Of a DNA stretch of 64,000 nt, positions 1-64,000 are shown piece by piece (the first letter of the stretch is position 1; each line of letters begins with the position of its first letter). Below the pieces are notes generated by a model. The model saw only the letters and a list, made by a program, of their open reading frames with translations. It was not told the DNA's origin and made no database searches. The stretch spans positions 1 to 64,000 of the forward strand of contig NZ_JACLQD010000004.1 in NCBI RefSeq assembly GCF_014243445.1, written 5' to 3'. This DNA comes from Paragemmobacter straminiformis. Lineage in GTDB: Bacteria > Pseudomonadota > Alphaproteobacteria > Rhodobacterales > Rhodobacteraceae. Both the position numbers and the translations under genes were made by a program.

Positions 1-38
1 GATCGCAAAAACAATAAGCCCTCGGGAAACACAACGGA

Positions 39-1786
<1,748 letters not shown>

Positions 1787-1790
<4 letters not shown>

Positions 1791-1996
1791 GAGGAACTCC
1801 GTTCGAGCAGATTCTTTGGTTGAGGATGCCGTAAAGGATTCTGAATGGAAAATCGAAAGTATGGTGGCGCGCGGCTGCGCCTTCGGCTTAATCTGTAAGC
1901 CTCTGCCTCCGGCGTTCGACCCGAAGCGGCGGCTCTGGTAGTCGCGTTCTTCACGGCGACGACGGCGACGAGGGAGATTATCTTTTTGAGGTCCAT
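1787..1996 (-). CDS. small hypothetical protein upstream of the recombinase
   Basis: A 69-residue frame starting MDLKKIISLV, with AAAGGA about 8 nt before the ATG. Its TGA stop overlaps the TTG start of the recombinase, so the two could be translationally coupled. The N-terminus is hydrophobic (IISLVAVVAV) and the rest is basic and Arg/Pro-rich. I recognise no family. The good ribosome binding site and coupling argue that it is translated; a regulatory leader peptide or an excision helper are both possible, neither shown. Confidence 0.45.
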
Positions 1997-2076
1997 CCGA
2001 GGTTCCTTTCCAGTCGAGACGATCAAACCTCTGTCCGGACAGCTACCAGATGGCCCCGAGTGAGTTCCCTGCAGAT

Positions 2077-2102
2077 GCGCCCGTCCCGAAAGGGGCGGGC
2101 GC
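2077..2102. repeat. strong hairpin between hypothetical genes
   Basis: GCGCCCGTCCC-GAAA-GGGGCGGGCGC forms an 11-bp stem (one G-T pair) with a GAAA tetraloop. On the plus strand it is followed by ATTTTG, but the flanking genes are on the minus strand, where it would act as an attenuator or transcript stabiliser between the 2187-2615 gene and the recombinase pair. The rest of 1997-2186 shows nothing else I can support. Confidence 0.45.
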
Positions 2103-2186
2103 AGCCATTTTGTGATCCCCGCGGCCCGGTCGTTTCCAGCAGTGGAAAGCGGGGTTGGTTGATGGGATGGACCGCGGGGAACGGCC

Positions 2187-2615
2187 TCACCGGATCTTGC
2201 CGGTGCGGGTTCGGCGATAGCGCTGGATCGCGGCTTCCGCGTCGAGCAGGTCGCGGACCCTGATGACGAGGATGCAGGCGGTCTGGATGTCGGCAACGAA
2301 CGACAGCAGCGCCGTATCTGCTTCGCGGCTGTCCGTTACGACATTCGCGGCAGCACAGATCCGCATCAGCGACGCACTGGTCGAGTCGTCGACGAGATCC
2401 CCTCGATCAAGCAGGGCTTCGATCAGTGCGAGGTGGTCGCCAAGTTGCGCATAGTCATCTGCATCCAAATCTTCGGCAGTAGCGACCGCATCGCGCAAAG
2501 CTCTGTGGGCGTCGGCCAAAAGGTCTGTGATGCGATCAGCATCGGGCAGCTTTTGGTCGGGCGAATGCATCAGGATGCGATGCGTGTTCTGCGTCGGGAC
2601 GGTTGCTGAAAACAT
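2187..2615 (-). CDS. hypothetical protein of the mobile element
   Basis: A 142-residue acidic, helix-rich frame (for example DADDYAQLGDHLALIEALLD) ending in a basic tail RYRRTRTGKIR. No motif or family recognised. The start at 2615 is the longest; a second ATG at 2570 (MHSPDQK) is possible and neither has a clear ribosome binding site. It lies downstream of the MazF/PemK-like gene on the same strand with about 130 nt between. An antitoxin role for its neighbour is conceivable from position only. Confidence 0.55.
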   Translation of the reverse strand: MFSATVPTQNTHRILMHSPDQKLPDADRITDLLADAHRALRDAVATAEDLDADDYAQLGDHLALIEALLDRGDLVDDSTSASLMRICAAANVVTDSREADTALLSFVADIQTACILVIRVRDLLDAEAAIQRYRRTRTGKIR

Positions 2616-2747
2616 CGGTGGTCTTTCTGTTGTGAAGGGTAGGAAGTTGGGTGCGGTTTGCGGCGCGCGAGCTCGGCTTGGGCCGTGACGGGCGGGGCGA
2701 CGGGATCGGCTTCCGCGGGCGGTAGATGATCAGGCGGCAAGATGACA

Positions 2748-3215
2748 TTAGCGGCGCTCCTCCTCGCGTTGGTGGCGAGCAATGTCGGCTTCGGCGTGCA
2801 ACCGTCCGCGCACTGCGTTCAGTCGTTCAAAGGCGCGGCCTGTAAGCCGGCCGACACGGATCCCACCATCAGGTCGGATTGCTTTGCGGCGCAGACTCTG
2901 CCGGCTGACGAAGACACGCCGGGCAGCGCAGAAGCGGGTTGGTTGTTCCAAGCCTGCCGAGGCAAGCAGGGCGTCTTCCTCGACAAGAATGTCATAGCCC
3001 GTCCGGCGTGCCGCCTCTGCCGGCGCGCCATCCGCGATCAGCAGATAGGCGCGATCGCTGATTTTGTGGGTGTCGATCACCAGACAAGGGCGAGCCGTGT
3101 CGGTCTCGCCGCCAGTCGTCTTTGACGGGAACGGATAGTGCAGGACATCACCGATCGCGAAATCATCGGCGTTCGTGTCCTGCAGGCGGGTAGCGCTGTG
3201 GTTGGTCAAGGTCAT
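2748..3215 (-). CDS. MazF/PemK-like protein
   Basis: 155 residues from the ATG at 3215 (MTLTNHSATRL); longer frames upstream run into repeat DNA and are not credible. The body resembles the PemK/MazF fold: FAIGDVLHYPFPSKT, then ARPCLVIDTHK, then FCAARRVFVSRQSL near the end, matching the family pattern of an opening G-D-V strand, a central R-P-x-L-V strand and a closing strand. MazF proteins are ribosome-independent mRNA endonucleases in toxin-antitoxin pairs, usually 110-120 residues, so this one is somewhat long. No typical small antitoxin gene precedes it. The family assignment is from pattern recognition only. Confidence 0.5.
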   Translation of the reverse strand: MTLTNHSATRLQDTNADDFAIGDVLHYPFPSKTTGGETDTARPCLVIDTHKISDRAYLLIADGAPAEAARRTGYDILVEEDALLASAGLEQPTRFCAARRVFVSRQSLRRKAIRPDGGIRVGRLTGRAFERLNAVRGRLHAEADIARHQREEERR

Positions 3216-3345
3216 TCCTCGTGAGGGTGGGTTGTTATGCTGACCTGCTTCCGTTCCGGTATCTCTTTGGTCCGGCATCCGGTGTTCTGCTGCGGTCAAA
3301 TGACCCGCGCAGCAGAACACGGTGCCGGCCGCGCCTTGCGCCTCT

Positions 3346-3389
3346 TCGGGAGAGCGTCGAGAGGGTTGCCCTCTGGACCCCTTCGCGGG
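3346..3389. repeat. 44-bp dispersed hairpin repeat, copy 1
   Basis: A 44-bp segment identical to 4060-4103. Its centre is a short hairpin AGAGGG-TTG-CCCTCT followed by GGACCCC. It lies in the otherwise empty divergent region between the MazF/PemK-like gene and the 166-residue gene. Confidence 0.8.
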
Positions 3390-3479
3390 CAAAGAAAGCG
3401 GGACTTGCCAACTTGGCCGGCCGGAACAACAGTCGGCTTACGCAGAGTGCAGCGCGACAGCCGAAACGGGGCGTCCGAA

Positions 3480-3980
3480 ATGTCTGATGAGAATGAGATT
3501 GAGGACGACCCGAGTGAGGAACTCGAAGAAGGCCAAGATATCTGTCCCGTTTGCCGAACCTTGGTTTGGCCCGGCGCGATGGATTATTGCCAACATTACC
3601 TATGGACCCGTTGGGACGGCCAAATCATCTGGCCGTCATCCGAGGCGGAAGGACTGCTTCGCATCGCCAACGACTTTGTCGCTTCGGTTTACGATGCGGA
3701 AGAAGGCGGCTGGGCTGCATTAGCTTATGTCGCGCTTCGGGACGGTGGAAGTCCCGAGGCAGCCGAGTTCGTGGCGCAGGGATACAGCTTATCCACGGAA
3801 GATGTCGCCGATGCGCCAGATACAAAGATCGGCAAATGGCGAGAAACGGACGGAATGCTTTCAGGCAGCGGCGTTGCCTGTTTTGCCCCGATCGCTGCGG
3901 CGGCGTGGGCAGAACGGCGGTCGGTTGCGCTGAAGACGGCTCTGGCCGTCATCGGTAAGCAACGGCCAAATATCGACTGA
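3480..3980 (+). CDS. hypothetical protein with CPxC zinc-ribbon-like motif
   Basis: 166 residues from the ATG at 3480 (MSDENEIEDD). The reading frame is open further upstream, but that part overlaps the 44-bp repeat and reads as low-quality sequence, so this start is preferred. The N-terminus is very acidic, followed by CPVCRTLVWPGAMDYCQHYL, a likely Cys/His metal-binding knuckle at about residues 20-40. The remainder is mixed helical with GGWAALAYVAL. I do not recognise the family. It is the only plus-strand gene before the relaxase, from which it is separated by a hairpin array. Confidence 0.6.
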   Translation: MSDENEIEDDPSEELEEGQDICPVCRTLVWPGAMDYCQHYLWTRWDGQIIWPSSEAEGLLRIANDFVASVYDAEEGGWAALAYVALRDGGSPEAAEFVAQGYSLSTEDVADAPDTKIGKWRETDGMLSGSGVACFAPIAAAAWAERRSVALKTALAVIGKQRPNID

Positions 3981-4419
3981 TCGTATCGATGTGCTGAGCG
4001 TCGATGAACACCGGCATATCCAGAGCCGGGTTCTTCGATCGTGAAGGCAACGCACTTCGTCGGGAGAGCGTCGAGAGGGTTGCCCTCTGGACCCCTTCGC
4101 GGGAAGCGGGAGCGGGTTGGGGTTCGGGGAAGGGAGCGGAACGCCTTCCTCCGGGAGCTTGGGGAAGCCGGTGGGGAGTGCAGAACATCCCCTCGGTCCC
4201 GCGGAAGGCGGCCGGACAGGGTGCAGGGACAGGTGGCGAACGGTCCTTGCCCGGGGAGTCCAGAGGGGTGTGGAGCTTCCCTCCGGTCCGTCGGAAGGAC
4301 GCCAGGGGGGGCAGGGGGAGCGGCGAGCGATGACCCTGCCGAGGGTGTCCAGAGGGGTGTCGAGCCCCCTTTGGTCCCGCGGAAGGCGCGGGGACCGGGG
4401 CGGCGCCCCGGCGAACGAG
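3981..4419. repeat. array of GC-rich hairpin repeats upstream of the relaxase
   Basis: No credible gene. The first unit is the exact 44-bp repeat copy 2 at 4060-4103. Three degenerate units follow with the form G-run, short loop, C-run, then GGTCC and CGGAAGG; their GGTCC words fall near 4195, 4285 and 4373, about 90 bp apart. Each can fold into a small hairpin. Open frames here on both strands are Pro/Arg/Gly-rich by-products of the repeats. The array leads directly into the candidate transfer origin. Confidence 0.6.
4060..4103. repeat. 44-bp dispersed hairpin repeat, copy 2
   Basis: Identical over 44 bp to 3346-3389, with the same central AGAGGG-TTG-CCCTCT hairpin. It forms the first unit of the hairpin array that ends near 4390. 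Confidence 0.8.
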
Positions 4420-4475
4420 GCAAGTGGAACGGATGCGCCAACGGCGCAGGAGTGCCACTTGCTTAGTGAGTAGAC
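4420..4475. other. candidate oriT: nested inverted repeats
   Basis: An outer perfect 8-bp inverted repeat (GCAAGTGG at 4420-4427, CCACTTGC at 4455-4462) encloses a symmetric 6-nt internal loop on each side and a perfect inner 6-bp stem (TGCGCC, loop AAC, GGCGCA). It is followed by TTAGTGAGTAGACTT. Position about 100 bp upstream of the relaxase gene and the inverted-repeat-plus-flank architecture are those of transfer origins. The nick site cannot be placed from sequence alone. Confidence 0.5.
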
Positions 4476-4563
4476 TTCTGGCGCTTTCCTGAACCCGCAG
4501 GTTTTTTGTTTTGAAAGGCGGCGACCCATCTCCTTCTCGCCAACCGCGACAGGAGACCCCGCA

Positions 4564-5982
4564 ATGTCATTGGAGAACTACGAAAGCTTTGCCCGCAAAC
4601 GGGAAATCATCCGCCACCGCATCGTGCTACGCTTTGCGGAACTCTTCCCGAGTGGCCTTGCCGGCGTTGAAATGCACGCAAATCGCAAGGGCGGGAACCT
4701 CGAACACGTCGACCAGCAAAGGACCCGCGAAAACGAAATCCTGATCGGGGACGCCGATTGGCGCGCGAAGCTGGAAGCTGAGATTGAAGCCGCGCGCCTC
4801 GAAAATCTTGCCGAAGAGTTGGAAGCCCTCAAGCGTCGTAAGCGCCAGTCGGAGTGGGACGCTAGACGCCTCGAAGGAAAGGCGGACCCGTGGAAGGCGT
4901 CGAAGAAAGGGCCGCTGCGGGAAGTGATCCTGACCGCAGGCAAGGACTGGTTTGCCGAACGGGATCAGCTTGCGGAAATCTTGGACGAGAGCCGCCAGCA
5001 GTGGTTCGAGACGATGGCGGTCGAGTGGCTTAAGGCCAACTTCGGCGATGCCGTCGTGCACGCGCGGGCCGACCACGACGAGATGACCTTCCACATCCAC
5101 GCGGTCATAGCGCCGTGGTCCGAAAAGACGACTGCGCGGCGCGGCAAGCAGCGCGTTCTGCAACCGTCGGCCTATCCGATGCTTGCGTCCTATGAGGCAG
5201 CACAAGACAGCGTTGGAATAGCCTTCGCTACCATCGGTCTCGAGCGGGGGAGAAGAACGGCGGCTCTCCGGCGCGCTGCTACCAAGACAAGAAAAGATCG
5301 CGAGGAGCAGCGGGAAGCCCTGACTACCGCAGGTCAAGCCGTGCCCGAATACTTGGAAGAAGCAAAGGACCCCCTCATTCCAAGAAAGCGGCAGCACGTT
5401 CCAACGCCCGTCTGGTGGGCTGAAGAGACGCAGCGTCTTAATAAGAAGGAACGCGAATTGAAAGCGGCCGCTGTGGCTGATGCGGAACGCAAGGCAAAGC
5501 TGGAAGCAGAGCGCGCGGACATCGAGCAGCGCAAAGAGAACCTGACCGAGCGTGAGAAGGATGCCGACGAGTTGCTTCTGGTCATTGATGGGATAGCTGA
5601 GAATGCAGGTAGGGTCGAAGCGCGCGAGTATCGCCCGCGAACGCAACGGTTTCTCGATACCCTGAGGAAAGCCCGTGATGCGTTCCGCTCGAAGATAGAG
5701 CTGGACGCCGAAAAGAAACTCGCACAGGGGCGCGAGGCCATCGAGAAAGAGCGGAAGGCAGTCGAGACAGAACGCAAGGCTCTCGATGCGGAGCGCACGG
5801 CAGTGGAGCGCTTCAAGAGCCGCGTTTTGGGATTCGCCAAAAACGCCATCGCGACATTGCCGACTGAGGTTAAGCAACGATTTGTCGACGCCCTCAGGCC
5901 TGAGGCGGAGAAGGTCAAGGAAGCGGAAAAGTCGCTGCAAGAGTTGCGTAAGCGGGACCCCAACGGAAGTGCCGAGCGGTGA
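4564..5982 (+). CDS. MobV/Pre-family relaxase (mobilization protein)
   Basis: 472-residue protein expected to nick the transfer origin and pilot the strand during mobilization. Near the N-terminus, GVEMHANRKGGNLEHVDQ with a following RTRENEILIG resembles the first MobV motif; at about 165-185, HDEMTFHIHAVIAPW matches the metal-binding H-x-D-E-x-x-P-H-x-H motif, with F in place of P. The C-terminal half (about 290-470) is a long charged coiled coil, as in other Mob/Pre proteins. AGGAG lies about 10 nt before the ATG. It follows a nested inverted repeat that is a candidate oriT and precedes a small gene on the same strand. Confidence 0.85.
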   Translation: MSLENYESFARKREIIRHRIVLRFAELFPSGLAGVEMHANRKGGNLEHVDQQRTRENEILIGDADWRAKLEAEIEAARLENLAEELEALKRRKRQSEWDARRLEGKADPWKASKKGPLREVILTAGKDWFAERDQLAEILDESRQQWFETMAVEWLKANFGDAVVHARADHDEMTFHIHAVIAPWSEKTTARRGKQRVLQPSAYPMLASYEAAQDSVGIAFATIGLERGRRTAALRRAATKTRKDREEQREALTTAGQAVPEYLEEAKDPLIPRKRQHVPTPVWWAEETQRLNKKERELKAAAVADAERKAKLEAERADIEQRKENLTEREKDADELLLVIDGIAENAGRVEAREYRPRTQRFLDTLRKARDAFRSKIELDAEKKLAQGREAIEKERKAVETERKALDAERTAVERFKSRVLGFAKNAIATLPTEVKQRFVDALRPEAEKVKEAEKSLQELRKRDPNGSAER

Positions 5983-6103
5983 TCACGAGCGGCGTTCCGA
6001 CTGAAACAATACGTGATCAAAAAAGTGCAGCAGACCGCTTTTTCCTGCTGATGACGATACGAGGTCCTGATTATCCGCAAGCAACCAGAGAAAGGAAATC
6101 CGG

Positions 6104-6490
6104 ATGACCACCCTCGCCAACACCAAGACTAACTCGACTGATCCTCGCATCGCGAACGCGCTCGACAGACTCGCTACGATGATGGCGGCTGATGAGAAGC
6201 GGAAACTCAAAGAGCACTCCGCGCAGCGCAAAGCAGTCCTTGCGGCGTTCGAAGCTTGGCTTGATCGGGCTCGCTTGGCCGATCGTCAAGCGTTCCTCGA
6301 AACACTGGCCGCGCGCTCAACCGGCACCGCTGCAACGCGCATCGCAGGCTTTGCAGAACGAATGGTGGAAGGAGCGGAAGCGATGCCCGCTGCACTTGGA
6401 AGCTCGATTGAGCGGGCGCCGGTGCCTTCTGTCCAGTCCGGGCCGAACGGAGGGGCACAATCGCCTAAGACCACGAGCGCGGCAAACTGA
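6104..6490 (+). CDS. hypothetical protein downstream of the relaxase
   Basis: 128 residues, helical in the first 90 (DRLATMMAADEKRKLKEHSAQ) with a low-complexity Ser/Pro/Ala tail. AGAAAGGAA lies just before the ATG. It sits 121 nt downstream of the relaxase on the same strand, with an intrinsic terminator after it, so the two probably form one mobilization operon. An accessory role in transfer is inferred from position; no family recognised. Confidence 0.6.
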   Translation: MTTLANTKTNSTDPRIANALDRLATMMAADEKRKLKEHSAQRKAVLAAFEAWLDRARLADRQAFLETLAARSTGTAATRIAGFAERMVEGAEAMPAALGSSIERAPVPSVQSGPNGGAQSPKTTSAAN

Positions 6491-6512
6491 ATCGCCTTGA
6501 AAGAGGTTTGAC

Positions 6513-6541
6513 AAGGGGCGGCACCAAAAGGTGTCGCCTTT
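6513..6541 (+). terminator. intrinsic terminator after the mobilization operon
   Basis: GGCGGCACC-AAAA-GGTGTCGCC forms a 9-bp stem with one G-T pair, followed by TTT. It separates the mob genes from the HD/ATPase gene, implying that the latter has its own promoter in 6542-6679. Confidence 0.7.
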
Positions 6542-6679
6542 AAAGCTTCAAGACTGGGCAAGCGGATAGCCACAGTCAGAAAATCCCTTCCGCATAGCAG
6601 AAGCCAGTGCCATAGTTGGAGGTGAAATATTGCTTGCGGTTGCGTGTGAATCGACCGTGCGATTGAAAGGAGATTTTGA

Positions 6680-9355
6680 ATGGGATTCCGTGACTCGAAC
6701 ATTTGGAAGGCTGCCTTCACGAACGAATCTTCAGGAACTTGGGGCGCGGAGCGCACACGGCTTATGACCGAACTGCTCGGTGCGCGTGAACGTGTCGAAG
6801 GCCTACTCACCGGCATCCCTCAAGATTGCAGAGATTTAACTATTCACGATGTCACACATTTGGACGCACTTTGGGAAGCCGCAGACCTCATTTGCGGAGA
6901 ACGTATATTACTGAACCCGGCTGAGACATTTGTGCTTGGCCTTGCCATTTTGACTCACGATGCGGGTCTGACCTCTCTGGCATACGAGGGCGGAAAAGCC
7001 GCACTCAAGAAAACTCAAATTTGGCAAGACTTTGCCGCCCAATATTTTTATAGTCGATCAGGAGTTGATACTTCGGAACAACTAACTCCATCGCAGGAAG
7101 GGGAGGTGCTGTTCTCCGTCCTGAGAGCACTTCACGCAGATGAAGCAATACGTCTCTGTAAGGCGGAATGGAAATACGGTTCGTCAGGCCCCATCCACAT
7201 TGTTTCTGACCCTGAGCTGCGTGAGGCATATGCCGAAACAGCTGGAAGGATCGCAGCAAGTCACAACTGGGACTCGAAAAAACTAACAGATGAACTTAGT
7301 TCATCAATCGGTGGTAGTCCAAAACTACCATCAGACTGGACCATCAACGAAGTAAAACTTGCTTGTATCTTGCGCTGTGCCGACGCTGCACAAGTTGATC
7401 GGCGTCGTGCGCCATTAGCATTATACTCAGCAATTAAGCCAAGTGGCTACTCTCAGTTGCATTGGGAGGCGCAATTAAAACTCAACAAGCCACACATAAA
7501 AAATGACACGATCTATTTTTCCTCATCCTCAACGTTCGCAACTTCCGAGGCGGACGCCTGGTGGGTTGCATATGATCTAGCAAGAGTGCTCGATTTTGAG
7601 CTAAAAAGCGCAAATGCAATTCTTACGGATATCGGTGAAAATACACTGATTGCACAAAGAGTGGCAGGAGCGGATACACCTGATGCATTCGCAAAGTATG
7701 TTAAAACAGCGCAGTGGCGCCCCGTTGATGCAAGCGTAAAGGTAACGGATCCGCTGCGTTTGGCTTCAACATTGGGCGGACGAAACTTATATGGTAATGA
7801 CCCAAGAGTGCCATTTCGTGAATTAATACAGAATGCCGCCGATGCAATTAGGGCAAAGCGAGCACTTGAAAAACGTGGGCAGGATTTCGGTCAAATTACA
7901 ATTACTATAGAGCAAGATCCTTCAAACGCTGACGACTGTTTGGTGTCAATTGACGACAACGGCGTCGGAATGAGTGAGCGTGTGCTTTCCGGTTCACTCG
8001 TAGATTTCGGGCGATCGTTTTGGAATTCGAGCGCGGTTCGAGAAGAGTTTCCAGGACTTCAGGGAACAAACTTCCAAAAAATCGGTAAGTTTGGAATTGG
8101 GTTTTTCTCTGTTTTTTCCTTTTCTAAGGCAGTCCGAGTAATATCGCGGCGACACGATAGTGCTGTCTCCGACGCTAAAGTTCTCGAGTTTCGTAGCTTT
8201 TCGAATCGCCCTCTATTGAGGGCGGCGATGATTAAAGAACTTCCGATGGATACCCATACGCGTGTGTCTTTCTCATTAGCGAAGAAGTTTTTTGAGTTTT
8301 CCACCGCAGGATTGGTGCTGCGTCGAGCTTACTTTGAAGATGACGATTGGGGCGGAAGGCGGAATGACCTGATTATGGAAGTTGCGCGACTTGTTTCATT
8401 TCTTGATATAAAAGTTGTGATTTCAGATCGAAGGAACGGGAAAAATTTTGTCCATCAACCAGACATATATGAAGTGGATGCGTCGAACTTTTTGACTGGA
8501 CTTTACGATCAGAAGGAAGCTCGCCGGTTCTTTGATCCGGTCAAATTGCTTGCTGCATTAAAAGCCGAAGATGGAGATGCTTACGGTCGGGCTGCTCTTG
8601 ATGTCGATGCGCTGCTTGATAGACAGACGCGATCTGTGGGCTTCGTCTCTGTAGGGGGCATAGTATCGCAGGGGCGTAGCTTGGAGTTGAAGTCCTCTCT
8701 TGGTGAATCTTTGCCATATATGGGTGTGATTGAAGGAGATACGGAGCGAGCGGCCCGGGATTTTGTGTCTAGCAAGGTGCCGCAGTCAGTAGTGGATAAT
8801 TGGTTTAACGCTCAAATTAATGCCGTAGATGATGGTGTTCTTACCACTTCTGAACGAATGAAGCTTTCCGCCTTTGCTTTCCTAGCTACTGGCTTTGAAA
8901 CAAGCTTGCCTTTCGCTTTTCATATGGGTCGCGTAAAGACAGTTTCTGAAATTCGTGAGGCAATTCGTAAGACGCAAACTATTCTATTGCCTATGTGGTG
9001 GCGTTATGATTCTTGGGTCGAACTCCGCGGTTACAACGATCTACAGCCAGATTACTTCGAGGCTGATTTGTCGGTTGATGTCTTCGTATTGTCGGAGGGT
9101 TCGCAGCGCTTGGTCGATGATGAAGATGCTAGGACGCTTAGACGAAACGAGAGTATGAAACTTTCAGCAACGGTGCTTTCATCTAAGTGGAAGACTGCTG
9201 CCCCATTGCTGAAGCTCATCCACGAGACTTGGGGTGTGGAACCAAGTGTAGAAATCAGAAAGGCCTCAATTTTTCAGACACGCGTATCGTCCTTGTCGGG
9301 GGCGCGTTGGGTGCTGGCTTTGGACAAGCCGGTGAATGTTGGTGCGAAGCACTAA
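6680..9355 (+). CDS. HD-domain / HSP90-like (GHKL) ATPase protein
   Basis: 891 residues. An N-terminal HD-type region has TIHDVTHLDALWEAADLI at about 54-71 and LTHDAG near 92, with ADAAQVDRR as a possible later metal ligand. A GHKL ATPase domain follows: FRELIQNAADAIRAK near 378, DDNGVGM near 425 and GKFGIGFFS near 469, the ATP-binding motifs of the HSP90 family. The last 400 residues are not assigned. AAAGGAG lies 9 nt before the ATG, and a terminator upstream makes it a separate unit. The gene is clearly A+T-richer than its neighbours, a sign of recent transfer. HD plus HSP90-like proteins are found as cargo of mobile elements; an anti-phage or stress role is inference. It is not HtpG, which lacks the HD part. 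Confidence 0.75.
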   Translation: MGFRDSNIWKAAFTNESSGTWGAERTRLMTELLGARERVEGLLTGIPQDCRDLTIHDVTHLDALWEAADLICGERILLNPAETFVLGLAILTHDAGLTSLAYEGGKAALKKTQIWQDFAAQYFYSRSGVDTSEQLTPSQEGEVLFSVLRALHADEAIRLCKAEWKYGSSGPIHIVSDPELREAYAETAGRIAASHNWDSKKLTDELSSSIGGSPKLPSDWTINEVKLACILRCADAAQVDRRRAPLALYSAIKPSGYSQLHWEAQLKLNKPHIKNDTIYFSSSSTFATSEADAWWVAYDLARVLDFELKSANAILTDIGENTLIAQRVAGADTPDAFAKYVKTAQWRPVDASVKVTDPLRLASTLGGRNLYGNDPRVPFRELIQNAADAIRAKRALEKRGQDFGQITITIEQDPSNADDCLVSIDDNGVGMSERVLSGSLVDFGRSFWNSSAVREEFPGLQGTNFQKIGKFGIGFFSVFSFSKAVRVISRRHDSAVSDAKVLEFRSFSNRPLLRAAMIKELPMDTHTRVSFSLAKKFFEFSTAGLVLRRAYFEDDDWGGRRNDLIMEVARLVSFLDIKVVISDRRNGKNFVHQPDIYEVDASNFLTGLYDQKEARRFFDPVKLLAALKAEDGDAYGRAALDVDALLDRQTRSVGFVSVGGIVSQGRSLELKSSLGESLPYMGVIEGDTERAARDFVSSKVPQSVVDNWFNAQINAVDDGVLTTSERMKLSAFAFLATGFETSLPFAFHMGRVKTVSEIREAIRKTQTILLPMWWRYDSWVELRGYNDLQPDYFEADLSVDVFVLSEGSQRLVDDEDARTLRRNESMKLSATVLSSKWKTAAPLLKLIHETWGVEPSVEIRKASIFQTRVSSLSGARWVLALDKPVNVGAKH

Positions 9356-9391
9356 TATGTGGGAGCTCGGGTTCGCGTCAGTCCAAGGCGC

Positions 9392-9405
9392 GCCCCCGCA
9401 ACCAA
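9392..9405 (+). repeat. attR: 14-bp copy of tRNA-fMet 3' end
   Basis: Exact copy of GCCCCCGCAACCAA from the tRNA acceptor end, here without the rest of a tRNA. It marks the right end of the element; chromosomal sequence originally adjacent to the tRNA begins immediately after it. Confidence 0.85.
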
Positions 9406-9406
9406 A

Positions 9407-9690
9407 TCAACCGTACTGTAATCGACAGACCCAACACGCCCAGCTAACACTGGGGCTTTTTGCGTTCTGGGCCAGATCGATCAGGGCTGTGAGAGCCCCG
9501 TCCAGAACCACCGCAACCTGTCCCTCCTCCCAACGCACCGAAACCTTCTCGATCAGGCTGCGGATGATCTCGCGGGCGGGGGCGGAGGCCTTGTCCGCTG
9601 ACCATGCACGCGGGGTGGCGAGCGTTTCCGGGGGGCGTCGGGATGCCGGACGGGTTCGTACAATCTTTTGTTGCGCGATGCGTTTCGCTA
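9407..9690 (-). pseudogene. C-terminal remnant of a second recombinase
   Basis: On the minus strand an open frame of about 90 residues without a start contains AREIIRSLIEKVSVRWEEG followed by VAVVLDGALTALIDLA, the pattern of the C-terminal region of large serine recombinases. It is interrupted upstream by a stop near 9690, and its own stop (9407-9409) is two bases from attR. Catalytic and DNA-binding domains are missing. It looks like the tail of an earlier integrase that used the same tRNA site, in the same orientation as the intact one. Confidence 0.55.
9437..9461 (+). terminator. displaced original terminator of tRNA-fMet
   Basis: GCCCAG-CTAACA-CTGGGGC (one bulged G) followed by TTTTT. 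It lies about 32 bp beyond attR, where the tRNA transcript would have ended before the element inserted. Confidence 0.55.
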
Positions 9691-9742
9691 GTTAATCTTC
9701 CTTAAGTAGTATTTTTCCGTCCCCACTCATTTCAGCGCGGGT

Positions 9743-11017
9743 ATGCCCATGGCGGACTACAAAGTTTCCGGTCCCGAGATCAAGAAATTCGTCAAGATCA
9801 TGCGCCGCGAGCCGGTGTCGTTTGCGTACAACCCCGGTGACAGGCCCGAGGATGACTATCTGGGCCTGCATCGGCTGAAACCGCCGCAAGTCCTGGGCAA
9901 GGAAGCCAAGGAAGAGGGGCAGGGAGCGAAATATGCCTTTGGCACCGGAACGGTAGAGGGAAAGCTTCTGACCCTGACCTGCGAACGGGTGCTGCCCGGT
10001 TTGGCCAAGAAGATGAAGCGGTGCCTCAAGGCGCAAAAGGTGATGCTCAACGTCCAGATCCTCGACGCTGATGGGACCGTACTCGAAGCCGATGTCGAGG
10101 AGCTGCCCGATGATCCGGAACTCGACGACGATACCGACATCGCCCAAGGCGCACCGGCGGCCGATCCGTCCAACGCGCCTCCTCCCGAAGCGGTTGCGGC
10201 AGAAAACAGCGACCCGGCAGCATTGAAACAGCGCCTTGCCGCGATTGTTCCCAAGGTCCAAGCCCTGGGCGGCGATCTTGCCGAAAGGTTGCGGCAAGCC
10301 TGCCTTGTTGCCGGACAGCAGATCAGCTCGGGCAGTCCCGAAGCGGCCGAAACCCTTTCCAAGATTGAAAATGTCCTTGCGCGTCAGTCTGCGTCTGCGC
10401 CGCCTGCCGAAACCGCAGCCGAACCGGCATCGCCCGAGGTCCCTCTGGCCCGCCTGAAGGACGCCATGCTGCAACTGGTGCAGAGAATACGTGTCCTGCC
10501 CGAAGGGCCGGCGCGGACCAAGCTCGGGGCTGACTCGCGCACTATTCTTGGGCAGATCAACGAAGGTGCGGTCGAGGCCGCCATCACAGCGATGCGTCGC
10601 CTGACGCAGGAACTGGTTTTGGCCGAAAAGCCCGAGGCGGCGCCCAAGGCCGACCCGATGGTGGTCTGGCGTGACGCGAAGGAAACCGTAGATGTGTCGA
10701 TCGGCGCGCTTCAATCGGCGCTCAGGGGCATCGACGACCCTGATCTCAGGCGGATCGCCGATGCCGGATTGAACGGCGTGACCGATGGTCTGCAAACTCG
10801 GCTCATGGCCGCGTTGTTCGAATACAATGCCGCGTCCGGCGAAAACCGCGCCAAGGTTGCCGAAACCCTGCGCGGCCGCGCCGTCGATCTGCGCAACATG
10901 CTGGAAACCGACCCGATCATTGCCCTGTGCGAGGACAATCCGTTCGGCGTCAAGGTTGCGATCCGCGCCCCTCTCATAGCCGCCCTCGACAAACTCGAAG
11001 CCATCGCTGGCGCGTGA
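9743..11017 (+). CDS. unknown protein, first gene of three-gene operon
   Basis: 424 residues (a second ATG two codons in, at 9749, is equally possible). Residues 1-125 look like one compact domain (ADYKVSGPEIKKFVKIMRRE, then LGLHRLKPPQVLG and LTCERVLPGLAKKMKR). An acidic, Ala/Pro-rich linker follows at about 126-165. The rest is made of helical repeats of roughly 60-80 residues, with internal similarity such as EGAVEAAITAMRRLTQEL. No signal peptide, membrane segment or enzyme motif. It is 24 nt upstream of the 911-residue gene and has codon usage like the chromosome. I do not recognise a family. Confidence 0.75.
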   Translation: MPMADYKVSGPEIKKFVKIMRREPVSFAYNPGDRPEDDYLGLHRLKPPQVLGKEAKEEGQGAKYAFGTGTVEGKLLTLTCERVLPGLAKKMKRCLKAQKVMLNVQILDADGTVLEADVEELPDDPELDDDTDIAQGAPAADPSNAPPPEAVAAENSDPAALKQRLAAIVPKVQALGGDLAERLRQACLVAGQQISSGSPEAAETLSKIENVLARQSASAPPAETAAEPASPEVPLARLKDAMLQLVQRIRVLPEGPARTKLGADSRTILGQINEGAVEAAITAMRRLTQELVLAEKPEAAPKADPMVVWRDAKETVDVSIGALQSALRGIDDPDLRRIADAGLNGVTDGLQTRLMAALFEYNAASGENRAKVAETLRGRAVDLRNMLETDPIIALCEDNPFGVKVAIRAPLIAALDKLEAIAGA

Positions 11018-11041
11018 CGCCACCCACACGAGAGCCTGACC

Positions 11042-13777
11042 ATGACCGAAGGACAGACCGTGACCGATGTCGCCATCCTTGACTGGATCAAGAAATTCAA
11101 CGCGGCAAAAGGTTGGGACACCCTGTCCGTGCCAAAACCCGAGATGCTGGGGATCAAGCATCCCGGCGGCAAGCTGAAATCCTCGCCAAAGTCGCTGTTC
11201 GCGGCGAACCGCGACGATCTTGGCAACCGCGAAGATATCCAAAAGCAGCTCGATACGGTGAAGTCCGAGGTGTCGGAGCTGAAACGCAAGTTGGGCGAAA
11301 ACCTGACTGCGGCCGAGATTGAAACCCTGCAAGAGCAGTTGCTGATCAAACTGGACGAACAGCAGGAACAGGAAGCCGAACTCGCGCTTTTCGACCGGTT
11401 CGACAGATTGACGAAGCAGGTCATCGCGGCCGAGGAAAGCATTCCGCAGGATTTGCTGGCGGTCGAGACCTCGATCATGGACCTGCGCGACAAGGTCGAG
11501 AAAACGCCCGCAGACCTTTCGAAACTGGATCCGGCGGAATTGTCGCGGCTGCGCGATTTCCACGACATGGTGTCGGGCAACGTCGAGCGCGCACGGCAGG
11601 AGGTGATCCCGCTGGTCCAAAGCACCGAGGATGGAACGGAGACCAAGCTTTTCGCTGCCATCAACTCGAAGGAATACAAGCTGCTTTTCGGCATGCTCGA
11701 AGAAGCTATCCTTTTGCTGCAACTGGGAAAACTGGCCGAAGCCAAGGACAGGATACAGACGGTTTCCGACAAGCTGTCAGAGTACCGTACCGCCCGCACG
11801 GGGGCGCAGCCGATTTCGCAACAGGAGCAGCTTGACCCCGCCCTTGACGAAATCCTGATGCACTGCGGCGGCCTTGTGGGCACCCTGAAGCATTCCGGCT
11901 TTGAAAAATGTGCGGCCCTGCGCGAGGAAGAAGTCAAGAAGCTGACCGGACGGATCAGAACCGAAAGGAATGCCAAGACCCCGTACCTTGCCGAAATGTT
12001 CAAAGGCGAAGCGACCGAGCTGCTGAATGTCCTGCGTCAGGATGTCGAGGCGATGCACAAGGTGCAAAGCCTGCTCGGCGAGGCGATGCAGGACAGTCAG
12101 GCGATGCTGGCAAACGGGCATGTTCACCGTCCGAAACGTATTCAGGACAAGATACAGAAATACGATCGGGGTCCGAAATCTGCCGACAATGTGGTCGCCG
12201 CCCTCGAGATCCGGGACTATGCGCGTGAAAGGCTGAAAGAGTCCCTTGCCGAGGACCTCGACCGCGCGGCGGTGAAGCCGGCAGACTTGAAAAAGACGCA
12301 TGACGGTCTTGCCGCGCGCTATCTCAAGCTGGCTACCGAGCTGAAGAAACTTCCCGCCGAGGTCAAATCGGAAATCGACCTCATGATCCTTGCGTCGGGC
12401 CAGCTTTTGGACTCGAACTCGGTCGATGCGCTGAAACAGGCTGACCGCTATCTGCGGTCGATCGACATTTTCATCAAGAACATCGAGGGCTACCCGACAG
12501 TCTACGCCGATTTCCAGAAACGGATCGACAAGATCGAGACCGAGATTAAGAAGATCGGCGTGGATTACGGTGCCTACGAAATCGGCATGCGCGCCGAGAT
12601 GGATGACGACTGCAAGCAGCTCAAGACGTCATACATGACCCTCAATCAAAAACAGGTGCTTGACCGGATCGTCGCACTCGAGACGGATGTCGCCAATTTC
12701 CGCAGGCTTTGCAGCGAATTGCGGGGGAAGAAGCGTGTTGCTTTCAAGATGGCCGACGCGCTGAACGAGACGCTCGACAAGATCGGAAAGACGCTGAAAA
12801 GCAGTTTTTCCAACGGTTTCATTACCTTTGATGGCTATTACGGCAGCCTGCGGGGCGAGGTTGCGACCGCCCGTGCGGATGTCGAAAAGCGGACCGAGTC
12901 CCTGATCGAGAAGGGCACGGAGACGCTGATCACCCTTAAGACAAAGATCGACAAGACCCGCACCGACCTTGAGAAGATGCGCACGGACAAAGCCAAGCTT
13001 GATCCGGCGACATCGCTAGCGCTGAATGCTTTCCTGATCGATGCCCGTGGGGCGCAGGCCGAACACGATGCCGACGAAAGCAAGAAAAAGGACTTCCAAG
13101 CCGCCAGAAGCGAGGTAAAGGCGGAAATCACCGAAGCGAAAAAGAAGTTCGCAAAGATCAAATCCGACCCCTCGGACCTGGACGCTTTGGAAACCGAACG
13201 GCTGAATCTGATAAAAGAGATCGAAGCCTCGGGCGCTTATGTCGATGGCCTCAAACGCATGACTGCGCTTTTTCCGCGTGTCAGGAAACTTGCCGCAACT
13301 GCCGATGACGCCGCGGAAATCCTTGACGGCACGCTTGAAGAAGCCGCGAAAAGTTGCGTTTCAAAGGTGGAAATCCTTCGCGCCCATGTCCGCGGCTTTT
13401 TCGACGGGGTGATCCGCCGGGCGGCGGAAACGACCAATGGCAACCAGTTTGACGACAAGTCGACCGGCTATGACGAAGCCAAGATCAAGGCCTTCTTGGC
13501 ATCCATCGTTTCGGCCTTGCCGCAAAAGGCGATAGATGACCTGCCATCGGCCGCCGCGCTGGTGGTCAAACCCGGGCTCGGGTTGGCCGAACGTCGGGAT
13601 GCACGCAAAGCCGCGCTTGCACATACGCGTGCCCTCATGGCCGTGCTCGACGGGTTCAGCCCGCTGAACCATCTGCGGGTAAATCCATTCGAAAGCACCG
13701 CTGCCAACCATCTCAACGCCGCTCGGGCCGCGCTGCCGCGTCTCGAGATGCGCCTTTTGACCGCGATCAAGGAGTAA
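11042..13777 (+). CDS. unknown 911-residue helical protein, second gene of operon
   Basis: Almost entirely predicted helix with coiled-coil stretches (for example KKLTGRIRTERNAKTPYLAE and TLKTKIDKTRTDLEKMRTDK). It contains short repeats resembling those of the upstream protein, such as EEAILLLQLGKLAEAKDRI near 225. No signal peptide, no transmembrane segment and no nucleotide-binding motif are visible, so it is not an SMC-type ATPase. It lies 24 nt after the first gene and 4 nt before the third, so the three are one transcript. Function unknown; a scaffold or filament-like role would fit the composition but is inference. Confidence 0.75.
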   Translation: MTEGQTVTDVAILDWIKKFNAAKGWDTLSVPKPEMLGIKHPGGKLKSSPKSLFAANRDDLGNREDIQKQLDTVKSEVSELKRKLGENLTAAEIETLQEQLLIKLDEQQEQEAELALFDRFDRLTKQVIAAEESIPQDLLAVETSIMDLRDKVEKTPADLSKLDPAELSRLRDFHDMVSGNVERARQEVIPLVQSTEDGTETKLFAAINSKEYKLLFGMLEEAILLLQLGKLAEAKDRIQTVSDKLSEYRTARTGAQPISQQEQLDPALDEILMHCGGLVGTLKHSGFEKCAALREEEVKKLTGRIRTERNAKTPYLAEMFKGEATELLNVLRQDVEAMHKVQSLLGEAMQDSQAMLANGHVHRPKRIQDKIQKYDRGPKSADNVVAALEIRDYARERLKESLAEDLDRAAVKPADLKKTHDGLAARYLKLATELKKLPAEVKSEIDLMILASGQLLDSNSVDALKQADRYLRSIDIFIKNIEGYPTVYADFQKRIDKIETEIKKIGVDYGAYEIGMRAEMDDDCKQLKTSYMTLNQKQVLDRIVALETDVANFRRLCSELRGKKRVAFKMADALNETLDKIGKTLKSSFSNGFITFDGYYGSLRGEVATARADVEKRTESLIEKGTETLITLKTKIDKTRTDLEKMRTDKAKLDPATSLALNAFLIDARGAQAEHDADESKKKDFQAARSEVKAEITEAKKKFAKIKSDPSDLDALETERLNLIKEIEASGAYVDGLKRMTALFPRVRKLAATADDAAEILDGTLEEAAKSCVSKVEILRAHVRGFFDGVIRRAAETTNGNQFDDKSTGYDEAKIKAFLASIVSALPQKAIDDLPSAAALVVKPGLGLAERRDARKAALAHTRALMAVLDGFSPLNHLRVNPFESTAANHLNAARAALPRLEMRLLTAIKE

Positions 13778-13781
13778 AGCC

Positions 13782-16700
13782 ATGCCCCTGACCGAAGCAC
13801 AGCACGCATGGATCGAAACCGCGCAGGCCAAGAGCGCCGAGTTTCAAGCCTTTGGCGAAAAGATGAGTGTCCGCAACAAAGAGATGACCGAGATCACCGC
13901 CGAAATTGACCGGCTTACCTCGGAACTGCGCGACGCAAACGCGGCATTGAAGGTCACGTGGGACAGCGATGCAGGCAAGGGCCTGTTCAAGGGCAAGAAA
14001 CGCAGCATGGATTGGATGGACGGGGACAGCGACAGCGAAGTCGATACCGTCCACGACCTGACCGGCAAGTACAAAGTCGATGAAAAGGCCGCGCGGCGCG
14101 TTCTGATGCTGCACGAGGAACTTGTCCGGCTGCAAACCCGGATGGAAGAAGCCGAATACGAGGATCCGGTCACCAAGAAGAAGGCCAAGGTCTTTTCGCC
14201 CAAGGATATCGAGCGCGAATTGTGGTCTCCCTTGGTGATGGCCGAAGTGCTTCCGTCGAATGCGGTGGCCGACAAATACAGTCAGGAAGCGCAGGTTTGG
14301 ACCGGCGCTTGCGAAATCTATGGCGAAATCCTCGAAAAGCACACCGAAGAGGCCTCGGAATTCGAAGGTGCGAAACGCGCGCTGCGGATCGGGATGGATG
14401 TGGTTGCGCTGGTCGGCAGCGTCGGGGCGGAATCGATCAAGGCAGCCAATTTCGATGCCGTCTCGATGTCGGCGGCGGACAAGGACCTCGCATCGGCCGC
14501 AAAGAAGGTAGCGCCTTCGGAGCGGACGCCCGCACAGGTCTCGCTTTTGGGCAAGCTCGACAAGTTGGAAGTCGCCGAAAGGAACATGGCTGCGCTGAGC
14601 GTTGCCACGACGGTCGTGAACGGTGGACTGAAAGTGGCGGACAAGGCGCTCGACACGCCGGACGCCAAGCTTGGCTGGGCCATTGCCGAGTCTGTCTATG
14701 AAGCCCTCGGCGAGGCGGCGTCCAAAAGCCTTGGTCTTGCGGGCAAGCAGGTTGCAACCAGCAACAAGGCCTTGTCCGAAACGCAGGCCTTCAAGACCTC
14801 TATCGCTTCGGCCACCAGTCTTGTCAGTTACGGCTTCAAGGCGGGCAAAGTTGTGTTTCGCGTCAATGAAATCTGCACGGCCAAGGACGAGTCGGGCAGA
14901 AAGAAAGCGGCGCTTGGCCTGATACAGTCTGTCGCGGGCGCGATTGGCGATGCCTTTGCCGCTTTCGACAGGCAGGACGGAAAGAACGACAAGGGCGAGG
15001 ACGTCACAGGCACCAATGGCGCCTGGTCCAAGATCGGCGCCGCCGTAAGAACCGCCGTGATCGGCGCATCGAATGCCGGCTTCATTGCCGAACACATCTA
15101 CAAGGCCCAGAAATCCGGCGGTCTCAAGAACCCTAGTGCCTTGGTCGGGGCCATCGGCCTTACCGTGCTTGCCCCGATCATGGCCGGTGTGTTCGACTCG
15201 TTGTCGGATGCAAGCCGCAGAGACCTGAAGAAAGACGATAAGGGCAAAGAGGAAGCCTATGGCAAAGGGGCCCAACGCTCCTTTGAGGAAAGCTCGGACG
15301 ACAAGGCCGGCAACCGGCTTACCGGCGAGACGCATTCAACTTTCACCGACTATGTCGATCAAAGCATGTCCAGCCTTATGCCCGACAAAGACGATGAATC
15401 GGCTGGCGCGATCGACAAGGAGAAGGCCAAGGAGCAGGTGGAGGCGGCGCTGAAATCCCTGCCGGAACTGGCCACGCTTGGCACGGCGCTGCTGTCGGCG
15501 ATCCCGAGCGGGGCCACGGCCGAAGAGGCGAAACAGGCGATTGCCGAACGGCTTAGCAAGCTGGAACAGCAAGAGAAGGAAAAGGAGATCGGCAATTTCA
15601 GCAAAAGGCTTGCCGATGATCCGCAGTTCAAGGAATCGTTCTTTGCCGACATCAAGACGCAGTCCGACGAAGAAGCCGATCGACTGGACAAACTGATAAA
15701 CGACGCTTCCCCGAGCCCCGAAGAGCTGGATAACGACGAAAAGGCGGAAAAGTCGGTGGCGGCGCTTGAAAAGCTGACCAACGAGGCCGAGGCCTGCAAC
15801 CAGAAGTGGCAGATGGTCAACACCCTGACATCGGGCGGGGCATCGATTCTGGTGGCAGCCTTGCCGGTCGCCGGTCTGGTCGTCGCGATTCAGCGCCTTG
15901 CGATGGATACGGCGATCCTTGTGCGCAAGTCGATCCAGCTGAACAAATGGATGGACAATATGGCCCTGACGATGGGGAACCATTCGGTCTATGGCCCTGC
16001 GATCACGTCACGCCTTTCATCGGCCAAGATCCAGGTCAGCCAGCAGTCGCTTCTTGTGATCTATGCCGCTTTGGGCGTTGCATCCGAAGGGGCGAAGCTG
16101 GGCGATTGCACGGGGGCGGCGACCGGAATCTCGATCGGTGTCAACATGGCCCGCGCCCTGACCGAGTTTGGCTTCAAGATGCACAAAGAGGCCGAGATCG
16201 AAGCGGGTTGGCAGCTTTACAAAGAGGCGCGTGCCAATCCGGGCGACCGGAAGCGCGCCCGCAAGGCGATGCGTTGGAATTCGACCCTGTCAAAATGCGT
16301 GCTGGCATACGGCATCGTCAAAGATGGCGATCCCATCGCCAAGGAAGTCGGACGCAGCTGTGGACTGACGCCTGAAATTCTTGTCGATGGCAAAAATGTC
16401 TGCACCAAGGTCGTAAAATACTTCGAGACGGTCTATTCGGACGATCCGCAGGTCAAGCGGCGTATCCCGCTCAAGAAAGACTGGCATCCCGGGATGGCCA
16501 ATCTTTCCCTCGACAGCTGGTTGCGCTTCAAGGCCGCGGCGATTGACAGGGCAATCCCGTCCATGTCGCAGGAGTCGGCCCGCACGACGGATATCGACCG
16601 TTTCATGGCGGTGCTTGAACCGCTTATCGGGCGCGATGCGGATTACTCGGGCGTGCGGGATCTGAAGTTTCCCGAACTGAATCCGGATCCGGCCGGAGCG

Positions 16701-17012
16701 GACATGCGGCTTGATCCGAAATACCGCGAATTCCTGAACCGCACCAAGGAAGCGGCCAACGGATTGATCGCCGCTCTGCGGGCGTGGAAGCCGGTCAACG
16801 GCAAACCGCCGAGCGATTCGGATCAGAAGTGGATCGCCGGATCGTCGCATGACGGAATGATCGACGTGGCCGATAGCCTGCTTGCGCAGGCCCAACTTCT
16901 GCTTGGCGAAGTGTCCTTTGACATCAAGCAGTTGGAGGAGCGCGAGAAGCAGGACAAGGCGCGTGAAGCGGCCGCTCTGGAAGCAGGCAAACAACAGCTG
17001 AAAGCCGCCTGA
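13782..17012 (+). CDS. unknown 1076-residue protein with hydrophobic segments, third gene of operon
   Basis: The N-terminus carries a short coiled coil (about 20-60). Several hydrophobic helices follow: MDVVALVGSV near 207, ALVGAIGLTVLAPIMAGVF near 458, ILVAALPVAGLVVAI near 690 and SLLVIYAALGVA near 757. They are separated by charged helical regions, including a Glu/Lys-rich stretch near 500-660. The last 300 residues look globular (DSWLRFKAAAIDRAIPSM, then PEELNP-like turns). There is no signal peptide, so membrane insertion, if any, would be unusual, as in toxins or delivered effectors. It starts 4 nt after the second gene. No family recognised. Confidence 0.75.
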   Translation: MPLTEAQHAWIETAQAKSAEFQAFGEKMSVRNKEMTEITAEIDRLTSELRDANAALKVTWDSDAGKGLFKGKKRSMDWMDGDSDSEVDTVHDLTGKYKVDEKAARRVLMLHEELVRLQTRMEEAEYEDPVTKKKAKVFSPKDIERELWSPLVMAEVLPSNAVADKYSQEAQVWTGACEIYGEILEKHTEEASEFEGAKRALRIGMDVVALVGSVGAESIKAANFDAVSMSAADKDLASAAKKVAPSERTPAQVSLLGKLDKLEVAERNMAALSVATTVVNGGLKVADKALDTPDAKLGWAIAESVYEALGEAASKSLGLAGKQVATSNKALSETQAFKTSIASATSLVSYGFKAGKVVFRVNEICTAKDESGRKKAALGLIQSVAGAIGDAFAAFDRQDGKNDKGEDVTGTNGAWSKIGAAVRTAVIGASNAGFIAEHIYKAQKSGGLKNPSALVGAIGLTVLAPIMAGVFDSLSDASRRDLKKDDKGKEEAYGKGAQRSFEESSDDKAGNRLTGETHSTFTDYVDQSMSSLMPDKDDESAGAIDKEKAKEQVEAALKSLPELATLGTALLSAIPSGATAEEAKQAIAERLSKLEQQEKEKEIGNFSKRLADDPQFKESFFADIKTQSDEEADRLDKLINDASPSPEELDNDEKAEKSVAALEKLTNEAEACNQKWQMVNTLTSGGASILVAALPVAGLVVAIQRLAMDTAILVRKSIQLNKWMDNMALTMGNHSVYGPAITSRLSSAKIQVSQQSLLVIYAALGVASEGAKLGDCTGAATGISIGVNMARALTEFGFKMHKEAEIEAGWQLYKEARANPGDRKRARKAMRWNSTLSKCVLAYGIVKDGDPIAKEVGRSCGLTPEILVDGKNVCTKVVKYFETVYSDDPQVKRRIPLKKDWHPGMANLSLDSWLRFKAAAIDRAIPSMSQESARTTDIDRFMAVLEPLIGRDADYSGVRDLKFPELNPDPAGADMRLDPKYREFLNRTKEAANGLIAALRAWKPVNGKPPSDSDQKWIAGSSHDGMIDVADSLLAQAQLLLGEVSFDIKQLEEREKQDKAREAAALEAGKQQLKAA

Positions 17013-17144
17013 TCGCCGCCTGTCCACACCAAGATGTGCTGCCATCCGGGCGCGGCAGGCGGGCAATTTTGCGCAGCGAAGGGCAGGCGTTGCAGTCTGC
17101 GGCGGTGTTGCTGAATGGCTCGATCCGCGCCGGATGCGCCGAGG

Positions 17145-18197
17145 TCATGCCGACAGGCGCAGCACCTCGTCCGGGGGGACTGTCAGGGCGATCTGGCTGC
17201 CGACCGAGAGGTTTGCAGCCAGATCGCGCGCGAAGCAATCGACGAGCAATGTGTTTGGCCCGCAAGATACATGCAGGCGGGTGAATGCCCCGAGGAATTC
17301 GACGTGGCGCACCGTGCCGCGCAGCCCGTCGCCGTCGATGGGCGCGGGGCGAAGTGACTGCGGCCGGACTGCCACGGAGAGGGTCTCGCCGGGCGATGCG
17401 CCGAAAGTGCCGGGCAAGGCCAGACGCCCGCCCGCACAGGTCAGGACGGTGCCGCCTTCCGTGCCGAGTTGCCCTTCGATCACGTTCAGCGTGCCGATGA
17501 ACCCTGCGACGAAACGGGTGGTGGGCCGATTGTAGATCTCTTCGGGGGTTCCGATCTGCTCGGCCCGCCCCGCGTTCATGATCACGATCCGGTCGGACAT
17601 CGACAGGGCCTCTTCCTGATCATGGGTCACGAAAAGCGTGGTGATGCCGAGTTGGCGCTGGATGGTCCTGATTTCGGTGCGAAGCGCCACGCGGATCTTG
17701 GCATCGAGTGCCGACAGCGGCTCGTCGAGCAACAGCACGCGCGGGCGCGGGGCGATGGCGCGGGCCAGTGCGACGCGCTGCTGCTGGCCGCCCGACAATT
17801 GGTAGGGATAGCGCCCTTTCATCGCCGCAAGCCCGACCATGTCGAGCATCTCGTCGACCCGTTTGTCGATCTGGGCCGGGGCAAGCTTGGCGACGCGCAG
17901 CCCGAAGGCCACGTTATCGGCCACGGTCATGTTCGGGAAAAGCGCGTAGGACTGGAACACCATCCCGATCTGGCGCTGGCTGGCGCGTTGGCGGAGCAGG
18001 CTTTGCCCCTCGATGCGGATATCTCCGCTGTCGGGGGTTTCGAACCCCGCGACCATCCGCAGAACGGTTGTCTTGCCGCAGCCGGACGGGCCGAGCAGCG
18101 ACACGAATTCGCCCTGGTGCAAGGCGAGGTCGAAGTCGCGGACCACGGGCGTCGGGCCGAAGCTCTTGCCCAGTGAGGTCAGGTCGATGAAGGCCAT
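17145..18197 (-). CDS. ABC transporter ATP-binding protein (PotA-like)
   Basis: 350 residues; energises the importer encoded upstream. Walker A GPSGCGKTT, Q-loop FQSYALFP, signature LSGGQQQRVALARA, Walker B LLLDEPLSALD and the switch VTHDQEEAL are all intact; a TOBE domain fills the C-terminus. AAAGGA about 8 nt upstream favours the ATG at 18197 (MAFIDLTS); an ATG at 18206 overlaps the permease stop as ATGA and is possible. It is the last gene of a binding protein-permease-permease-ATPase operon of the polyamine/iron/phosphonate class; the substrate cannot be told from the ATPase. Confidence 0.92.
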   Translation of the reverse strand: MAFIDLTSLGKSFGPTPVVRDFDLALHQGEFVSLLGPSGCGKTTVLRMVAGFETPDSGDIRIEGQSLLRQRASQRQIGMVFQSYALFPNMTVADNVAFGLRVAKLAPAQIDKRVDEMLDMVGLAAMKGRYPYQLSGGQQQRVALARAIAPRPRVLLLDEPLSALDAKIRVALRTEIRTIQRQLGITTLFVTHDQEEALSMSDRIVIMNAGRAEQIGTPEEIYNRPTTRFVAGFIGTLNVIEGQLGTEGGTVLTCAGGRLALPGTFGASPGETLSVAVRPQSLRPAPIDGDGLRGTVRHVEFLGAFTRLHVSCGPNTLLVDCFARDLAANLSVGSQIALTVPPDEVLRLSA

Positions 18198-18202
18198 GGC
18201 GG

Positions 18203-18994
18203 TCATCCTTTCGTAAAGCGGGTGCGCCGTGCGAGCAGCTGGATCACGCCCATGCTGGCCCATGTCATGCCGAAGGCGATCACGGCGAGGGCTGCGGGTT
18301 CATAGGCACGGTTGCTGCCCATCCAGACCATGTAGGGCCCGAAGGCAGGGCGGTTCAGCAAGGCGGCGATCACATATTCACCGATGACGATGGCAAAGGT
18401 CAGGAATGCGCCTGACAGGATGGCCACGGCGATGTTGGGCAGGATTACCCGTGCCAGCACCGTTGCCCATCCGGCCCCGAGGCTTTGGGCGGCTTCGGTG
18501 AGTGTCTGCACCTCGATGGCGCGCAGGCCGGTATCGACCGCGCGGTACATGTAGGGCAAGGACAGGGTCGCGTATCCGGCCGCAAGCAGGAAGTCGGTGC
18601 CCCGCGCCGAACCGGTCAAGGGCAGGATCGACGAGGTGTTGAACAGGCGGATGTAGCCGAAGACGATGATGATCGGCGGGATCACAAGCGGCAGCAGCGT
18701 GATGAACTCGACGACGGGGCGCAGGCGCGGCATCTTGAGCCGGACCCAGAAGGCCGTCGGGGCGACGATCAGCACGCCAAGGATGACGGTCGCAATCGAC
18801 AGGATCACCGAATAGGCCAATGTCTGCTGGAATTGCGGGTCGTCCAGCACGTTGCGGTAGGCATCGAGGGAATAGACGCCCCTGCGCGCCCTGAGCGAGA
18901 ATTCCAAGGTTCCGACGAGGGGCAGGAGGAAGTAGATGACCGCAAGGATGAAGATGGCCCATGAGCCGATGCGCTTGAGGTTCATTTCTGCCAC
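18203..18994 (-). CDS. ABC transporter permease (second)
   Basis: 263 residues with about six membrane segments (for example AIFILAVIYFLLPLVG at the N-terminus) and the binding-protein-dependent permease signature region EAAQSLGAGWATVLARVILP, the EAA loop that docks on the ATPase. It overlaps the first permease by 13 nt and the ATPase region by start/stop contact, so the three inner-membrane components are translated together. Confidence 0.9.
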   Translation of the reverse strand: MAEMNLKRIGSWAIFILAVIYFLLPLVGTLEFSLRARRGVYSLDAYRNVLDDPQFQQTLAYSVILSIATVILGVLIVAPTAFWVRLKMPRLRPVVEFITLLPLVIPPIIIVFGYIRLFNTSSILPLTGSARGTDFLLAAGYATLSLPYMYRAVDTGLRAIEVQTLTEAAQSLGAGWATVLARVILPNIAVAILSGAFLTFAIVIGEYVIAALLNRPAFGPYMVWMGSNRAYEPAALAVIAFGMTWASMGVIQLLARRTRFTKG

Positions 18995-19854
18995 CGTTCA
19001 GCGCGCAGGCGCAGCCAGATGTAGATGACGTTCGCGCCACCTGTCAGGGCGATCATCGCAAAGGCGATGGCATAGCCGAGATGGGGGTCTTGCAGGACAT
19101 CGCCGCGGATCTGGGCGAAAAGGATGATGGGCAGGATCGACAGCGCCGAGCCGGTCAGCGCCATTGCCGTTGCCACGGCCCCGAAGGCATTCGCGAACAG
19201 CAGGGCGAAGGCCCCGAGCAACGAGGGCCATAGCACGGGAAGCGCCACCATGCGCCAGTATTGGACCCCGCTTGCGCCGAGGCTTTCCGCCGTCTCGCGC
19301 CATTCGCCGCGTAGGCCGTCAATCGCGGGGGTGATGATGAGGACCATGAGAGGTATCTGGAAATAGAGATAGGCCATGGTCAGGCCCGAAAAGCTCGTCA
19401 GGTTGAAGCCGGTCGCGTAGAGGTTGATGCCGAACCAGTCGCGGGCGAGCACGGTCACAAGGCCGAGGCGTCCGAGCGTTGCGATGAAGGCAAAGGCCAG
19501 CGGCACGCCCGCGAAATTCGATGCGACCCCCGAGAAGGTCATGACCGCATCGCGCAAGGCAGGGGGCAGCCCGCCGCGGATGACGGCACCGGCCACCAGA
19601 AGGCCGCCGATGGTTCCGAGGCATGCGGTCCACAGGCTGATCCGCAACGAAAGCCAGAGCGCCGAGAGGATCGTGCCGGACATGAGGTCCGACAGGTTGG
19701 CCAAGGTCAGGCTGCCATCGGGCCGCGTGAAGGCCCCGATCACGACATGCAGGGTCGGAAGGACCAGAAAGACAAGCGCAAAGACGAAAAAGGGAAGAAC
19801 CCCCAGCCAAAGCGACAGGGAGCGTTCAAGCCGGTGGGGAAGCAGGGATGACAT
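18982..19854 (-). CDS. ABC transporter permease (first)
   Basis: 290 residues with six predicted membrane helices, starting MSSLLPHRLERSLSLW and including an EAA-type loop (ETAESLGASGVQYWRMVALP). Together with the 263-residue permease it forms the heterodimeric channel of the importer. A strong hairpin terminator separates it from the binding-protein gene upstream, so it probably depends on read-through. Confidence 0.9.
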   Translation of the reverse strand: MSSLLPHRLERSLSLWLGVLPFFVFALVFLVLPTLHVVIGAFTRPDGSLTLANLSDLMSGTILSALWLSLRISLWTACLGTIGGLLVAGAVIRGGLPPALRDAVMTFSGVASNFAGVPLAFAFIATLGRLGLVTVLARDWFGINLYATGFNLTSFSGLTMAYLYFQIPLMVLIITPAIDGLRGEWRETAESLGASGVQYWRMVALPVLWPSLLGAFALLFANAFGAVATAMALTGSALSILPIILFAQIRGDVLQDPHLGYAIAFAMIALTGGANVIYIWLRLRAERWQK

Positions 19855-19866
19855 GAGGCGCCGATC

Positions 19867-19902
19867 AAAAAAGGTCCCCCGCGTCCGGTCGGGACGCGGG
19901 GG
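19867..19902 (-). terminator. intercistronic terminator after the binding-protein gene
   Basis: An 11-bp GC-rich stem (CCCCCGCGTCC / GGACGCGGGGG) is followed, on the minus strand, by six T residues. It lies between the solute-binding-protein gene and the first permease. Such partial terminators are common in ABC operons and keep the binding protein in excess over the membrane parts. Confidence 0.8.
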
Positions 19903-19917
19903 CGTGGTCAGGATCGA

Positions 19918-21024
19918 TTACTCGGCGACCTGCGCGCCGACCATTTCGTCCCATTTGCCGGACACGACTTCCTTGTTGGCCGACTGCTGGTCAACCGAGG
20001 GGAATACGGCGCGGGCATAGGCCTCGGCCGGGGGCAGCGCGTCGAGCAGTTCTTTCGGCACTTCGCCAGCCGCGACCATCTTGGTGAAACGTGCGGTGTG
20101 GCAGTAGCCCTTGACGTAGCCGTTCTGGCCCTCGTTCGAGAACAGATGCTCCATCCACAGCTTGGCGGCGTTCGGGTGCGGCGCATAGGCGCTGATCGCC
20201 TGGACGTAGACGCCGGCCAGAACCGGACCTTCGGGGATCACCACCTCGACCGGCGGGTTGCCGGCGAGCTGGTCGCGCCAGGACAGGAGGTTGTAGTCCC
20301 AGGCCGCGACGATCGGCGTCTGGCCCTGGGCGATGGTGCCCGCCTTGCCCGAGACGGGGACGAAGTTTCCGGCCTTGTTCAGTTCGGCCATGAATTCAAG
20401 GCCCTTGGTGCCCGATGCTTCGCCCGGCTCGGCGCCACGCGACACGCCTGCCGACATGATGGCAAGGATCGCCTGGTTCGACGCGCGCGGATCACCGGTG
20501 AGGGCGAAGGCATTGGCGTAATCGCTTTTGAGCAGGTCGTCCCATTTGGCGGGCACGGTCTTGATGATGTCGGTGTTCACACCGAAGGCCATCACGCCAT
20601 AGTAGGACCCGGCCCAGAAGCCGTCGGCGTCCTTGATATCGGCCGGAATGTCGTCCCAGAGCGAGACCTTGTAGGGCTGGATCAGACCTTCCTGTTTGGC
20701 CTGCGGGCCGAAGGCAAGACCCACGTCGATGACGTCAGGAGCCTGCGGGCCGGTGTTGTCCTTGTTGGCGCGGATCGCCTCGAGTTCGTCGGCGGAACCG
20801 GCATCGGGGTTCAGCTCGTTCACGGTGATCTCGGGATATTTCGCTTTGAACGACGCGATGATCTCGCCGTAGTTGCACCAGTCGTGGGGCAGGGCGATCG
20901 TCGTCAGCGCGCCTTCTTTCTTGGCGGCCGCTTCGATGTCGGCAAGCGTTTCGGCAGAAGCAGCCGTCGCCGCGAACATTGCAAGCAGGCTCACGCCAGA
21001 AACCAGCGCATTGAGGGTTTTCAT
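19918..21024 (-). CDS. ABC transporter solute-binding protein
   Basis: 368 residues. The signal peptide ends at about residue 24 (AATAASA before ETL). The mature protein has the type-II periplasmic-binding fold pattern (GALTTIALPHDWCNYGEII near the N-terminus, FWAGSYYGVMAFGVNTDII in the middle) of the iron/polyamine/aminoethylphosphonate group. Substrate is not resolved. It is the first and, because of the terminator behind it, probably the most highly expressed gene of the operon. Confidence 0.9.
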   Translation of the reverse strand: MKTLNALVSGVSLLAMFAATAASAETLADIEAAAKKEGALTTIALPHDWCNYGEIIASFKAKYPEITVNELNPDAGSADELEAIRANKDNTGPQAPDVIDVGLAFGPQAKQEGLIQPYKVSLWDDIPADIKDADGFWAGSYYGVMAFGVNTDIIKTVPAKWDDLLKSDYANAFALTGDPRASNQAILAIMSAGVSRGAEPGEASGTKGLEFMAELNKAGNFVPVSGKAGTIAQGQTPIVAAWDYNLLSWRDQLAGNPPVEVVIPEGPVLAGVYVQAISAYAPHPNAAKLWMEHLFSNEGQNGYVKGYCHTARFTKMVAAGEVPKELLDALPPAEAYARAVFPSVDQQSANKEVVSGKWDEMVGAQVAE

Positions 21025-21355
21025 TTACGTCTCCGTCATTTGGTCGGTGGGGCCGATTGCCCGCTCCGCCGGGCCTCTCTAGGCGCATCGCGTGACGAAT
21101 TTCCGACGGTTATGTAACAGTTTCAATATGATGGACCGAAGGCCGTTTCCTGCCACAGCAAGGTGGGGGTGCGTTTCCCCCAAAGGAGGGTTGGCGCCTG
21201 CCGTAGGGATGCCGCGCGGGCAAGGCCGTGTTGCGCCGTTGGGCTGCGGGGGTGGCGGGCAGCCAAGGTGTTGCGGATGCCGCGACCGATGCTGTCGGTG
21301 CCGCAGGCCAGACCGCCGCTGTCGATATCCGGCTGCGATCGATCGCCGACGGGGC
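21025..21355. other. intergenic region between binding-protein gene and MgtC-like gene
   Basis: About 330 bases without a supportable gene. The promoter of the ABC operon must lie in the part next to 21024, where an A+T-richer stretch (21095-21130) contrasts with the GC-rich remainder, but I cannot fix the -35 and -10 elements. Short frames across the rest look like chance. Confidence 0.4.
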
Positions 21356-22612
21356 CTAGCCGACCCAGAAGCGCACGGCCCCGGTTGCCACGACCACGGC
21401 AAGGCTGGGGAGGCCGACCCGCAGGCCGACACCCGCCCCGCCGACCCATGCGGACATGACCGATTTTGCGATGGTGTTGACGACGACAGCCAGCACAATC
21501 GCATCGGCGGCAAGCTGTGCGGCACGGCCGCTTTGCGCCATGGAAAGGGTGATGGCGTCAACATCGAGAATGCCCGAAAGGGCCGCCACGCCAAGGACGC
21601 CGCTTTGTCCCCACAAGAGTTGGACAATCTCGACCGATGCCATGACGACGACGATGAAGAGCGCGATCTTGATCGAGGACGCAACCGCCAGAGGGTTCGC
21701 GATGACAAGCGACGCACCCGCCCCGACAGGGCTGGCCGAACGCAGGCGCAGCATCGACAGGCCCGCCGCGCACAGCATTCCCAGCACCACCATGCCCAGT
21801 TCGGGAAAAAGCGAGGCCAGCAAGGCGGGGTTCAATATCAGGACAAGCCCCGCCACACGCAGGGCCATGACCGCGCCGCTTATGAATATTCCGCCCACCA
21901 GCAGATCGGTCGCGCGCGGCTGGTCACCCGCCAGTCGCGCAAAGGCCAAGGTGGTTGCGGTCGAGGAGGCAAGCCCGCCCGCCGCTGCGGTCAGAACGAT
22001 GCCCCACGTTCCGCCAAGCATCCGCACGGCAACGTAGCCGATGAAGGAAATCAGCGCCATCAGGATGGCGAGCAGCCAGACCTCGTACAGATTGACTGCG
22101 CCCCAAGGGTCGATCGGGCGATTGGGCAGCAGGGGAAGCAACAGGAAGGTCATCACCATGAGGATCAAGCCTGCGCGGACCTCGTCCCAAGTCAGGCGAA
22201 AGAGCCAGCTGTGAAGCTTTTCACGCAGCGCAAGCAGGACGGTCATGCAGACCGCCACCGCAATGGCGACCGTGACGTCACCGACCGTCGCCATCGTGCC
22301 AAGCAGGAAGGTGAGCAGCCCTGCGACAAGACCCGTTGCACTGAGATCGCCGCTTGCCCGCGATTCCATCCAGACAAAGGCGCCCAAGGTCGCGGCAAAT
22401 GCGAGGAAGGTCACGGCGACGACCATCGGGCCAAGCTCGGCGCTCAGCACGCCGCTTGTCCCGCCCATCAGGCCCGCAAGGCCGAAGGTCCGCACTCCGG
22501 CGGCCCGTTTGTGATCCTCGACCTCGCGGGTTTTCCAGCCGCGTTCGATCCCGACCAGCAAGCCGATGGCAAGGGCAGCAGCAAGACGCGAGAACACATC
22601 AAGTTCCGGCAT
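21356..22612 (-). CDS. MgtC/SapB-DUF4010 family membrane protein
   Basis: 418 residues from the ATG at 22612 (MPELDVFSRL); an upstream TTG frame is less likely. The N-terminal third has the MgtC/SapB pattern (LAIGLLVGIERGW with RTFGLAGLMGG) and the rest a multi-helix DUF4010 domain, giving ten or more membrane segments in total. Proteins of this build are annotated as MgtC-like transport or Mg-stress proteins, with no settled substrate. It is a single gene, transcribed towards the ABC operon. Confidence 0.85.
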   Translation of the reverse strand: MPELDVFSRLAAALAIGLLVGIERGWKTREVEDHKRAAGVRTFGLAGLMGGTSGVLSAELGPMVVAVTFLAFAATLGAFVWMESRASGDLSATGLVAGLLTFLLGTMATVGDVTVAIAVAVCMTVLLALREKLHSWLFRLTWDEVRAGLILMVMTFLLLPLLPNRPIDPWGAVNLYEVWLLAILMALISFIGYVAVRMLGGTWGIVLTAAAGGLASSTATTLAFARLAGDQPRATDLLVGGIFISGAVMALRVAGLVLILNPALLASLFPELGMVVLGMLCAAGLSMLRLRSASPVGAGASLVIANPLAVASSIKIALFIVVVMASVEIVQLLWGQSGVLGVAALSGILDVDAITLSMAQSGRAAQLAADAIVLAVVVNTIAKSVMSAWVGGAGVGLRVGLPSLAVVVATGAVRFWVG

Positions 22613-23313
22613 GATCGCGCGGATCCTTATTGGCAGCGGCCCGGTCCGGTCTGCGACCGCAGAGGGGCACCACGCACATCGTGGTCGGGCCAATTATGTA
22701 TATGCATTCAATATGCTGTCCCGGGGTCATGCAATGGGGAAACATGGGTCGGACGGCAAGAAGACGGAAAGCCAAAGGGTGATCCGGCTGGCAAAGGAGG
22801 GGCGCGATACCGGTGCCGAGCGGGAAATCCGCAGGGTCGTGCGGAAAAGGGTTGTTTCGCACCCGACGGCACCGCCCCCCGCGCCCCGGCGGAAGGGCAG
22901 GGCATCGGGGCGGCAGCGGACACGCCTGCCAAAGCCGGCATTGGCGGCGCGGCCATGGCCCGCGACATGATCGCTGTGGTCTGGCGGGCAGAGACGCCGA
23001 AAGCGGGGCGTCGTCGGGCCGCGAAAGTGCGGCGGGGTCACATTCGGCACCTTGCCCTTCGCAGCGGGCGGACCGTCATATCGAATTGATGTTCTTGATG
23101 CTTTAACGCGGCAACCCCGCCATTCCTGTCGGCTTGCGCCCCGCCCGACCCTGCGCGCCGCCCCGATTGCGAATGTGCCGAAGTTTGCGTTCCGCAGGGG
23201 GAATGACCGGACGGCGTTTGGCGCGCTTTGCGTCTGCGCCCTTGTGCCTGTTGCGGGGGGGCGGGTAACAGGGGGCGCTTGCCCGGATTTCATTGCGGTT
23301 TGCGAGAGGGTCG
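22613..23313. other. intergenic region, mostly empty
   Basis: About 700 bases separating divergent membrane-protein genes. An A+T-rich patch near 22690-22720 (TATGTATATGCATTCAATATG) is the likeliest promoter area. One small frame (22734-22970) is listed separately; other frames, on both strands, are Arg/Pro/Ala-rich and look like chance in GC-rich DNA. Confidence 0.4.
22734..22970 (+). CDS. possible small basic protein
   Basis: 78 residues starting MGKHGSDGKKTESQRVIR, strongly basic, with a Pro/Arg-rich second half. It follows the A+T-rich patch near 22700 that may hold a promoter. There is no clear ribosome binding site and no family recognised; it may be spurious. Confidence 0.25.
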   Translation: MGKHGSDGKKTESQRVIRLAKEGRDTGAEREIRRVVRKRVVSHPTAPPPAPRRKGRASGRQRTRLPKPALAARPWPAT

Positions 23314-24645
23314 ATGTCACACGAAGCAATCACCGAACTGCTGCGCAAGCAGCGCCTCGTGGCCGGTCTTTCGACGGCGGCGCGCAAACCGGGGCAAGAG
23401 GTCGTCGACTCGCTTGTCACCCGCCAGCAGGCCGTGGAACTGGGCAGCCAGCTGGGCCGCATGACCCCCGAAGCCATCGCTGCTGTTCTGGAAGGGCTTG
23501 ACCTGTCCGATGCCATGCTTGTCTGGCAGTCTTTGCCTGCCACGCGCACCAGCGATGTGGCGTGGTTCCTGCCCCGCCCGCTGCGCGAGGCGCTTGACGG
23601 CAGGGCCGAGCCGCGCTTTGGCGAGAACCGGATCACGGTTTGCGAAAGGGTCAACGGGCGGGTGCGTTTTCGCTGCATCACTGACACGGCCGAGCTTGCC
23701 GGGACCAATCCCGTCTGGATCGACCTTGTCGGCGCAAGTGCCGCCGAACGCCAGTTGATCGGCGCGCATTACGGCATCGACCTGCACGACCCCGGCGAGG
23801 AAACCGATCTCGAGGTCAGCTCGCGCTTTCAGGTCGATGACGCCGGATCGGTCTGGCTGCACTCGAATTTCCTGCTTGACCGAAATGGCGCGTCGCGCAG
23901 CGTGCCGGTGGCCTTTGCCCTGACGGGACAGATGCTGTTTTCGCTCAGGAACGAGGAACTGCCCGTGTTCCGGCTTTTGCGGCGGCGGCTGTCGACCATG
24001 CCGGTCAGCAGCCAGCAGGACTGTGTCGATATCATGATCGCGCTTTACGGGGCGGATGTGGAATACTCCGCAGACTCGCTTGAGGATATCTACCGCACCC
24101 TTGGCAAGGCAGGCCGCCATGTGCTGTCGGAGAAGATGACCGACCAGGAGGCGGCCTCGGTTCTTGCCGACATCGCCGAAGAAGAGGACCTGAACGGGCG
24201 TATCCGGTCGAACATCATGGATTCACAGCGCGCGATCAGCTTTCTGATGCAGGCCCGAAACCTGCAAAAGACGCAGATCGCATCGGCCAAGCAGGTCTTG
24301 CGCAACATCGACAGTCTGAACAGCCACACGGCCTTTCTGTTCGACAAGATCAACTTCCTGATGGATGCGACCATCGGTTTCATCAACATCAACCAGAACA
24401 CCCGGGTGTCACAACTGACCGTGTTCGGTCTGGTCTTCATGCCGATCAACATCCTGTCCGGCATGGGGGGCATGTCGGAATTCTCGATGATGACGCGCGC
24501 GATACCCTGGCCCGTCGCCTATGGGGGGTTCATGGTCGGGTGCATCTTTGTGGGGTGGTTCACCTATCTGTTCATCCGCCGCGCCGAAATGCGCCGGATC
24601 CGCCAGAGCCGCGCGAAGTCGGGTGCGATGCGACACGATTCCTGA
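23314..24645 (+). CDS. CorA-like cation transporter with MgtE_N-like domain
   Basis: 443 residues from the ATG at 23314, with GAGAGGG shortly before it. The first 110 residues resemble the MgtE N-domain (TPEAIAAVLEGLDLSDAMLV, then a second helical repeat). The remainder is CorA-like: a long helical cytoplasmic part and two C-terminal membrane helices, ending in a basic tail. The family's selectivity motif GMN is not present; the equivalent place reads ILSGMGGMSEF, so ion choice may differ from classical CorA. Such fusions exist in alphaproteobacteria. It faces the molybdenum hydroxylase genes convergently. Confidence 0.85.
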   Translation: MSHEAITELLRKQRLVAGLSTAARKPGQEVVDSLVTRQQAVELGSQLGRMTPEAIAAVLEGLDLSDAMLVWQSLPATRTSDVAWFLPRPLREALDGRAEPRFGENRITVCERVNGRVRFRCITDTAELAGTNPVWIDLVGASAAERQLIGAHYGIDLHDPGEETDLEVSSRFQVDDAGSVWLHSNFLLDRNGASRSVPVAFALTGQMLFSLRNEELPVFRLLRRRLSTMPVSSQQDCVDIMIALYGADVEYSADSLEDIYRTLGKAGRHVLSEKMTDQEAASVLADIAEEEDLNGRIRSNIMDSQRAISFLMQARNLQKTQIASAKQVLRNIDSLNSHTAFLFDKINFLMDATIGFININQNTRVSQLTVFGLVFMPINILSGMGGMSEFSMMTRAIPWPVAYGGFMVGCIFVGWFTYLFIRRAEMRRIRQSRAKSGAMRHDS

Positions 24646-24753
24646 CAGGGCAACCGGCGGCGGCGCGCGATGGCATCGCCGGAAAGGGTGCTACCTGCGG
24701 AATGCGGAAACCGCATCCCGCGGCAACACCCTGTCCCGGTTCGCTTTGACCGG

Positions 24754-24796
24754 CCACGGGCCTTTCCCCTGTGCGCGGGGAAAGGATGGCCCGTGG
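24754..24796. terminator. bidirectional hairpin between convergent genes
   Basis: CCACGGG and CCTTTCCCC pair across a 7-nt loop with GGGGAAAGG and, after two bulged bases, CCCGTGG. This very stable stem lies between the ends of the cation transporter gene and the molybdenum hydroxylase gene. It has no long T-run in either direction, so it is a barrier or RNA 3' end rather than a textbook terminator. Confidence 0.6.
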
Positions 24797-24809
24797 TGAT
24801 CCGGTCGTG

Positions 24810-26966
24810 TCAGAGACCACCCATCGTCGTACCCGGGTAGAACGGCAGCGACCGGAGACGCGTGTTGGTCAGTTTGGCCCATGCGTTGGCGACTGCCGGT
24901 GCCACGACCGGAACCGCTGTCTCGCCGACCCCGCCCGGTGCCGCGGTGCTGGCGACGAGCTTGATCAACACGGTCGGCATGGTTTGCAGCTTGAGGTAGG
25001 GGTAGTTGTTGAAGTTCCGCACCTGCGGCACGCCGGCGACAAAGGTTGCCTGATGCCACATGGCGGCCGCAAGCCCGTGGGCAATGCCGCCCTGCATCTG
25101 GGCTTCGACCTGATCGGGGTTCACCACGACGCCGCAATCGACCGCGACATAGATCTTGGAAACCCGGATCGTTCCGGTCGAGGTTTTGCCCACCTCGGCG
25201 ACCATTGCGACGTAGCTGCCGAACCCCTTGAGGAAGGCGACCCCGCGCTGGTATCCGGTCGGCGGCAGGTTCTTCCATCCCGAGAGCGTTTCAACCGCCG
25301 TCAGCACGCCCTTGGCGCGGGGGTCGGTCAGGCGGTCGCGGCGGAAGTTGAGCGGGTTGATGACGGCAAGTTTCGCCAGTTCGTCGATCGCGCTTTCGAC
25401 GGCGAAGGTGTTGTAGGATTCCCCGACCGAGCGCCAGTAGCCAAGCGGAATGTCGGTCGGCAATGCCACATGTTCGATCTGGCGTGCGCCGATGCTGTAG
25501 GGCAGGCCCTTGGCGCCGGCGACGGCGCCGGTGTCTTCGGGGTTGCTCACGCTGCTCGGGCCGCGCTGCAATTTGATCGAGGGCGAGACGTTCCGATAGA
25601 TCAGCGCGGTCATGTTGTTGGACGCGTCAAGTCCCGCCTGCACGCGGATCAGCGCGCTGGGGCGGAAGCGGTCGTTCTGGAAATCCTGCTCGCGCGACCA
25701 GATCAGTTTGACCGGAACGCCGAGTTGCTTGGAGCATTGCACCGCTTGCAGGACATAGTCCGACTCGATCTTGCGGCCGAAGCCACCGCCAAGATAGGTC
25801 GTGTGGAGAACGACCTTGTCATTGCTCAGGCCACAGGCGGCGGCGGCGGCGGGAATGATGAATTCCTGTCCCTGCGTAGGGGCCCAGATCTCGCAACGGT
25901 CTGCGGTGACCGAGGCGGTGCAGTTCATCACCTCCATACAGGCATGGGCGAGGAAGGGCAGCTTGTAGGTCTGGTCGAAGGTCTTGGCCGCACCGGCCAG
26001 CGTGGGGGTGCCCGAGGCTTCGGCCACATAGACCGAGCCGCTGCTTGCCGATGTCAGAAGGTTCTGCGCGGTCGCACCGAGGGAGGCGCTGTCCATGCGC
26101 GACGTGTCGGCGGGAAGCACCCACGAGACGTTGCGTTCGATGTCGCTGGCACCCTTGATCGCGGTCCAGGTGTTGGTGGCGATGACTGCCACCGCATTGC
26201 CGAGGTTGATGACCCCAAGAACGCCCGGGCGCGACGGTTTCGCCGGGGTCGCGCCGACGGTGCCGCCAATGGTCGGGCAATGCACGACGCTGGCAAAGAC
26301 CATGCCGGGAACCTGGACGTCCATGCCGAAGACGGCCGAGCCGTTCACCTTGGCCGGAATGTCGAGGCGCGGCATGCGCTGGCCGACGAATTTGGTCGTC
26401 GTTGCCAGCACGGGGGCCGGAAGGCCGCTGACCGAGGCGGCAGTGGCCGCGACGGCGGCGAAGGTCAGGGTCGTGGTGCCGTTGGTCACGGTGCCGCCCG
26501 TGCCCAGTTTCCAGCCCGTGGTATTGGTCTGCTGGGCAGCGGCCTGGATGAGCATGTCGCGCACGGTTGCCGCGGCGGTGCGCATCGGGTTGTACCAGCC
26601 CATCATGCTGGTCGATCCGCCGGTGATCTGGGCGTGGAACAGCGGGTTCGCGTAAGGATTGCCCGCGCCCGATCCGCCGATGGCATGTTCGCCGCGCATC
26701 TGGGACCAGTTGACCTGCAACTGTTCGGCCACAAGCTGGGCAAGGCCCGTCATGATGCCCTGACCCATCTCGGTCGAGCCGATGCTGAGGGTGACGGTGT
26801 TCGTCTCGTCGATGCGGATGAAGGCGCCGATCTGCACCGGGGTTGCGGCCGCTTCGGCGCGGCGCGGGGCAAAGGAGACGGCGAAGGGAAGGATGAAGGA
26901 CGCGGCCGCACCCTTGAGAAGGTCACGGCGGTTGGGCCCGTTTGCGGGTGCAGCAAGATCGTCCAT
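24810..26966 (-). CDS. molybdopterin-binding subunit, xanthine dehydrogenase family (IorB-like)
   Basis: 718 residues. A Tat signal is visible (NRRDLLKGAAASFILPFAV), so the folded cofactor-loaded enzyme is exported to the periplasm. Family motifs include GSTEMGQGIMTGLAQLVAEQ, YLGGGFGRK and a C-terminal VGETAVP that usually carries the catalytic glutamate (here GGVGETAVPVVAPA). It is the large subunit of the isoquinoline 1-oxidoreductase-type aldehyde or N-heterocycle hydroxylases, paired with the 2Fe-2S subunit gene 57 nt upstream. The substrate is unknown. Electron acceptor genes (cytochrome) are not next to it. Confidence 0.9.
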   Translation of the reverse strand: MDDLAAPANGPNRRDLLKGAAASFILPFAVSFAPRRAEAAATPVQIGAFIRIDETNTVTLSIGSTEMGQGIMTGLAQLVAEQLQVNWSQMRGEHAIGGSGAGNPYANPLFHAQITGGSTSMMGWYNPMRTAAATVRDMLIQAAAQQTNTTGWKLGTGGTVTNGTTTLTFAAVAATAASVSGLPAPVLATTTKFVGQRMPRLDIPAKVNGSAVFGMDVQVPGMVFASVVHCPTIGGTVGATPAKPSRPGVLGVINLGNAVAVIATNTWTAIKGASDIERNVSWVLPADTSRMDSASLGATAQNLLTSASSGSVYVAEASGTPTLAGAAKTFDQTYKLPFLAHACMEVMNCTASVTADRCEIWAPTQGQEFIIPAAAAACGLSNDKVVLHTTYLGGGFGRKIESDYVLQAVQCSKQLGVPVKLIWSREQDFQNDRFRPSALIRVQAGLDASNNMTALIYRNVSPSIKLQRGPSSVSNPEDTGAVAGAKGLPYSIGARQIEHVALPTDIPLGYWRSVGESYNTFAVESAIDELAKLAVINPLNFRRDRLTDPRAKGVLTAVETLSGWKNLPPTGYQRGVAFLKGFGSYVAMVAEVGKTSTGTIRVSKIYVAVDCGVVVNPDQVEAQMQGGIAHGLAAAMWHQATFVAGVPQVRNFNNYPYLKLQTMPTVLIKLVASTAAPGGVGETAVPVVAPAVANAWAKLTNTRLRSLPFYPGTTMGGL

Positions 26967-27023
26967 GATGTCGGGGCTCTTTCTTCTGGATTGCGTGGCG
27001 GCGAAGGGTCGGAAACGGCGGGG

Positions 27024-27467
27024 TCAGAGCCCGCCGAGGGCCTTGTTGATGCGCGGATAGGTGCCGCAGACGCAGATATGCTTGATCTCGGGCGCGATTT
27101 CGCTGCCGTGGTGTCCGGCCTTCATCGCGGCGGTGGTGGCGGTCAGCATGCCCGGCTGGCAAAAGCCGCATTGCGGGACCTGGTTCGTGACCCATGCCGC
27201 CTGTGCCTTGGCCCCGTCGACATCGCCCGAGAGGCCTTCGACGGTCAGGATTTTCTTTCCGACAGCCGAGGAGACATCGACCTTGCAGGCGTGTTCGCGC
27301 TGGTTGTCCATGATGACGGTGCAGGCACCGCAGACTTCGATCCCGCAGCCATATTTGGCCCCGGTGAACCCCATGAAGTCGCGCAGGACCCAAAGCAGCG
27401 GCATGCTTGCCTCTGGCACGCTCACCGTGCGGTTAACCCCGTTCACGTTCAGTGTGTATGTGGGCAT
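27024..27467 (-). CDS. 2Fe-2S subunit of molybdenum hydroxylase (IorA-like)
   Basis: 147 residues, full length for the family. The N-terminal ferredoxin cluster is GCGIEVCGACTV with a further Cys (HAC); the second cluster has CGFCQPGM and the CVCGTYPR motif. It passes electrons from the molybdenum centre of the partner subunit. It lacks its own Tat signal and is presumably exported piggyback with the large subunit. An A+T-rich stretch at about 27505-27555 upstream probably holds the promoter. Confidence 0.92.
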   Translation of the reverse strand: MPTYTLNVNGVNRTVSVPEASMPLLWVLRDFMGFTGAKYGCGIEVCGACTVIMDNQREHACKVDVSSAVGKKILTVEGLSGDVDGAKAQAAWVTNQVPQCGFCQPGMLTATTAAMKAGHHGSEIAPEIKHICVCGTYPRINKALGGL

Positions 27468-27637
27468 TTGGAAACCTTGTGTTTGATTTGGTTCGCAAAT
27501 CCTGAGTTTCGGATGTGCAATTTATATTCAATTTCCAATATATATGCGACGGAGGCCCGCGCATCAGGAAAGTGGGGCGGGCAGGGGTGCGAAGGGGCGT
27601 TCTATAACTCGGGTCATAGGTGTTTCTTACCTGCGGA

Positions 27638-28216
27638 CTAAGCGCGGAAGGCGAGTTGTAGAAGCACCATGAGCAAGAGCGCGGGCGCGAGATAGGCCCC
27701 GAAGGCGATGCGGCGGTCCTTGCCGCCGGACCCCGCCATGACCCGAGTCGCGTAGGCCCCGATCGCCGAGAGCGCGGCGCAGAGGATGAAGGGCGCGATG
27801 TTGTCTGCGGAGAGCCAAAGACCCGCTATCGCGATGAGTTTGACATCACCCTGTCCGAAGGCGTCGCCCCCCTTGGCCCGGCGGGCGAGGACCGCAAAAA
27901 CCGTCAGGCCAACCCAGAGCGCGAGTGCCGCAAGGAGGCGCGCAATCAGGGTGTCGGGGTCAGGCCCCGTGAACAGTAGGCCCAGCGGGATCAGGGGCAG
28001 GCTGAGCCGGTCGGGAAGGAGGAAGTGGCGGGCGTCGATCAGCATCAGCAGGATGGCGATGCCGCCCAGAAAGGCGACGGCCAGGACGGCATTTGCCTGC
28101 GCACCGAGTGACGCAGCACCGAGGCCCGAAAGCAGCGCCGCGCCGAGGGCAAGCCTGCGGTCGGCTGTCGAAAGCCATCCTGCGATGACAGGCCAAGGCG
28201 TCCGCTTCCCTGTCAT
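27638..28216 (-). CDS. gspO: prepilin peptidase of the type II secretion system
   Basis: 192 residues, with about six membrane helices. The two catalytic aspartate motifs of the A24 peptidases are present: IDARHFLLPDRL and GQGDVKLIAIAG. It lacks the N-terminal cytoplasmic methyltransferase part of GspO/PilD, so it may cleave but not methylate pseudopilins. It is the last gene of the operon and overlaps the upstream gene by 4 nt. Confidence 0.88.
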   Translation of the reverse strand: MTGKRTPWPVIAGWLSTADRRLALGAALLSGLGAASLGAQANAVLAVAFLGGIAILLMLIDARHFLLPDRLSLPLIPLGLLFTGPDPDTLIARLLAALALWVGLTVFAVLARRAKGGDAFGQGDVKLIAIAGLWLSADNIAPFILCAALSAIGAYATRVMAGSGGKDRRIAFGAYLAPALLLMVLLQLAFRA

Positions 28217-28722
28217 TGCTTGCCGAGTTCGATGGCGGTCGGCAGGAACAGGGTGACATCGCCGTCGGGGCCGTGAAACACGGCGCGGTCGGATGCGACG
28301 GTCATCAGGTGCAAGCCACGGCTTTCCTCGCCCGGTTCGAGGTAGACGGTCGGCCCGCCCGCCGTGTCGCCGACAAAGGCGCCGCCGGGAGGGGGCGAGG
28401 TCACGACCCCCAACAGCACGGGCAGAACTTCGGGCGCGGGGGGGGGCGTCGATGGTTCGGGCAGAAGCGGCGGTTGCAGTCCTGTCAGCGACGGCGCGGC
28501 CGGATCGGCATTTGCCGATGCGCGCGACGGCTGGAACAGGGGATGGTCTGCCAAGGCCGCAGGCAGGGCGGCAAGGGCGGGTCCGGCGGCAGGGGCAAGG
28601 GCGGCGGGATCGGTGGTCGAGGGGGGCGGGGTTTCGGGGGCGATACCGAACAGGCGGTCAAGCACCAGCAAGCCCAGCAGAAGGACCGCCACGATCGACA
28701 GAAGGCGGATGCGTCCGGTCAT
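28213..28722 (-). CDS. GspC-like (HR domain) type II secretion protein
   Basis: 169 residues: one N-terminal membrane helix (LLSIVAVLLLGLLVLDRLFG), a Pro/Ala-rich linker, and a C-terminal region (VLPVLLGVVTSPPPGGAFVG through DRAVFHGPDGDVTLFLP) that resembles the HR domain of GspC, which links the inner-membrane platform to the secretin. No PDZ or coiled coil follows. GspC is usually first in such operons; here it is between gspM and the peptidase gene, so it could instead be named GspN-like. Confidence 0.65.
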   Translation of the reverse strand: MTGRIRLLSIVAVLLLGLLVLDRLFGIAPETPPPSTTDPAALAPAAGPALAALPAALADHPLFQPSRASANADPAAPSLTGLQPPLLPEPSTPPPAPEVLPVLLGVVTSPPPGGAFVGDTAGGPTVYLEPGEESRGLHLMTVASDRAVFHGPDGDVTLFLPTAIELGKQ

Positions 28723-29216
28723 GGTTTCACCGCCGTTGCAAAGGCCGAAAGGGCGATTTCCGCCTGAAGGAGTCCGCCTTCGATGCCCTGTCCGTCAATG
28801 CTGATCCGGTCGAGGCGCAACAGTGGCTCGGTCTGGTCGAGGGCCAGCACGGCGGCCATGATCTGGGTTTCGCTGCCCGAGAGGGCAAGCGTGAGGGGAA
28901 GTCGCGTCAGCACGCCTTGGGCCTCGGGCGCGGCGGGGTCGATCCGGTCGGGCACAAGGCCCGTCGGGCCGAGTTGGCGCAGCACCAGAGATTGCAGCGC
29001 CGATTGGGCAAGCCCCGCCGTATCGCCCGCGACGAGGGTCTTGGCCGCCTGTCCGGCGGGGCCGGAATTGGCGGTCTGTCTGGCCGCAGCCAGTGCTGCA
29101 AGCGCCTTGTCGGCAGCGCCCCGATAGGCCGCGGCGCCAAGGCAGGCGCAAAGCCCGAGGGCAAGAAACAGCGCGGGAACAGAAAGAAGGACAAGCAACG
29201 GATTGCGCCGGATCAT
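28719..29216 (-). CDS. gspM: type II secretion protein GspM
   Basis: 165 residues from the ATG at 29216, which overlaps the gspL stop as ATGA. One N-terminal membrane helix (LLVLLSVPALFLALGLCACL), then a periplasmic helical/ferredoxin-like part typical of GspM/PilO. It pairs with GspL in the inner-membrane platform. Confidence 0.8.
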   Translation of the reverse strand: MIRRNPLLVLLSVPALFLALGLCACLGAAAYRGAADKALAALAAARQTANSGPAGQAAKTLVAGDTAGLAQSALQSLVLRQLGPTGLVPDRIDPAAPEAQGVLTRLPLTLALSGSETQIMAAVLALDQTEPLLRLDRISIDGQGIEGGLLQAEIALSAFATAVKP

Positions 29217-30136
29217 TCCTTGGCCCCCCTGAATGCGAATTCGCCGGTGACGGTGAACGAGAACAGGCCGTTCTGGATGTCGCGGGCCATGGGTCCGTCG
29301 AAATCGACCCGCTGTGCGGAGAGGGGGCCATCGGCGGACGAGAGGGCGGGGATGATGGCTTCGGGCGCACTGCTGCGTCCCGAAAGGGTGAAGCGGTTCC
29401 CTTCGAGTCCAAGGTGCAAAAGCCAGGTGTCGGTGGGCAGGCGGCTTGCAAGAAAACCGAGCCGCGCGGCAAGATCGGGGGTGCCAAGCTTGTCGTTCTG
29501 AAGCGACAGGACCGCAGCGGTGGCCGCCCCGAGGGTGCCGTTTTCCTGTAGCCTTGCCATTTCGGAGGCGGCGTTGGCGGCAATGGCGCGGGCGGCAAGG
29601 GCCGATGGCACCTGCCACAGCAAAAGGCCCAGCCCGAGGGCCATGATCCCGCCCGCAAGGGCGATGAGCCGCTTTCGCAGCCGCGCCCGTCCGGCAAGGT
29701 CAGGGCGGAAGGTGAAGCCTGCGCCATCGGTCGGTTGCAGCCGCACCTCGGCAAGGGAACTGCCGCACCGTTCCAGCCTGTCCTCGAGCAGGCGGAGCGG
29801 GGCGACCGGAACCATCGCGACCTGCCAGACGCCCGGCGTTGCGGTCTGTGCGGCGTCCCACAGATAGCTGCCCGGTGCCCAGGGCGACGCGTCCTCGAGC
29901 CATATGGGGACGGCGCGGCGGATATCGGTTCCTGCCGGAAGCTCGAGCCTGCGGATGAGGGCGCGGTCGGCCCCGACCGTCAGCGAGATGCGGGCGGCAG
30001 CAGGAAAGTCGCCGATGGCTGCGGCTTCGGCCGCGTCAAGCGCGAGCGGAACCAGCCCGCGCCGCGCCGGAGGCAGCAAGCCTTCGACATGAAGTGCGGC
30101 ATCATCGACAAGGCGCGAGAGGCGGGATTGTATCAT
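29213..30136 (-). CDS. gspL: type II secretion protein GspL
   Basis: 307 residues. The N-terminal half is a cytoplasmic actin-like fold fragment (RALIRRLELPAGTDIRRAVP), with one membrane helix at about residues 160-180 and a periplasmic PilN-like domain ending GEFAFRGAKE. It is shorter than classical GspL (about 400). It couples the ATPase GspE to the platform. Four-nt overlaps with both neighbours. Confidence 0.82.
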   Translation of the reverse strand: MIQSRLSRLVDDAALHVEGLLPPARRGLVPLALDAAEAAAIGDFPAAARISLTVGADRALIRRLELPAGTDIRRAVPIWLEDASPWAPGSYLWDAAQTATPGVWQVAMVPVAPLRLLEDRLERCGSSLAEVRLQPTDGAGFTFRPDLAGRARLRKRLIALAGGIMALGLGLLLWQVPSALAARAIAANAASEMARLQENGTLGAATAAVLSLQNDKLGTPDLAARLGFLASRLPTDTWLLHLGLEGNRFTLSGRSSAPEAIIPALSSADGPLSAQRVDFDGPMARDIQNGLFSFTVTGEFAFRGAKE

Positions 30137-30915
30137 CGGGCGGGCATCCCAGTGTCGTCGGTCGGGTCAAGGGGCCAATCGATGGCCGCCACCTGATAGC
30201 CGTCCGCTGTGATCCTGAGCGAGACATGCGTGGTGCCGCCGCGTGGCGGGTCCGTGTCGCGGAGATAAAGCTCGTAGAAACCGGCGCTGTCCTGCGTGGC
30301 GGCCCCGGCGTAGAGGTCGACGCTGCCAAGGCTTGCCGCCGGAGCCACGGCTGCAAGGCGGGCCGGGGCGCTGCCCGCGTCGAAATTCACATTTGCGCCG
30401 AGGCAGGTTGTCAGCTCGCGCAGACGGGGCCAGAGCGCGGGTTCGTCCGCGAGCAGGTGGCGCAGGTCCGAGGCAAGGAGGAAGGCGCGGCCGGCCTGGG
30501 CGCTTGTGGCCTTGGCGCGGCGGTCGAGAATGCGGTCGGCCAAGGTCTCGGCGCGCAGGGGCGGCGTGTCGGCTGACCGGAACAGGGCGATCAGAAGCGG
30601 GCGCGGCGCGGTGTTCGGGTTCACCAGCCCCGCGACCGAGAAGAGCCGCGCCTCGAGCTTGCGGTCGGGCAGGGCCAGGCGGGTGGGCGTGCCGTTTCCG
30701 GGCAGGGGATCGCGCCCGTTCATGCGGGCAGCGACCAGCGCAAGGGCAGAGGGCAGCGCAAGCTGGTCTTTCAGAAGCAGGGTTTCGGATCGGGTCGTCG
30801 CCAGCGCGCTTGCCGACAGGCGTGCGGCGGCGGCGGCCACGGCTGCCAGCAGCGCCAGAGCCACCAGCACCATCAGAAGGACGGCCCCCGCTTCCTGTCT
30901 GGGTGCATGGCTCAC
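30133..30915 (-). CDS. gspK: minor pseudopilin GspK
   Basis: 260 residues starting MSHAPRQEAG followed by the hydrophobic AVLLMVLVALALLAAVAA, the prepilin cleavage context; as in other GspK proteins the usual Glu5 is missing. The motif NPNTAPRPLL in the body is characteristic of the GspK helical domain. It caps the pseudopilus tip with GspI and GspJ. Shorter than many GspK proteins (about 320). Confidence 0.85.
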   Translation of the reverse strand: MSHAPRQEAGAVLLMVLVALALLAAVAAAAARLSASALATTRSETLLLKDQLALPSALALVAARMNGRDPLPGNGTPTRLALPDRKLEARLFSVAGLVNPNTAPRPLLIALFRSADTPPLRAETLADRILDRRAKATSAQAGRAFLLASDLRHLLADEPALWPRLRELTTCLGANVNFDAGSAPARLAAVAPAASLGSVDLYAGAATQDSAGFYELYLRDTDPPRGGTTHVSLRITADGYQVAAIDWPLDPTDDTGMPAR

Positions 30916-31538
30916 GGCGTTGCCCCCGTTGTTGCGTCGGCGCAGCCAGAGGCGCCATCGGTGCAGGCCAGAGCGATGAGCGGCAGGAAGGATCCTGCAA
31001 GGGCAGGGCGGGCAGATCGGTCGGGGCCGACGACAAGCCCGAGCGCGCGGGGCATCGCGTTCGGGTCAGCCCAGCGGTCCAGCCATTTGCCGCGTGCGTC
31101 AAGGTAGCGGAAGGCCAGCGGTTGCAGCGGCTCCCACACCGCCACGGCGTCTGTTTCGGCCTGACCGAAGGGTGTTTCGCTGCGGTCGACATGGCCCGCG
31201 GTGCCGCCGCCCAGACGGTAGGTGACGAAAACGGGGTCGGGATCGGTTTCGCCGGGACGCGGGCGGGGCAGCATGGCAAAGCGGGCGGCCTGCGCGCTTC
31301 CCTCAAAGACCTTGCCCCCGGCGGTGACGGGCAGGGCGAGGGCATGGGCGGCATCGCCCGCCAGCAGATCGCCGAACCGCGAAAGGGCTTCGTCGGTTGC
31401 GGCGGAAGCGGCAAGGCGCGATGCGGTGGACCCGGCAAGTTTGACGGCCGTCAGCACCGACATCATCACGACCGCGCCAAGGGTAAGGGAGACGAGCGCC
31501 TCGATCAGGGTGAAGCCGGCTTCGGGTCTTGCGGTCAT
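30912..31538 (-). CDS. gspJ: minor pseudopilin GspJ
   Basis: 208 residues with a short leader and the cleavage motif EAG-FTLIEALVSLTLGAVVM. The C-terminal part contains the conserved-type QPLAFRYLDARGKWLDRW. It is a member of the pseudopilus tip complex with GspI and GspK. It overlaps the genes on either side by 4 nt. Confidence 0.87.
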   Translation of the reverse strand: MTARPEAGFTLIEALVSLTLGAVVMMSVLTAVKLAGSTASRLAASAATDEALSRFGDLLAGDAAHALALPVTAGGKVFEGSAQAARFAMLPRPRPGETDPDPVFVTYRLGGGTAGHVDRSETPFGQAETDAVAVWEPLQPLAFRYLDARGKWLDRWADPNAMPRALGLVVGPDRSARPALAGSFLPLIALACTDGASGCADATTGATP

Positions 31539-31921
31539 GGCGCGGCCTGCGGCAGTTCGAGGACCGAGAGGGACAGCACGGGGCCATTCGGCCCCCGGAT
31601 GGCAAGGTCGCGACGCGCCAGATTTTGCGACAGCCGTTGCGTGTCTGCCTGCCAGACAAGCCCCCGGACATCGCCTTGCCCCGCGCTGCCTTCGGCGAGA
31701 AGCACCCTTGCGAGATTGCGCGCCGCGGTGCTGCGGGCCTGACGGTCGGCAACACGGGCAAAGGTTGCGAAGGTGTCGAAGGCGGCGACCAGCATCATGG
31801 TGGACAGGGCAAGGGCCGCCAGAACCTCGACCAGTGAAAAGCCCTGCTCGGCGCTAGGGCCACAGGGTGATGCGGCCGGTGGGCGCGGCGATATCGGCGC
31901 CGTATTCCGTGCCGTCGGCAC
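31535..31921 (-). CDS. gspI: minor pseudopilin GspI (start uncertain)
   Basis: The body is clear: EQG-FSLVEVLAALALS is the prepilin cleavage and membrane motif, followed by about 100 residues ending LSVLELPQAAP. The start is a problem: no ATG, GTG or TTG stands in the usual place a few codons before the motif. The nearest in-frame candidate is GTG at 31921, which gives a 30-residue leader and overlaps gspH by 68 nt. A rare start codon or a base error near 31860 are alternatives. Confidence 0.7.
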   Translation of the reverse strand: MPTARNTAPISPRPPAASPCGPSAEQGFSLVEVLAALALSTMMLVAAFDTFATFARVADRQARSTAARNLARVLLAEGSAGQGDVRGLVWQADTQRLSQNLARRDLAIRGPNGPVLSLSVLELPQAAP

Positions 31922-32264
31922 GGGACAGGACGATGCGGCCGCCGTTGCTGGTGCCGTCGGGACGGAACCAGACGGGGCCGGACAATGCCGCTTCGGCGCC
32001 GGTCGAAAGGGTTGCGATGTCTGTTTCGCCCTGTCTTGCCACAATGTCGCGGCCGCTGGCTGCAAGGGTGAGGTATTGGCCCGAACGCATTGCCGCGACG
32101 CGGGTATCGACGAGGAAGCCGTCCAGCCTTGCGCGGTCAAGCATCGTGCCCCCCGGAAGGCCGCGGCCAAGGACAAGGCCGCTGGCAAGGGCGAGGATCG
32201 CAAGGACGAGAAGCATCTCGACCAGCGTGAGACCGGCTTCGCCGTCATGGGGTGATGTCGGCAT
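31854..32264 (-). CDS. gspH: minor pseudopilin GspH
   Basis: 136 residues from the ATG at 32264, with GAAGG about 7 nt upstream. Cleavage motif EAG-LTLVEMLLVLAILAL. The rest matches GspH length and includes DGTEYGADIAAPTGRITLWP at the end. It overlaps gspG by 20 nt. Confidence 0.85.
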   Translation of the reverse strand: MPTSPHDGEAGLTLVEMLLVLAILALASGLVLGRGLPGGTMLDRARLDGFLVDTRVAAMRSGQYLTLAASGRDIVARQGETDIATLSTGAEAALSGPVWFRPDGTSNGGRIVLSRADGTEYGADIAAPTGRITLWP

Positions 32265-32673
32265 TGTCACCTTCGCCGCCTTCCTTGCCGTCGGCACCGT
32301 AGCTTGACAGGCGGTAGGTCGCGCCGTCGGGGGCCGCGACATAGGCGTAGGCATTCCCCCAAGGATCGGCGGCAACCGCCTTGTTCAGATAGGGACCGTT
32401 CCAGCCGCCGGACGAAGGCGGCGCGTTGGTCAGCGCGTCCAGCCCTTCGGATTGTGCGGGGTAACGGCCCATGTCGAGGTGGTAAAGTTCCAGTGCCGTC
32501 TGGTACGAGGCGATCTGGATCTTTGCCGTCTTGACGCGTGATTGGCCCATATAGCCCACGACCCTTGGCCCGACGAGGGCGGCCAGAAGGGCAAGGATCA
32601 CGAGGACCACGAGGAGTTCGACAAGCGTGAAGCCTGCCTCGCGGTCTTTCGGGAGGGGACGATGGGGGGTCAT
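32245..32673 (-). CDS. gspG: major pseudopilin GspG
   Basis: 142 residues. Leader and cleavage site EAG-FTLVELLVVLVILAL, then the diagnostic GspG features: YHLDMGRYPAQSEGLDAL, GPYLNKAVAADPWGNAY and YGADGKEGGEGDNADI with the calcium-site aspartates. AAGGA lies 9 nt upstream of the ATG. It polymerises into the pseudopilus. Confidence 0.95.
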   Translation of the reverse strand: MTPHRPLPKDREAGFTLVELLVVLVILALLAALVGPRVVGYMGQSRVKTAKIQIASYQTALELYHLDMGRYPAQSEGLDALTNAPPSSGGWNGPYLNKAVAADPWGNAYAYVAAPDGATYRLSSYGADGKEGGEGDNADITP

Positions 32674-32692
32674 GGTTAGCGTCCTTCTTGCA

Positions 32693-33781
32693 TCACAGGA
32701 ACAGGTCGTTGACCGACATCAGCGCCCCGATCACCAGATATATCAGCGAGCCCACGGCGACCGAGATGAACAGGATCAGGGCCGGTTCCAGCAGGGTCAG
32801 CGCCCTGTCGAGCGCGGTGGTCGTCTTTTCCTCGAAGATCGCGGCGGCCTGCGACAGGCTTTGGCCGAGATTGCCGGTTTCCTGCCCGACCTTCATCAGG
32901 CTGGAGAGAAGGCCGGGAAAGGCGGGATCGGCCCGCAGGGGGCCGGTGATGTCCTGACCCGCACGCAGGGCGGCTTCCATCTTTTCCAGCGTCGCACCAA
33001 GGCGGGGCGACGGGGTCGCGTGGCGGGCAAGGCGCAGGCATTCGTCGACGGGCAACCCCGCCTCGGCCAGCATGGCAAGGGTGCGGGTGAGGTCGGCAAG
33101 GCGCGAGAGGGCCAGAAGCGGGCCGATGACCGGAACGGGGCGCAGAAACTCGGCCAGGGCGACCCGAACGGAGGGGCGGCGCAGCAGGGCGGCACAGGCG
33201 AAACCCGCGCCAAGCACCGGCAGCGCCGCAATCGGACCGTGGGCAAAGACCCAGTCCGAAAGCGCGATGAGGCGGCGCATCGCCCTGTCGCTGCCGTCGG
33301 CCATCGGCTGGTCGGGCAGGATCGCCCTGAGTTGCGGCAGGACGGCAAGCGCGATGAGCGCCACCGCCGCGATGGCGACGATGACAAGGAAGGCGGGATA
33401 GATCAGCGCCGCCCCCACCTTCTGGCGCAGGCGGGCGGCGCGGGCGCGGCCTTCGTAAAGCCGTGACAGCACCATCGGCAGGGTCCCCGCGGATTCGGCG
33501 AGCGACACAAGGCGGAGGTATGTTTCGGGAAAGATGCGGCCCTGCCGCGACATGGCTTCCGCAAGGCTGCTTCCGGCCCTGAGTTCGGCCCTGATGCCGC
33601 GCAGGGGGGCGGCGAGGGGGCCGGATTGCGCCTCGGCCAGAAGGATGTCGATGGCGCGGCCCAGCGGCACGCCCGAGCGCACCATCCACGCCAGTTCCTG
33701 CGTGAACAGGGTGATCTCGGCCTCGGTCGGGACGGCGGCGCGTCGGGGAAAGCCCAGTTCGAAACGGCGCGTGTCAGTCAT
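32693..33781 (-). CDS. gspF: type II secretion platform protein GspF
   Basis: 362 residues, two GspF repeats each followed by membrane helices. FTQELAWMVRSGVPLGRAID begins the first cytoplasmic domain and TRTLAMLAEAGLPVDECLRL the second. The N-terminus is shorter than in E. coli-type GspF (about 400). It overlaps gspE by 8 nt. Confidence 0.93.
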   Translation of the reverse strand: MTDTRRFELGFPRRAAVPTEAEITLFTQELAWMVRSGVPLGRAIDILLAEAQSGPLAAPLRGIRAELRAGSSLAEAMSRQGRIFPETYLRLVSLAESAGTLPMVLSRLYEGRARAARLRQKVGAALIYPAFLVIVAIAAVALIALAVLPQLRAILPDQPMADGSDRAMRRLIALSDWVFAHGPIAALPVLGAGFACAALLRRPSVRVALAEFLRPVPVIGPLLALSRLADLTRTLAMLAEAGLPVDECLRLARHATPSPRLGATLEKMEAALRAGQDITGPLRADPAFPGLLSSLMKVGQETGNLGQSLSQAAAIFEEKTTTALDRALTLLEPALILFISVAVGSLIYLVIGALMSVNDLFL

Positions 33782-35357
33782 CCTGCACCACGCGCAACAG
33801 TTCAGCCACGCTGGTCTGGCCCGCCAGCACTTGCCGAAGCCCCGCCGCGAGAAGCGGAACCATGCCTGCCCTTATGCCTGCCGCGTGGAGTTCCGATGTG
33901 CCCGCACCGCCCAGAAGGGCCTGCCGGAGCGGTTCGGTCAGGGCAAGCACCTCGAAGATCGCGGAGCGCCCGTAGTAGCCCGTGCCGCCGCAATGGTCGC
34001 AACCGACGGCATTCCAGACCTTGGTTTCGCCCGTCGGCGCGTGGCCGGCCATCGACCGGATTTCGGGGGCAAAGGGCAAAGCGGGCAGGATTTCGGGGGC
34101 GCGGCAATGCGGGCAAAGCTGGCGGACAAGGCGTTGGCCGATGCTGAGGCGCAGCGTTGCGGCGAGAAGGTAACGCTCGATCCCCATTTCGGTCAGCCGG
34201 ACCACGGCACCGGCTGCCGAATTCGTGTGCAGGGTCGTCAGCACGAGGTGGCCTGTCAGTGCGGCCTGAACGGTGACGGCGGCGGTCTCGCGGTCGCGCA
34301 CCTCGCCCACCAGAAGCACATCGGGGTCGGCGCGCATGAAGGCGCGCAGGCCGGCGGCGAAATCAAGCCCAATGGCGGGGTTCACCTGCACCTGTGACAC
34401 GCCCGCGATATGGTATTCGACGGGGTCCTCGACCGAGATGATCTTGCGCGAGGGGTCGTTCAGCGCCGAAGTCGCGGCGGCAAGTGTGGTCGTCTTGCCG
34501 CTGCCGGTCGGGCCGGTGACGAGGATCAGCCCGTGGCTTTGCGCCAGAGCGTGGCGCAGGGCCGCTTCCTCGGCGGGCAGAAGCCCGAGCGCATCGATGC
34601 GCGGGATGCGCGCGCGGCCTGCCAGAATGCGCAAGGCGGCCCCTTCGCCATCGACCATCGGAAGGGTCGCGCAGCGCATGTCGATGCGGGACTTGCCGAT
34701 GGTCACGCGCAGGTGCCCGTCCTGTGCGAGGCGGCGTTCGGCGATGTTCAGTCCGGCAAGGATTTTCAGCCGCGCGACAAGGGCGCGTCCTGTCGGTGCG
34801 GGAACCGTCATGACGACGCGCAACATGCCATCGACGCGCTGCCGGATCGTCATCTGCTGCGGGCCGGGTTCGAAATGCAGGTCGGTCGCGCGGGTTTCGA
34901 CGGCGCGGGCCAGAAGCTTGTCGAGCAGCGCGACGGTGGGCGCGTCGAGGGCGCTGTCATCGGCGCTGTCGGTTTCGGCCGGTTCGGCCATCTCGGCCGC
35001 GCCGGATGCCTGTTCGGCAAGGCTTTCCAGACGCGAGAGCAGGGCGGGAACCGAGGCGATCCGGAGCGAGAGCGGCTTGCCGAGGGCGGCCCTTAGCGCA
35101 TCGGTCGCGGCGCGGTTCGCGGGATCGGCCAGCGCGACCCTTTCGGCCCCCGTGGCAGGATCGGGGCCGACGGGAAGCATCAGGGCCGAACGCAGGAACC
35201 GCACCGAAAGGGCGGGCGGCAGGTCGATCCGGTCGGGCCAATCCTCGTCGGCCATCAGGGCAAGACCGCTTCGCGCGGCGATCAGGCGGGCTTGCGCCAG
35301 CGGGTCATCGCCGTCCCGCACCGCCTGCGGCGCCGCGATGCCGGATTGGGGGGTCAT
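33774..35357 (-). CDS. gspE: type II secretion ATPase GspE
   Basis: 527 residues; hydrolyses ATP to extend the pseudopilus. Walker A GPTGSGKTTT near 281, Walker B region LLVGEVRDRETA near 344, followed by TGHLVLTTLHTNSA, and the zinc tetracysteine CPHC...CDHC at about 416-455. All expected motifs are intact. Overlaps gspD by 4 nt and gspF by 8 nt. Confidence 0.96.
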   Translation of the reverse strand: MTPQSGIAAPQAVRDGDDPLAQARLIAARSGLALMADEDWPDRIDLPPALSVRFLRSALMLPVGPDPATGAERVALADPANRAATDALRAALGKPLSLRIASVPALLSRLESLAEQASGAAEMAEPAETDSADDSALDAPTVALLDKLLARAVETRATDLHFEPGPQQMTIRQRVDGMLRVVMTVPAPTGRALVARLKILAGLNIAERRLAQDGHLRVTIGKSRIDMRCATLPMVDGEGAALRILAGRARIPRIDALGLLPAEEAALRHALAQSHGLILVTGPTGSGKTTTLAAATSALNDPSRKIISVEDPVEYHIAGVSQVQVNPAIGLDFAAGLRAFMRADPDVLLVGEVRDRETAAVTVQAALTGHLVLTTLHTNSAAGAVVRLTEMGIERYLLAATLRLSIGQRLVRQLCPHCRAPEILPALPFAPEIRSMAGHAPTGETKVWNAVGCDHCGGTGYYGRSAIFEVLALTEPLRQALLGGAGTSELHAAGIRAGMVPLLAAGLRQVLAGQTSVAELLRVVQDD

Positions 35358-37366
35358 TTTCCGGCCATGAGCGTCATCTTGCGCCGGATTTCCTGCGCCG
35401 CCGCCGCCGCGTCCTGCTGGTCGCGGATGACATGGGGGGTGATGAAGATGACAAGCTCGCTGCGCGCGCGGTCGGACGTGCGGTGCCCGCCAAGCAGTTT
35501 GGTCAGCGCGTCGCCATCCTTGCTGCGCGAGGACTGGGTCGAGATCAGCCCGCCCAGGGCCACGGTCTGGCCGTCATAGACCGCGACGCGGGTCGCGATG
35601 GAGCGTTGGCGCAGGGTGGGTGTCAGGGTGGTGTTGCCGTCGGTCTGGCCCACGACGGCCGAAAGCTCTTGCTTGACCGACAGGTTGACAAGGTCGGTCT
35701 GGCTGACCTGCGGGGTCACGCGCAGGATGACGCCCGCGTCGCGGTATTCGACCGAATTGACTGTGGGCGCGTTGGGATCGGTCGTCGCCTGCACCTGCTG
35801 GGTGACGATGGGAACCTGTTCGACGACCTTGATTTCGGCCTGTTCGTTTTCGAAGGCGGAAATCGAGGGGGCCGAGACGACCTTTACATCTGTCACCTTC
35901 GACAGGCTGTCGATGATGGCGCGGGGGTCTGCGCTGCGGCCAAGGATGATGTTCACGCCCGGAAGATTGCCCGTCAGGGCGGGGGCGCTGTCGGTGCTGG
36001 CGATCAGGCTGGCCTGCTTGTCCTTGAGATAGGCCTGAACGCCCATGCTGGTGGCATCGTTCAGCGTGACTTCGACAAGGATGACATCGATCAGCACCTG
36101 CGTGGGCGATTTGTCGATCGCTGCCAGAAGCGCCAGCGCCTGATGCCGGATCGGAGCGGGGGCGCGGATGATCAAGGTGTTGTCGGCGTCATTCGCGATG
36201 AAATGGACGTCGGTCCCTGTGGCGCTGCCCATGCCAAGGGCCGAGGGCGCTGCCGCTGCGGCAAGGGCGACATCGCCGCCCGCATCGGCGGTGTCGGGCG
36301 TGGCGGGGGCGGGGGCCGCCGCCGGAGCGCTGCCGCCACCCGAGCCGCCGAATGTTTCCGTCAGAACCGATGCAAGCGAGGAGGCGCGGGCGAACTGGAC
36401 CTGATAGACCTCGATATCGGTGCCGCCGGTTCCGCCGGTCTGGTCAAGCCGTTGCACCCAGCGCATGGCATTGCCGAGATCCTCGCTGCTGGCCGCCCGC
36501 AGGATCAGCGCGTTCGAGCGGTCAAGAACGATGACCTTCCATGTCGAGGTCGAAGGATCGCTTTCCTGAAGGGCGCGCAGGTCCTCGGCCACACTTGCCG
36601 CCGAGGCCGTTTGCAGGAAGGCGATGCCCGAGGCCGAACTGGACATGACATCGGTGTCGAGCGAGGCGATCAGGGCGGCCAGATCGGCGCGTTGCGTGCT
36701 GGAGCCACGCACGAGGATCATATCGCCATCGGGTGCCGCGCGCAGCGTGCCTTCGGGGGCGGCGAAACCGTCGAGCAGTGAAAGCATCCGGTCGGCAGGG
36801 ACACGGCGCAACGGAACGGCGGTAAGCCCGTAGCCGTCGGCGGACAGGCGGGCGGTCGTGCCGTCACCGCTTCCGGCAAGTATGCGGTAGCTGCCCGAGG
36901 CTTCGGTCAGGGACAGTCCGTTCGCGGACAGGGCCTCTTCGAACAGGCCGACCAATGCGTCACGCGACACGGCGCCGCCGGTGGCCAGAGTGACCGTGCC
37001 GGACACGCCGGGATCGACCGTGTAGGGGACCTTGAGCACCTGTCCGAACAGCGATTCCGCCGCAGCTTCGACCGAGACGTCCTGCAAATTGACCGTGTAG
37101 CCCGCGCCAAGCGGCTGGATGCCCTGCGGCACCTCGTGCTCTGTTCCGCTATCATCGAAATAGGCGATACGCGTAACCCCCGAGGTCTGCGCGCCGTTGC
37201 CCCCCCGGGCCGCCTGCCCGCGCGGAGCGAGGTCGAGCCCGGAGAGCATATCGGAATTGCCGTTCTGGGTTTCGGTGCAGGCCGGAGCGATTGCAACGAG
37301 GGCAAGGCAAAGGATCGTGGCGAGCCGCTTACGCGGTGCAGGTCGGGCCTGTCGAGTTAGGGACAC
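35354..37366 (-). CDS. gspD: type II secretion outer-membrane secretin GspD
   Basis: 670 residues from a GTG at 37366. The N-terminal hydrophobic leader ends AIAPAC, which could be a weak lipobox. An N0 domain (VNLQDVSVEAAAESLFGQV) and N1-N3 domains follow, with a Gly/Ala/Pro-rich insert near 335-360. The secretin domain ends with VALGGLISTQSSRSKDGD and SELVIFITPHVI. First gene of the operon; it forms the outer-membrane pore. Confidence 0.95.
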   Translation of the reverse strand: MSLTRQARPAPRKRLATILCLALVAIAPACTETQNGNSDMLSGLDLAPRGQAARGGNGAQTSGVTRIAYFDDSGTEHEVPQGIQPLGAGYTVNLQDVSVEAAAESLFGQVLKVPYTVDPGVSGTVTLATGGAVSRDALVGLFEEALSANGLSLTEASGSYRILAGSGDGTTARLSADGYGLTAVPLRRVPADRMLSLLDGFAAPEGTLRAAPDGDMILVRGSSTQRADLAALIASLDTDVMSSSASGIAFLQTASAASVAEDLRALQESDPSTSTWKVIVLDRSNALILRAASSEDLGNAMRWVQRLDQTGGTGGTDIEVYQVQFARASSLASVLTETFGGSGGGSAPAAAPAPATPDTADAGGDVALAAAAAPSALGMGSATGTDVHFIANDADNTLIIRAPAPIRHQALALLAAIDKSPTQVLIDVILVEVTLNDATSMGVQAYLKDKQASLIASTDSAPALTGNLPGVNIILGRSADPRAIIDSLSKVTDVKVVSAPSISAFENEQAEIKVVEQVPIVTQQVQATTDPNAPTVNSVEYRDAGVILRVTPQVSQTDLVNLSVKQELSAVVGQTDGNTTLTPTLRQRSIATRVAVYDGQTVALGGLISTQSSRSKDGDALTKLLGGHRTSDRARSELVIFITPHVIRDQQDAAAAAQEIRRKMTLMAGK

Positions 37367-37563
37367 CTAGAATCCAATCCTGATAATTCTGGGGCGGGAG
37401 AACCTTGGCCGCAGGCAAGGTCGGGACCCTCCACTGGGGTGTTTGTGCCAAGGAAGTGACTGCGGTCAACGAAGATCAACCGCATGTGGTCATAGAGAGC
37501 CATGATCTACATCAAAAGTTATAGGGCGGATGATGCGGGAAGGGGCCTTGCGGAGGGGGGCCG

Positions 37564-38124
37564 TCACCGCAGCACCGTTGCCATGAGATCCTCGATCAGC
37601 ACGCTCATGAGTTGACTGCGCCCCTGAACGCCGGCTTTTCGATAGATGGAGTTGAGGTGCGTCTTGACCGTTCCTTCGGCCGTGTGGCGCAGCGATGCGA
37701 TTTCGCCGATGGAGCAGCCTTTGACCGTAAACATCGCGACGTCCTGTTCGGCCGAGGTCAGGGACCATTGCCTGAAATAGGCGATGATCGTGTCGTTCAG
37801 CACGCCTCCGACGACATCGAGACGGCGCTTCATCTCGCGCTGGATCCTGAGTTGCTGTGACACCCACCGCACTTCGAACAACACACCGATGGCAAGGCCG
37901 AGCGTGGCGAGGGCCTCGGGCAGGATATGGTGGAGGGAGGTCAGCCCGGATGCGATATCCATGGATACATCGGCCAGAAAAATCCCGGTGCAGGCGGCCT
38001 GAAACACCGCGAGGAACGCCATGCCCAAGGGGAAGGCCGCCGAGTCGGCTTTTGACGCGCCGATGGCGGGCTGGTCGGATGCCCAACGTTCCTCGGGGAT
38101 CTTGCGTTCGCTGGCAGCTTGCAT
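37564..38124 (-). CDS. membrane-anchored LuxR-type regulator
   Basis: 186 residues from the ATG at 38124, with GGAG 5 nt upstream (a GTG two codons earlier is also open). Residues 30-90 form two hydrophobic helices (GMAFLAVFQAACTGIFLA and ALATLGLAIGVLFEVRW). A helical linker follows, then a GerE/LuxR HTH domain (LTSAEQDVAMFTVKGCSIGE, then GTVKTHLNSIYRKAGV). No receiver or ligand domain is present. It is about 200 nt upstream of gspD on the same strand and is a plausible regulator of the secretion operon. Confidence 0.8.
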   Translation of the reverse strand: MQAASERKIPEERWASDQPAIGASKADSAAFPLGMAFLAVFQAACTGIFLADVSMDIASGLTSLHHILPEALATLGLAIGVLFEVRWVSQQLRIQREMKRRLDVVGGVLNDTIIAYFRQWSLTSAEQDVAMFTVKGCSIGEIASLRHTAEGTVKTHLNSIYRKAGVQGRSQLMSVLIEDLMATVLR

Positions 38125-38489
38125 CTTCACTCCGCGATGCGTGCACCGTACCGACTTTTACAGCAATCTGACAATCTGTCGAAAGGATGGGCCAAATTGT
38201 GCAAAAAATGGCAGATTCGGCGCAATTGCCGCGAAGCTAGGCGGGGTCCGTCCGCGACGGGGATGCCGCGGAATTGAGGGGGGCGCCTCGCTGCGGGCGA
38301 GGGGGGATTTACACGGCAGAAGGGCGGGAGAGGGCGCTGAAGCAGGGTTGTAACGGGCAAAGGGTGGTCATGGCCGTGCTTGGCCTGCGGCGCGCGCAGG
38401 GTTCGCAGGGTGGAAGGCGCGCCGATTTGCAATAAAACTTGCGCAAACGCAATATTCTGCTAGGCTCGTGCGTGACAGGACAGGTGGCC
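38125..38489. promoter_or_regulatory. divergent intergenic region with TTGCGCAA palindrome
   Basis: No gene seen. Close to the regulator gene, at 38439-38446, is the palindrome TTGCGCAA flanked by TTGCAA (38427-38432) and CGCAATATT. The same palindrome occurs at 40586-40593 before the iolG-like gene, so it is a candidate operator for the regulator encoded at 38490, which would then be autoregulated. Confidence 0.5.
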
Positions 38490-39653
38490 ATGGACATTCC
38501 CTACAAGAAGCCCGCGACAGTCAAGGAGGTGCAGGCCCGCCTTGCGTCGATGAACCCCGACTTCAGCAAGGGCTCGCGCCGGATCGCGGATTTCCTGATG
38601 GCGAATCCGTCGATTGTTGCCGTGCTGTCCGCCGGGGATGTCGCGAAGCGTTGCGATGTCCACCCCTCGAGCCTTGTCCGTCTGGCGCAGGGGCTTGGCC
38701 TGTCGGGCTTTCGCGAATTGAAGACCGTTCTGCAAAATGACATTGCGACGACGAAGGAACTGACCGGCACGGTGCAACCCGCCATCGCCGTCCAGCGCGA
38801 ACTGGGGGAAAGGCTGCGGCTGCGCTTGCTGGCCGAGTCGGGGAAATCCTTCAACCAGGCCGCAAGCGAGGCCGCCGAGCGCCACTGGTTAAACAAGCCC
38901 GAGGTCGAGTTTCACGCCGAATCGCACGTATCGCACAGCATCGGTGCCGAGGAATTGGCCCACCGGATCAGCGTGGTGTCAGCCGATGCCGATGGCATCC
39001 TGCTTGTCGCGCGCGAACACCCCGCGATCAATCGCGCGGTGCAAGAGGTGACCGCGCGGGGCATTCCCGTTGTCTGCCTGACAAGCGATCTTCCGGCATC
39101 GGGGCGCACCGCCTATGTCGGGCCTGACCAATACGCCTCGGGGTCGACCGCAGGTTGGTTCTGCGGGCGCCTTGCCCCCCGCCAGCAGGTGGGGCGCGTC
39201 CTTTTCGTGTGCAGCGTTCCGTTCCGCTGCCAGCTTGACCGCGAACAGGGGTTCCGGCAGGTTTTGCGGTCGGAATTTCCGATGCTGACCATCGAGGAAC
39301 GCGTGGGTTCGGATGAAAGCGTCGAAGTCACCTACGAGGCGATACGCCGGCATATCGCCCAGAACGGCCCGCCGGTTGCGATATACAACGTCTCGGGGGC
39401 GAACCTTGGCATCGGGCGCGCGCTCGAGGATGAGGGCCTGGCCGGAACCACGGTTTTCGTCGGGCATGAGCTGAACGCCAACTCGCGGATGTTGTTGGAA
39501 AAAGGGATCATGGATGTCACCATCGGCCATGATTTCGACCGCGAGATCGCGCTCGCGGTCGAGGCCATCCGCATGGCCCGGAACGGGGTTCAGCCGGCCA
39601 GCCGCATCACGCCCAGCCTGCTTTACACCCGGCACAACTGCGCCATCGCCTAA
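38490..39653 (+). CDS. chimeric regulator: RpiR-type HTH plus periplasmic-binding-protein domain
   Basis: 387 residues from the ATG at 38490 (MDIPYKKPAT), with AGGACAGG shortly before it. Residues 15-95 are an RpiR-type HTH (FSKGSRRIADFLMANPSIVA, then DVAKRCDVHPSSLVRLAQGL). RpiR proteins normally carry a SIS sugar-phosphate domain, but here the remainder is a LacI-type sugar-binding fold (VGPDQYASGSTAGWFCGRLA, then LIRD-like C-terminal TIGHDFDREIALAVEAI). It would sense a free sugar or polyol and control the genes that follow. Confidence 0.85.
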   Translation: MDIPYKKPATVKEVQARLASMNPDFSKGSRRIADFLMANPSIVAVLSAGDVAKRCDVHPSSLVRLAQGLGLSGFRELKTVLQNDIATTKELTGTVQPAIAVQRELGERLRLRLLAESGKSFNQAASEAAERHWLNKPEVEFHAESHVSHSIGAEELAHRISVVSADADGILLVAREHPAINRAVQEVTARGIPVVCLTSDLPASGRTAYVGPDQYASGSTAGWFCGRLAPRQQVGRVLFVCSVPFRCQLDREQGFRQVLRSEFPMLTIEERVGSDESVEVTYEAIRRHIAQNGPPVAIYNVSGANLGIGRALEDEGLAGTTVFVGHELNANSRMLLEKGIMDVTIGHDFDREIALAVEAIRMARNGVQPASRITPSLLYTRHNCAIA

Positions 39654-39656
39654 GGG

Positions 39657-40475
39657 TCAGACCGCGAGCTTTTCGACCGGCACGGGCGGCGCAAAGGGGT
39701 AGGCGCCCCAGACCGACTGGTCGAAATGGATGACCGCGCCGGTCATCATGCCGGATTCGGAGGAGAGCAGGAAACCGACGGCCTTGGCGACCTCTTCGGG
39801 GGCGAGAAGGCGGCCGAAGGGTTGTTCTGCGGCGACCTTTTCAAGCCAATTCGCATCGGCGTGGTGATAGTCGCGCTGGATCCGGTCTTCGCCGTCGGAT
39901 GCCATCCAGCCGATGTTCAGCTGGTTCACGCGGATCTGGTTCTTCATCGCAGCAAAGGCCGTGTTGCGTGTCAGGGTGGCCAAGGCCCCCTTGCTGCCGC
40001 AATAGGCGGCAATGAAGGGCTGGCCCGACAGTGCCGCAGCCGAGCCGATGTTCACGATGGCGCCCGGCGTGCCCTGCCGCACCATGACGCGAATCGCGTC
40101 CTGCATCAGGAAGAAGGGCGCGCGGGTGTTGATCGCGAACATGCGGTCGAAAAGCGCCTCGTCCGTTGTGAGGATATCGCCGCGGTCGGTGATTCCTGCC
40201 GCGTTCACCAGCATGTCGACGCGACCGAAGGCCTTGTCGGCGGCCGCGACGACCGTGCGGACATCTGTTGCAACGCCCAGATCGGCCTGCACGAAGCGCA
40301 CATCGCAGCCGGTTTCGTCGCGGATGGCATCGGCCACCGCTTTGCCTTTTGCGGCGTTGCGCCCGCAGGTTACCAATCCCGCCGCACCTGAACGCGCCAG
40401 CTGCCAGGCAACCGCCGCGCCAAGCCCCTGCGTGCCGCCCGTCACCACCCCGATCTTTCCGTCGACCCTGCTCAT
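39657..40475 (-). CDS. short-chain dehydrogenase/reductase
   Basis: 272 residues from the ATG at 40475, with GGAGGAAG upstream. Cofactor motif TGGTQGLG, NAAG, and catalytic YCGSK (Y-x3-K) with the upstream Ser in NIGSAAALSG. NAD(P)-dependent oxidation of an alcohol or polyol is expected. It is divergent from the iolG-like gene and convergent with the regulator gene, which ends 3 nt from its stop, so it belongs to the same sugar locus. Confidence 0.9.
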   Translation of the reverse strand: MSRVDGKIGVVTGGTQGLGAAVAWQLARSGAAGLVTCGRNAAKGKAVADAIRDETGCDVRFVQADLGVATDVRTVVAAADKAFGRVDMLVNAAGITDRGDILTTDEALFDRMFAINTRAPFFLMQDAIRVMVRQGTPGAIVNIGSAAALSGQPFIAAYCGSKGALATLTRNTAFAAMKNQIRVNQLNIGWMASDGEDRIQRDYHHADANWLEKVAAEQPFGRLLAPEEVAKAVGFLLSSESGMMTGAVIHFDQSVWGAYPFAPPVPVEKLAV

Positions 40476-40624
40476 CCTGTCTTCCTCCACCGTTCGGATT
40501 GCGCCGCGACCGCTTCGCACTGATTATTGCGAGATGCGGTTGTTGCAAAATTTCTATTGACAGATATGCGCTGATGCAACAGTTTTTGCGCAACTGAAAG
40601 AATTACTGCACTTGGGGAGGGGAT
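40476..40624. promoter_or_regulatory. divergent promoter region with TTGCGCAA operator-like words
   Basis: About 150 A+T-richer bases between the divergent dehydrogenase genes. TTGCGCAA occurs at 40586-40593 and related words ATTGCGAG (near 40526) and TTGCAA (40543-40548) precede it. The palindrome is identical to that before the regulator gene at 38439-38446. Confidence 0.5.
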
Positions 40625-41635
40625 ATGTTGCGAATTGCTGTTCTGGGATGCGGACGCATCGGCCAGATGCACGCGGCGAATGTGGCACGGCATCCGCGGG
40701 CGACGCTTGCGGGGGTCTATGACCTGCACCAGCCCTCGGCTGACCGCGTTGCGGGGGAACAGGGCGTTCGGGCCTTTGCCTCGGCGGCGGATGTCTTTGC
40801 CTCATCCGATGTCGATGCGGTTCTGATCGCGACGGCGACCCCGACCCATGCCGATTACATCGAACTTGCCATCGCGGCGGGCAAGGCCGTGCTGTGCGAA
40901 AAGCCCATCGACCTGAACCTTGCGCGGGTCGAGGCCTGTGCCGCCAAAATCAAGGGCAGCGCGCTGCCGATCCAGCTTGGTTTCAACCGCCGCTACGACC
41001 CCGGCCACAGCGCCGCGCGCAATGCGATGCTGGCGGGCGAGATCGGCGAGTTGCATCAGGTCATCATCACCTCGCGCGATCCGGGCATTCCGCCCCGCGC
41101 CTATCTGGAAGCGGCGGGCGGTCTGTTCCGTGACATGACGATCCACGATTTCGACCTTGCCCGCTTCATGCTGGGCGAGGAACCGGTCGAGGTCTTTGCC
41201 ATCGGCGGCGCCTTGATCGACCCCGCCCTGGGTGCCGCGCTGAACGAGGTGGACAGCGCCATGTTCATCCTGCGCACCGCTTCGGGCAAGCAATGCCACA
41301 TCAACAACTCGCGCACGGCCGTTTACGGCTACGACCAGCGGGTGGAATTGATGGGCAGCAAGGGGATGCTGATTTCCGACAACCGCAAGCCCCACGAAAT
41401 GCGCCGCTACACCGCGACGACGACCGAGACGGCAGCACCCTACCAGTTCTTCTTTCTCGAACGCTACAACGAGGCCTTCATGGCCGAGATCGACGGCTTT
41501 GTGGATTGCGTCGAAAAAGGCGCGACCCCGCTTGCCAGCTTCGAGGACGGCCGCCGCGCGCTGATCCTTGCCGAGGCCGCCTATCTGTCCATGCAACAAG
41601 GCCGGATGGTCAAGGTGTCCGAAGTCAAAGCCTGA
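40625..41635 (+). CDS. iolG: inositol 2-dehydrogenase-like (Gfo/Idh/MocA family)
   Basis: 336 residues, normal length. Rossmann motif GCGRIGQMHAAN, then the cofactor/substrate motif CEKPIDLN and a catalytic-region DMTIHDFDLARFM, as in myo-inositol 2-dehydrogenases. GGGGAGGGGAT precedes the ATG. Expected reaction: NAD-dependent oxidation of myo-inositol or a related polyol to its ketone. No other iol genes are in the window, so the actual substrate could be another sugar. Confidence 0.8.
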   Translation: MLRIAVLGCGRIGQMHAANVARHPRATLAGVYDLHQPSADRVAGEQGVRAFASAADVFASSDVDAVLIATATPTHADYIELAIAAGKAVLCEKPIDLNLARVEACAAKIKGSALPIQLGFNRRYDPGHSAARNAMLAGEIGELHQVIITSRDPGIPPRAYLEAAGGLFRDMTIHDFDLARFMLGEEPVEVFAIGGALIDPALGAALNEVDSAMFILRTASGKQCHINNSRTAVYGYDQRVELMGSKGMLISDNRKPHEMRRYTATTTETAAPYQFFFLERYNEAFMAEIDGFVDCVEKGATPLASFEDGRRALILAEAAYLSMQQGRMVKVSEVKA

Positions 41636-41835
41636 CGGGACCGCCCGAGGGCGACCCGACGCCGCGCCCGCCTGACGGGGGGCGCGCCCTGAAAAGCCGT
41701 GCCTGACGGCAGGTGAGGAGATTTGCCGTCAGCACCGCCAGCCCATCCCTTTGTGACGCACGCAAAGGGGCAAAGTGGTCCTCCGATCCGGTGAAAGCCC
41801 GAGGGGATCGCAAAAACCCAGTGGAGGATGACAGA

Positions 41836-42885
41836 ATGAAATTCAACATGACCCGCCGCCAGTCGGTCAAGGCGCTTGCCGCAGGGACGGTGGCTTTCGC
41901 CCTGTCCGCAGGCATGACCTTTGCCGACAATGCCGATGTGAAGATCGGCTTCACGCCGAAATTCCTGAAAGACGACTTCCAGACCCTGATGCTGGACCTG
42001 TCGAAGAAGGCGTTCGACGCGAAGGGCTTCACCCTTGTCGGCGCGCCTGATCCGAACGGCGATATTGCGGCACAGGTCGATGCGCTGACCAACCTGATGG
42101 CCAATGGCGCGAATGTCATCGTCTTTGCCCCGCTCGATGCCGCAGGCATTGTTCCGGTCGTGGAAAAGGCCAATGAATCCGGCGTTCTGGTCTTTTCGAT
42201 CGACGACAGCCCGGCGGGTGGCAAGGTTACGGCAACCGTCCGCGCCGACAACGTCGATGCCGGCGCGCAGGGTGCCAAGGAAATGGCCAAGCGTCTGGAA
42301 GCGGCCCCGTGCTGGAAAGACGACAGCTGCATCGTGCTGGAACTTCAGGGCGCGCTGACCACGCCGAACGGACTTGACCGGTCGGAAGGCTTTGCCAAGA
42401 CGCTGGCTGAACTGGCCCCCAAGGTGCAGATCATCCAGCGCCCGACCGAATGGACCGCCGACATGGCTGCCGATGCCGCGCAAAACGTGCTGACGCAGAA
42501 CCCGAACCTTGCCGGGATCTTCATGGCGTCGGAACTGATGGCGACCGCCGTCAACGCGCAGCTGAACGCCGCAGGCAAGGGCGCTGCCGTGGGCGAGGAA
42601 GGCAACGTCATCCGCATCGCCATCGACGGCACGCCGCAGGGTCTGCAACTGATCCGCGACAAGGCGCTGGATGCGACCGTTTCGCAGCCGCTCAGCGCCT
42701 ATGCCACCAAGACGGCCGAGTTGATCGAACTGGTCAAGGGCGGCGGCACCATCGAGCTTGGCAAGCGTGACGACGGGCAGGTCATCGATACCCCGGTCGG
42801 CCCGCAATACCAGCTGAACGCGACGCTCGTGACCGCCGAGAACGTCGACTCGCCCGATCTCTGGGCAAATCAGGTCGGCAAGTAA
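41836..42885 (+). CDS. sugar ABC transporter substrate-binding protein
   Basis: 349 residues from the ATG at 41836, with GGAGG 8 nt upstream; an in-frame upstream extension is not needed. An export signal begins MKFNMTRRQSVKALAAG, with an Arg pair that could be used by Tat or Sec. The mature part has the ribose/inositol-type binding-protein fold (VFAPLDAAGIVPVVEKANES, then FMASELMATAVNAQLN). First gene of a three-gene importer. Confidence 0.92.
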   Translation: MKFNMTRRQSVKALAAGTVAFALSAGMTFADNADVKIGFTPKFLKDDFQTLMLDLSKKAFDAKGFTLVGAPDPNGDIAAQVDALTNLMANGANVIVFAPLDAAGIVPVVEKANESGVLVFSIDDSPAGGKVTATVRADNVDAGAQGAKEMAKRLEAAPCWKDDSCIVLELQGALTTPNGLDRSEGFAKTLAELAPKVQIIQRPTEWTADMAADAAQNVLTQNPNLAGIFMASELMATAVNAQLNAAGKGAAVGEEGNVIRIAIDGTPQGLQLIRDKALDATVSQPLSAYATKTAELIELVKGGGTIELGKRDDGQVIDTPVGPQYQLNATLVTAENVDSPDLWANQVGK

Positions 42886-42891
42886 GCCTGC

Positions 42892-44400
42892 ATGAACATC
42901 GTGGATCCAGAGATCATGGACAGAACGCAACCCATCGTCGAGATGCGCAACATCTCCAAGACCTTTGGTTCCACGAAAGCCTTGCGGGGCGTGGATTTCA
43001 CCGTGATGCACGGCGAGGTTCACGCCCTTCTGGGGCGCAACGGGGCCGGAAAGAGCACGCTTGTGTCGACCATGAGCGGGCTTGTCGCGTCAGACACCGG
43101 AACCATCCGCATTTCAAGGACCGAAGTGGCGGCCAACGGTCAGCCCTATGCCGCCAGAATCCGAGACGACATCGCGCATGTCCAGCAGACTCCCCAGCTT
43201 TTCAACCTGTTGACCGTGGCCGAGAACCTGTTTCTGGAAAACCCGCTTGTCCGCAGGAAATTCGGCATCGTCAGCCACAGGCGCATGATGTCCGAGGCGC
43301 AGGCGTTGCTTGATAAATGGAACATCGACATCCGCGCCGAGGCGCTTGCCGGCGAACTGAGCGCGGGCACGCGTCAGCTTCTGGAAATCATGAAGGCGCT
43401 GAGCCGTGGCGTTCCCGTCATCATCCTTGACGAACCCACCGCCGCCCTGAGCAATGCCGAGAAGCGCATGCTTTTCGAACAGGTCAAGGCGCTCAAGGCG
43501 CTTGGAATTTCGTTCATCTACATCTCGCATCACCTCGACGAGGTGTTCGAGGTTGCCGATACCGTGACGATCCTGCGCGACGGGCAGGTGGTGAAGGAAC
43601 GCGAGGATGTCGGCAACCTCAACGTCGAGCTGATCGCCGACCTGATGATGGGCGAAAAGACCGCCCGCTCGGTCCGCGTGGACCATACGCAGGCAGATGC
43701 GCCTGTTCTGTTGCAGGCAAGGGGGATCGGGCTTTACCCCGTTTCGGCGGAAGGGGTCGATTTCGAGATCCGGCCCGGCGAGATCGTGGCGCTGGCCGGC
43801 CCTGTCGGTGGCGGCAAGGAAGCCTTGGCGATGATGCTTGCCGGCCAGTTGACCCCCTATAAGGGCAAGGTCAGCGGTGCGGGCGGCACGCTTCCCACCA
43901 TCGGGCTTGTGCCGACGGACCGCCATGCCAGCGGCTATGTCGGGATCCTGGGCGTGCGGGAAAACGTCGCCATCGGCGGGCTTGATGTTTTGTCGGGCCG
44001 CTTCGGCTTTATCGACCTCGACAAGGAGGCCGCGCATGTCGGCAATCTGGCGCGGCAGACGAATGTGATCGCCTCGTCGCTGGAGCAGGCGGTCAGCCAG
44101 CTTTCGGGCGGCAACCAGCAAAAGGTCGTCTTTGCGCGCGCCCTTTGCCAGAACCCGCAGGTGATCGTCGCACTCAGCCCGACGCGGGGTGTCGATGTGG
44201 GGGCCAAGGAACAGCTTTACGCCCTGTTGCGCGATCTGGCGAGCAAGGGTCTGGGAGTCATCGTCGTCTCGGACGAGGAGGACGAGATTTCCCAACTGGC
44301 AAACAGGGTCGTGATAGTCTTCGAAGGCAGGATCACGGGCGAATTGCGCGGAGACTACACGATGAAAGACTTGATTTTGCGCATGGAGGGCGTGGCATGA
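42892..44400 (+). CDS. sugar ABC transporter ATP-binding protein (RbsA/MglA type)
   Basis: 502 residues with two ATPase domains, the usual RbsA layout. First domain: Walker A GRNGAGKST, signature LSAGTRQ, Walker B VIILDEPTAALSN. Second: Walker A degenerate (GPVGGGKEA, no Ser/Thr after Lys), signature LSGGNQQKVVFARAL. Such asymmetry is normal for this family. It starts 6 nt after the binding-protein gene and overlaps the permease by ATGA. Confidence 0.93.
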   Translation: MNIVDPEIMDRTQPIVEMRNISKTFGSTKALRGVDFTVMHGEVHALLGRNGAGKSTLVSTMSGLVASDTGTIRISRTEVAANGQPYAARIRDDIAHVQQTPQLFNLLTVAENLFLENPLVRRKFGIVSHRRMMSEAQALLDKWNIDIRAEALAGELSAGTRQLLEIMKALSRGVPVIILDEPTAALSNAEKRMLFEQVKALKALGISFIYISHHLDEVFEVADTVTILRDGQVVKEREDVGNLNVELIADLMMGEKTARSVRVDHTQADAPVLLQARGIGLYPVSAEGVDFEIRPGEIVALAGPVGGGKEALAMMLAGQLTPYKGKVSGAGGTLPTIGLVPTDRHASGYVGILGVRENVAIGGLDVLSGRFGFIDLDKEAAHVGNLARQTNVIASSLEQAVSQLSGGNQQKVVFARALCQNPQVIVALSPTRGVDVGAKEQLYALLRDLASKGLGVIVVSDEEDEISQLANRVVIVFEGRITGELRGDYTMKDLILRMEGVA

Positions 44401-45440
44401 GCAGTGCAATGACAGGACAGGCAAAGGCCGGAACGCCGGCGGGCCGGTCGCGGCTTTCGGCCTTTGGCAGCGCCTTTGTCGCGGGCGGCTATACCATGTA
44501 TCCGGTGCTGGCGCTTCTGGTGCTTGTGGGCGCCGTGGTCGCGCCGAACTTTGCCACGGGCATCAACCTGATCAACATCCTCGAACAGGTCAGCGTGCTT
44601 GGCCTGACGACCATCGGACTTACCTTTGTCGTGCTGATCGGACGGCTTGACCTGTCGCTTGAAGGCATCGTCGGTTTTGCGCCGATGCTGGCGGCGGTCT
44701 GTCTTGTTCCGGCAACGGCGGGCGGCTTCGGGATCGAATTGCCGTCATGGATGGGACTGGTCGTCGCCTTGGGCACGGCGGGGTTGATCGGGTATTTCAA
44801 CGGTTTCATGGTCGTGCGGGTCGGGTTGAACCCGTTCATCTCGACGCTTGGCCTGCTTGTCCTGCTGCGCGGTGGCGTGCTGATCGTGTCGAACGGGCGG
44901 TCGATCTATTCGCCGGGGCCTGCGCTGACCTACCTCGGGTCGGCCAAGTTGTTGGGGCTTCCGGTGTCGGTGCTTGTCTTTGCCTTTGTCGCGGTCGCCA
45001 TCGGTCTGGTGTTCAAATACCACCGCTACGGGCGCGCGCTTTATGCCATCGGCGGAAACGAAGATGCGGCGCGGGCGGCGGGTATCAACGTCGACCGCGT
45101 GATCTGGTCGGCCTTTGTCTATGCCGGTCTGCTTGCCGGTCTGGCAGGGGTGCTGATGACGGGGCGGCTCGACTCGGCCGTCACGACGCAGGGGCAGGGC
45201 ATCATCTTCTCGGCCTTTGCGGCGGCGGTGATCGGCGGCGTGAGCCTTGGCGGCGGGCGCGGCACGATGGTCGGCCTTGTCAGCGGTGTGCTGCTGATCG
45301 GCGTGATCAACAACCTTCTGACGCTGGCGCAGGTGCCATCCTTCTACGTTCAGGCATCAACGGGTGCCGTGATCATCGTGGCGGCGGTATTGACCACCGT
45401 GGCAAGCCGCCGGTCGAGCGGTGTGCGCACCCGCACCTGA
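44397..45440 (+). CDS. sugar ABC transporter permease (RbsC type)
   Basis: 347 residues with about eight to ten membrane helices, from the ATG overlapping the ATPase stop. Family motifs VVLIGRLDLSLEGIVGF and AIGGNEDAARAAGINVDRV are present. It forms the homodimeric channel of the importer whose other parts are just upstream. Confidence 0.93.
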   Translation: MSSAMTGQAKAGTPAGRSRLSAFGSAFVAGGYTMYPVLALLVLVGAVVAPNFATGINLINILEQVSVLGLTTIGLTFVVLIGRLDLSLEGIVGFAPMLAAVCLVPATAGGFGIELPSWMGLVVALGTAGLIGYFNGFMVVRVGLNPFISTLGLLVLLRGGVLIVSNGRSIYSPGPALTYLGSAKLLGLPVSVLVFAFVAVAIGLVFKYHRYGRALYAIGGNEDAARAAGINVDRVIWSAFVYAGLLAGLAGVLMTGRLDSAVTTQGQGIIFSAFAAAVIGGVSLGGGRGTMVGLVSGVLLIGVINNLLTLAQVPSFYVQASTGAVIIVAAVLTTVASRRSSGVRTRT

Positions 45441-45461
45441 GAGGGGCGGGGAAAAGGGAAA

Positions 45462-45490
45462 CTGCCGCCATCTGTGACGGATGGCGGCAG
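45462..45490. terminator. hairpin downstream of the sugar importer
   Basis: CTGCCGCCATC pairs with GATGGCGGCAG (11 bp) across a 7-nt loop. Only three T residues follow, so it may attenuate rather than stop transcription into the aldo/keto reductase gene 46 nt later. Confidence 0.55.
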
Positions 45491-45535
45491 GTTGCTTTGG
45501 CGGTGTAGGCTGGGACGAAACGCGGGAGAGCGGCG

Positions 45536-46498
45536 ATGAAGACCCATGCCATCGGCAAGACCGGCCTTGTCATCACGGATATCGGCTTTGGCGCGGCGCC
45601 CTTGGGCGACATGCCCGACACCTATGGCTACGGCGTCGACGAGGCGACGGCGCGGGCGGCAATAGACGCAATCTTCGACGGGCCTTCAAACCTGCTCGAC
45701 ACATCGCGGAATTACGGATTTGGCCGGAGCGAGGAACGGATCGGCGCGGCGATCCGTGCGCGGGGCGGGTTGCCGAAGGGGTTTGTCCTGTCAACAAAAC
45801 TTGACCGCGACATGGAAACGGGCCGCTTCGACGGCGATCGGGCAAGACGGTCGTTCGACGAAAGCCTGACGGCGCTTGGGCTGGAGCGCATTCCGATGCT
45901 GCATTTGCACGATCCCGAACATGCCCGCGACCTGACCGAGATCACGCGGACAGGCGGCGCGCTGGACCAGTTGTTCCGGCTGCGCGAGGAGGGGCTGGCA
46001 ACGGTCGTCGGGCTTGCGATGGGGCGGCTTGACATGATGCTGCCGCTTGTCAGGGACTGGCCCTTCGACGTGATCCTGAGCCATAATCGTTACACGCTGC
46101 TCAACCGTTCCGCCGATGCGCTGTTCGATCTGGCGCAGGCGAAGGGTATGACGGTGCTGAACGCGGCCCCCTATGCGGGTGGTGTGCTGGCCAAGGGCAG
46201 CGCCACCGTGAAGAAGATCACCTATCAGGACAGCACCGAGGCCGCCTTGGCCCCTGTGCGCGCGGTCGAGGCCCTTTGCGACCGGCACGACATTGCCCCC
46301 GGCGCTGCGGCGCTGCAATTCTCGCAGCGCGATCCGCGCATTGCCTGCACCATCGTCGGGGTGTCGCGGGCCGAGAGGGTCAGCCAGACGCTGGACTGGG
46401 CAAGGGCAGCCGTTCCGGATGCGGCATGGCGCGATCTGGACAGCTTGGACTATTCGACCGTCGACCCCGAAGCCGAGCGCGTCTATCGACCGGGTTGA
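45536..46498 (+). CDS. aldo/keto reductase (aldose/L-fucose dehydrogenase-like)
   Basis: 320 residues. The catalytic tetrad can be located: Asp and Tyr in DTSRNYGFGRSE, Lys in LSTKLD, and His in MLHLHDPE. C-terminal cofactor region GVSRAERVSQTL. The family includes D-threo-aldose 1-dehydrogenases that oxidise sugars such as L-fucose. Its position after the sugar importer suggests it acts on the same or a derived sugar. Confidence 0.88.
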   Translation: MKTHAIGKTGLVITDIGFGAAPLGDMPDTYGYGVDEATARAAIDAIFDGPSNLLDTSRNYGFGRSEERIGAAIRARGGLPKGFVLSTKLDRDMETGRFDGDRARRSFDESLTALGLERIPMLHLHDPEHARDLTEITRTGGALDQLFRLREEGLATVVGLAMGRLDMMLPLVRDWPFDVILSHNRYTLLNRSADALFDLAQAKGMTVLNAAPYAGGVLAKGSATVKKITYQDSTEAALAPVRAVEALCDRHDIAPGAAALQFSQRDPRIACTIVGVSRAERVSQTLDWARAAVPDAAWRDLDSLDYSTVDPEAERVYRPG

Positions 46499-46565
46499 GC
46501 GCCCAAAAGGCTGCGGCATCCGGCCCCGAAAGGGGCCGGTGCGTGCGTTTCCTTGCGGCGATGGG

Positions 46566-49500
46566 TCAGAACTTCAACCCGTATTGCGCGTTCATCACCA
46601 GACTCCCCGCCGAGCCCAGGGTGACGCTTTCCTCAAGCTGGCCAGCGCCGAGGGCGTGGCTGTAACGAAGCTCAAGGCCCGTGCTGAGTGAAGTGGCCGT
46701 GCCTTCGAGGTCGAGCGCCAGATCGAAGTTGCGCTGTCTGGCGGCATCGTCCTGCGACAGTTCGATGCGCGCGGATAGCCCGCAGTCGGTCGTCAGGTCG
46801 TTGAAACCGTGGTCGCAGAACAGACCGGGCGTGACCGACAGCAGCATGGGCGAGCCGGGCAACAGGTCTTCGACCCTGACGCTGGCGAAAAGCCGCATCC
46901 CGATCACTTCGGGGACGGTCACGCTGCCTGCATCCTTCAGCAGGCCGCGCGTCAGGGTCAGGTCGCCGTTTCCGCCCGGCGACCATGCAAGGTCGATCCC
47001 GGCTCTGGGCGTGAAGGCAAGCCCCATTGCCTGCGCCTCGCCCGAGAGCGCGGCACCGGCAAAGAGGGCCCCGTAGGTATAGGCTCCGTGGGCGTCGATG
47101 ACGCCTCCGACACGGTCGAAGGCGAAGTCGAACCCGTGGCGACCGGCCGCAAGACCGAGGTAATAGTCGAAGTACAGATCCTCGCCGAGGCGCTGCGCCC
47201 CGTAGAGCCCGGCGTTGAGCCCGAAGCCGAGGATCGTGCCCGATGCGCCCGCCGAGATGTCGCTGCGCGTCGCATAGGCCCCGATGAAATGCCCTTGCAG
47301 GCGATCGGTGCCGACAAGCCTTTCCTTGCGGACCGAGAGGTTGACCATGGTCTGGCTGAGGCCGCCGTCGGATGACATGTGGCGCGCGCTGCCCGACAGG
47401 ATGCGCCAGCTGCCCGTGGCGCATTCGCGGTCTTCACGGTTGAAGCCCGCGTCGAGACGGTTGCCATTGGCCCCGCTGTCGCTGTCGAAGGAATGGCTGG
47501 CCGTCGAGGTATCGACGCAGCCATTGGCCCCCGGCGCGTCCTCGATCAGGGTCAGGACGACGCCGCCCTTTCCCGCGCGACCGGCACCCGCCGCACCATA
47601 GCCGCGCGCCGCGATCTGCCAGCCGTCAACATGCCGGTCACGCAATCCCGCCACGATTGCGGCGGCGCGGGCATCTGTCAGACCCTGCGCCGCATCTGCC
47701 GCTTCTTGCGCATCGGCGTAGACGCCGATTTCGAAGCGGCTGTCCGGACAGCGGCGCAATCCGGCTGCGATACGGTCGAGCGCCTGTTCCGACCCCGGCG
47801 ACAGCGCGGCGCCGTCGAAGGTGATCGGCTGTTCGGCAAGGATCGTCTCGATCTGCGTCTGGCACAGCGCCTTGTCCTGCGACTGGAGCCGTTTGAGCGC
47901 AGCTTCGGCATAGCCCTGCATGGTCTTGCCCTGCTGCTGAAGCGTCATCGCAAGATCATCGCGCAAGATCGCCTCGACATCGGCCTTGACCATCGGCAGC
48001 AGGTCGGCGTCGAGGGGAATGTGGTTGTGGACCACGCCGTTCGACGTGTTCGCGATATTGGAGGGCACGAAGACGAAATCGAAGGACATGTAATAGAGTT
48101 TCGACGTGCCCGAGGTTGGCACGGCATCGGCCACCACCGGCTGGATTCCTCCGCCCAATGAGGGGGACATCGCCCCCGCCGCAGGCTTGTAGACCGCCGA
48201 AGGCTTGTATCCCGGCCGCTCGACGCGCAGCCGGTAGGTGCCGCTCGGTGCGATTGAAGGGTCCAGAATATAGACGTAGATGCCGCTGGAATCGGTCACG
48301 CTGCCGTTGGTTTGGCCGAGCGTTGTGTTCAGCCAGTCGTCCGGAACGGGGATGCCGTTGTATTCCAGTGTGACCTTTGCCCCGGCCAGCGGCGCGAAGG
48401 TTTCGGAGTCGTAGACGACCCCACTCGGGTCGATGGAAAAGGCGTCCTGACGGACCTGCATCGCGCCCGCATCGACGGACAGGTCCGTGATGCGGTTGCC
48501 CGAAGCCGCGCCGCCCTGACTGACGGCCGTCAGCGGGGCCGAAGGATCCGACGCGAATTCCACCCCGTAAGTGCCGGGCGGCAGGCCGGTGAAGGCATAG
48601 CTGCCATCCGCCGCCGTGACGACCGATCTCGGCACGCCATTGTCGAGGACGTAGTCATAGACCCCCGGCGCGGTCTCGGTCAGCAGATAGACCGTCACAC
48701 CCGCCTGCGGTGCAAGATATTCCCGCACGGTCCCGCCGATCTCGCCGGGGAATTGGGTTCCCGTCGCTTCGCCGCTGTCGGTGTTGTTGCCGGTGACCTT
48801 GCTTTCGGCCGACACTGCCGGTCCGCTGGGCGGGGTTCCCGTCACGGTGGCAAGGTTTTCGACCCCGCCTGCCGCTATCGCCCCGGCGTCGAGCCGGAAG
48901 CTGGCGTCAAACGTCCAGACCTCGCCGACATCCAGTGTATCGTCGGTCAGGATGCCGCGCGGGGTCGGCCCCGACGTCAAGGTCAGGCTGTTGCCCTTCG
49001 CGTCCCTGAAAGCGTCGTCAAGCGTCACGTTCGTAAGCGTTACGTTGCCGGTGTTCTCGACCTCGATCGTGTAAAGCAGGGTATCCCCGACACGCACCCC
49101 GTCATCCAGCGCCGAGTCGTCGACCGTCTTCTTGACCGAGATGACGGCTTTCGCCGCCAGCGTGGTCGTGGTCGGCGCGCCGTTGCCGGTGCCTGCGGTG
49201 GCGTTGCCTGTGCTGGCCGATGAGGATTCGACGCTGATCCGGTCGCCGCTGCCCGAGGGCGGGTTGGCGCTGGCGACGGCAAGGTTCTCGACCTTGCCCG
49301 CGTCGATGTCGCCCTGCGTCAGGGCATGGCTGGCCGAATAGGTCCATGTCTCGCCCAGATCGAGCTTGGCATTGGTGTTCGCATCGCCCGAGACATAGGC
49401 CTCGTCCGTTGTCAGCGCGTCGACAAGGGTGACGCCGGAAAGGGTGGCGTTTCCGCTGTTGGCCACGTTGATCGTATACGAGATCACCTCGCCGACCTTC

Positions 49501-51890
49501 GGCGCTGCGGAGAGAGCGGTTGCGTCGGCGACCTTCTTCACCGTCATGGCGGGGGAGGCCGCCAGCGTGGTTGTGGTCGGTGCGCCGTTGCCGGTGCCTG
49601 CGGTGGCGTTGCCGGTGCTGGCCGATGAGGATTCGACGCTGATCCTGTCGCCGCTGCCCGAGGGCGGGTTGGCGCTGGCGACGGCGAGGTTCTCGACCTT
49701 GCCCGCGTCGATGTCGGCCTGCGTCAGGGCGTGGCTGGCCGAATAGGTCCATGTTTCGCCCAAGTCGAGCTTGGCATTGGTATTGGCATCGCCCGAGACA
49801 TAGGTCTCGTCCGTTGTCAGCGCGTCGACAAGGGTGACGCCGGAAAGGGTGGCGTTTCCACTGTTCGCCACGGTGATCGTATACGAGATCACCTCGCCGA
49901 CCTTCGGCGCTGCGGAGAGAGCGGTTGCGTCGGCGACCTTCTTCACCGTCATGGCGGGGGAGGCCGCCAGCGTGGTCGTGGTCGGCGCGCCGTTGCCGGT
50001 GCCTGCGGTGGCGTTGCCTGTGCTGGCCGAGGAGGATTCGACGCTGATCCGGTCGCCGCTGCCCGAGGGCGGGTTGGCGCTGGCGACGGCGAGGTTCTCG
50101 ACCTTGCCCGCGTCGATGTCGGCCTGGGTCAGGGCATGGCTTGCCGAATAGCTCCATGTCTCGCCCAAGTCGAGCTTGGAATTGGTGTTCGCATCGCCCG
50201 AGACATAGGTCTCGTCCGTTGTCAGCGCATCGACAAGGGTGACGCCGGAAAGGGTGGCGTTTCCGCTGTTCGCCACGGTGATCGTGTAAGAGATCACCTC
50301 GCCAACCTTCGGCGCTGCGGAGAGAGCGGTTGCGTCGGCGACCTTCTTCACCGTCATGGCGGGGGAGGCGGTCACAGCCAGCAGAGTCTGGTCATTGGTC
50401 GTGTTGCCGTCGGTATCGTCACCGTCGTCGGTGACATCGGTCACGGCCGCGCCCGTCGGCGGCGTTCCTGCCACGGTCGCGGTGTTGGTCAGGCCGCCCG
50501 CGTCGATATCGGCCTGGGCGACGAGATAGGTGGCGTGAAAGCTTGCCGTCGCGCCCGGAGCCAGTGTCGTCGACCCCGAGGCGAGCGTGAAGCTGCCGAG
50601 GCTGTTGGTCGCGGATGTCAGATCGGCCTTCTTGAGCGTGTCGCTTTGCACCGTGACGCCGGTCAAGGTGACATTGCCGGTGTTGGTCGCGGCGACCGTG
50701 TAGGTGACCGTATCGCCTGCGGACAGGCCGCTCGGGACCACATCGTTCGTGATCGCGGCGGTCTTTACGCCGTCGATGGCGGGGGATGCGGGCAGCAGCA
50801 CGATGGCCCCGCCCGATGCGGCGGGTGCGCTGGAGGCGGTCGAGGCCACGCCATTCGCGGCACTGTAGGCGGTGACTGCCGTGCTGGTTCCGGACTCGGC
50901 CGCCGCGACGCTGGCGACGTTCTCGACCTTGCCGGCATTCACCTCGGTTTGCGTGAGGGTGTGGCTGACGGTCCAGCGCCATGTCTGGCCGGGTTGCAGG
51001 ACCGAGGCGTTGGTCAGGGCCGCGGCGTTGTCGACCGTGCCGTCGGAATTGGTGTCGAGCCCGAGGTAGGTTCGGGTCGTGGCGAAACTGTCGGCAAAGG
51101 CCGAGTAGACGAGGTTCGATGTCCCCGTGTTCTTGGCGGTCACGATCCAGCCGATGCTGTCGCCGGATTTGGCGTTCGGCACCGAGGCGTCGGAATCTGT
51201 GGCGGTCTTGGTGACGGTCAGTTCGGGGACCGTTGCGGTGACGGCGTCGTAATAGGTGTTCAATTCCTGAACCAGCGAGGCCGGACGGAAGTTTGCGCTT
51301 CCGATGAAGCTCGAGGCTGCGGTGCCGTCGAAGACATAGGTCCTGTTTCCGCCGCTCTTGGTCAGGTCGGCGAAGAAGTTGGTGCCGTCGGTCGGGCCGA
51401 CACGATCGAAGTAAAGGCTTTTGGCGGGGTTGAACGTGTTGGCGATGGAGACGCTTTCGCCTTCGGGCAGCATGAAGCCGAAGCCCTCGATCTTGCCGCC
51501 CGGCTGGTCTAGCCAGTTCACGCAGACAAGGAAGCTGATCGTTCCATTGGTGGAACCGGCCACCTTGGCCGGGTCGACGGTCAGCCTTAGGGTGACGGCC
51601 ACATCGTTGCCCTGGCTGTCGCAGCCCGTCTGGATGGCCTCGAAGCGGCCGCTCGCGGTGTCCTGGACGAATTCGACGTTGGAAATGCCCGGAACGGACA
51701 AAAGGCTGGCGGGCGAGCCGATGTTTTGCAGCTGCGATCCGTCGAAGGTGCCATAGCCCACATCGCGGAAGGCGACGGCCACCTCGGTCGCTGTTGCGGC
51801 TTGCGCCGAGCCCATCGCCAAGACGAAGGCCAGGCTTTTCAAGCCGGAGGAGGCCACGGCGAGGTGACGGTGGAGGAAAGATTTGGGCAT
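46566..51890 (-). CDS. giant repeat surface protein (DUF11 repeats, OmpA-like domain, beta-barrel)
   Basis: 1774 residues from the ATG at 51890; signal peptide to about residue 30 (AMGSAQA). Order: an N-terminal domain (about 30-230), then some six DUF11-type beta domains, three of them nearly identical units of 135 residues starting SPAMTVKKVADATAL, then a Cna_B-like domain (ADGSYAFTGLPPGTYGVEF), an OmpA-like region (TFDGAALSPGSEQALDRIA with GVYADAQEAADAA) and a C-terminal barrel-like region ending MNAQYGLKF with terminal Phe, as in outer-membrane proteins. Probably displayed on the cell surface as an adhesin or stalk. No clear ribosome binding site. It is a single gene. Confidence 0.8.
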   Translation of the reverse strand: MPKSFLHRHLAVASSGLKSLAFVLAMGSAQAATATEVAVAFRDVGYGTFDGSQLQNIGSPASLLSVPGISNVEFVQDTASGRFEAIQTGCDSQGNDVAVTLRLTVDPAKVAGSTNGTISFLVCVNWLDQPGGKIEGFGFMLPEGESVSIANTFNPAKSLYFDRVGPTDGTNFFADLTKSGGNRTYVFDGTAASSFIGSANFRPASLVQELNTYYDAVTATVPELTVTKTATDSDASVPNAKSGDSIGWIVTAKNTGTSNLVYSAFADSFATTRTYLGLDTNSDGTVDNAAALTNASVLQPGQTWRWTVSHTLTQTEVNAGKVENVASVAAAESGTSTAVTAYSAANGVASTASSAPAASGGAIVLLPASPAIDGVKTAAITNDVVPSGLSAGDTVTYTVAATNTGNVTLTGVTVQSDTLKKADLTSATNSLGSFTLASGSTTLAPGATASFHATYLVAQADIDAGGLTNTATVAGTPPTGAAVTDVTDDGDDTDGNTTNDQTLLAVTASPAMTVKKVADATALSAAPKVGEVISYTITVANSGNATLSGVTLVDALTTDETYVSGDANTNSKLDLGETWSYSASHALTQADIDAGKVENLAVASANPPSGSGDRISVESSSASTGNATAGTGNGAPTTTTLAASPAMTVKKVADATALSAAPKVGEVISYTITVANSGNATLSGVTLVDALTTDETYVSGDANTNAKLDLGETWTYSASHALTQADIDAGKVENLAVASANPPSGSGDRISVESSSASTGNATAGTGNGAPTTTTLAASPAMTVKKVADATALSAAPKVGEVISYTINVANSGNATLSGVTLVDALTTDEAYVSGDANTNAKLDLGETWTYSASHALTQGDIDAGKVENLAVASANPPSGSGDRISVESSSASTGNATAGTGNGAPTTTTLAAKAVISVKKTVDDSALDDGVRVGDTLLYTIEVENTGNVTLTNVTLDDAFRDAKGNSLTLTSGPTPRGILTDDTLDVGEVWTFDASFRLDAGAIAAGGVENLATVTGTPPSGPAVSAESKVTGNNTDSGEATGTQFPGEIGGTVREYLAPQAGVTVYLLTETAPGVYDYVLDNGVPRSVVTAADGSYAFTGLPPGTYGVEFASDPSAPLTAVSQGGAASGNRITDLSVDAGAMQVRQDAFSIDPSGVVYDSETFAPLAGAKVTLEYNGIPVPDDWLNTTLGQTNGSVTDSSGIYVYILDPSIAPSGTYRLRVERPGYKPSAVYKPAAGAMSPSLGGGIQPVVADAVPTSGTSKLYYMSFDFVFVPSNIANTSNGVVHNHIPLDADLLPMVKADVEAILRDDLAMTLQQQGKTMQGYAEAALKRLQSQDKALCQTQIETILAEQPITFDGAALSPGSEQALDRIAAGLRRCPDSRFEIGVYADAQEAADAAQGLTDARAAAIVAGLRDRHVDGWQIAARGYGAAGAGRAGKGGVVLTLIEDAPGANGCVDTSTASHSFDSDSGANGNRLDAGFNREDRECATGSWRILSGSARHMSSDGGLSQTMVNLSVRKERLVGTDRLQGHFIGAYATRSDISAGASGTILGFGLNAGLYGAQRLGEDLYFDYYLGLAAGRHGFDFAFDRVGGVIDAHGAYTYGALFAGAALSGEAQAMGLAFTPRAGIDLAWSPGGNGDLTLTRGLLKDAGSVTVPEVIGMRLFASVRVEDLLPGSPMLLSVTPGLFCDHGFNDLTTDCGLSARIELSQDDAARQRNFDLALDLEGTATSLSTGLELRYSHALGAGQLEESVTLGSAGSLVMNAQYGLKF
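49141..50355 (-). repeat. three tandem 405-bp repeats inside the surface protein gene
   Basis: Near-identical 405-bp units at 49141-49545, 49546-49950 and 49951-50355, each encoding 135 residues of a DUF11-type domain with the linker GDRISVESSSASTGNATAG. Differences are a few bases per unit. Such young repeats change copy number easily by recombination or slippage. Confidence 0.92.
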
Positions 51891-52486
51891 TTGGTGGAAA
51901 ACCGCGATGAGGACTGTCGACCCCTGACAGCAAGAACCGTGCCGTACTTCCCGGCTTTGGCCGAGTCCTGTCGGCAAATGCCATGTTTGCCCGGCCAGAG
52001 GCATGTCTTGCAGACTTTATGCTGCCGCCTGCGTGGATCGGGTCGCGGTCGCCGGATTGCGGCAGATGCCCGTCTGTGCCGTGGAAACGGGGGCGTCTGA
52101 CGGTGCCGGGCCGTGCCTGCAAACGGCAGCCATGTTCCGGTGACGGTGGTCCGGCCGATGTTGGACCCGTCGGGAGGGCCGCGCGGCTTTCTGGCCGTCT
52201 TGTGCGGCGATCCTGCACGCCGCAGGCGGGTACCGGTGACGGGTGGTCTGCGCGATTGGCGTGGCCCCTTGCCGAACGGCGGGGCGGGCGGGAATTTCGG
52301 CGGCCGTGATTGCCGAAGCCGCCGGAAGAGGCGTAGACATCCGGACGGGTTCCGGCTGTGGCCGGAGCGGTGACCGTTGCGCTGCCTGCTTTGGGGGAAG
52401 AACGCGTTGAAGATGACGGATATGAACCTGCGGGTGGTCGTGCGGGGCCGTGCGTGCCGGATGGCCTGCGTTGCGCGGGGGCGGTT
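51891..52486. other. intergenic region upstream of surface protein
   Basis: About 600 bases between divergent genes. Frames here are Arg/Pro/Ala-rich on both strands and none has a convincing start. Promoters for both genes should lie here but no clear -35/-10 pair can be fixed. Confidence 0.4.
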
Positions 52487-53470
52487 GTGCTGAGCGGGCT
52501 GCGCAGGGCCGAGGCGGCGTTGCGGCGTGTCGGCATCGACCGCTACATGATGCTGCTGTTCCTGACCGTTCTTGCGGCCAGCCTTGCACCCGCGCGGGGC
52601 GAGGTTGCGGCGGGGTTGAAGCAGGTGACGTTCTGGGCGGTTTCACTTTTGTTTTTCATCTACGGGGCGAAGCTGTCGACGGCGACGATCCTGTCGGGGC
52701 TGACGAACTGGAAGTTGCAGACGGTCATCCTGCTATGCACCTTTGCGCTGTTTCCGCTGCTCGGGCTGGCGCTGAACCCGCTGGCGGGGCTGTGGCTTCC
52801 GGCGGCGATGGGGATCGGCTTCCTTTACATCGGCTGCCTGCCTTCGACGGTTCAAAGCTCGATCGCCTTTACGTCGGTCGCGGGGGGGAATGTGGCGGGG
52901 GCGGTCTGCGCCGCGTCGATCTCGAACCTGATCGCGGTGGTGCTGACGCCGGTGATGCTGGCGCTGCTGGTGCCGCAGGGGGGCGAGCATGCGGTGGATG
53001 CCGGGGCGATCTGGACGATCTGCAAGCAGATATTGCTGCCCTTTGCCTTGGGCCAACTGTGCCGGCCGCTGCTGGCCGATTTCCTGAACCGGCAGAAATT
53101 GCCGACGATGATCGTGGATCGGGGGTCGATCCTGCTGATCGTCTACGCGGCCTTTTCGGCGGGCGTGGTCAACGGCATCTGGAGCAAGCTGTCGGCAGGT
53201 GCGCTGGTGCTGACGGTGGGGCTGTGTTTTGCCATGTTCGTGGTGGTCGTCGCCGTGGCGCTGGCGGCGGGGCGGGCGATGGGGCTGGGGCGGGCGGACC
53301 TTTATGCCGTGCTGTTCTGCGGCTCGACGAAAAGCCTTGCCACCGGATTGCCGATGGCGGGGATTCTGTTCGCGGGGCCGGACCTGCCGCTGATCGTGCT
53401 TCCGCTGATGGTCTATCACCTGATGCAGCTGGTGCTATGCGCGCTGATCTCGCAGCGGGCGGCCGGCTGA
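52487..53470 (+). CDS. bile acid:sodium symporter family (YfeH-like) transporter
   Basis: About 327 residues from a GTG at 52487; the frame is open further upstream and an internal ATG at 52547 is also possible, so the start is uncertain. Nine to ten hydrophobic helices (MMLLFLTVLAASLAPARGEV, VSLLFFIYGAKLSTATILSG) and the motifs LPSTVQSSIAFTSVAGGN and GSTKSLATGLPMA typical of the SBF-like group. The transported anion is unknown. It ends 7 nt from the convergent isomerase gene. Confidence 0.85.
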   Translation: MLSGLRRAEAALRRVGIDRYMMLLFLTVLAASLAPARGEVAAGLKQVTFWAVSLLFFIYGAKLSTATILSGLTNWKLQTVILLCTFALFPLLGLALNPLAGLWLPAAMGIGFLYIGCLPSTVQSSIAFTSVAGGNVAGAVCAASISNLIAVVLTPVMLALLVPQGGEHAVDAGAIWTICKQILLPFALGQLCRPLLADFLNRQKLPTMIVDRGSILLIVYAAFSAGVVNGIWSKLSAGALVLTVGLCFAMFVVVVAVALAAGRAMGLGRADLYAVLFCGSTKSLATGLPMAGILFAGPDLPLIVLPLMVYHLMQLVLCALISQRAAG

Positions 53471-53477
53471 GGCCGCG

Positions 53478-54038
53478 TCACTCGAGATTGGTGTGACGGG
53501 CGCGCATGGCGTCGGGCGGTTCGCCGAGGTGGTCGCGCAGGGCGAGGACGAGAAGCTCGAAGGCGAGGAACTGGGCGCCTTCGAACAGAGAGCCCATCGG
53601 CAGGACGCTGGTGGCGGCAGGCCCCTTGTCATTGGCCATCGTCTGGGCGGGGATGAGGAAAACGCGGTCCGCGGCCCGTGACGCGCTGCCCTGCGGCTGG
53701 GCGGTGATGCAGGCCACGCGGGCGCCGGCGGTGCGGGCGACACCGATCAGCCCGTCGACGGTGGAAAAACCGCCCGGACCCGCGCTGACCAGCAACAGGT
53801 CGCCCGGGCCGACCGGCGGGCAGGACATGTCGCCCACGACATGGGCATCGAGGCCCATGTGGTAAAGCCGCATGGCAAGGGCGCGCATCATCAAGCCCTC
53901 GCGTCCGACGCCGTAGCAGACGATGCGGCGGGCGGCGGCAAGTTCGTCCACCATGCCCGACATGGCCGCAGGGGCGATGGCGGCGACGGCTTCGCGGATT
54001 TCGGCGGCGGCGCGGGTGGCTTGGTCGGCCAGTGACAT
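53478..54038 (-). CDS. SIS-domain sugar isomerase (6-phospho-3-hexuloisomerase-like)
   Basis: 186 residues from the ATG at 54038, with GAAAGG upstream; the frame upstream of that is not coding. SIS motif region [39 protein letters not shown] and a C-terminal helix region [16 protein letters not shown]. This length and pattern match the hexulose-6-phosphate isomerase family, but no hexulose-6-phosphate synthase is next to it. Divergent from manC. Confidence 0.82.
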
Positions 54039-54205
54039 GGGGAAACCTTTCGTTGCGCCAAGGGCGGGGTCGGCCCAATCTGCGGCAAAGATCGGCCTTC
54101 GTCGAGCGGGACGGGAAGGCCGGACGGTCTTGGCAGGCTTGCGGTGGAAGGGGGAAGGGGTCAATCTACCTTTGCGTGTAATTGTCCCCTTGTGCGAGTG
54201 ATGCG

Positions 54206-55660
54206 ATGATCTATCCGGTGTTGTTGTGCGGCGGGTCCGGCACGCGGCTTTGGCCTTTGTCACGCAAGAGCTTTCCCAAGCAGTTCACGGCGTTGTCGGG
54301 GCCGGAAAGCCTGTTTCAGGCGACGGTGCGCAGGGTCGGGGATGGCCGCTTTGCGCCGCCGGTCGTGGTGACGGCGGCGGATTGCCGCTTTATCGTGGCC
54401 GAACAGATGCAGGCCGCCGGACGCGACCCTGCGGCGATATTGATCGAGCCCGCGCCGCGCGGCACAGCCCCCGCGATACTGGCGGCGGCATTGCATTTGG
54501 CGGCAAAGGGGCCGGAGACGCTGATGCTGGTCTTGCCCTGCGATCATGCCATGCCGGATGCGGCGGCCTTCCGGCAGGCGGTGGACCGGGGCAGGGCCGC
54601 CGCGTTGGAGGGGCGGATTGTGACCTTTGGCATCACGCCGACGCGGGCCGAAACGGGGTATGGCTGGCTTGACCCCGTAAAGGCGTCGGGCGACGTGTCG
54701 GGCGGGGCGGCTGTTGCCCTGCGCGGCTTTGTGGAAAAGCCCGATGCCGCCGCCGCCGCGCTGATGCTGGCCGAGGGCGGGTATCTGTGGAATTCCGGCA
54801 TGTTCCTGTTCACGGTCGGGACCCTTCTCGATGCCTGCTTGCGCCATGCCCCCGATCTGCTCGCCCCGGTCGAAGCCGCGATGCGGGGGGCGCGGGCCGA
54901 TCTGGGGTTTCTGCGGCTGGACCCGGCGGCATGGGCGCGGCTGCCCTCGATTTCGATCGATCATGCGGTGATGGAGCGGTGCGACGGGCTGGTCGTGGTG
55001 CCTTTCGCGGGAGAATGGGCCGATCTGGGCGGATGGGACGCGGTGGCGTCGGCCATGGGAACAGACGCAGCGGGCAATGCGCTGGGCGGTGCCGTGACGG
55101 CGATCGGTTGCGAGGGGTCGTTGCTGCGGTCCGAGGATGCGGGGGTGGAACTGGTGGGTATCGGCCTGCGCGGGATCATTGCCGTGGCGTCGGGGGATGC
55201 CGTGCTGGTTGCCGATGCCGCACGGGCGCAAGAGGTGCGGCTGGCGGTGGATGCCCTGCGCGCCAAGGGGGCGCGGCAGGCCGAGCATTTCGCCCGCGAC
55301 CATCGCCCCTGGGGCTGGTTTCAGACGCTGGCGCTGTCGGACCGGTTTCAGGTCAAGCGGATCGTGGTGAAACCGGGGGCGGCGCTGTCGCTGCAAAGCC
55401 ATGTGCATCGGGCCGAGCATTGGGTTGTCGTCTCGGGCACGACGCGGGTGACCATCGGGGGCGATGTCCGGCTGGTGAGCGAGAACCAGTCGGTCTATGT
55501 GCCGCTTGGTGCGGTGCATCGCCTGGAGAACCCCGGCAAGGTTGCGATGCATCTGATCGAGGTGCAGACGGGCACCTACTTGGGCGAGGATGACATCACG
55601 CGCTACGATGACGTCTATGCGCGCCCCGTCGATGGCGCGGCCTTCCAGAGCGAGTCGTAG
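54206..55660 (+). CDS. manC: mannose-1-phosphate guanylyltransferase / mannose-6-phosphate isomerase
   Basis: 484 residues from the ATG at 54206. Nucleotidyl-transferase motif [19 protein letters not shown], then [10 protein letters not shown] and [10 protein letters not shown]; the C-terminal cupin isomerase domain has [28 protein letters not shown] and [10 protein letters not shown]. It makes GDP-mannose for surface polysaccharide; the phosphomannomutase gene lies 3.5 kb downstream. It runs 46 nt into the convergent glycosyltransferase gene. Confidence 0.93.
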
Positions 55661-56673
55661 ACGCTGCGGATGCCGGCGACCTCGGCCTCGATGCCGAAGA
55701 GGCCTGTGGCGCGGTCGCGGGCGGCGGCGGCGGCGGCGGCGTGGCGGGCCGGATCGGACAGCAGGGCAATGGCGGCGTCGGCAGCACCGGCCCAATCTTC
55801 CTGCGCGACGATCTCTCCTGCGGTCTTGCCCACGAATTCGGCGAAATGTCCCGCCTGCGAGGCGATCACCGGCACGCCGCAGGCCATCGCCTCGAGCGGG
55901 GTCATGCCGTAGCCTTCGTAGCGGGGCAGGGCCATGAGGAGCGCTGCACCCCGCAGGATGCCGGGCATCGCGTCCGAGGGCACCTCGCCGGGAAAGAGGA
56001 TGCGGTCGGTCAGGCCGGCGGCGGCGATCTCGGCGCGCAGCGTGGTGAGGAAGTCGGCCTCGGCCGGTTTCGCCATGCCGAGAACGACGGCGGTCGCTTG
56101 CGGCAGATGCGGCAGGGCGCGGATCATCGCCTTGACGAAAAGGTCGGTGCCCTTTTCGTTGCGGATGCGCCCGACGGTGACGATGCCGTAAGCGCCGGGA
56201 AAGCCGGTTGCGGCCCATGCCTTGGCGCGGTCGGCGGCGGGGGTGAAGCGGGCGGTATCGACGCCATGCGGCACCACGGCGCGCACATGGGGCACCAGTG
56301 CGGCGGCCAGCGGTGTCGTCGCCACGACCGCGTCCATCCGGCTGATGAGCCAGCGCGGCAAAGCCGAATGGCGGCGCTGGGCGGCCGAGGTAAAGACGAT
56401 GCGCACAGGCAGCCGCAGGATATCGCGGGCGACGAGTGCTGCCAGCATTTCCGCATTGCGGCGCACATGCCAGATCGCGAAGGGCAGGCCCTTTGGCACG
56501 TTGCGCGACAGGGAAAATGCCCGCAGCACCGGCACGGGGGCAGGGCAGTCGGGCAGGGGGTGGCCTACGAGAACAGCGTCAAGCCCGCGCTTCTGCGTTG
56601 CCAGAACGGCCGCCGCAGTGGCCGATACGCCGGTAAAACGCGGGTTGAAATTGGTCACGAACAGCGCGGGCAT
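55615..56673 (-). CDS. glycosyltransferase family 4
   Basis: 352 residues, two-domain GT-B fold. Donor-binding region VTVGRIRNEKGTDLFVKAMI and the EX7E-type motif RYEGYGMTPLEAMACGVPVI. It probably adds a sugar to lipopolysaccharide or another surface glycan, given the neighbouring manC and lipid A genes; the donor is unknown. Confidence 0.88.
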   Translation of the reverse strand: MPALFVTNFNPRFTGVSATAAAVLATQKRGLDAVLVGHPLPDCPAPVPVLRAFSLSRNVPKGLPFAIWHVRRNAEMLAALVARDILRLPVRIVFTSAAQRRHSALPRWLISRMDAVVATTPLAAALVPHVRAVVPHGVDTARFTPAADRAKAWAATGFPGAYGIVTVGRIRNEKGTDLFVKAMIRALPHLPQATAVVLGMAKPAEADFLTTLRAEIAAAGLTDRILFPGEVPSDAMPGILRGAALLMALPRYEGYGMTPLEAMACGVPVIASQAGHFAEFVGKTAGEIVAQEDWAGAADAAIALLSDPARHAAAAAAARDRATGLFGIEAEVAGIRSVYDSLWKAAPSTGRA

Positions 56674-56848
56674 GAAACTCGTCCTAAGGCTGTGCCCATA
56701 CGTGGTGAGGGTTGTCCGGCTGTCAACCCTGACGCGCCGAAGCGTAGCGCCATCGGTGGCGAAGCGCCGTCGGCGGCTTGTGAGCGGAACGGGGCGGGGA
56801 TATAAACTTTGATTAACGCAAGCGCCCCCGCCGGCGCGAAGGGATGCG

Positions 56849-57736
56849 ATGCCAGAACCTCGGACCGTGATATATTGGCTGTCGGACCGCCTGATCCGAG
56901 CGGCCTTTGCCGTGCTGATGCTGATGCCCTTTCCCCTGCGGCGGCGGGTTTGCGGCTGGCTTATGTCGCGGGTGGTGGCCCCATTGGGCGGCTATCGCGC
57001 GCGTATCCGTGAGAACCTTGCGCTGGTGCTGCCCGATCTTCCCGAGGCGGAGGTGGCACGTCTGGTCCGCACGGTGCCGGAAAATCTGGGCCGGTCGCTT
57101 GCCGAACTTTATTCCGCGCCGGATTTCCTGAAGCTGATCCGCGACGAGCCTTTGACCGGGCCGGGCGTGGAGGCCTTGGCGGCGGCACATGCGGCGGGGC
57201 GTCCGGTGATGCTGGTGACGGGGCATATCGGCAATTACGATGCGATCCGCGCCGCGCTGATCTTGCGGGGCTATCGTGTCGGGGGGCTGTATCGCCCGAT
57301 GGCGAACCCTTTCTTCAACGAACATTACGTCAGGGCGATTTCGGGCATCGGCAAGCCGCTGTTCCCGCGCGGGCGCAAGGGGCTGGGCGACATGGTCCGC
57401 TTTCTGCGCTCGGGCGGGATGCTCGGGGTGGTGTTGGACCAGAGCATGGGCGACGGCGTCCCGCTGAGTTTCATGGGGCACGCGGCGCTGACGGCGCTGT
57501 CGTCAGCGGAACTGGCGCTGCGCTATGACGCGCTGGTGGTTCCGACCTATGGCATCCGGCGGGCCGATGGCGGGTTCGATCTGATCGTGGAGGCGCCGGT
57601 CCCGCATACCACCGCCGCCGAGATGACGCAGGCCTTGAACGACAGTCTGGAGGCGCAGGTCAGGGCGCATATGGACCAGTGGCTCTGGACGCACCGGCGC
57701 TGGAAGACGCGGCGGCGGCGAGTGCGGAAAAAATAA
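56849..57736 (+). CDS. lipid A biosynthesis acyltransferase (LpxL/HtrB-like)
   Basis: 295 residues. One N-terminal membrane helix region and the acyltransferase motif TGHIGNYDAIRAA (H-x4-D), followed by GVVLDQSMGDGVPLSFMG. It would transfer an acyl chain to a lipid A precursor or related glycolipid. Its basic end (RRWKTRRRRVRKK) overlaps the convergent waaA gene by 77 nt. Confidence 0.87.
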   Translation: MPEPRTVIYWLSDRLIRAAFAVLMLMPFPLRRRVCGWLMSRVVAPLGGYRARIRENLALVLPDLPEAEVARLVRTVPENLGRSLAELYSAPDFLKLIRDEPLTGPGVEALAAAHAAGRPVMLVTGHIGNYDAIRAALILRGYRVGGLYRPMANPFFNEHYVRAISGIGKPLFPRGRKGLGDMVRFLRSGGMLGVVLDQSMGDGVPLSFMGHAALTALSSAELALRYDALVVPTYGIRRADGGFDLIVEAPVPHTTAAEMTQALNDSLEAQVRAHMDQWLWTHRRWKTRRRRVRKK

Positions 57737-59003
57737 GCGCCGCCGTGCGTTCGGTCGCGTCGCCCTCGGCGGTGACGACCTGCCGCGCGGCCTGTGTCAT
57801 CGCATCGCGCAGCGCGGGATCCTGCAATTGCACAAGCGCGGGGGCAAGGGACTCGGTGGTGATGTGCGCGGCACCTCCGGCAATGTCGAGCCGCGCGTAG
57901 AGATCGGCGAAATTCTCGACATGCGGGCCGTGCAGGATGGCGGCGCCGTGCAGGGCGGGTTCGTAGGCGTTGTGCCCGCCCACGGGTTCGAGCGAGCCGC
58001 CGATGAAGGCGAGCGGGCAAAGATCGAACCAGAGGCCAAGCTCTCCCAATGTGTCGGCAAGATAGATGTCGCCCTGTGGCAGGTCGCCCCGGCTGCGCTG
58101 GCTGACGGCGAAGCCCGATTGCTCGAGGTCGGCGCGGATCGCGGCGGCGCGGTCGGGGTGGCGCGGGGCGAGGATCAGAAGCGCATCCGGCAGGGATTGC
58201 TGGACCAGCCGATGCGCGGCGGCGGCGGCGGCTTCCTCGCCCGAATGGGTCGAGGCGGCAAGCCAGAGCGGGCGCTGGCCCGTCGCCTGCCGGCAGCGCG
58301 CGAGTTCGGCCGCGTCGACCGGAATCCGGTCGGCCCCGCGTTTGAGCGAGCCGGTCACCTGCAGGCGGACGGGATCGGCGCCGAGTTGCAGCAATTTGCG
58401 GGCGGCGGCGGGATCGGGCGCGGTGAGGGCCGAGAAGCGGCGCAGCAGCGCGCTTGCCAGACCGCCAAGGCGCGACCAGCGGGCAAGCGAGGCATCCGAG
58501 ATGCGCGCGTTGACCAGCAGCAAGGGGATGGCGCGGCGGTGGGTTTCGCGAATGAGGCGCGGCCAGAACTCGCTTTCCACCATGACGGCGACATCGGGCC
58601 GCCAATGGCGCAGGAAGCGCCGGACGGGGCGGGGAAAGTCGAGCGGCAGGAATTGCACGATCACGCCCTGCGGTGCGCGTGTGGCCATCAGGCGGGCCGA
58701 GGTGACGGTGGTGCAGGTCAGCAGGACGTTCGCCTTGCCGCAGATGGCCGAAAGCAGCGGCAGGACCGACAGGCCTTCGCCCACGCTGACGGCATGGACC
58801 CAGACAAGGGGGCCTTCGGGGCGGGGCAGGGCGGTTTCCCCCAGCTTTTCGCGCCAGCGGGCGGGATCTTCCTTGCCCGCGGCCAGCCTGCGGCGAAGCA
58901 GATGCGGCGCGAGCGGGGCAAGAAGCGCGGTAAGCCCGAGATAGGCCCAGAGCAGCGCCGAAGCGGGCGGGGCGGGCGGATCTGTGAAAGGGGCGGTTGT
59001 CAT
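57660..59003 (-). CDS. waaA: 3-deoxy-D-manno-octulosonic acid (Kdo) transferase
   Basis: 447 residues from the ATG at 59003. One N-terminal membrane helix, then VWVHAVSVGEGLSVLPLL, PVRRFLRHWRPDVAVMVESE, LWLAASTHSGEEAAAAAAH and FIGGSLEPVGGHNAYEPA, all diagnostic for WaaA. It links Kdo to lipid A. Its 3' end overlaps the acyltransferase gene antisense by 77 nt. Confidence 0.93.
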   Translation of the reverse strand: MTTAPFTDPPAPPASALLWAYLGLTALLAPLAPHLLRRRLAAGKEDPARWREKLGETALPRPEGPLVWVHAVSVGEGLSVLPLLSAICGKANVLLTCTTVTSARLMATRAPQGVIVQFLPLDFPRPVRRFLRHWRPDVAVMVESEFWPRLIRETHRRAIPLLLVNARISDASLARWSRLGGLASALLRRFSALTAPDPAAARKLLQLGADPVRLQVTGSLKRGADRIPVDAAELARCRQATGQRPLWLAASTHSGEEAAAAAAHRLVQQSLPDALLILAPRHPDRAAAIRADLEQSGFAVSQRSRGDLPQGDIYLADTLGELGLWFDLCPLAFIGGSLEPVGGHNAYEPALHGAAILHGPHVENFADLYARLDIAGGAAHITTESLAPALVQLQDPALRDAMTQAARQVVTAEGDATERTAALIFSALAAAASSSAGASRATGPYAP

Positions 59004-59112
59004 GGCGACAGGATTACACTGCCCGCAGCCGTCAGGCCAAGCCGGAACTGGCGCGGCGGGGGCTTTCCTGCGGCGCCGGCACTCTGCTAGCACAAGCGGA
59101 TGGGGGTGCGGG

Positions 59113-60531
59113 ATGCTGACCTGTTTCAAGGCCTATGACGTGCGCGGGCGGATCGGGGTCGATTTCGATGCCGGTATCGCCTGCCGCATCGCGCGGGCCT
59201 TTGTGGCAGAGACGGCTGAGGCAGGGGCGGCTGTGGCAGGGGCGGCTGTGGCAGGGATGGGCGCAAGGCGCGTGGTTCTGGCACGCGACAGCCGCGCCTC
59301 GTCTGCCGGAATTGCGATGGCGGTGGCGGAGGCCCTTGCGGCGGTCGGGGTCGAGGTGCTGGACCTCGGGCTTGCGGGGACCGAGGAGATGTATTTTGCC
59401 ACGGCCGAGACGGGGGCGGTGGGCGGCATCTGCGTAACCGCGTCGCACAATCCGAAAGACTATAACGGGATGAAACTGGCGGGCACCGGAGCGGCACCGC
59501 TTCCAAAGGACGTCTTTGCCGCGATCCGCGCGCGGGCCGAAGCGGCGGGGGACGCGCCCGATGGCATGGCTGCGCGCGCGTCGGGGGGCCGCGTGACCGA
59601 TGCCGCCCATCTGCGGCGCGACTATGCGGCGCGGATCGCGGGGATGGTGGACCGCGCGTCCCTGCGCCCGCTGCGGGTGCTGTTCAACTGTGGCAACGGC
59701 GCTGCGGGACCGACACTCGACGCGGTTCTGGATGCCTTGGGCGATGTTCCGCTGGCGGCGCTGCGGATGCATCACGAACCGGACGGGGCCTTTCCCAACG
59801 GCGTTCCCAACCCGCTGTTGCCCGCGAACCGTCCGGTCACAGCGCGGGCGGTGCTGGCGCAGGGGGCTGATCTGGCGGTGGCCTTCGACGGCGATTTCGA
59901 CCGCTGCTTCCTGTTCGACGAGACGGGCGCTTTCGTGCCGGGGGAATATGTCGTGGCGCTGCTTGCCCGCGTCTTTCTGGCGCGCGAGGCGGGGGCGCGG
60001 ATCGTGCATGATCCGCGCGTGGTGCTTGCCACCCGCGACACGGTGCGGGCGCTGGGCGGAGAGGCGGTCATGGCGCGCACGGGGCATGGATACATGAAAC
60101 AGGCCCTGCGCGAGACGGGGGCGGTCTATGGCGGCGAGATGTCGGCGCATCACTATTTCCGCGACTTTCACGCCTGCGATTCCGGCATGATCCCCTGGCT
60201 GCTTGTGCTCGAGGAGATCGGGCGGAGCGGCAAATCCCTGTCAGAGCTGGTCGCCTCGTATCGCGCGGGCTTTCCCTCGTCGGGCGAGATCAACTACAGC
60301 GTTTCCGATCCGGCAGCCGCAATCGAGAGCGTCGCGCGGCACTATGCGCCGCTGGGCGGGCAAGAGGACCATACCGACGGGCTGTCGCTCGACTTCGGGG
60401 ATTGGCGGCTGAACCTGCGGGCGTCGAATACCGAAAGCTACCTGCGCCTGAATGTCGAATCGCGCGGCAGGCCCGATCTGGTGGAACGGGCGGTGGCCGA
60501 GATCGGTGCTTTGCTGGCGGGGGTGCCGTAG
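59113..60531 (+). CDS. manB: phosphomannomutase/phosphoglucomutase
   Basis: 472 residues from the ATG at 59113. Catalytic serine loop TASHNPKDYNGMK, metal-binding DGDFDRC, sugar-binding GGEMSAHHYF and the C-terminal phosphate-binding RASNTESYLRLN are all present. It supplies mannose-1-phosphate to ManC. A 15-bp tandem duplication at 59221-59250 inserts Ala/Gly/Val residues near residue 38. Confidence 0.93.
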   Translation: MLTCFKAYDVRGRIGVDFDAGIACRIARAFVAETAEAGAAVAGAAVAGMGARRVVLARDSRASSAGIAMAVAEALAAVGVEVLDLGLAGTEEMYFATAETGAVGGICVTASHNPKDYNGMKLAGTGAAPLPKDVFAAIRARAEAAGDAPDGMAARASGGRVTDAAHLRRDYAARIAGMVDRASLRPLRVLFNCGNGAAGPTLDAVLDALGDVPLAALRMHHEPDGAFPNGVPNPLLPANRPVTARAVLAQGADLAVAFDGDFDRCFLFDETGAFVPGEYVVALLARVFLAREAGARIVHDPRVVLATRDTVRALGGEAVMARTGHGYMKQALRETGAVYGGEMSAHHYFRDFHACDSGMIPWLLVLEEIGRSGKSLSELVASYRAGFPSSGEINYSVSDPAAAIESVARHYAPLGGQEDHTDGLSLDFGDWRLNLRASNTESYLRLNVESRGRPDLVERAVAEIGALLAGVP

Positions 60532-60739
60532 GCTTGGCCCCTGCCGCGTGCGGGGGCCCTGCCGCGCGCGGGGGGCTGTCTGCCCCCCGGGATCGCCTGC
60601 GGCGATCCTCCCCCCGAGGATATTTGTTCGAGTATGAACAAGGCGGGCTCGCTGCCCCTTCATCCTTGTCCAAATACTCAATTCCTGCCGTGTGGGCGTA
60701 GCGCCGCCGATGGCGAAAGATGGCCCTGGCAGGGCGCTG
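60532..60739. repeat. intergenic palindromes between convergent genes
   Basis: Two hairpins in tandem: GGGGGGC-TGTCT-GCCCCCC (60570-60588) and GGATCGCC-TGC-GGCGATCC (60590-60608), then CCCCCCGAGGATATTTG. It reads like a dispersed intergenic repeat used as a transcript end between converging genes. No gene is supportable here. Confidence 0.6.
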
Positions 60740-62257
60740 TCACATGACGGCGCCGATCTGCCACGGCACGAATTCCGCCCCGCCGAAGCCCAACTCCTCG
60801 GACAGCGACTTCTGCCCCGAGGCGACGGCGATGATGCGGTCGAGGATTTCCTCGCCCTTCTTCTCGATGCTCACCCCTTCGGTCAGGATGTCGCCGCAGT
60901 TGATGTCCATATCCTCGGCCATGCGGGCATACATTTCCGAATTGGTGGCGAGTTTGATGCAAGGTGAGGGCTTGTAGCCCGAGACCGAGCCGCGCCCCGT
61001 GGTAAAGACGATCATGGTCGCTCCGCTCGCGATCTGGCCCGTGACCGAGCAGGGGTCGTATCCGGGGCTGTCCATGTAGACAAAGCCCGGCGTGGTGACG
61101 GGTTCGGCGAATTTGTAGACGCCCGAAAGCGGGGCGGTGCCGCCCTTGGCAACGGCGCCGAGCGATTTTTCGAGGATGGTCGTCAACCCGCCCTTCTTGT
61201 TGCCGGGCGAGGGGTTGTTGTCCATCTCGCCCTCGTTCCGGGCGGTGTAGTCTTCCCACCAGCGGATGCGGTCGATCAGCTTTTCGCCCACCTCGCGCGA
61301 GACGGCGCGGCGGGTGAGCAGGTGTTCGGCGCCGTAGATTTCGGGTGTCTCCGACAGGATCGTGGTGCCGCCCATGCGGACGAGGAGGTCCGAGGCATGG
61401 CCGAGGGCCGGGTTGGCGGTGATGCCCGAATAGCCGTCCGATCCGCCGCATTGCAGGCCGATCACCAGTTTCGAGACGGGCGCGGGCGCGCGCGGGGTCT
61501 GCGAGGCGACCTCTGCCATCTCGCGCAGCACCTCGAGCGCCTTGGCGATGGTGGCGCGGGTGCCGCCCGTGCCCTGAATGGTCATGTAGCGGAAGTTGCC
61601 ATCGGGGCGCAGGCGGCCCTGCCCGACCAGGTCGGGGACCTGCATCACCTCGCAGCCGAGGCCCACAAGAAGGATGCCGCCGAAATTGGCGTTGCGGGCA
61701 TAGCCTTTCAGCGTCCGCATCAGGGTCTGGTAGCCCTCGTTCACGCCCGACATGCCGCAACCGGTCTGGTGGACGATGGGCACGATGCCGTCCATGTTCG
61801 GCATGGAATTGAGGACGGGGTCCTTCTCGGCCGCTTCGGCGATGAACCGCGCGACCGAACCCGAGCAGTTCACCGAGGTCAGGATGCCGATGTAGTTGCG
61901 CGTGCCGACCTGACCGTCGGCGCGGTGGTAGCCCATGAAGGTTTTCGGCTCGAGCGGGGGCAGGGGCGTGCATTCCGCGCCGATGGCGTAATCGTCGCTG
62001 TGCGGGGCCATGCCGAGGTTGTGGCTGTGGATATGCGCGCCCGCTGCGACATCGGTTGTCGCCTGTCCGATGATCTGGCCGTAGCGCAGCACGTTCTCGC
62101 CCCTGGCAATCGCCCGGGTGGCGATCTTGTGGCCGCGCGGCACGGGGGCGGGGAGTGCTATGCCTTCGACGGCCGCACCCTTGGGCAGGTCCGCCAGCGC
62201 GATCACCACATTGTCCGACCCGTGCAGACGGATCACTCCGGCCTCTGTCACGCCCAT
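60740..62257 (-). CDS. uxaA: UxaA-family dehydratase (altronate dehydratase-like)
   Basis: 505 residues, normal length for the fused SAF plus UxaA domain proteins. N-terminal SAF domain with VPRGHKIATRAIARGENVLR and HSHNLGM; the main domain has GYHRADGQVGTRNYIGI, NCSGSVARFI and LQCGGSDGYSGITANPALG. It would dehydrate an aldonate such as D-altronate in uronate breakdown. Divergent from a GntR regulator. The family also contains galactarate dehydratases. Confidence 0.88.
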   Translation of the reverse strand: MGVTEAGVIRLHGSDNVVIALADLPKGAAVEGIALPAPVPRGHKIATRAIARGENVLRYGQIIGQATTDVAAGAHIHSHNLGMAPHSDDYAIGAECTPLPPLEPKTFMGYHRADGQVGTRNYIGILTSVNCSGSVARFIAEAAEKDPVLNSMPNMDGIVPIVHQTGCGMSGVNEGYQTLMRTLKGYARNANFGGILLVGLGCEVMQVPDLVGQGRLRPDGNFRYMTIQGTGGTRATIAKALEVLREMAEVASQTPRAPAPVSKLVIGLQCGGSDGYSGITANPALGHASDLLVRMGGTTILSETPEIYGAEHLLTRRAVSREVGEKLIDRIRWWEDYTARNEGEMDNNPSPGNKKGGLTTILEKSLGAVAKGGTAPLSGVYKFAEPVTTPGFVYMDSPGYDPCSVTGQIASGATMIVFTTGRGSVSGYKPSPCIKLATNSEMYARMAEDMDINCGDILTEGVSIEKKGEEILDRIIAVASGQKSLSEELGFGGAEFVPWQIGAVM

Positions 62258-62310
62258 GCCACTGTCCCCTTGCCTTGCGCCCGCCTAGCTTGACAGCGGG
62301 GCGTTCCTGC

Positions 62311-62322
62311 CTAACATGTTAG
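62311..62322. promoter_or_regulatory. 12-bp palindromic operator candidate
   Basis: CTAACATGTTAG is a perfect palindrome in the 66-bp gap between the divergent uxaA-like and GntR genes, and the next bases (AGCATGTTA) repeat its half-site. FadR-type GntR proteins bind short palindromes in such positions, so this is a likely operator for the regulator, controlling itself and uxaA. Confidence 0.6.
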
Positions 62323-62323
62323 C

Positions 62324-63061
62324 ATGTTACAGCCGCAAGAACCCGCTTCACAAGCCCATTCCGACGCAGGTGCTGCGCGGTTGCAGCCGTTGGACGCCTT
62401 TGCCGGATCGCTGGGGCAAAAGGTGTACCAGACGCTGCGCGAGGCGATCCTGTCGCTTGCCTACCGTCCCGGGGAAATCCTGCGCAAGCCCGAAATCTGC
62501 GAGGCGCTGGGCGTTTCGCGCAGCCCCGTCGCGGATGCCGTGGCGCGGCTGGCGGCGGAAGGGCTGGTCGATGTGGTGCCGCAGGCCGGGACGTTCGTGG
62601 CGCGCTTCTCGATGGAGGAGATCCGCGAGGGCGCTTTCCTGCGCGAGGCCATCGAATCGGCGGCGATCGAGCGGCTGGCTGAGGTGATCACCGACGACCA
62701 GCTTACGCAATTGCGCCGCAACATCACGGTGCAGGCGGCGCTGGTGGCCGATGGCGACATTCCGGGCTTTTACCAGATGGATGCCGCGATGCACGAGATG
62801 CTCTTGTCCTTTACCGGTTTCCGCAAGCTTGCGCAGGTGTCGGAAACCGCCTGGCTGCATGTGAACCGCGCGCGGCAGCTGATCCTGCCCGTGCCGGGAC
62901 GGATCTCGGCCACGGTCGAAGAGCACCGCGCGATCCTAGCGGCGCTCGAAGCGCGCGACCCCGAGGCGGCGCGGCGGGCGGTGCGGTTGCACTTGCGCCA
63001 GTTGATCAGCTATCTGGAGCCGCTCGAGCGCGACCGGCCCGAACTTTTCGCGCCGAACTGA
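62324..63061 (+). CDS. GntR-family transcriptional regulator (FadR/FCD type)
   Basis: 245 residues. N-terminal winged HTH (EAILSLAYRPGEILRKPEIC, then LGVSRSPVADAVARLAAEGL) and a C-terminal FCD ligand domain with metal-type residues (DAAMHEMLLSFTGF and TVEEHRAILAALE). The ATG at 62324 directly abuts the palindrome and has no ribosome binding site, so translation may start a little further in. It probably senses a sugar acid and controls uxaA and the following isomerase gene. Confidence 0.88.
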   Translation: MLQPQEPASQAHSDAGAARLQPLDAFAGSLGQKVYQTLREAILSLAYRPGEILRKPEICEALGVSRSPVADAVARLAAEGLVDVVPQAGTFVARFSMEEIREGAFLREAIESAAIERLAEVITDDQLTQLRRNITVQAALVADGDIPGFYQMDAAMHEMLLSFTGFRKLAQVSETAWLHVNRARQLILPVPGRISATVEEHRAILAALEARDPEAARRAVRLHLRQLISYLEPLERDRPELFAPN

Positions 63062-63083
63062 CCTGCCCCGAAAGGCCCGATCC

Positions 63084-64000
63084 ATGACCCTGCCGAACCG
63101 CCCGCGCTATGCCACGCGCCTGAACGCCTTCAAGCGCGGCAAGGAGGGGATCGCTGGGATGATCGCCCATGCGGGCGAGGTGGGCGGGCTGTCGGCGGCC
63201 GATCTGAACTTTCCCGACCATTTCGAAGCGCATTCCGCAGCGGAACTGTCCGATCTGCTGGCCGCGCAGGGCATGGCGCTGAACGGGCTGGCCATGCGCT
63301 ATTACACCGAGGCGGGGTTCAAGCTGGGGGCCTTTACCCATCCTGACCGCGCCGTGCGGCGTGCGGCGATCGACGTGACCAAGCGCGGGATGGACGCGCT
63401 GGCGGCGATGGGCGGCACGGTGATGACGCTCTGGATGGGGCAGGACGGGTTCGACTACAGCTTTCAGGCCGATTACGCGCGGATGTGGGACGACACGCTC
63501 GAGGCGATGGCCGAGGTCTGCGACCATAACCCCGCGCTGGATGTGTCGGTGGAATACAAGCCCAACGAGCCGCGCGCCCATGCGTTGATGCCGGATATGG
63601 CGACGACGCTTCTGGCGCTGCGCGATCTGGGACGGAAGAATGCGGGGGTGACGCTCGATTTCGCCCATGTGCTTTATGCGGGCGAGATGCCGGCCAAGGC
63701 GGCGATGCTGGCGGCGCGCTATTCCCGCATTCTCGGGGTGCATCTGAACGACGGCTACGGCAAGCGCGATGACGGGCTGATGGCGGGCACGGTGCATCCG
63801 GTGCAGACGGTCGAGCTGTTCGTGGCTTTGGAGCGGATCGGCTATGACGGGGTGATCTATTTCGACACGTTCCCCGACCACGGCGGACTGGACCCGGTGC
63901 AGGAGGCGCGCGAGAATATCCGCCTGACCGAGCGGCTGCGCGCCATTGCCTCGGGTCTTGTGCATCATGTGGGGCTGGCCGAGGCGATGGCGCGGCAGGA
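63084..64000 (+). CDS. sugar isomerase/epimerase, TIM-barrel family (partial)
   Basis: 305 residues from the ATG at 63084 to the window end; no stop is reached, so the gene is cut off. GAAAGG lies 8 nt before the start. Features of the xylose-isomerase-like barrel: DVSVEYKPNEPR, GVTLDFAHVLYAGEMP, ILGVHLNDGYGKRDDG and VIYFDTFPD with the usual metal-binding Glu, Asp and His residues. It follows the GntR gene by 22 nt and should act in the same sugar-acid pathway. Confidence 0.85.
   Translation, partial: MTLPNRPRYATRLNAFKRGKEGIAGMIAHAGEVGGLSAADLNFPDHFEAHSAAELSDLLAAQGMALNGLAMRYYTEAGFKLGAFTHPDRAVRRAAIDVTKRGMDALAAMGGTVMTLWMGQDGFDYSFQADYARMWDDTLEAMAEVCDHNPALDVSVEYKPNEPRAHALMPDMATTLLALRDLGRKNAGVTLDFAHVLYAGEMPAKAAMLAARYSRILGVHLNDGYGKRDDGLMAGTVHPVQTVELFVALERIGYDGVIYFDTFPDHGGLDPVQEARENIRLTERLRAIASGLVHHVGLAEAMARQ

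Follow-up and report, generated by a model that had tools for sequence, protein, structure and literature searches.

A mobilizable element of Paragemmobacter straminiformis carries an HD-CE domain fused to an HSP90-like ATPase, a candidate single-gene anti-phage system

Results

Gene and mobile element

The window analysed here is a 64,000-nucleotide stretch of the Paragemmobacter straminiformis genome (contig NZ_JACLQD010000004.1, positions 1 to 64,000). At its left end an element is integrated at a tRNA gene, and the gene under study closes this element on the right. The features are listed below.

39..115, + strand: tRNA-Met (CAT), the integration site
72..1790, − strand: large serine recombinase (Resolvase, Recombinase and zinc-ribbon domains)
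103..116, + strand: attL core, GCCCCCGCAACCAA
4564..5982, + strand: relaxase-like protein (Mob_Pre), mobilization
6491..6679, + strand: gap of 189 bp ahead of the HD-CE/HSP90 gene, a possible promoter of its own
6680..9355, + strand: gene of the HD-CE + HSP90-like (N and middle domain) protein, an uninterrupted ORF of 891 aa
6833..7606, + strand: HD-CE domain (PF24391), residues 52–309 (Pfam, E = 3.1e-49)
7743..8176, + strand: HSP90-type ATP-binding (GHKL) core, about residues 355–499 (Pfam, NCBIfam and conserved residues)
8270..8902, + strand: HSP90-like middle-domain region, about residues 531–741 (structure match and profile alignment)
9392..9405, + strand: attR core, GCCCCCGCAACCAA, 37 bp past the stop codon of the HD-CE/HSP90 gene

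Exactly two copies of the core sequence are present in the window, one at 103 and one at 9392. The site is empty in two congeneric genomes, G390 and G401, where the tRNA end is joined directly to sequence resembling that to the right of 9405; the comparison includes GCGCCCCGTCCAAAACCAC versus GAGCCCCGTCCAGAACCAC. The two att cores and the empty sites together define an element of 9.29 kb, from about 103 to 9392. The recombinase gene ends inside tRNA-Met on the opposite strand, so that integration there supplies its last codons. These are read antisense through the 3' part of the tRNA gene, giving the C-terminus ...VAGAGFEPAAFRL. No conjugation machinery was found among the ORFs scanned, and the element is therefore mobilizable at most. 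The preliminary description had placed the gene as cargo of a mobilizable element and as the last gene ahead of attR; the recombinase, the relaxase, the att repeats, the empty site and the position of the attR core bear out both statements.

Between the recombinase and the relaxase, G+C-rich direct repeats were observed at 3338–4399 (65 nt twice, 33 nt three times and 32 nt twice), possibly an origin of transfer or a replication region. Another element occupies a second tRNA-Met of this genome, on contig C16. Its recombinase (L072 on C16, 42–1727) is 37% identical to that of the window and likewise ends in VAGAGFEPAAFRL. The right att of the C16 element, near 31.85 kb, precedes a scar resembling the end of the window recombinase (C16, about 31844–31976). 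A second copy of the window element on C16, suspected from this recombinase-like end, was rejected, as only the short scar is there.

The G+C fraction of the HD-CE/HSP90 gene is 0.481. The remainder of the element has 0.605 and the right flank 0.652, and within that flank every stretch of 2676 bp reaches at least 0.573. The gene is thus clearly poorer in G+C than its surroundings, as had been described. It had also been credited with its own promoter space. The 189-bp gap is present, but a consensus search recognised no sigma-70-like promoter in it, so that the space is to be read as a gap and not as a demonstrated promoter.

HD-CE domain

The fusion of an HD domain to an HSP90-like ATPase, proposed from the sequence at the outset, was recovered by Pfam as HD-CE and HATPase_c_3 matches within the single ORF of 891 aa. 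Both exceed their curated cut-offs, and neither can be put down to chance. The HD-CE match covers 258 residues of the N-terminal part and scores 168.5 bits against a cut-off of 27, and the same profile matched all 37 family members tested.

Residue conservation was assessed in an alignment of 41 diverse homologues with 22–44% identity to the window protein. HD-type residues had been expected near 54–95, where H56, H60, H93 and D94 are located. The HD part is richer than this first reading, since H152, H195 and D235 are invariant as well. All 41 homologues have these seven residues unchanged, which speaks against the possibility, raised beforehand, that the HD residues are not conserved. Two-metal members of the HD superfamily show the same order, H-HD-H-H-D. 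The HxxxH arrangement of H56 and H60 also recalls cyclic-nucleotide phosphodiesterases, whose first histidine is the general acid; we take this as a lead.

The HD part alone was modelled with a pLDDT of 93.4. Comparison by VIA-align put HD proteins at the top, with Z values that are moderate for a helical domain: PPX/GppA (Z 12.0, rmsd 3.7 Å, 185 residues), TbrPDEB1 (Z 10.5, rmsd 4.8, 237 residues) and many further phosphodiesterases (Z about 10, rmsd about 5 Å, 217–241 residues). Foldseek returned no match to the HD model under E = 0.001, and a sequence search of the HD part against PDB chains gave no match to any solved structure. The fold matches are nevertheless credible because those listed all belong to the HD superfamily and because the metal residues are invariant. 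By sequence and predicted model, HD-CE is most likely an HD phosphohydrolase domain of the metal-dependent type. It resembles PPX/GppA and the class I cyclic-nucleotide phosphodiesterases in predicted fold and in the conserved H/HD/H/H/D metal-site pattern of the sequence, but differs from them in having no detectable sequence similarity and other partner domains. The Pfam entry PF24391 names the domain only, and literature and database searches found no function, substrate or structure for it.

HSP90-like region

HATPase_c_3 was matched over residues 381–497 (Pfam, E = 5.1e-8). NCBIfam HSP90 models matched residues 369–493 with E values of 4e-17 and 5e-15, far under their full-length cut-offs, and TRAP1 matched the ATP-site region with E = 1.5e-25. 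E381, N385, D388, D426, G428, G430, M431, G469, G472 and G474 are invariant in the 41 homologues. The GHKL ATP site described as intact near 378, 425 and 469 is accordingly present, with E381/N385, D426 and G469 at these places.

About 400 residues past the ATP site had been left unassigned. A model of the full-length protein was predicted from an alignment of 37 rows, with the plasmid-record homologues L007 and L008 left out, and reached a pLDDT of 85.9 and a pTM of 0.79. Its best HSP90 structure was Hsc82 (6xlg), with a Z of 22.0 and an rmsd of 4.7 Å over 401 aligned residues; model residues 358–863 map to residues 9–526 of the Hsc82 chain. Profile–profile alignment of residues 345–891 with 14 HtpG proteins of the class gave E = 2.6e-29. 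In this alignment R693 stands opposite the arginine of NISRE and G682 opposite the glycine of RGVVDS, and both residues are invariant in 41 of 41 homologues. The arginine of NISRE is the catalytic arginine of HSP90. The structure match and the HtpG alignment indicate that the stretch described as unassigned is mainly HSP90 middle domain, and that part of the description is superseded. Conservation is poor past residue 740, and the last 150 residues or so are family-specific and less conserved.

The sequence and the model together identify an HSP90 N-terminal plus middle domain with a complete set of ATPase residues. The structural match ends at about Hsc82 residue 526 and contains no counterpart of the C-terminal dimerisation domain of HSP90, so that any mode of dimerisation is a guess. 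The HtpG equivalog model NF003555 gave 55 bits against a cut-off of 371, which marks a distant HSP90-like protein and not HtpG. With the HSP90 family (HtpG, Hsc82 and TRAP1) the window protein has in common the ATP-binding and middle domains and the positions of the catalytic glutamate and arginine; unlike that family, it carries the HSP90 part fused behind an HD hydrolase.

Distribution of homologues

The protein or its domain was found in 4 of 385 genomes in a class-wide search, with the HSP90 part attached in all of them, and a homologue was found in 6 of 398 genomes of the phylum, a rate of about 1–1.5% of genomes in class or phylum. None of the 18 other genomes of the genus has a homologue, and no match was found in E. 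coli DNA. Among genome contigs, 46 loci were detected, belonging to at least nine phyla: Pseudomonadota, Actinomycetota, Bacillota, Bacteroidota, Verrucomicrobiota, Acidobacteriota, Chloroflexota, Ignavibacteriota and Spirochaetota. Three homologue loci were found in plasmid records. Viral contigs gave five loci with an alignment as query and no match with the single window protein. Phage records gave no match to the window protein, and with the prophage homologue L059 as query only ATP-site matches covering 14–21% of the query.

Nearly all intact copies measure 820–930 aa and have one architecture. The homologue tree requires 4 changes for Pseudomonadota and 2 for each of four other phyla; the prophage and plasmid copies fall inside it. 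The tree agrees with horizontal transfer without proving it. Seven copies are broken (L006, L037, L038, L046, L047, L049 and L050), partly perhaps by errors in the assembly of metagenome bins. The copy of genome G022, which belongs to the family of the window genome but to a different genus, is interrupted by stops (L006/L126). Frame-broken copies of this kind suggest repeated loss.

Two side observations concern relatives of the protein. Chryseobacterium gwangjuense encodes, beside an ordinary copy, a second and longer HD-CE + HATPase protein of 1141 aa (L118, 3975–7397), which points to a sister subfamily. A search of the window's own genome for HtpG gave no match; in the class sample, 20 of 41 genomes encode HtpG.

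Some copies lie in P2-like prophages. The L059 homologue (3191–5746, + strand) sits between a gpA gene (269–2578, + strand) and a portal gene (5825–6844, − strand), with the terminase following. The interval between gpA and the portal gene (gpQ) of P2-like prophages is a hotspot of anti-phage systems (PMC9122126), and the L059 copy occupies this very position. The L058 homologue starts 37 bp past a P2-type repressor gene and the L025 homologue about 233 bp past a gpA fragment. The L056 homologue is followed by a Sie-like superinfection-exclusion gene.

Gene neighbourhoods

The neighbours of 47–50 loci, at most three genes to either side (275 proteins in all), were scanned with PADLOC at E ≤ 1e-10. 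The matches include a CBASS cyclase, AbiEi/AbiEii, AbiLi, PD-Lambda-5, LmuA and LmuB of Lamassu, DpdF, SoFic and PsyrT, together with type I specificity subunits and several PDC candidates. In two neighbour sets 103 and 115 PADLOC families were matched. The control consisted of 125 genes located elsewhere on these contigs, drawn from 25 of the genomes surveyed; they matched three PADLOC families, all generic (mad2, Csa3). With these generic families set aside, defence genes make up at least 15 of 275 neighbours, a lower-bound count of proteins from the families named among the matches listed, against 0 of 125 controls (Fisher p of about 0.003 for 15). The survey for enrichment near defence genes that had been called for thus gave a positive result. 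Patchy presence, defence neighbours and copies in P2-like prophages also speak against a mainly housekeeping position, the other outcome that had been set against the defence reading.

When ten chosen neighbours were compared with PADLOC, one matched, a PDC-S06 gene next to L013 (E = 1.7e-158). On the Zymomonas plasmid pZMOB03 the homologue is followed by a TIR-TPR gene. A Pfam tally of the neighbours contains ordinary, metabolic genes at many loci, as is expected for islands in varied places.

Clustering of the neighbours at 55–56 loci revealed no conserved partner gene, so that a single gene probably suffices. A DUF2157-like membrane protein (about 190 aa) was considered as a general partner and rejected, being found near only four actinobacterial or chloroflexal copies (L021, 9325–9903; L024, 12660–13229; also L034 and L052). 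It may be a local partner at the actinobacterial copies and the one chloroflexal copy.

Comparison with known systems

A profile search against known defence families, one of the checks proposed initially, was made with PADLOC 2023. It has no model for the window protein and gave only weak local matches over the ATP site, to TmtA, which we take to be the Tiamat protein. The two have a GHKL ATP-site stretch in common (E = 9.2e-6, 109 residues). The window protein matches 89 of 1655 TmtA profile positions and no counterpart of its HD part was seen there; identity with Tiamat was rejected, the profile not being matched over its full length.

The closest tested precedent in working is VcSduA, a Shedu protein with a GHKL ATPase from Vibrio cholerae WASA that protects against T1-like phages (PMC12137116). 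It is a single anti-phage protein in which the ATPase and a clamp-like middle domain are proposed to control the effector; control of the nuclease by the ATPase is put forward as a hypothesis in that study, which also includes variants of the ATP-site glutamate and the nuclease lysine (PMC12137116). The effector of VcSduA is a C-terminal PD-(D/E)xK nuclease (DUF4263), whereas the window protein has an N-terminal HD hydrolase. No DUF4263 match was found in the window protein by Pfam at E ≤ 1, and it is therefore not a Shedu member. A literature search found no paper on the HD-CE + HSP90-like architecture, an absence that is weak since subscription literature was not covered, and no phage assay of any family member was found in the literature searched.

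Discussion

The reading that we favour, with reasonable though limited confidence, is an anti-phage system made up of one gene, whose product would use an ATP-driven clamp to gate a nucleotide-cleaving HD effector. An anti-phage role is probable in view of the distribution, the neighbours, the carriage by prophages, the VcSduA precedent and the intact enzyme and clamp. The intact HSP90 machinery predicted here, including the catalytic arginine of the middle domain, is in keeping with the earlier idea of a hydrolase under the control of an HSP90-like clamp. That ATP gates the HD site is suggested by the fusion itself. We infer likewise the sensing by the HSP90 part, the effector role of the HD part and the anti-phage outcome.

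In the proposed cycle, the HD site would be held inactive in the resting cell. A cue of infection, which might be a phage protein bound as a client, a nucleotide change or a change in the state of the cell, would be bound by the HSP90-like part. Upon binding of ATP the clamp would close as a dimer, and the closed dimer would let the HD site hydrolyse a nucleotide, or a nucleotide-derived signal, needed by the phage or the host. Replication would then halt, or the cell would become dormant or die. Hydrolysis of ATP through E381 and R693 would reset the protein. A narrower version, in which the HSP90 part is an immune sensor, a phage protein is its client and ATP-dependent closure switches on the fused phosphodiesterase-type effector, is possible but doubtful.

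Cargo that acts against host signalling was weighed as an alternative. The HD phosphodiesterase would destroy the cyclic-nucleotide or oligonucleotide alarm signals of CBASS, Thoeris or type III CRISPR and so shield the element or prophage from host immunity, with no protection of the host itself. The predicted fold matches class I cyclic-nucleotide phosphodiesterases over 217–241 residues, the invariant HxxxH recalls their motif, and the carriers are mobile elements and prophages. To our knowledge, however, the known anti-signal enzymes are small and have no need of an ATP clamp, and the neighbours, as far as the tallies name them, are defence and not anti-defence genes; this explanation appears unlikely. 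An enzyme of stress or proteostasis, that is, an HSP90 paralogue whose HD part tunes (p)ppGpp, polyphosphate or another alarmone to the general benefit of the host, is also judged unlikely. Exopolyphosphatase/GppA enzymes act on pppGpp and polyphosphate, and their HD domains are the best structural matches of the predicted HD model; the HSP90 N-terminal and middle part is complete, and no HtpG match was obtained in the window's own genome. Nevertheless, the gene is rare, patchy and mobile and was found in none of the 18 congeners, several copies are broken, and the neighbourhoods are rich in defence genes. A housekeeping chaperone is set low because of the patchy distribution.

The gene might instead encode a toxin or serve the selfish maintenance of the element, without acting against phages. 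Such a role would account for a last gene of a small mobilizable element with its own upstream gap and a foreign composition. The 55 loci contain no conserved small antitoxin partner, however, and a large, apparently energy-driven protein with conserved catalysis is unlike typical toxins of toxin–antitoxin systems. We consider this explanation very improbable.

Fusions of GHKL ATPases to effectors are only starting to be recognised in phage defence, with VcSduA as the example. The present protein has an HSP90-like switch that keeps the catalytic glutamate and arginine, with an HD hydrolase as its output. If the favoured reading is true, it adds a widespread one-gene defence family and raises the question of whether the client of an HSP90 can be a phage protein. 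Should the client-sensor version hold, this one-gene family would be a widely transferred one with a switch in common with the eukaryotic chaperone. Each of the two catalytic centres can be inactivated on its own, which would open a classic chaperone cycle to study as a signal gate, with inhibitors of the HSP90 ATP site as possible probes of the switch.
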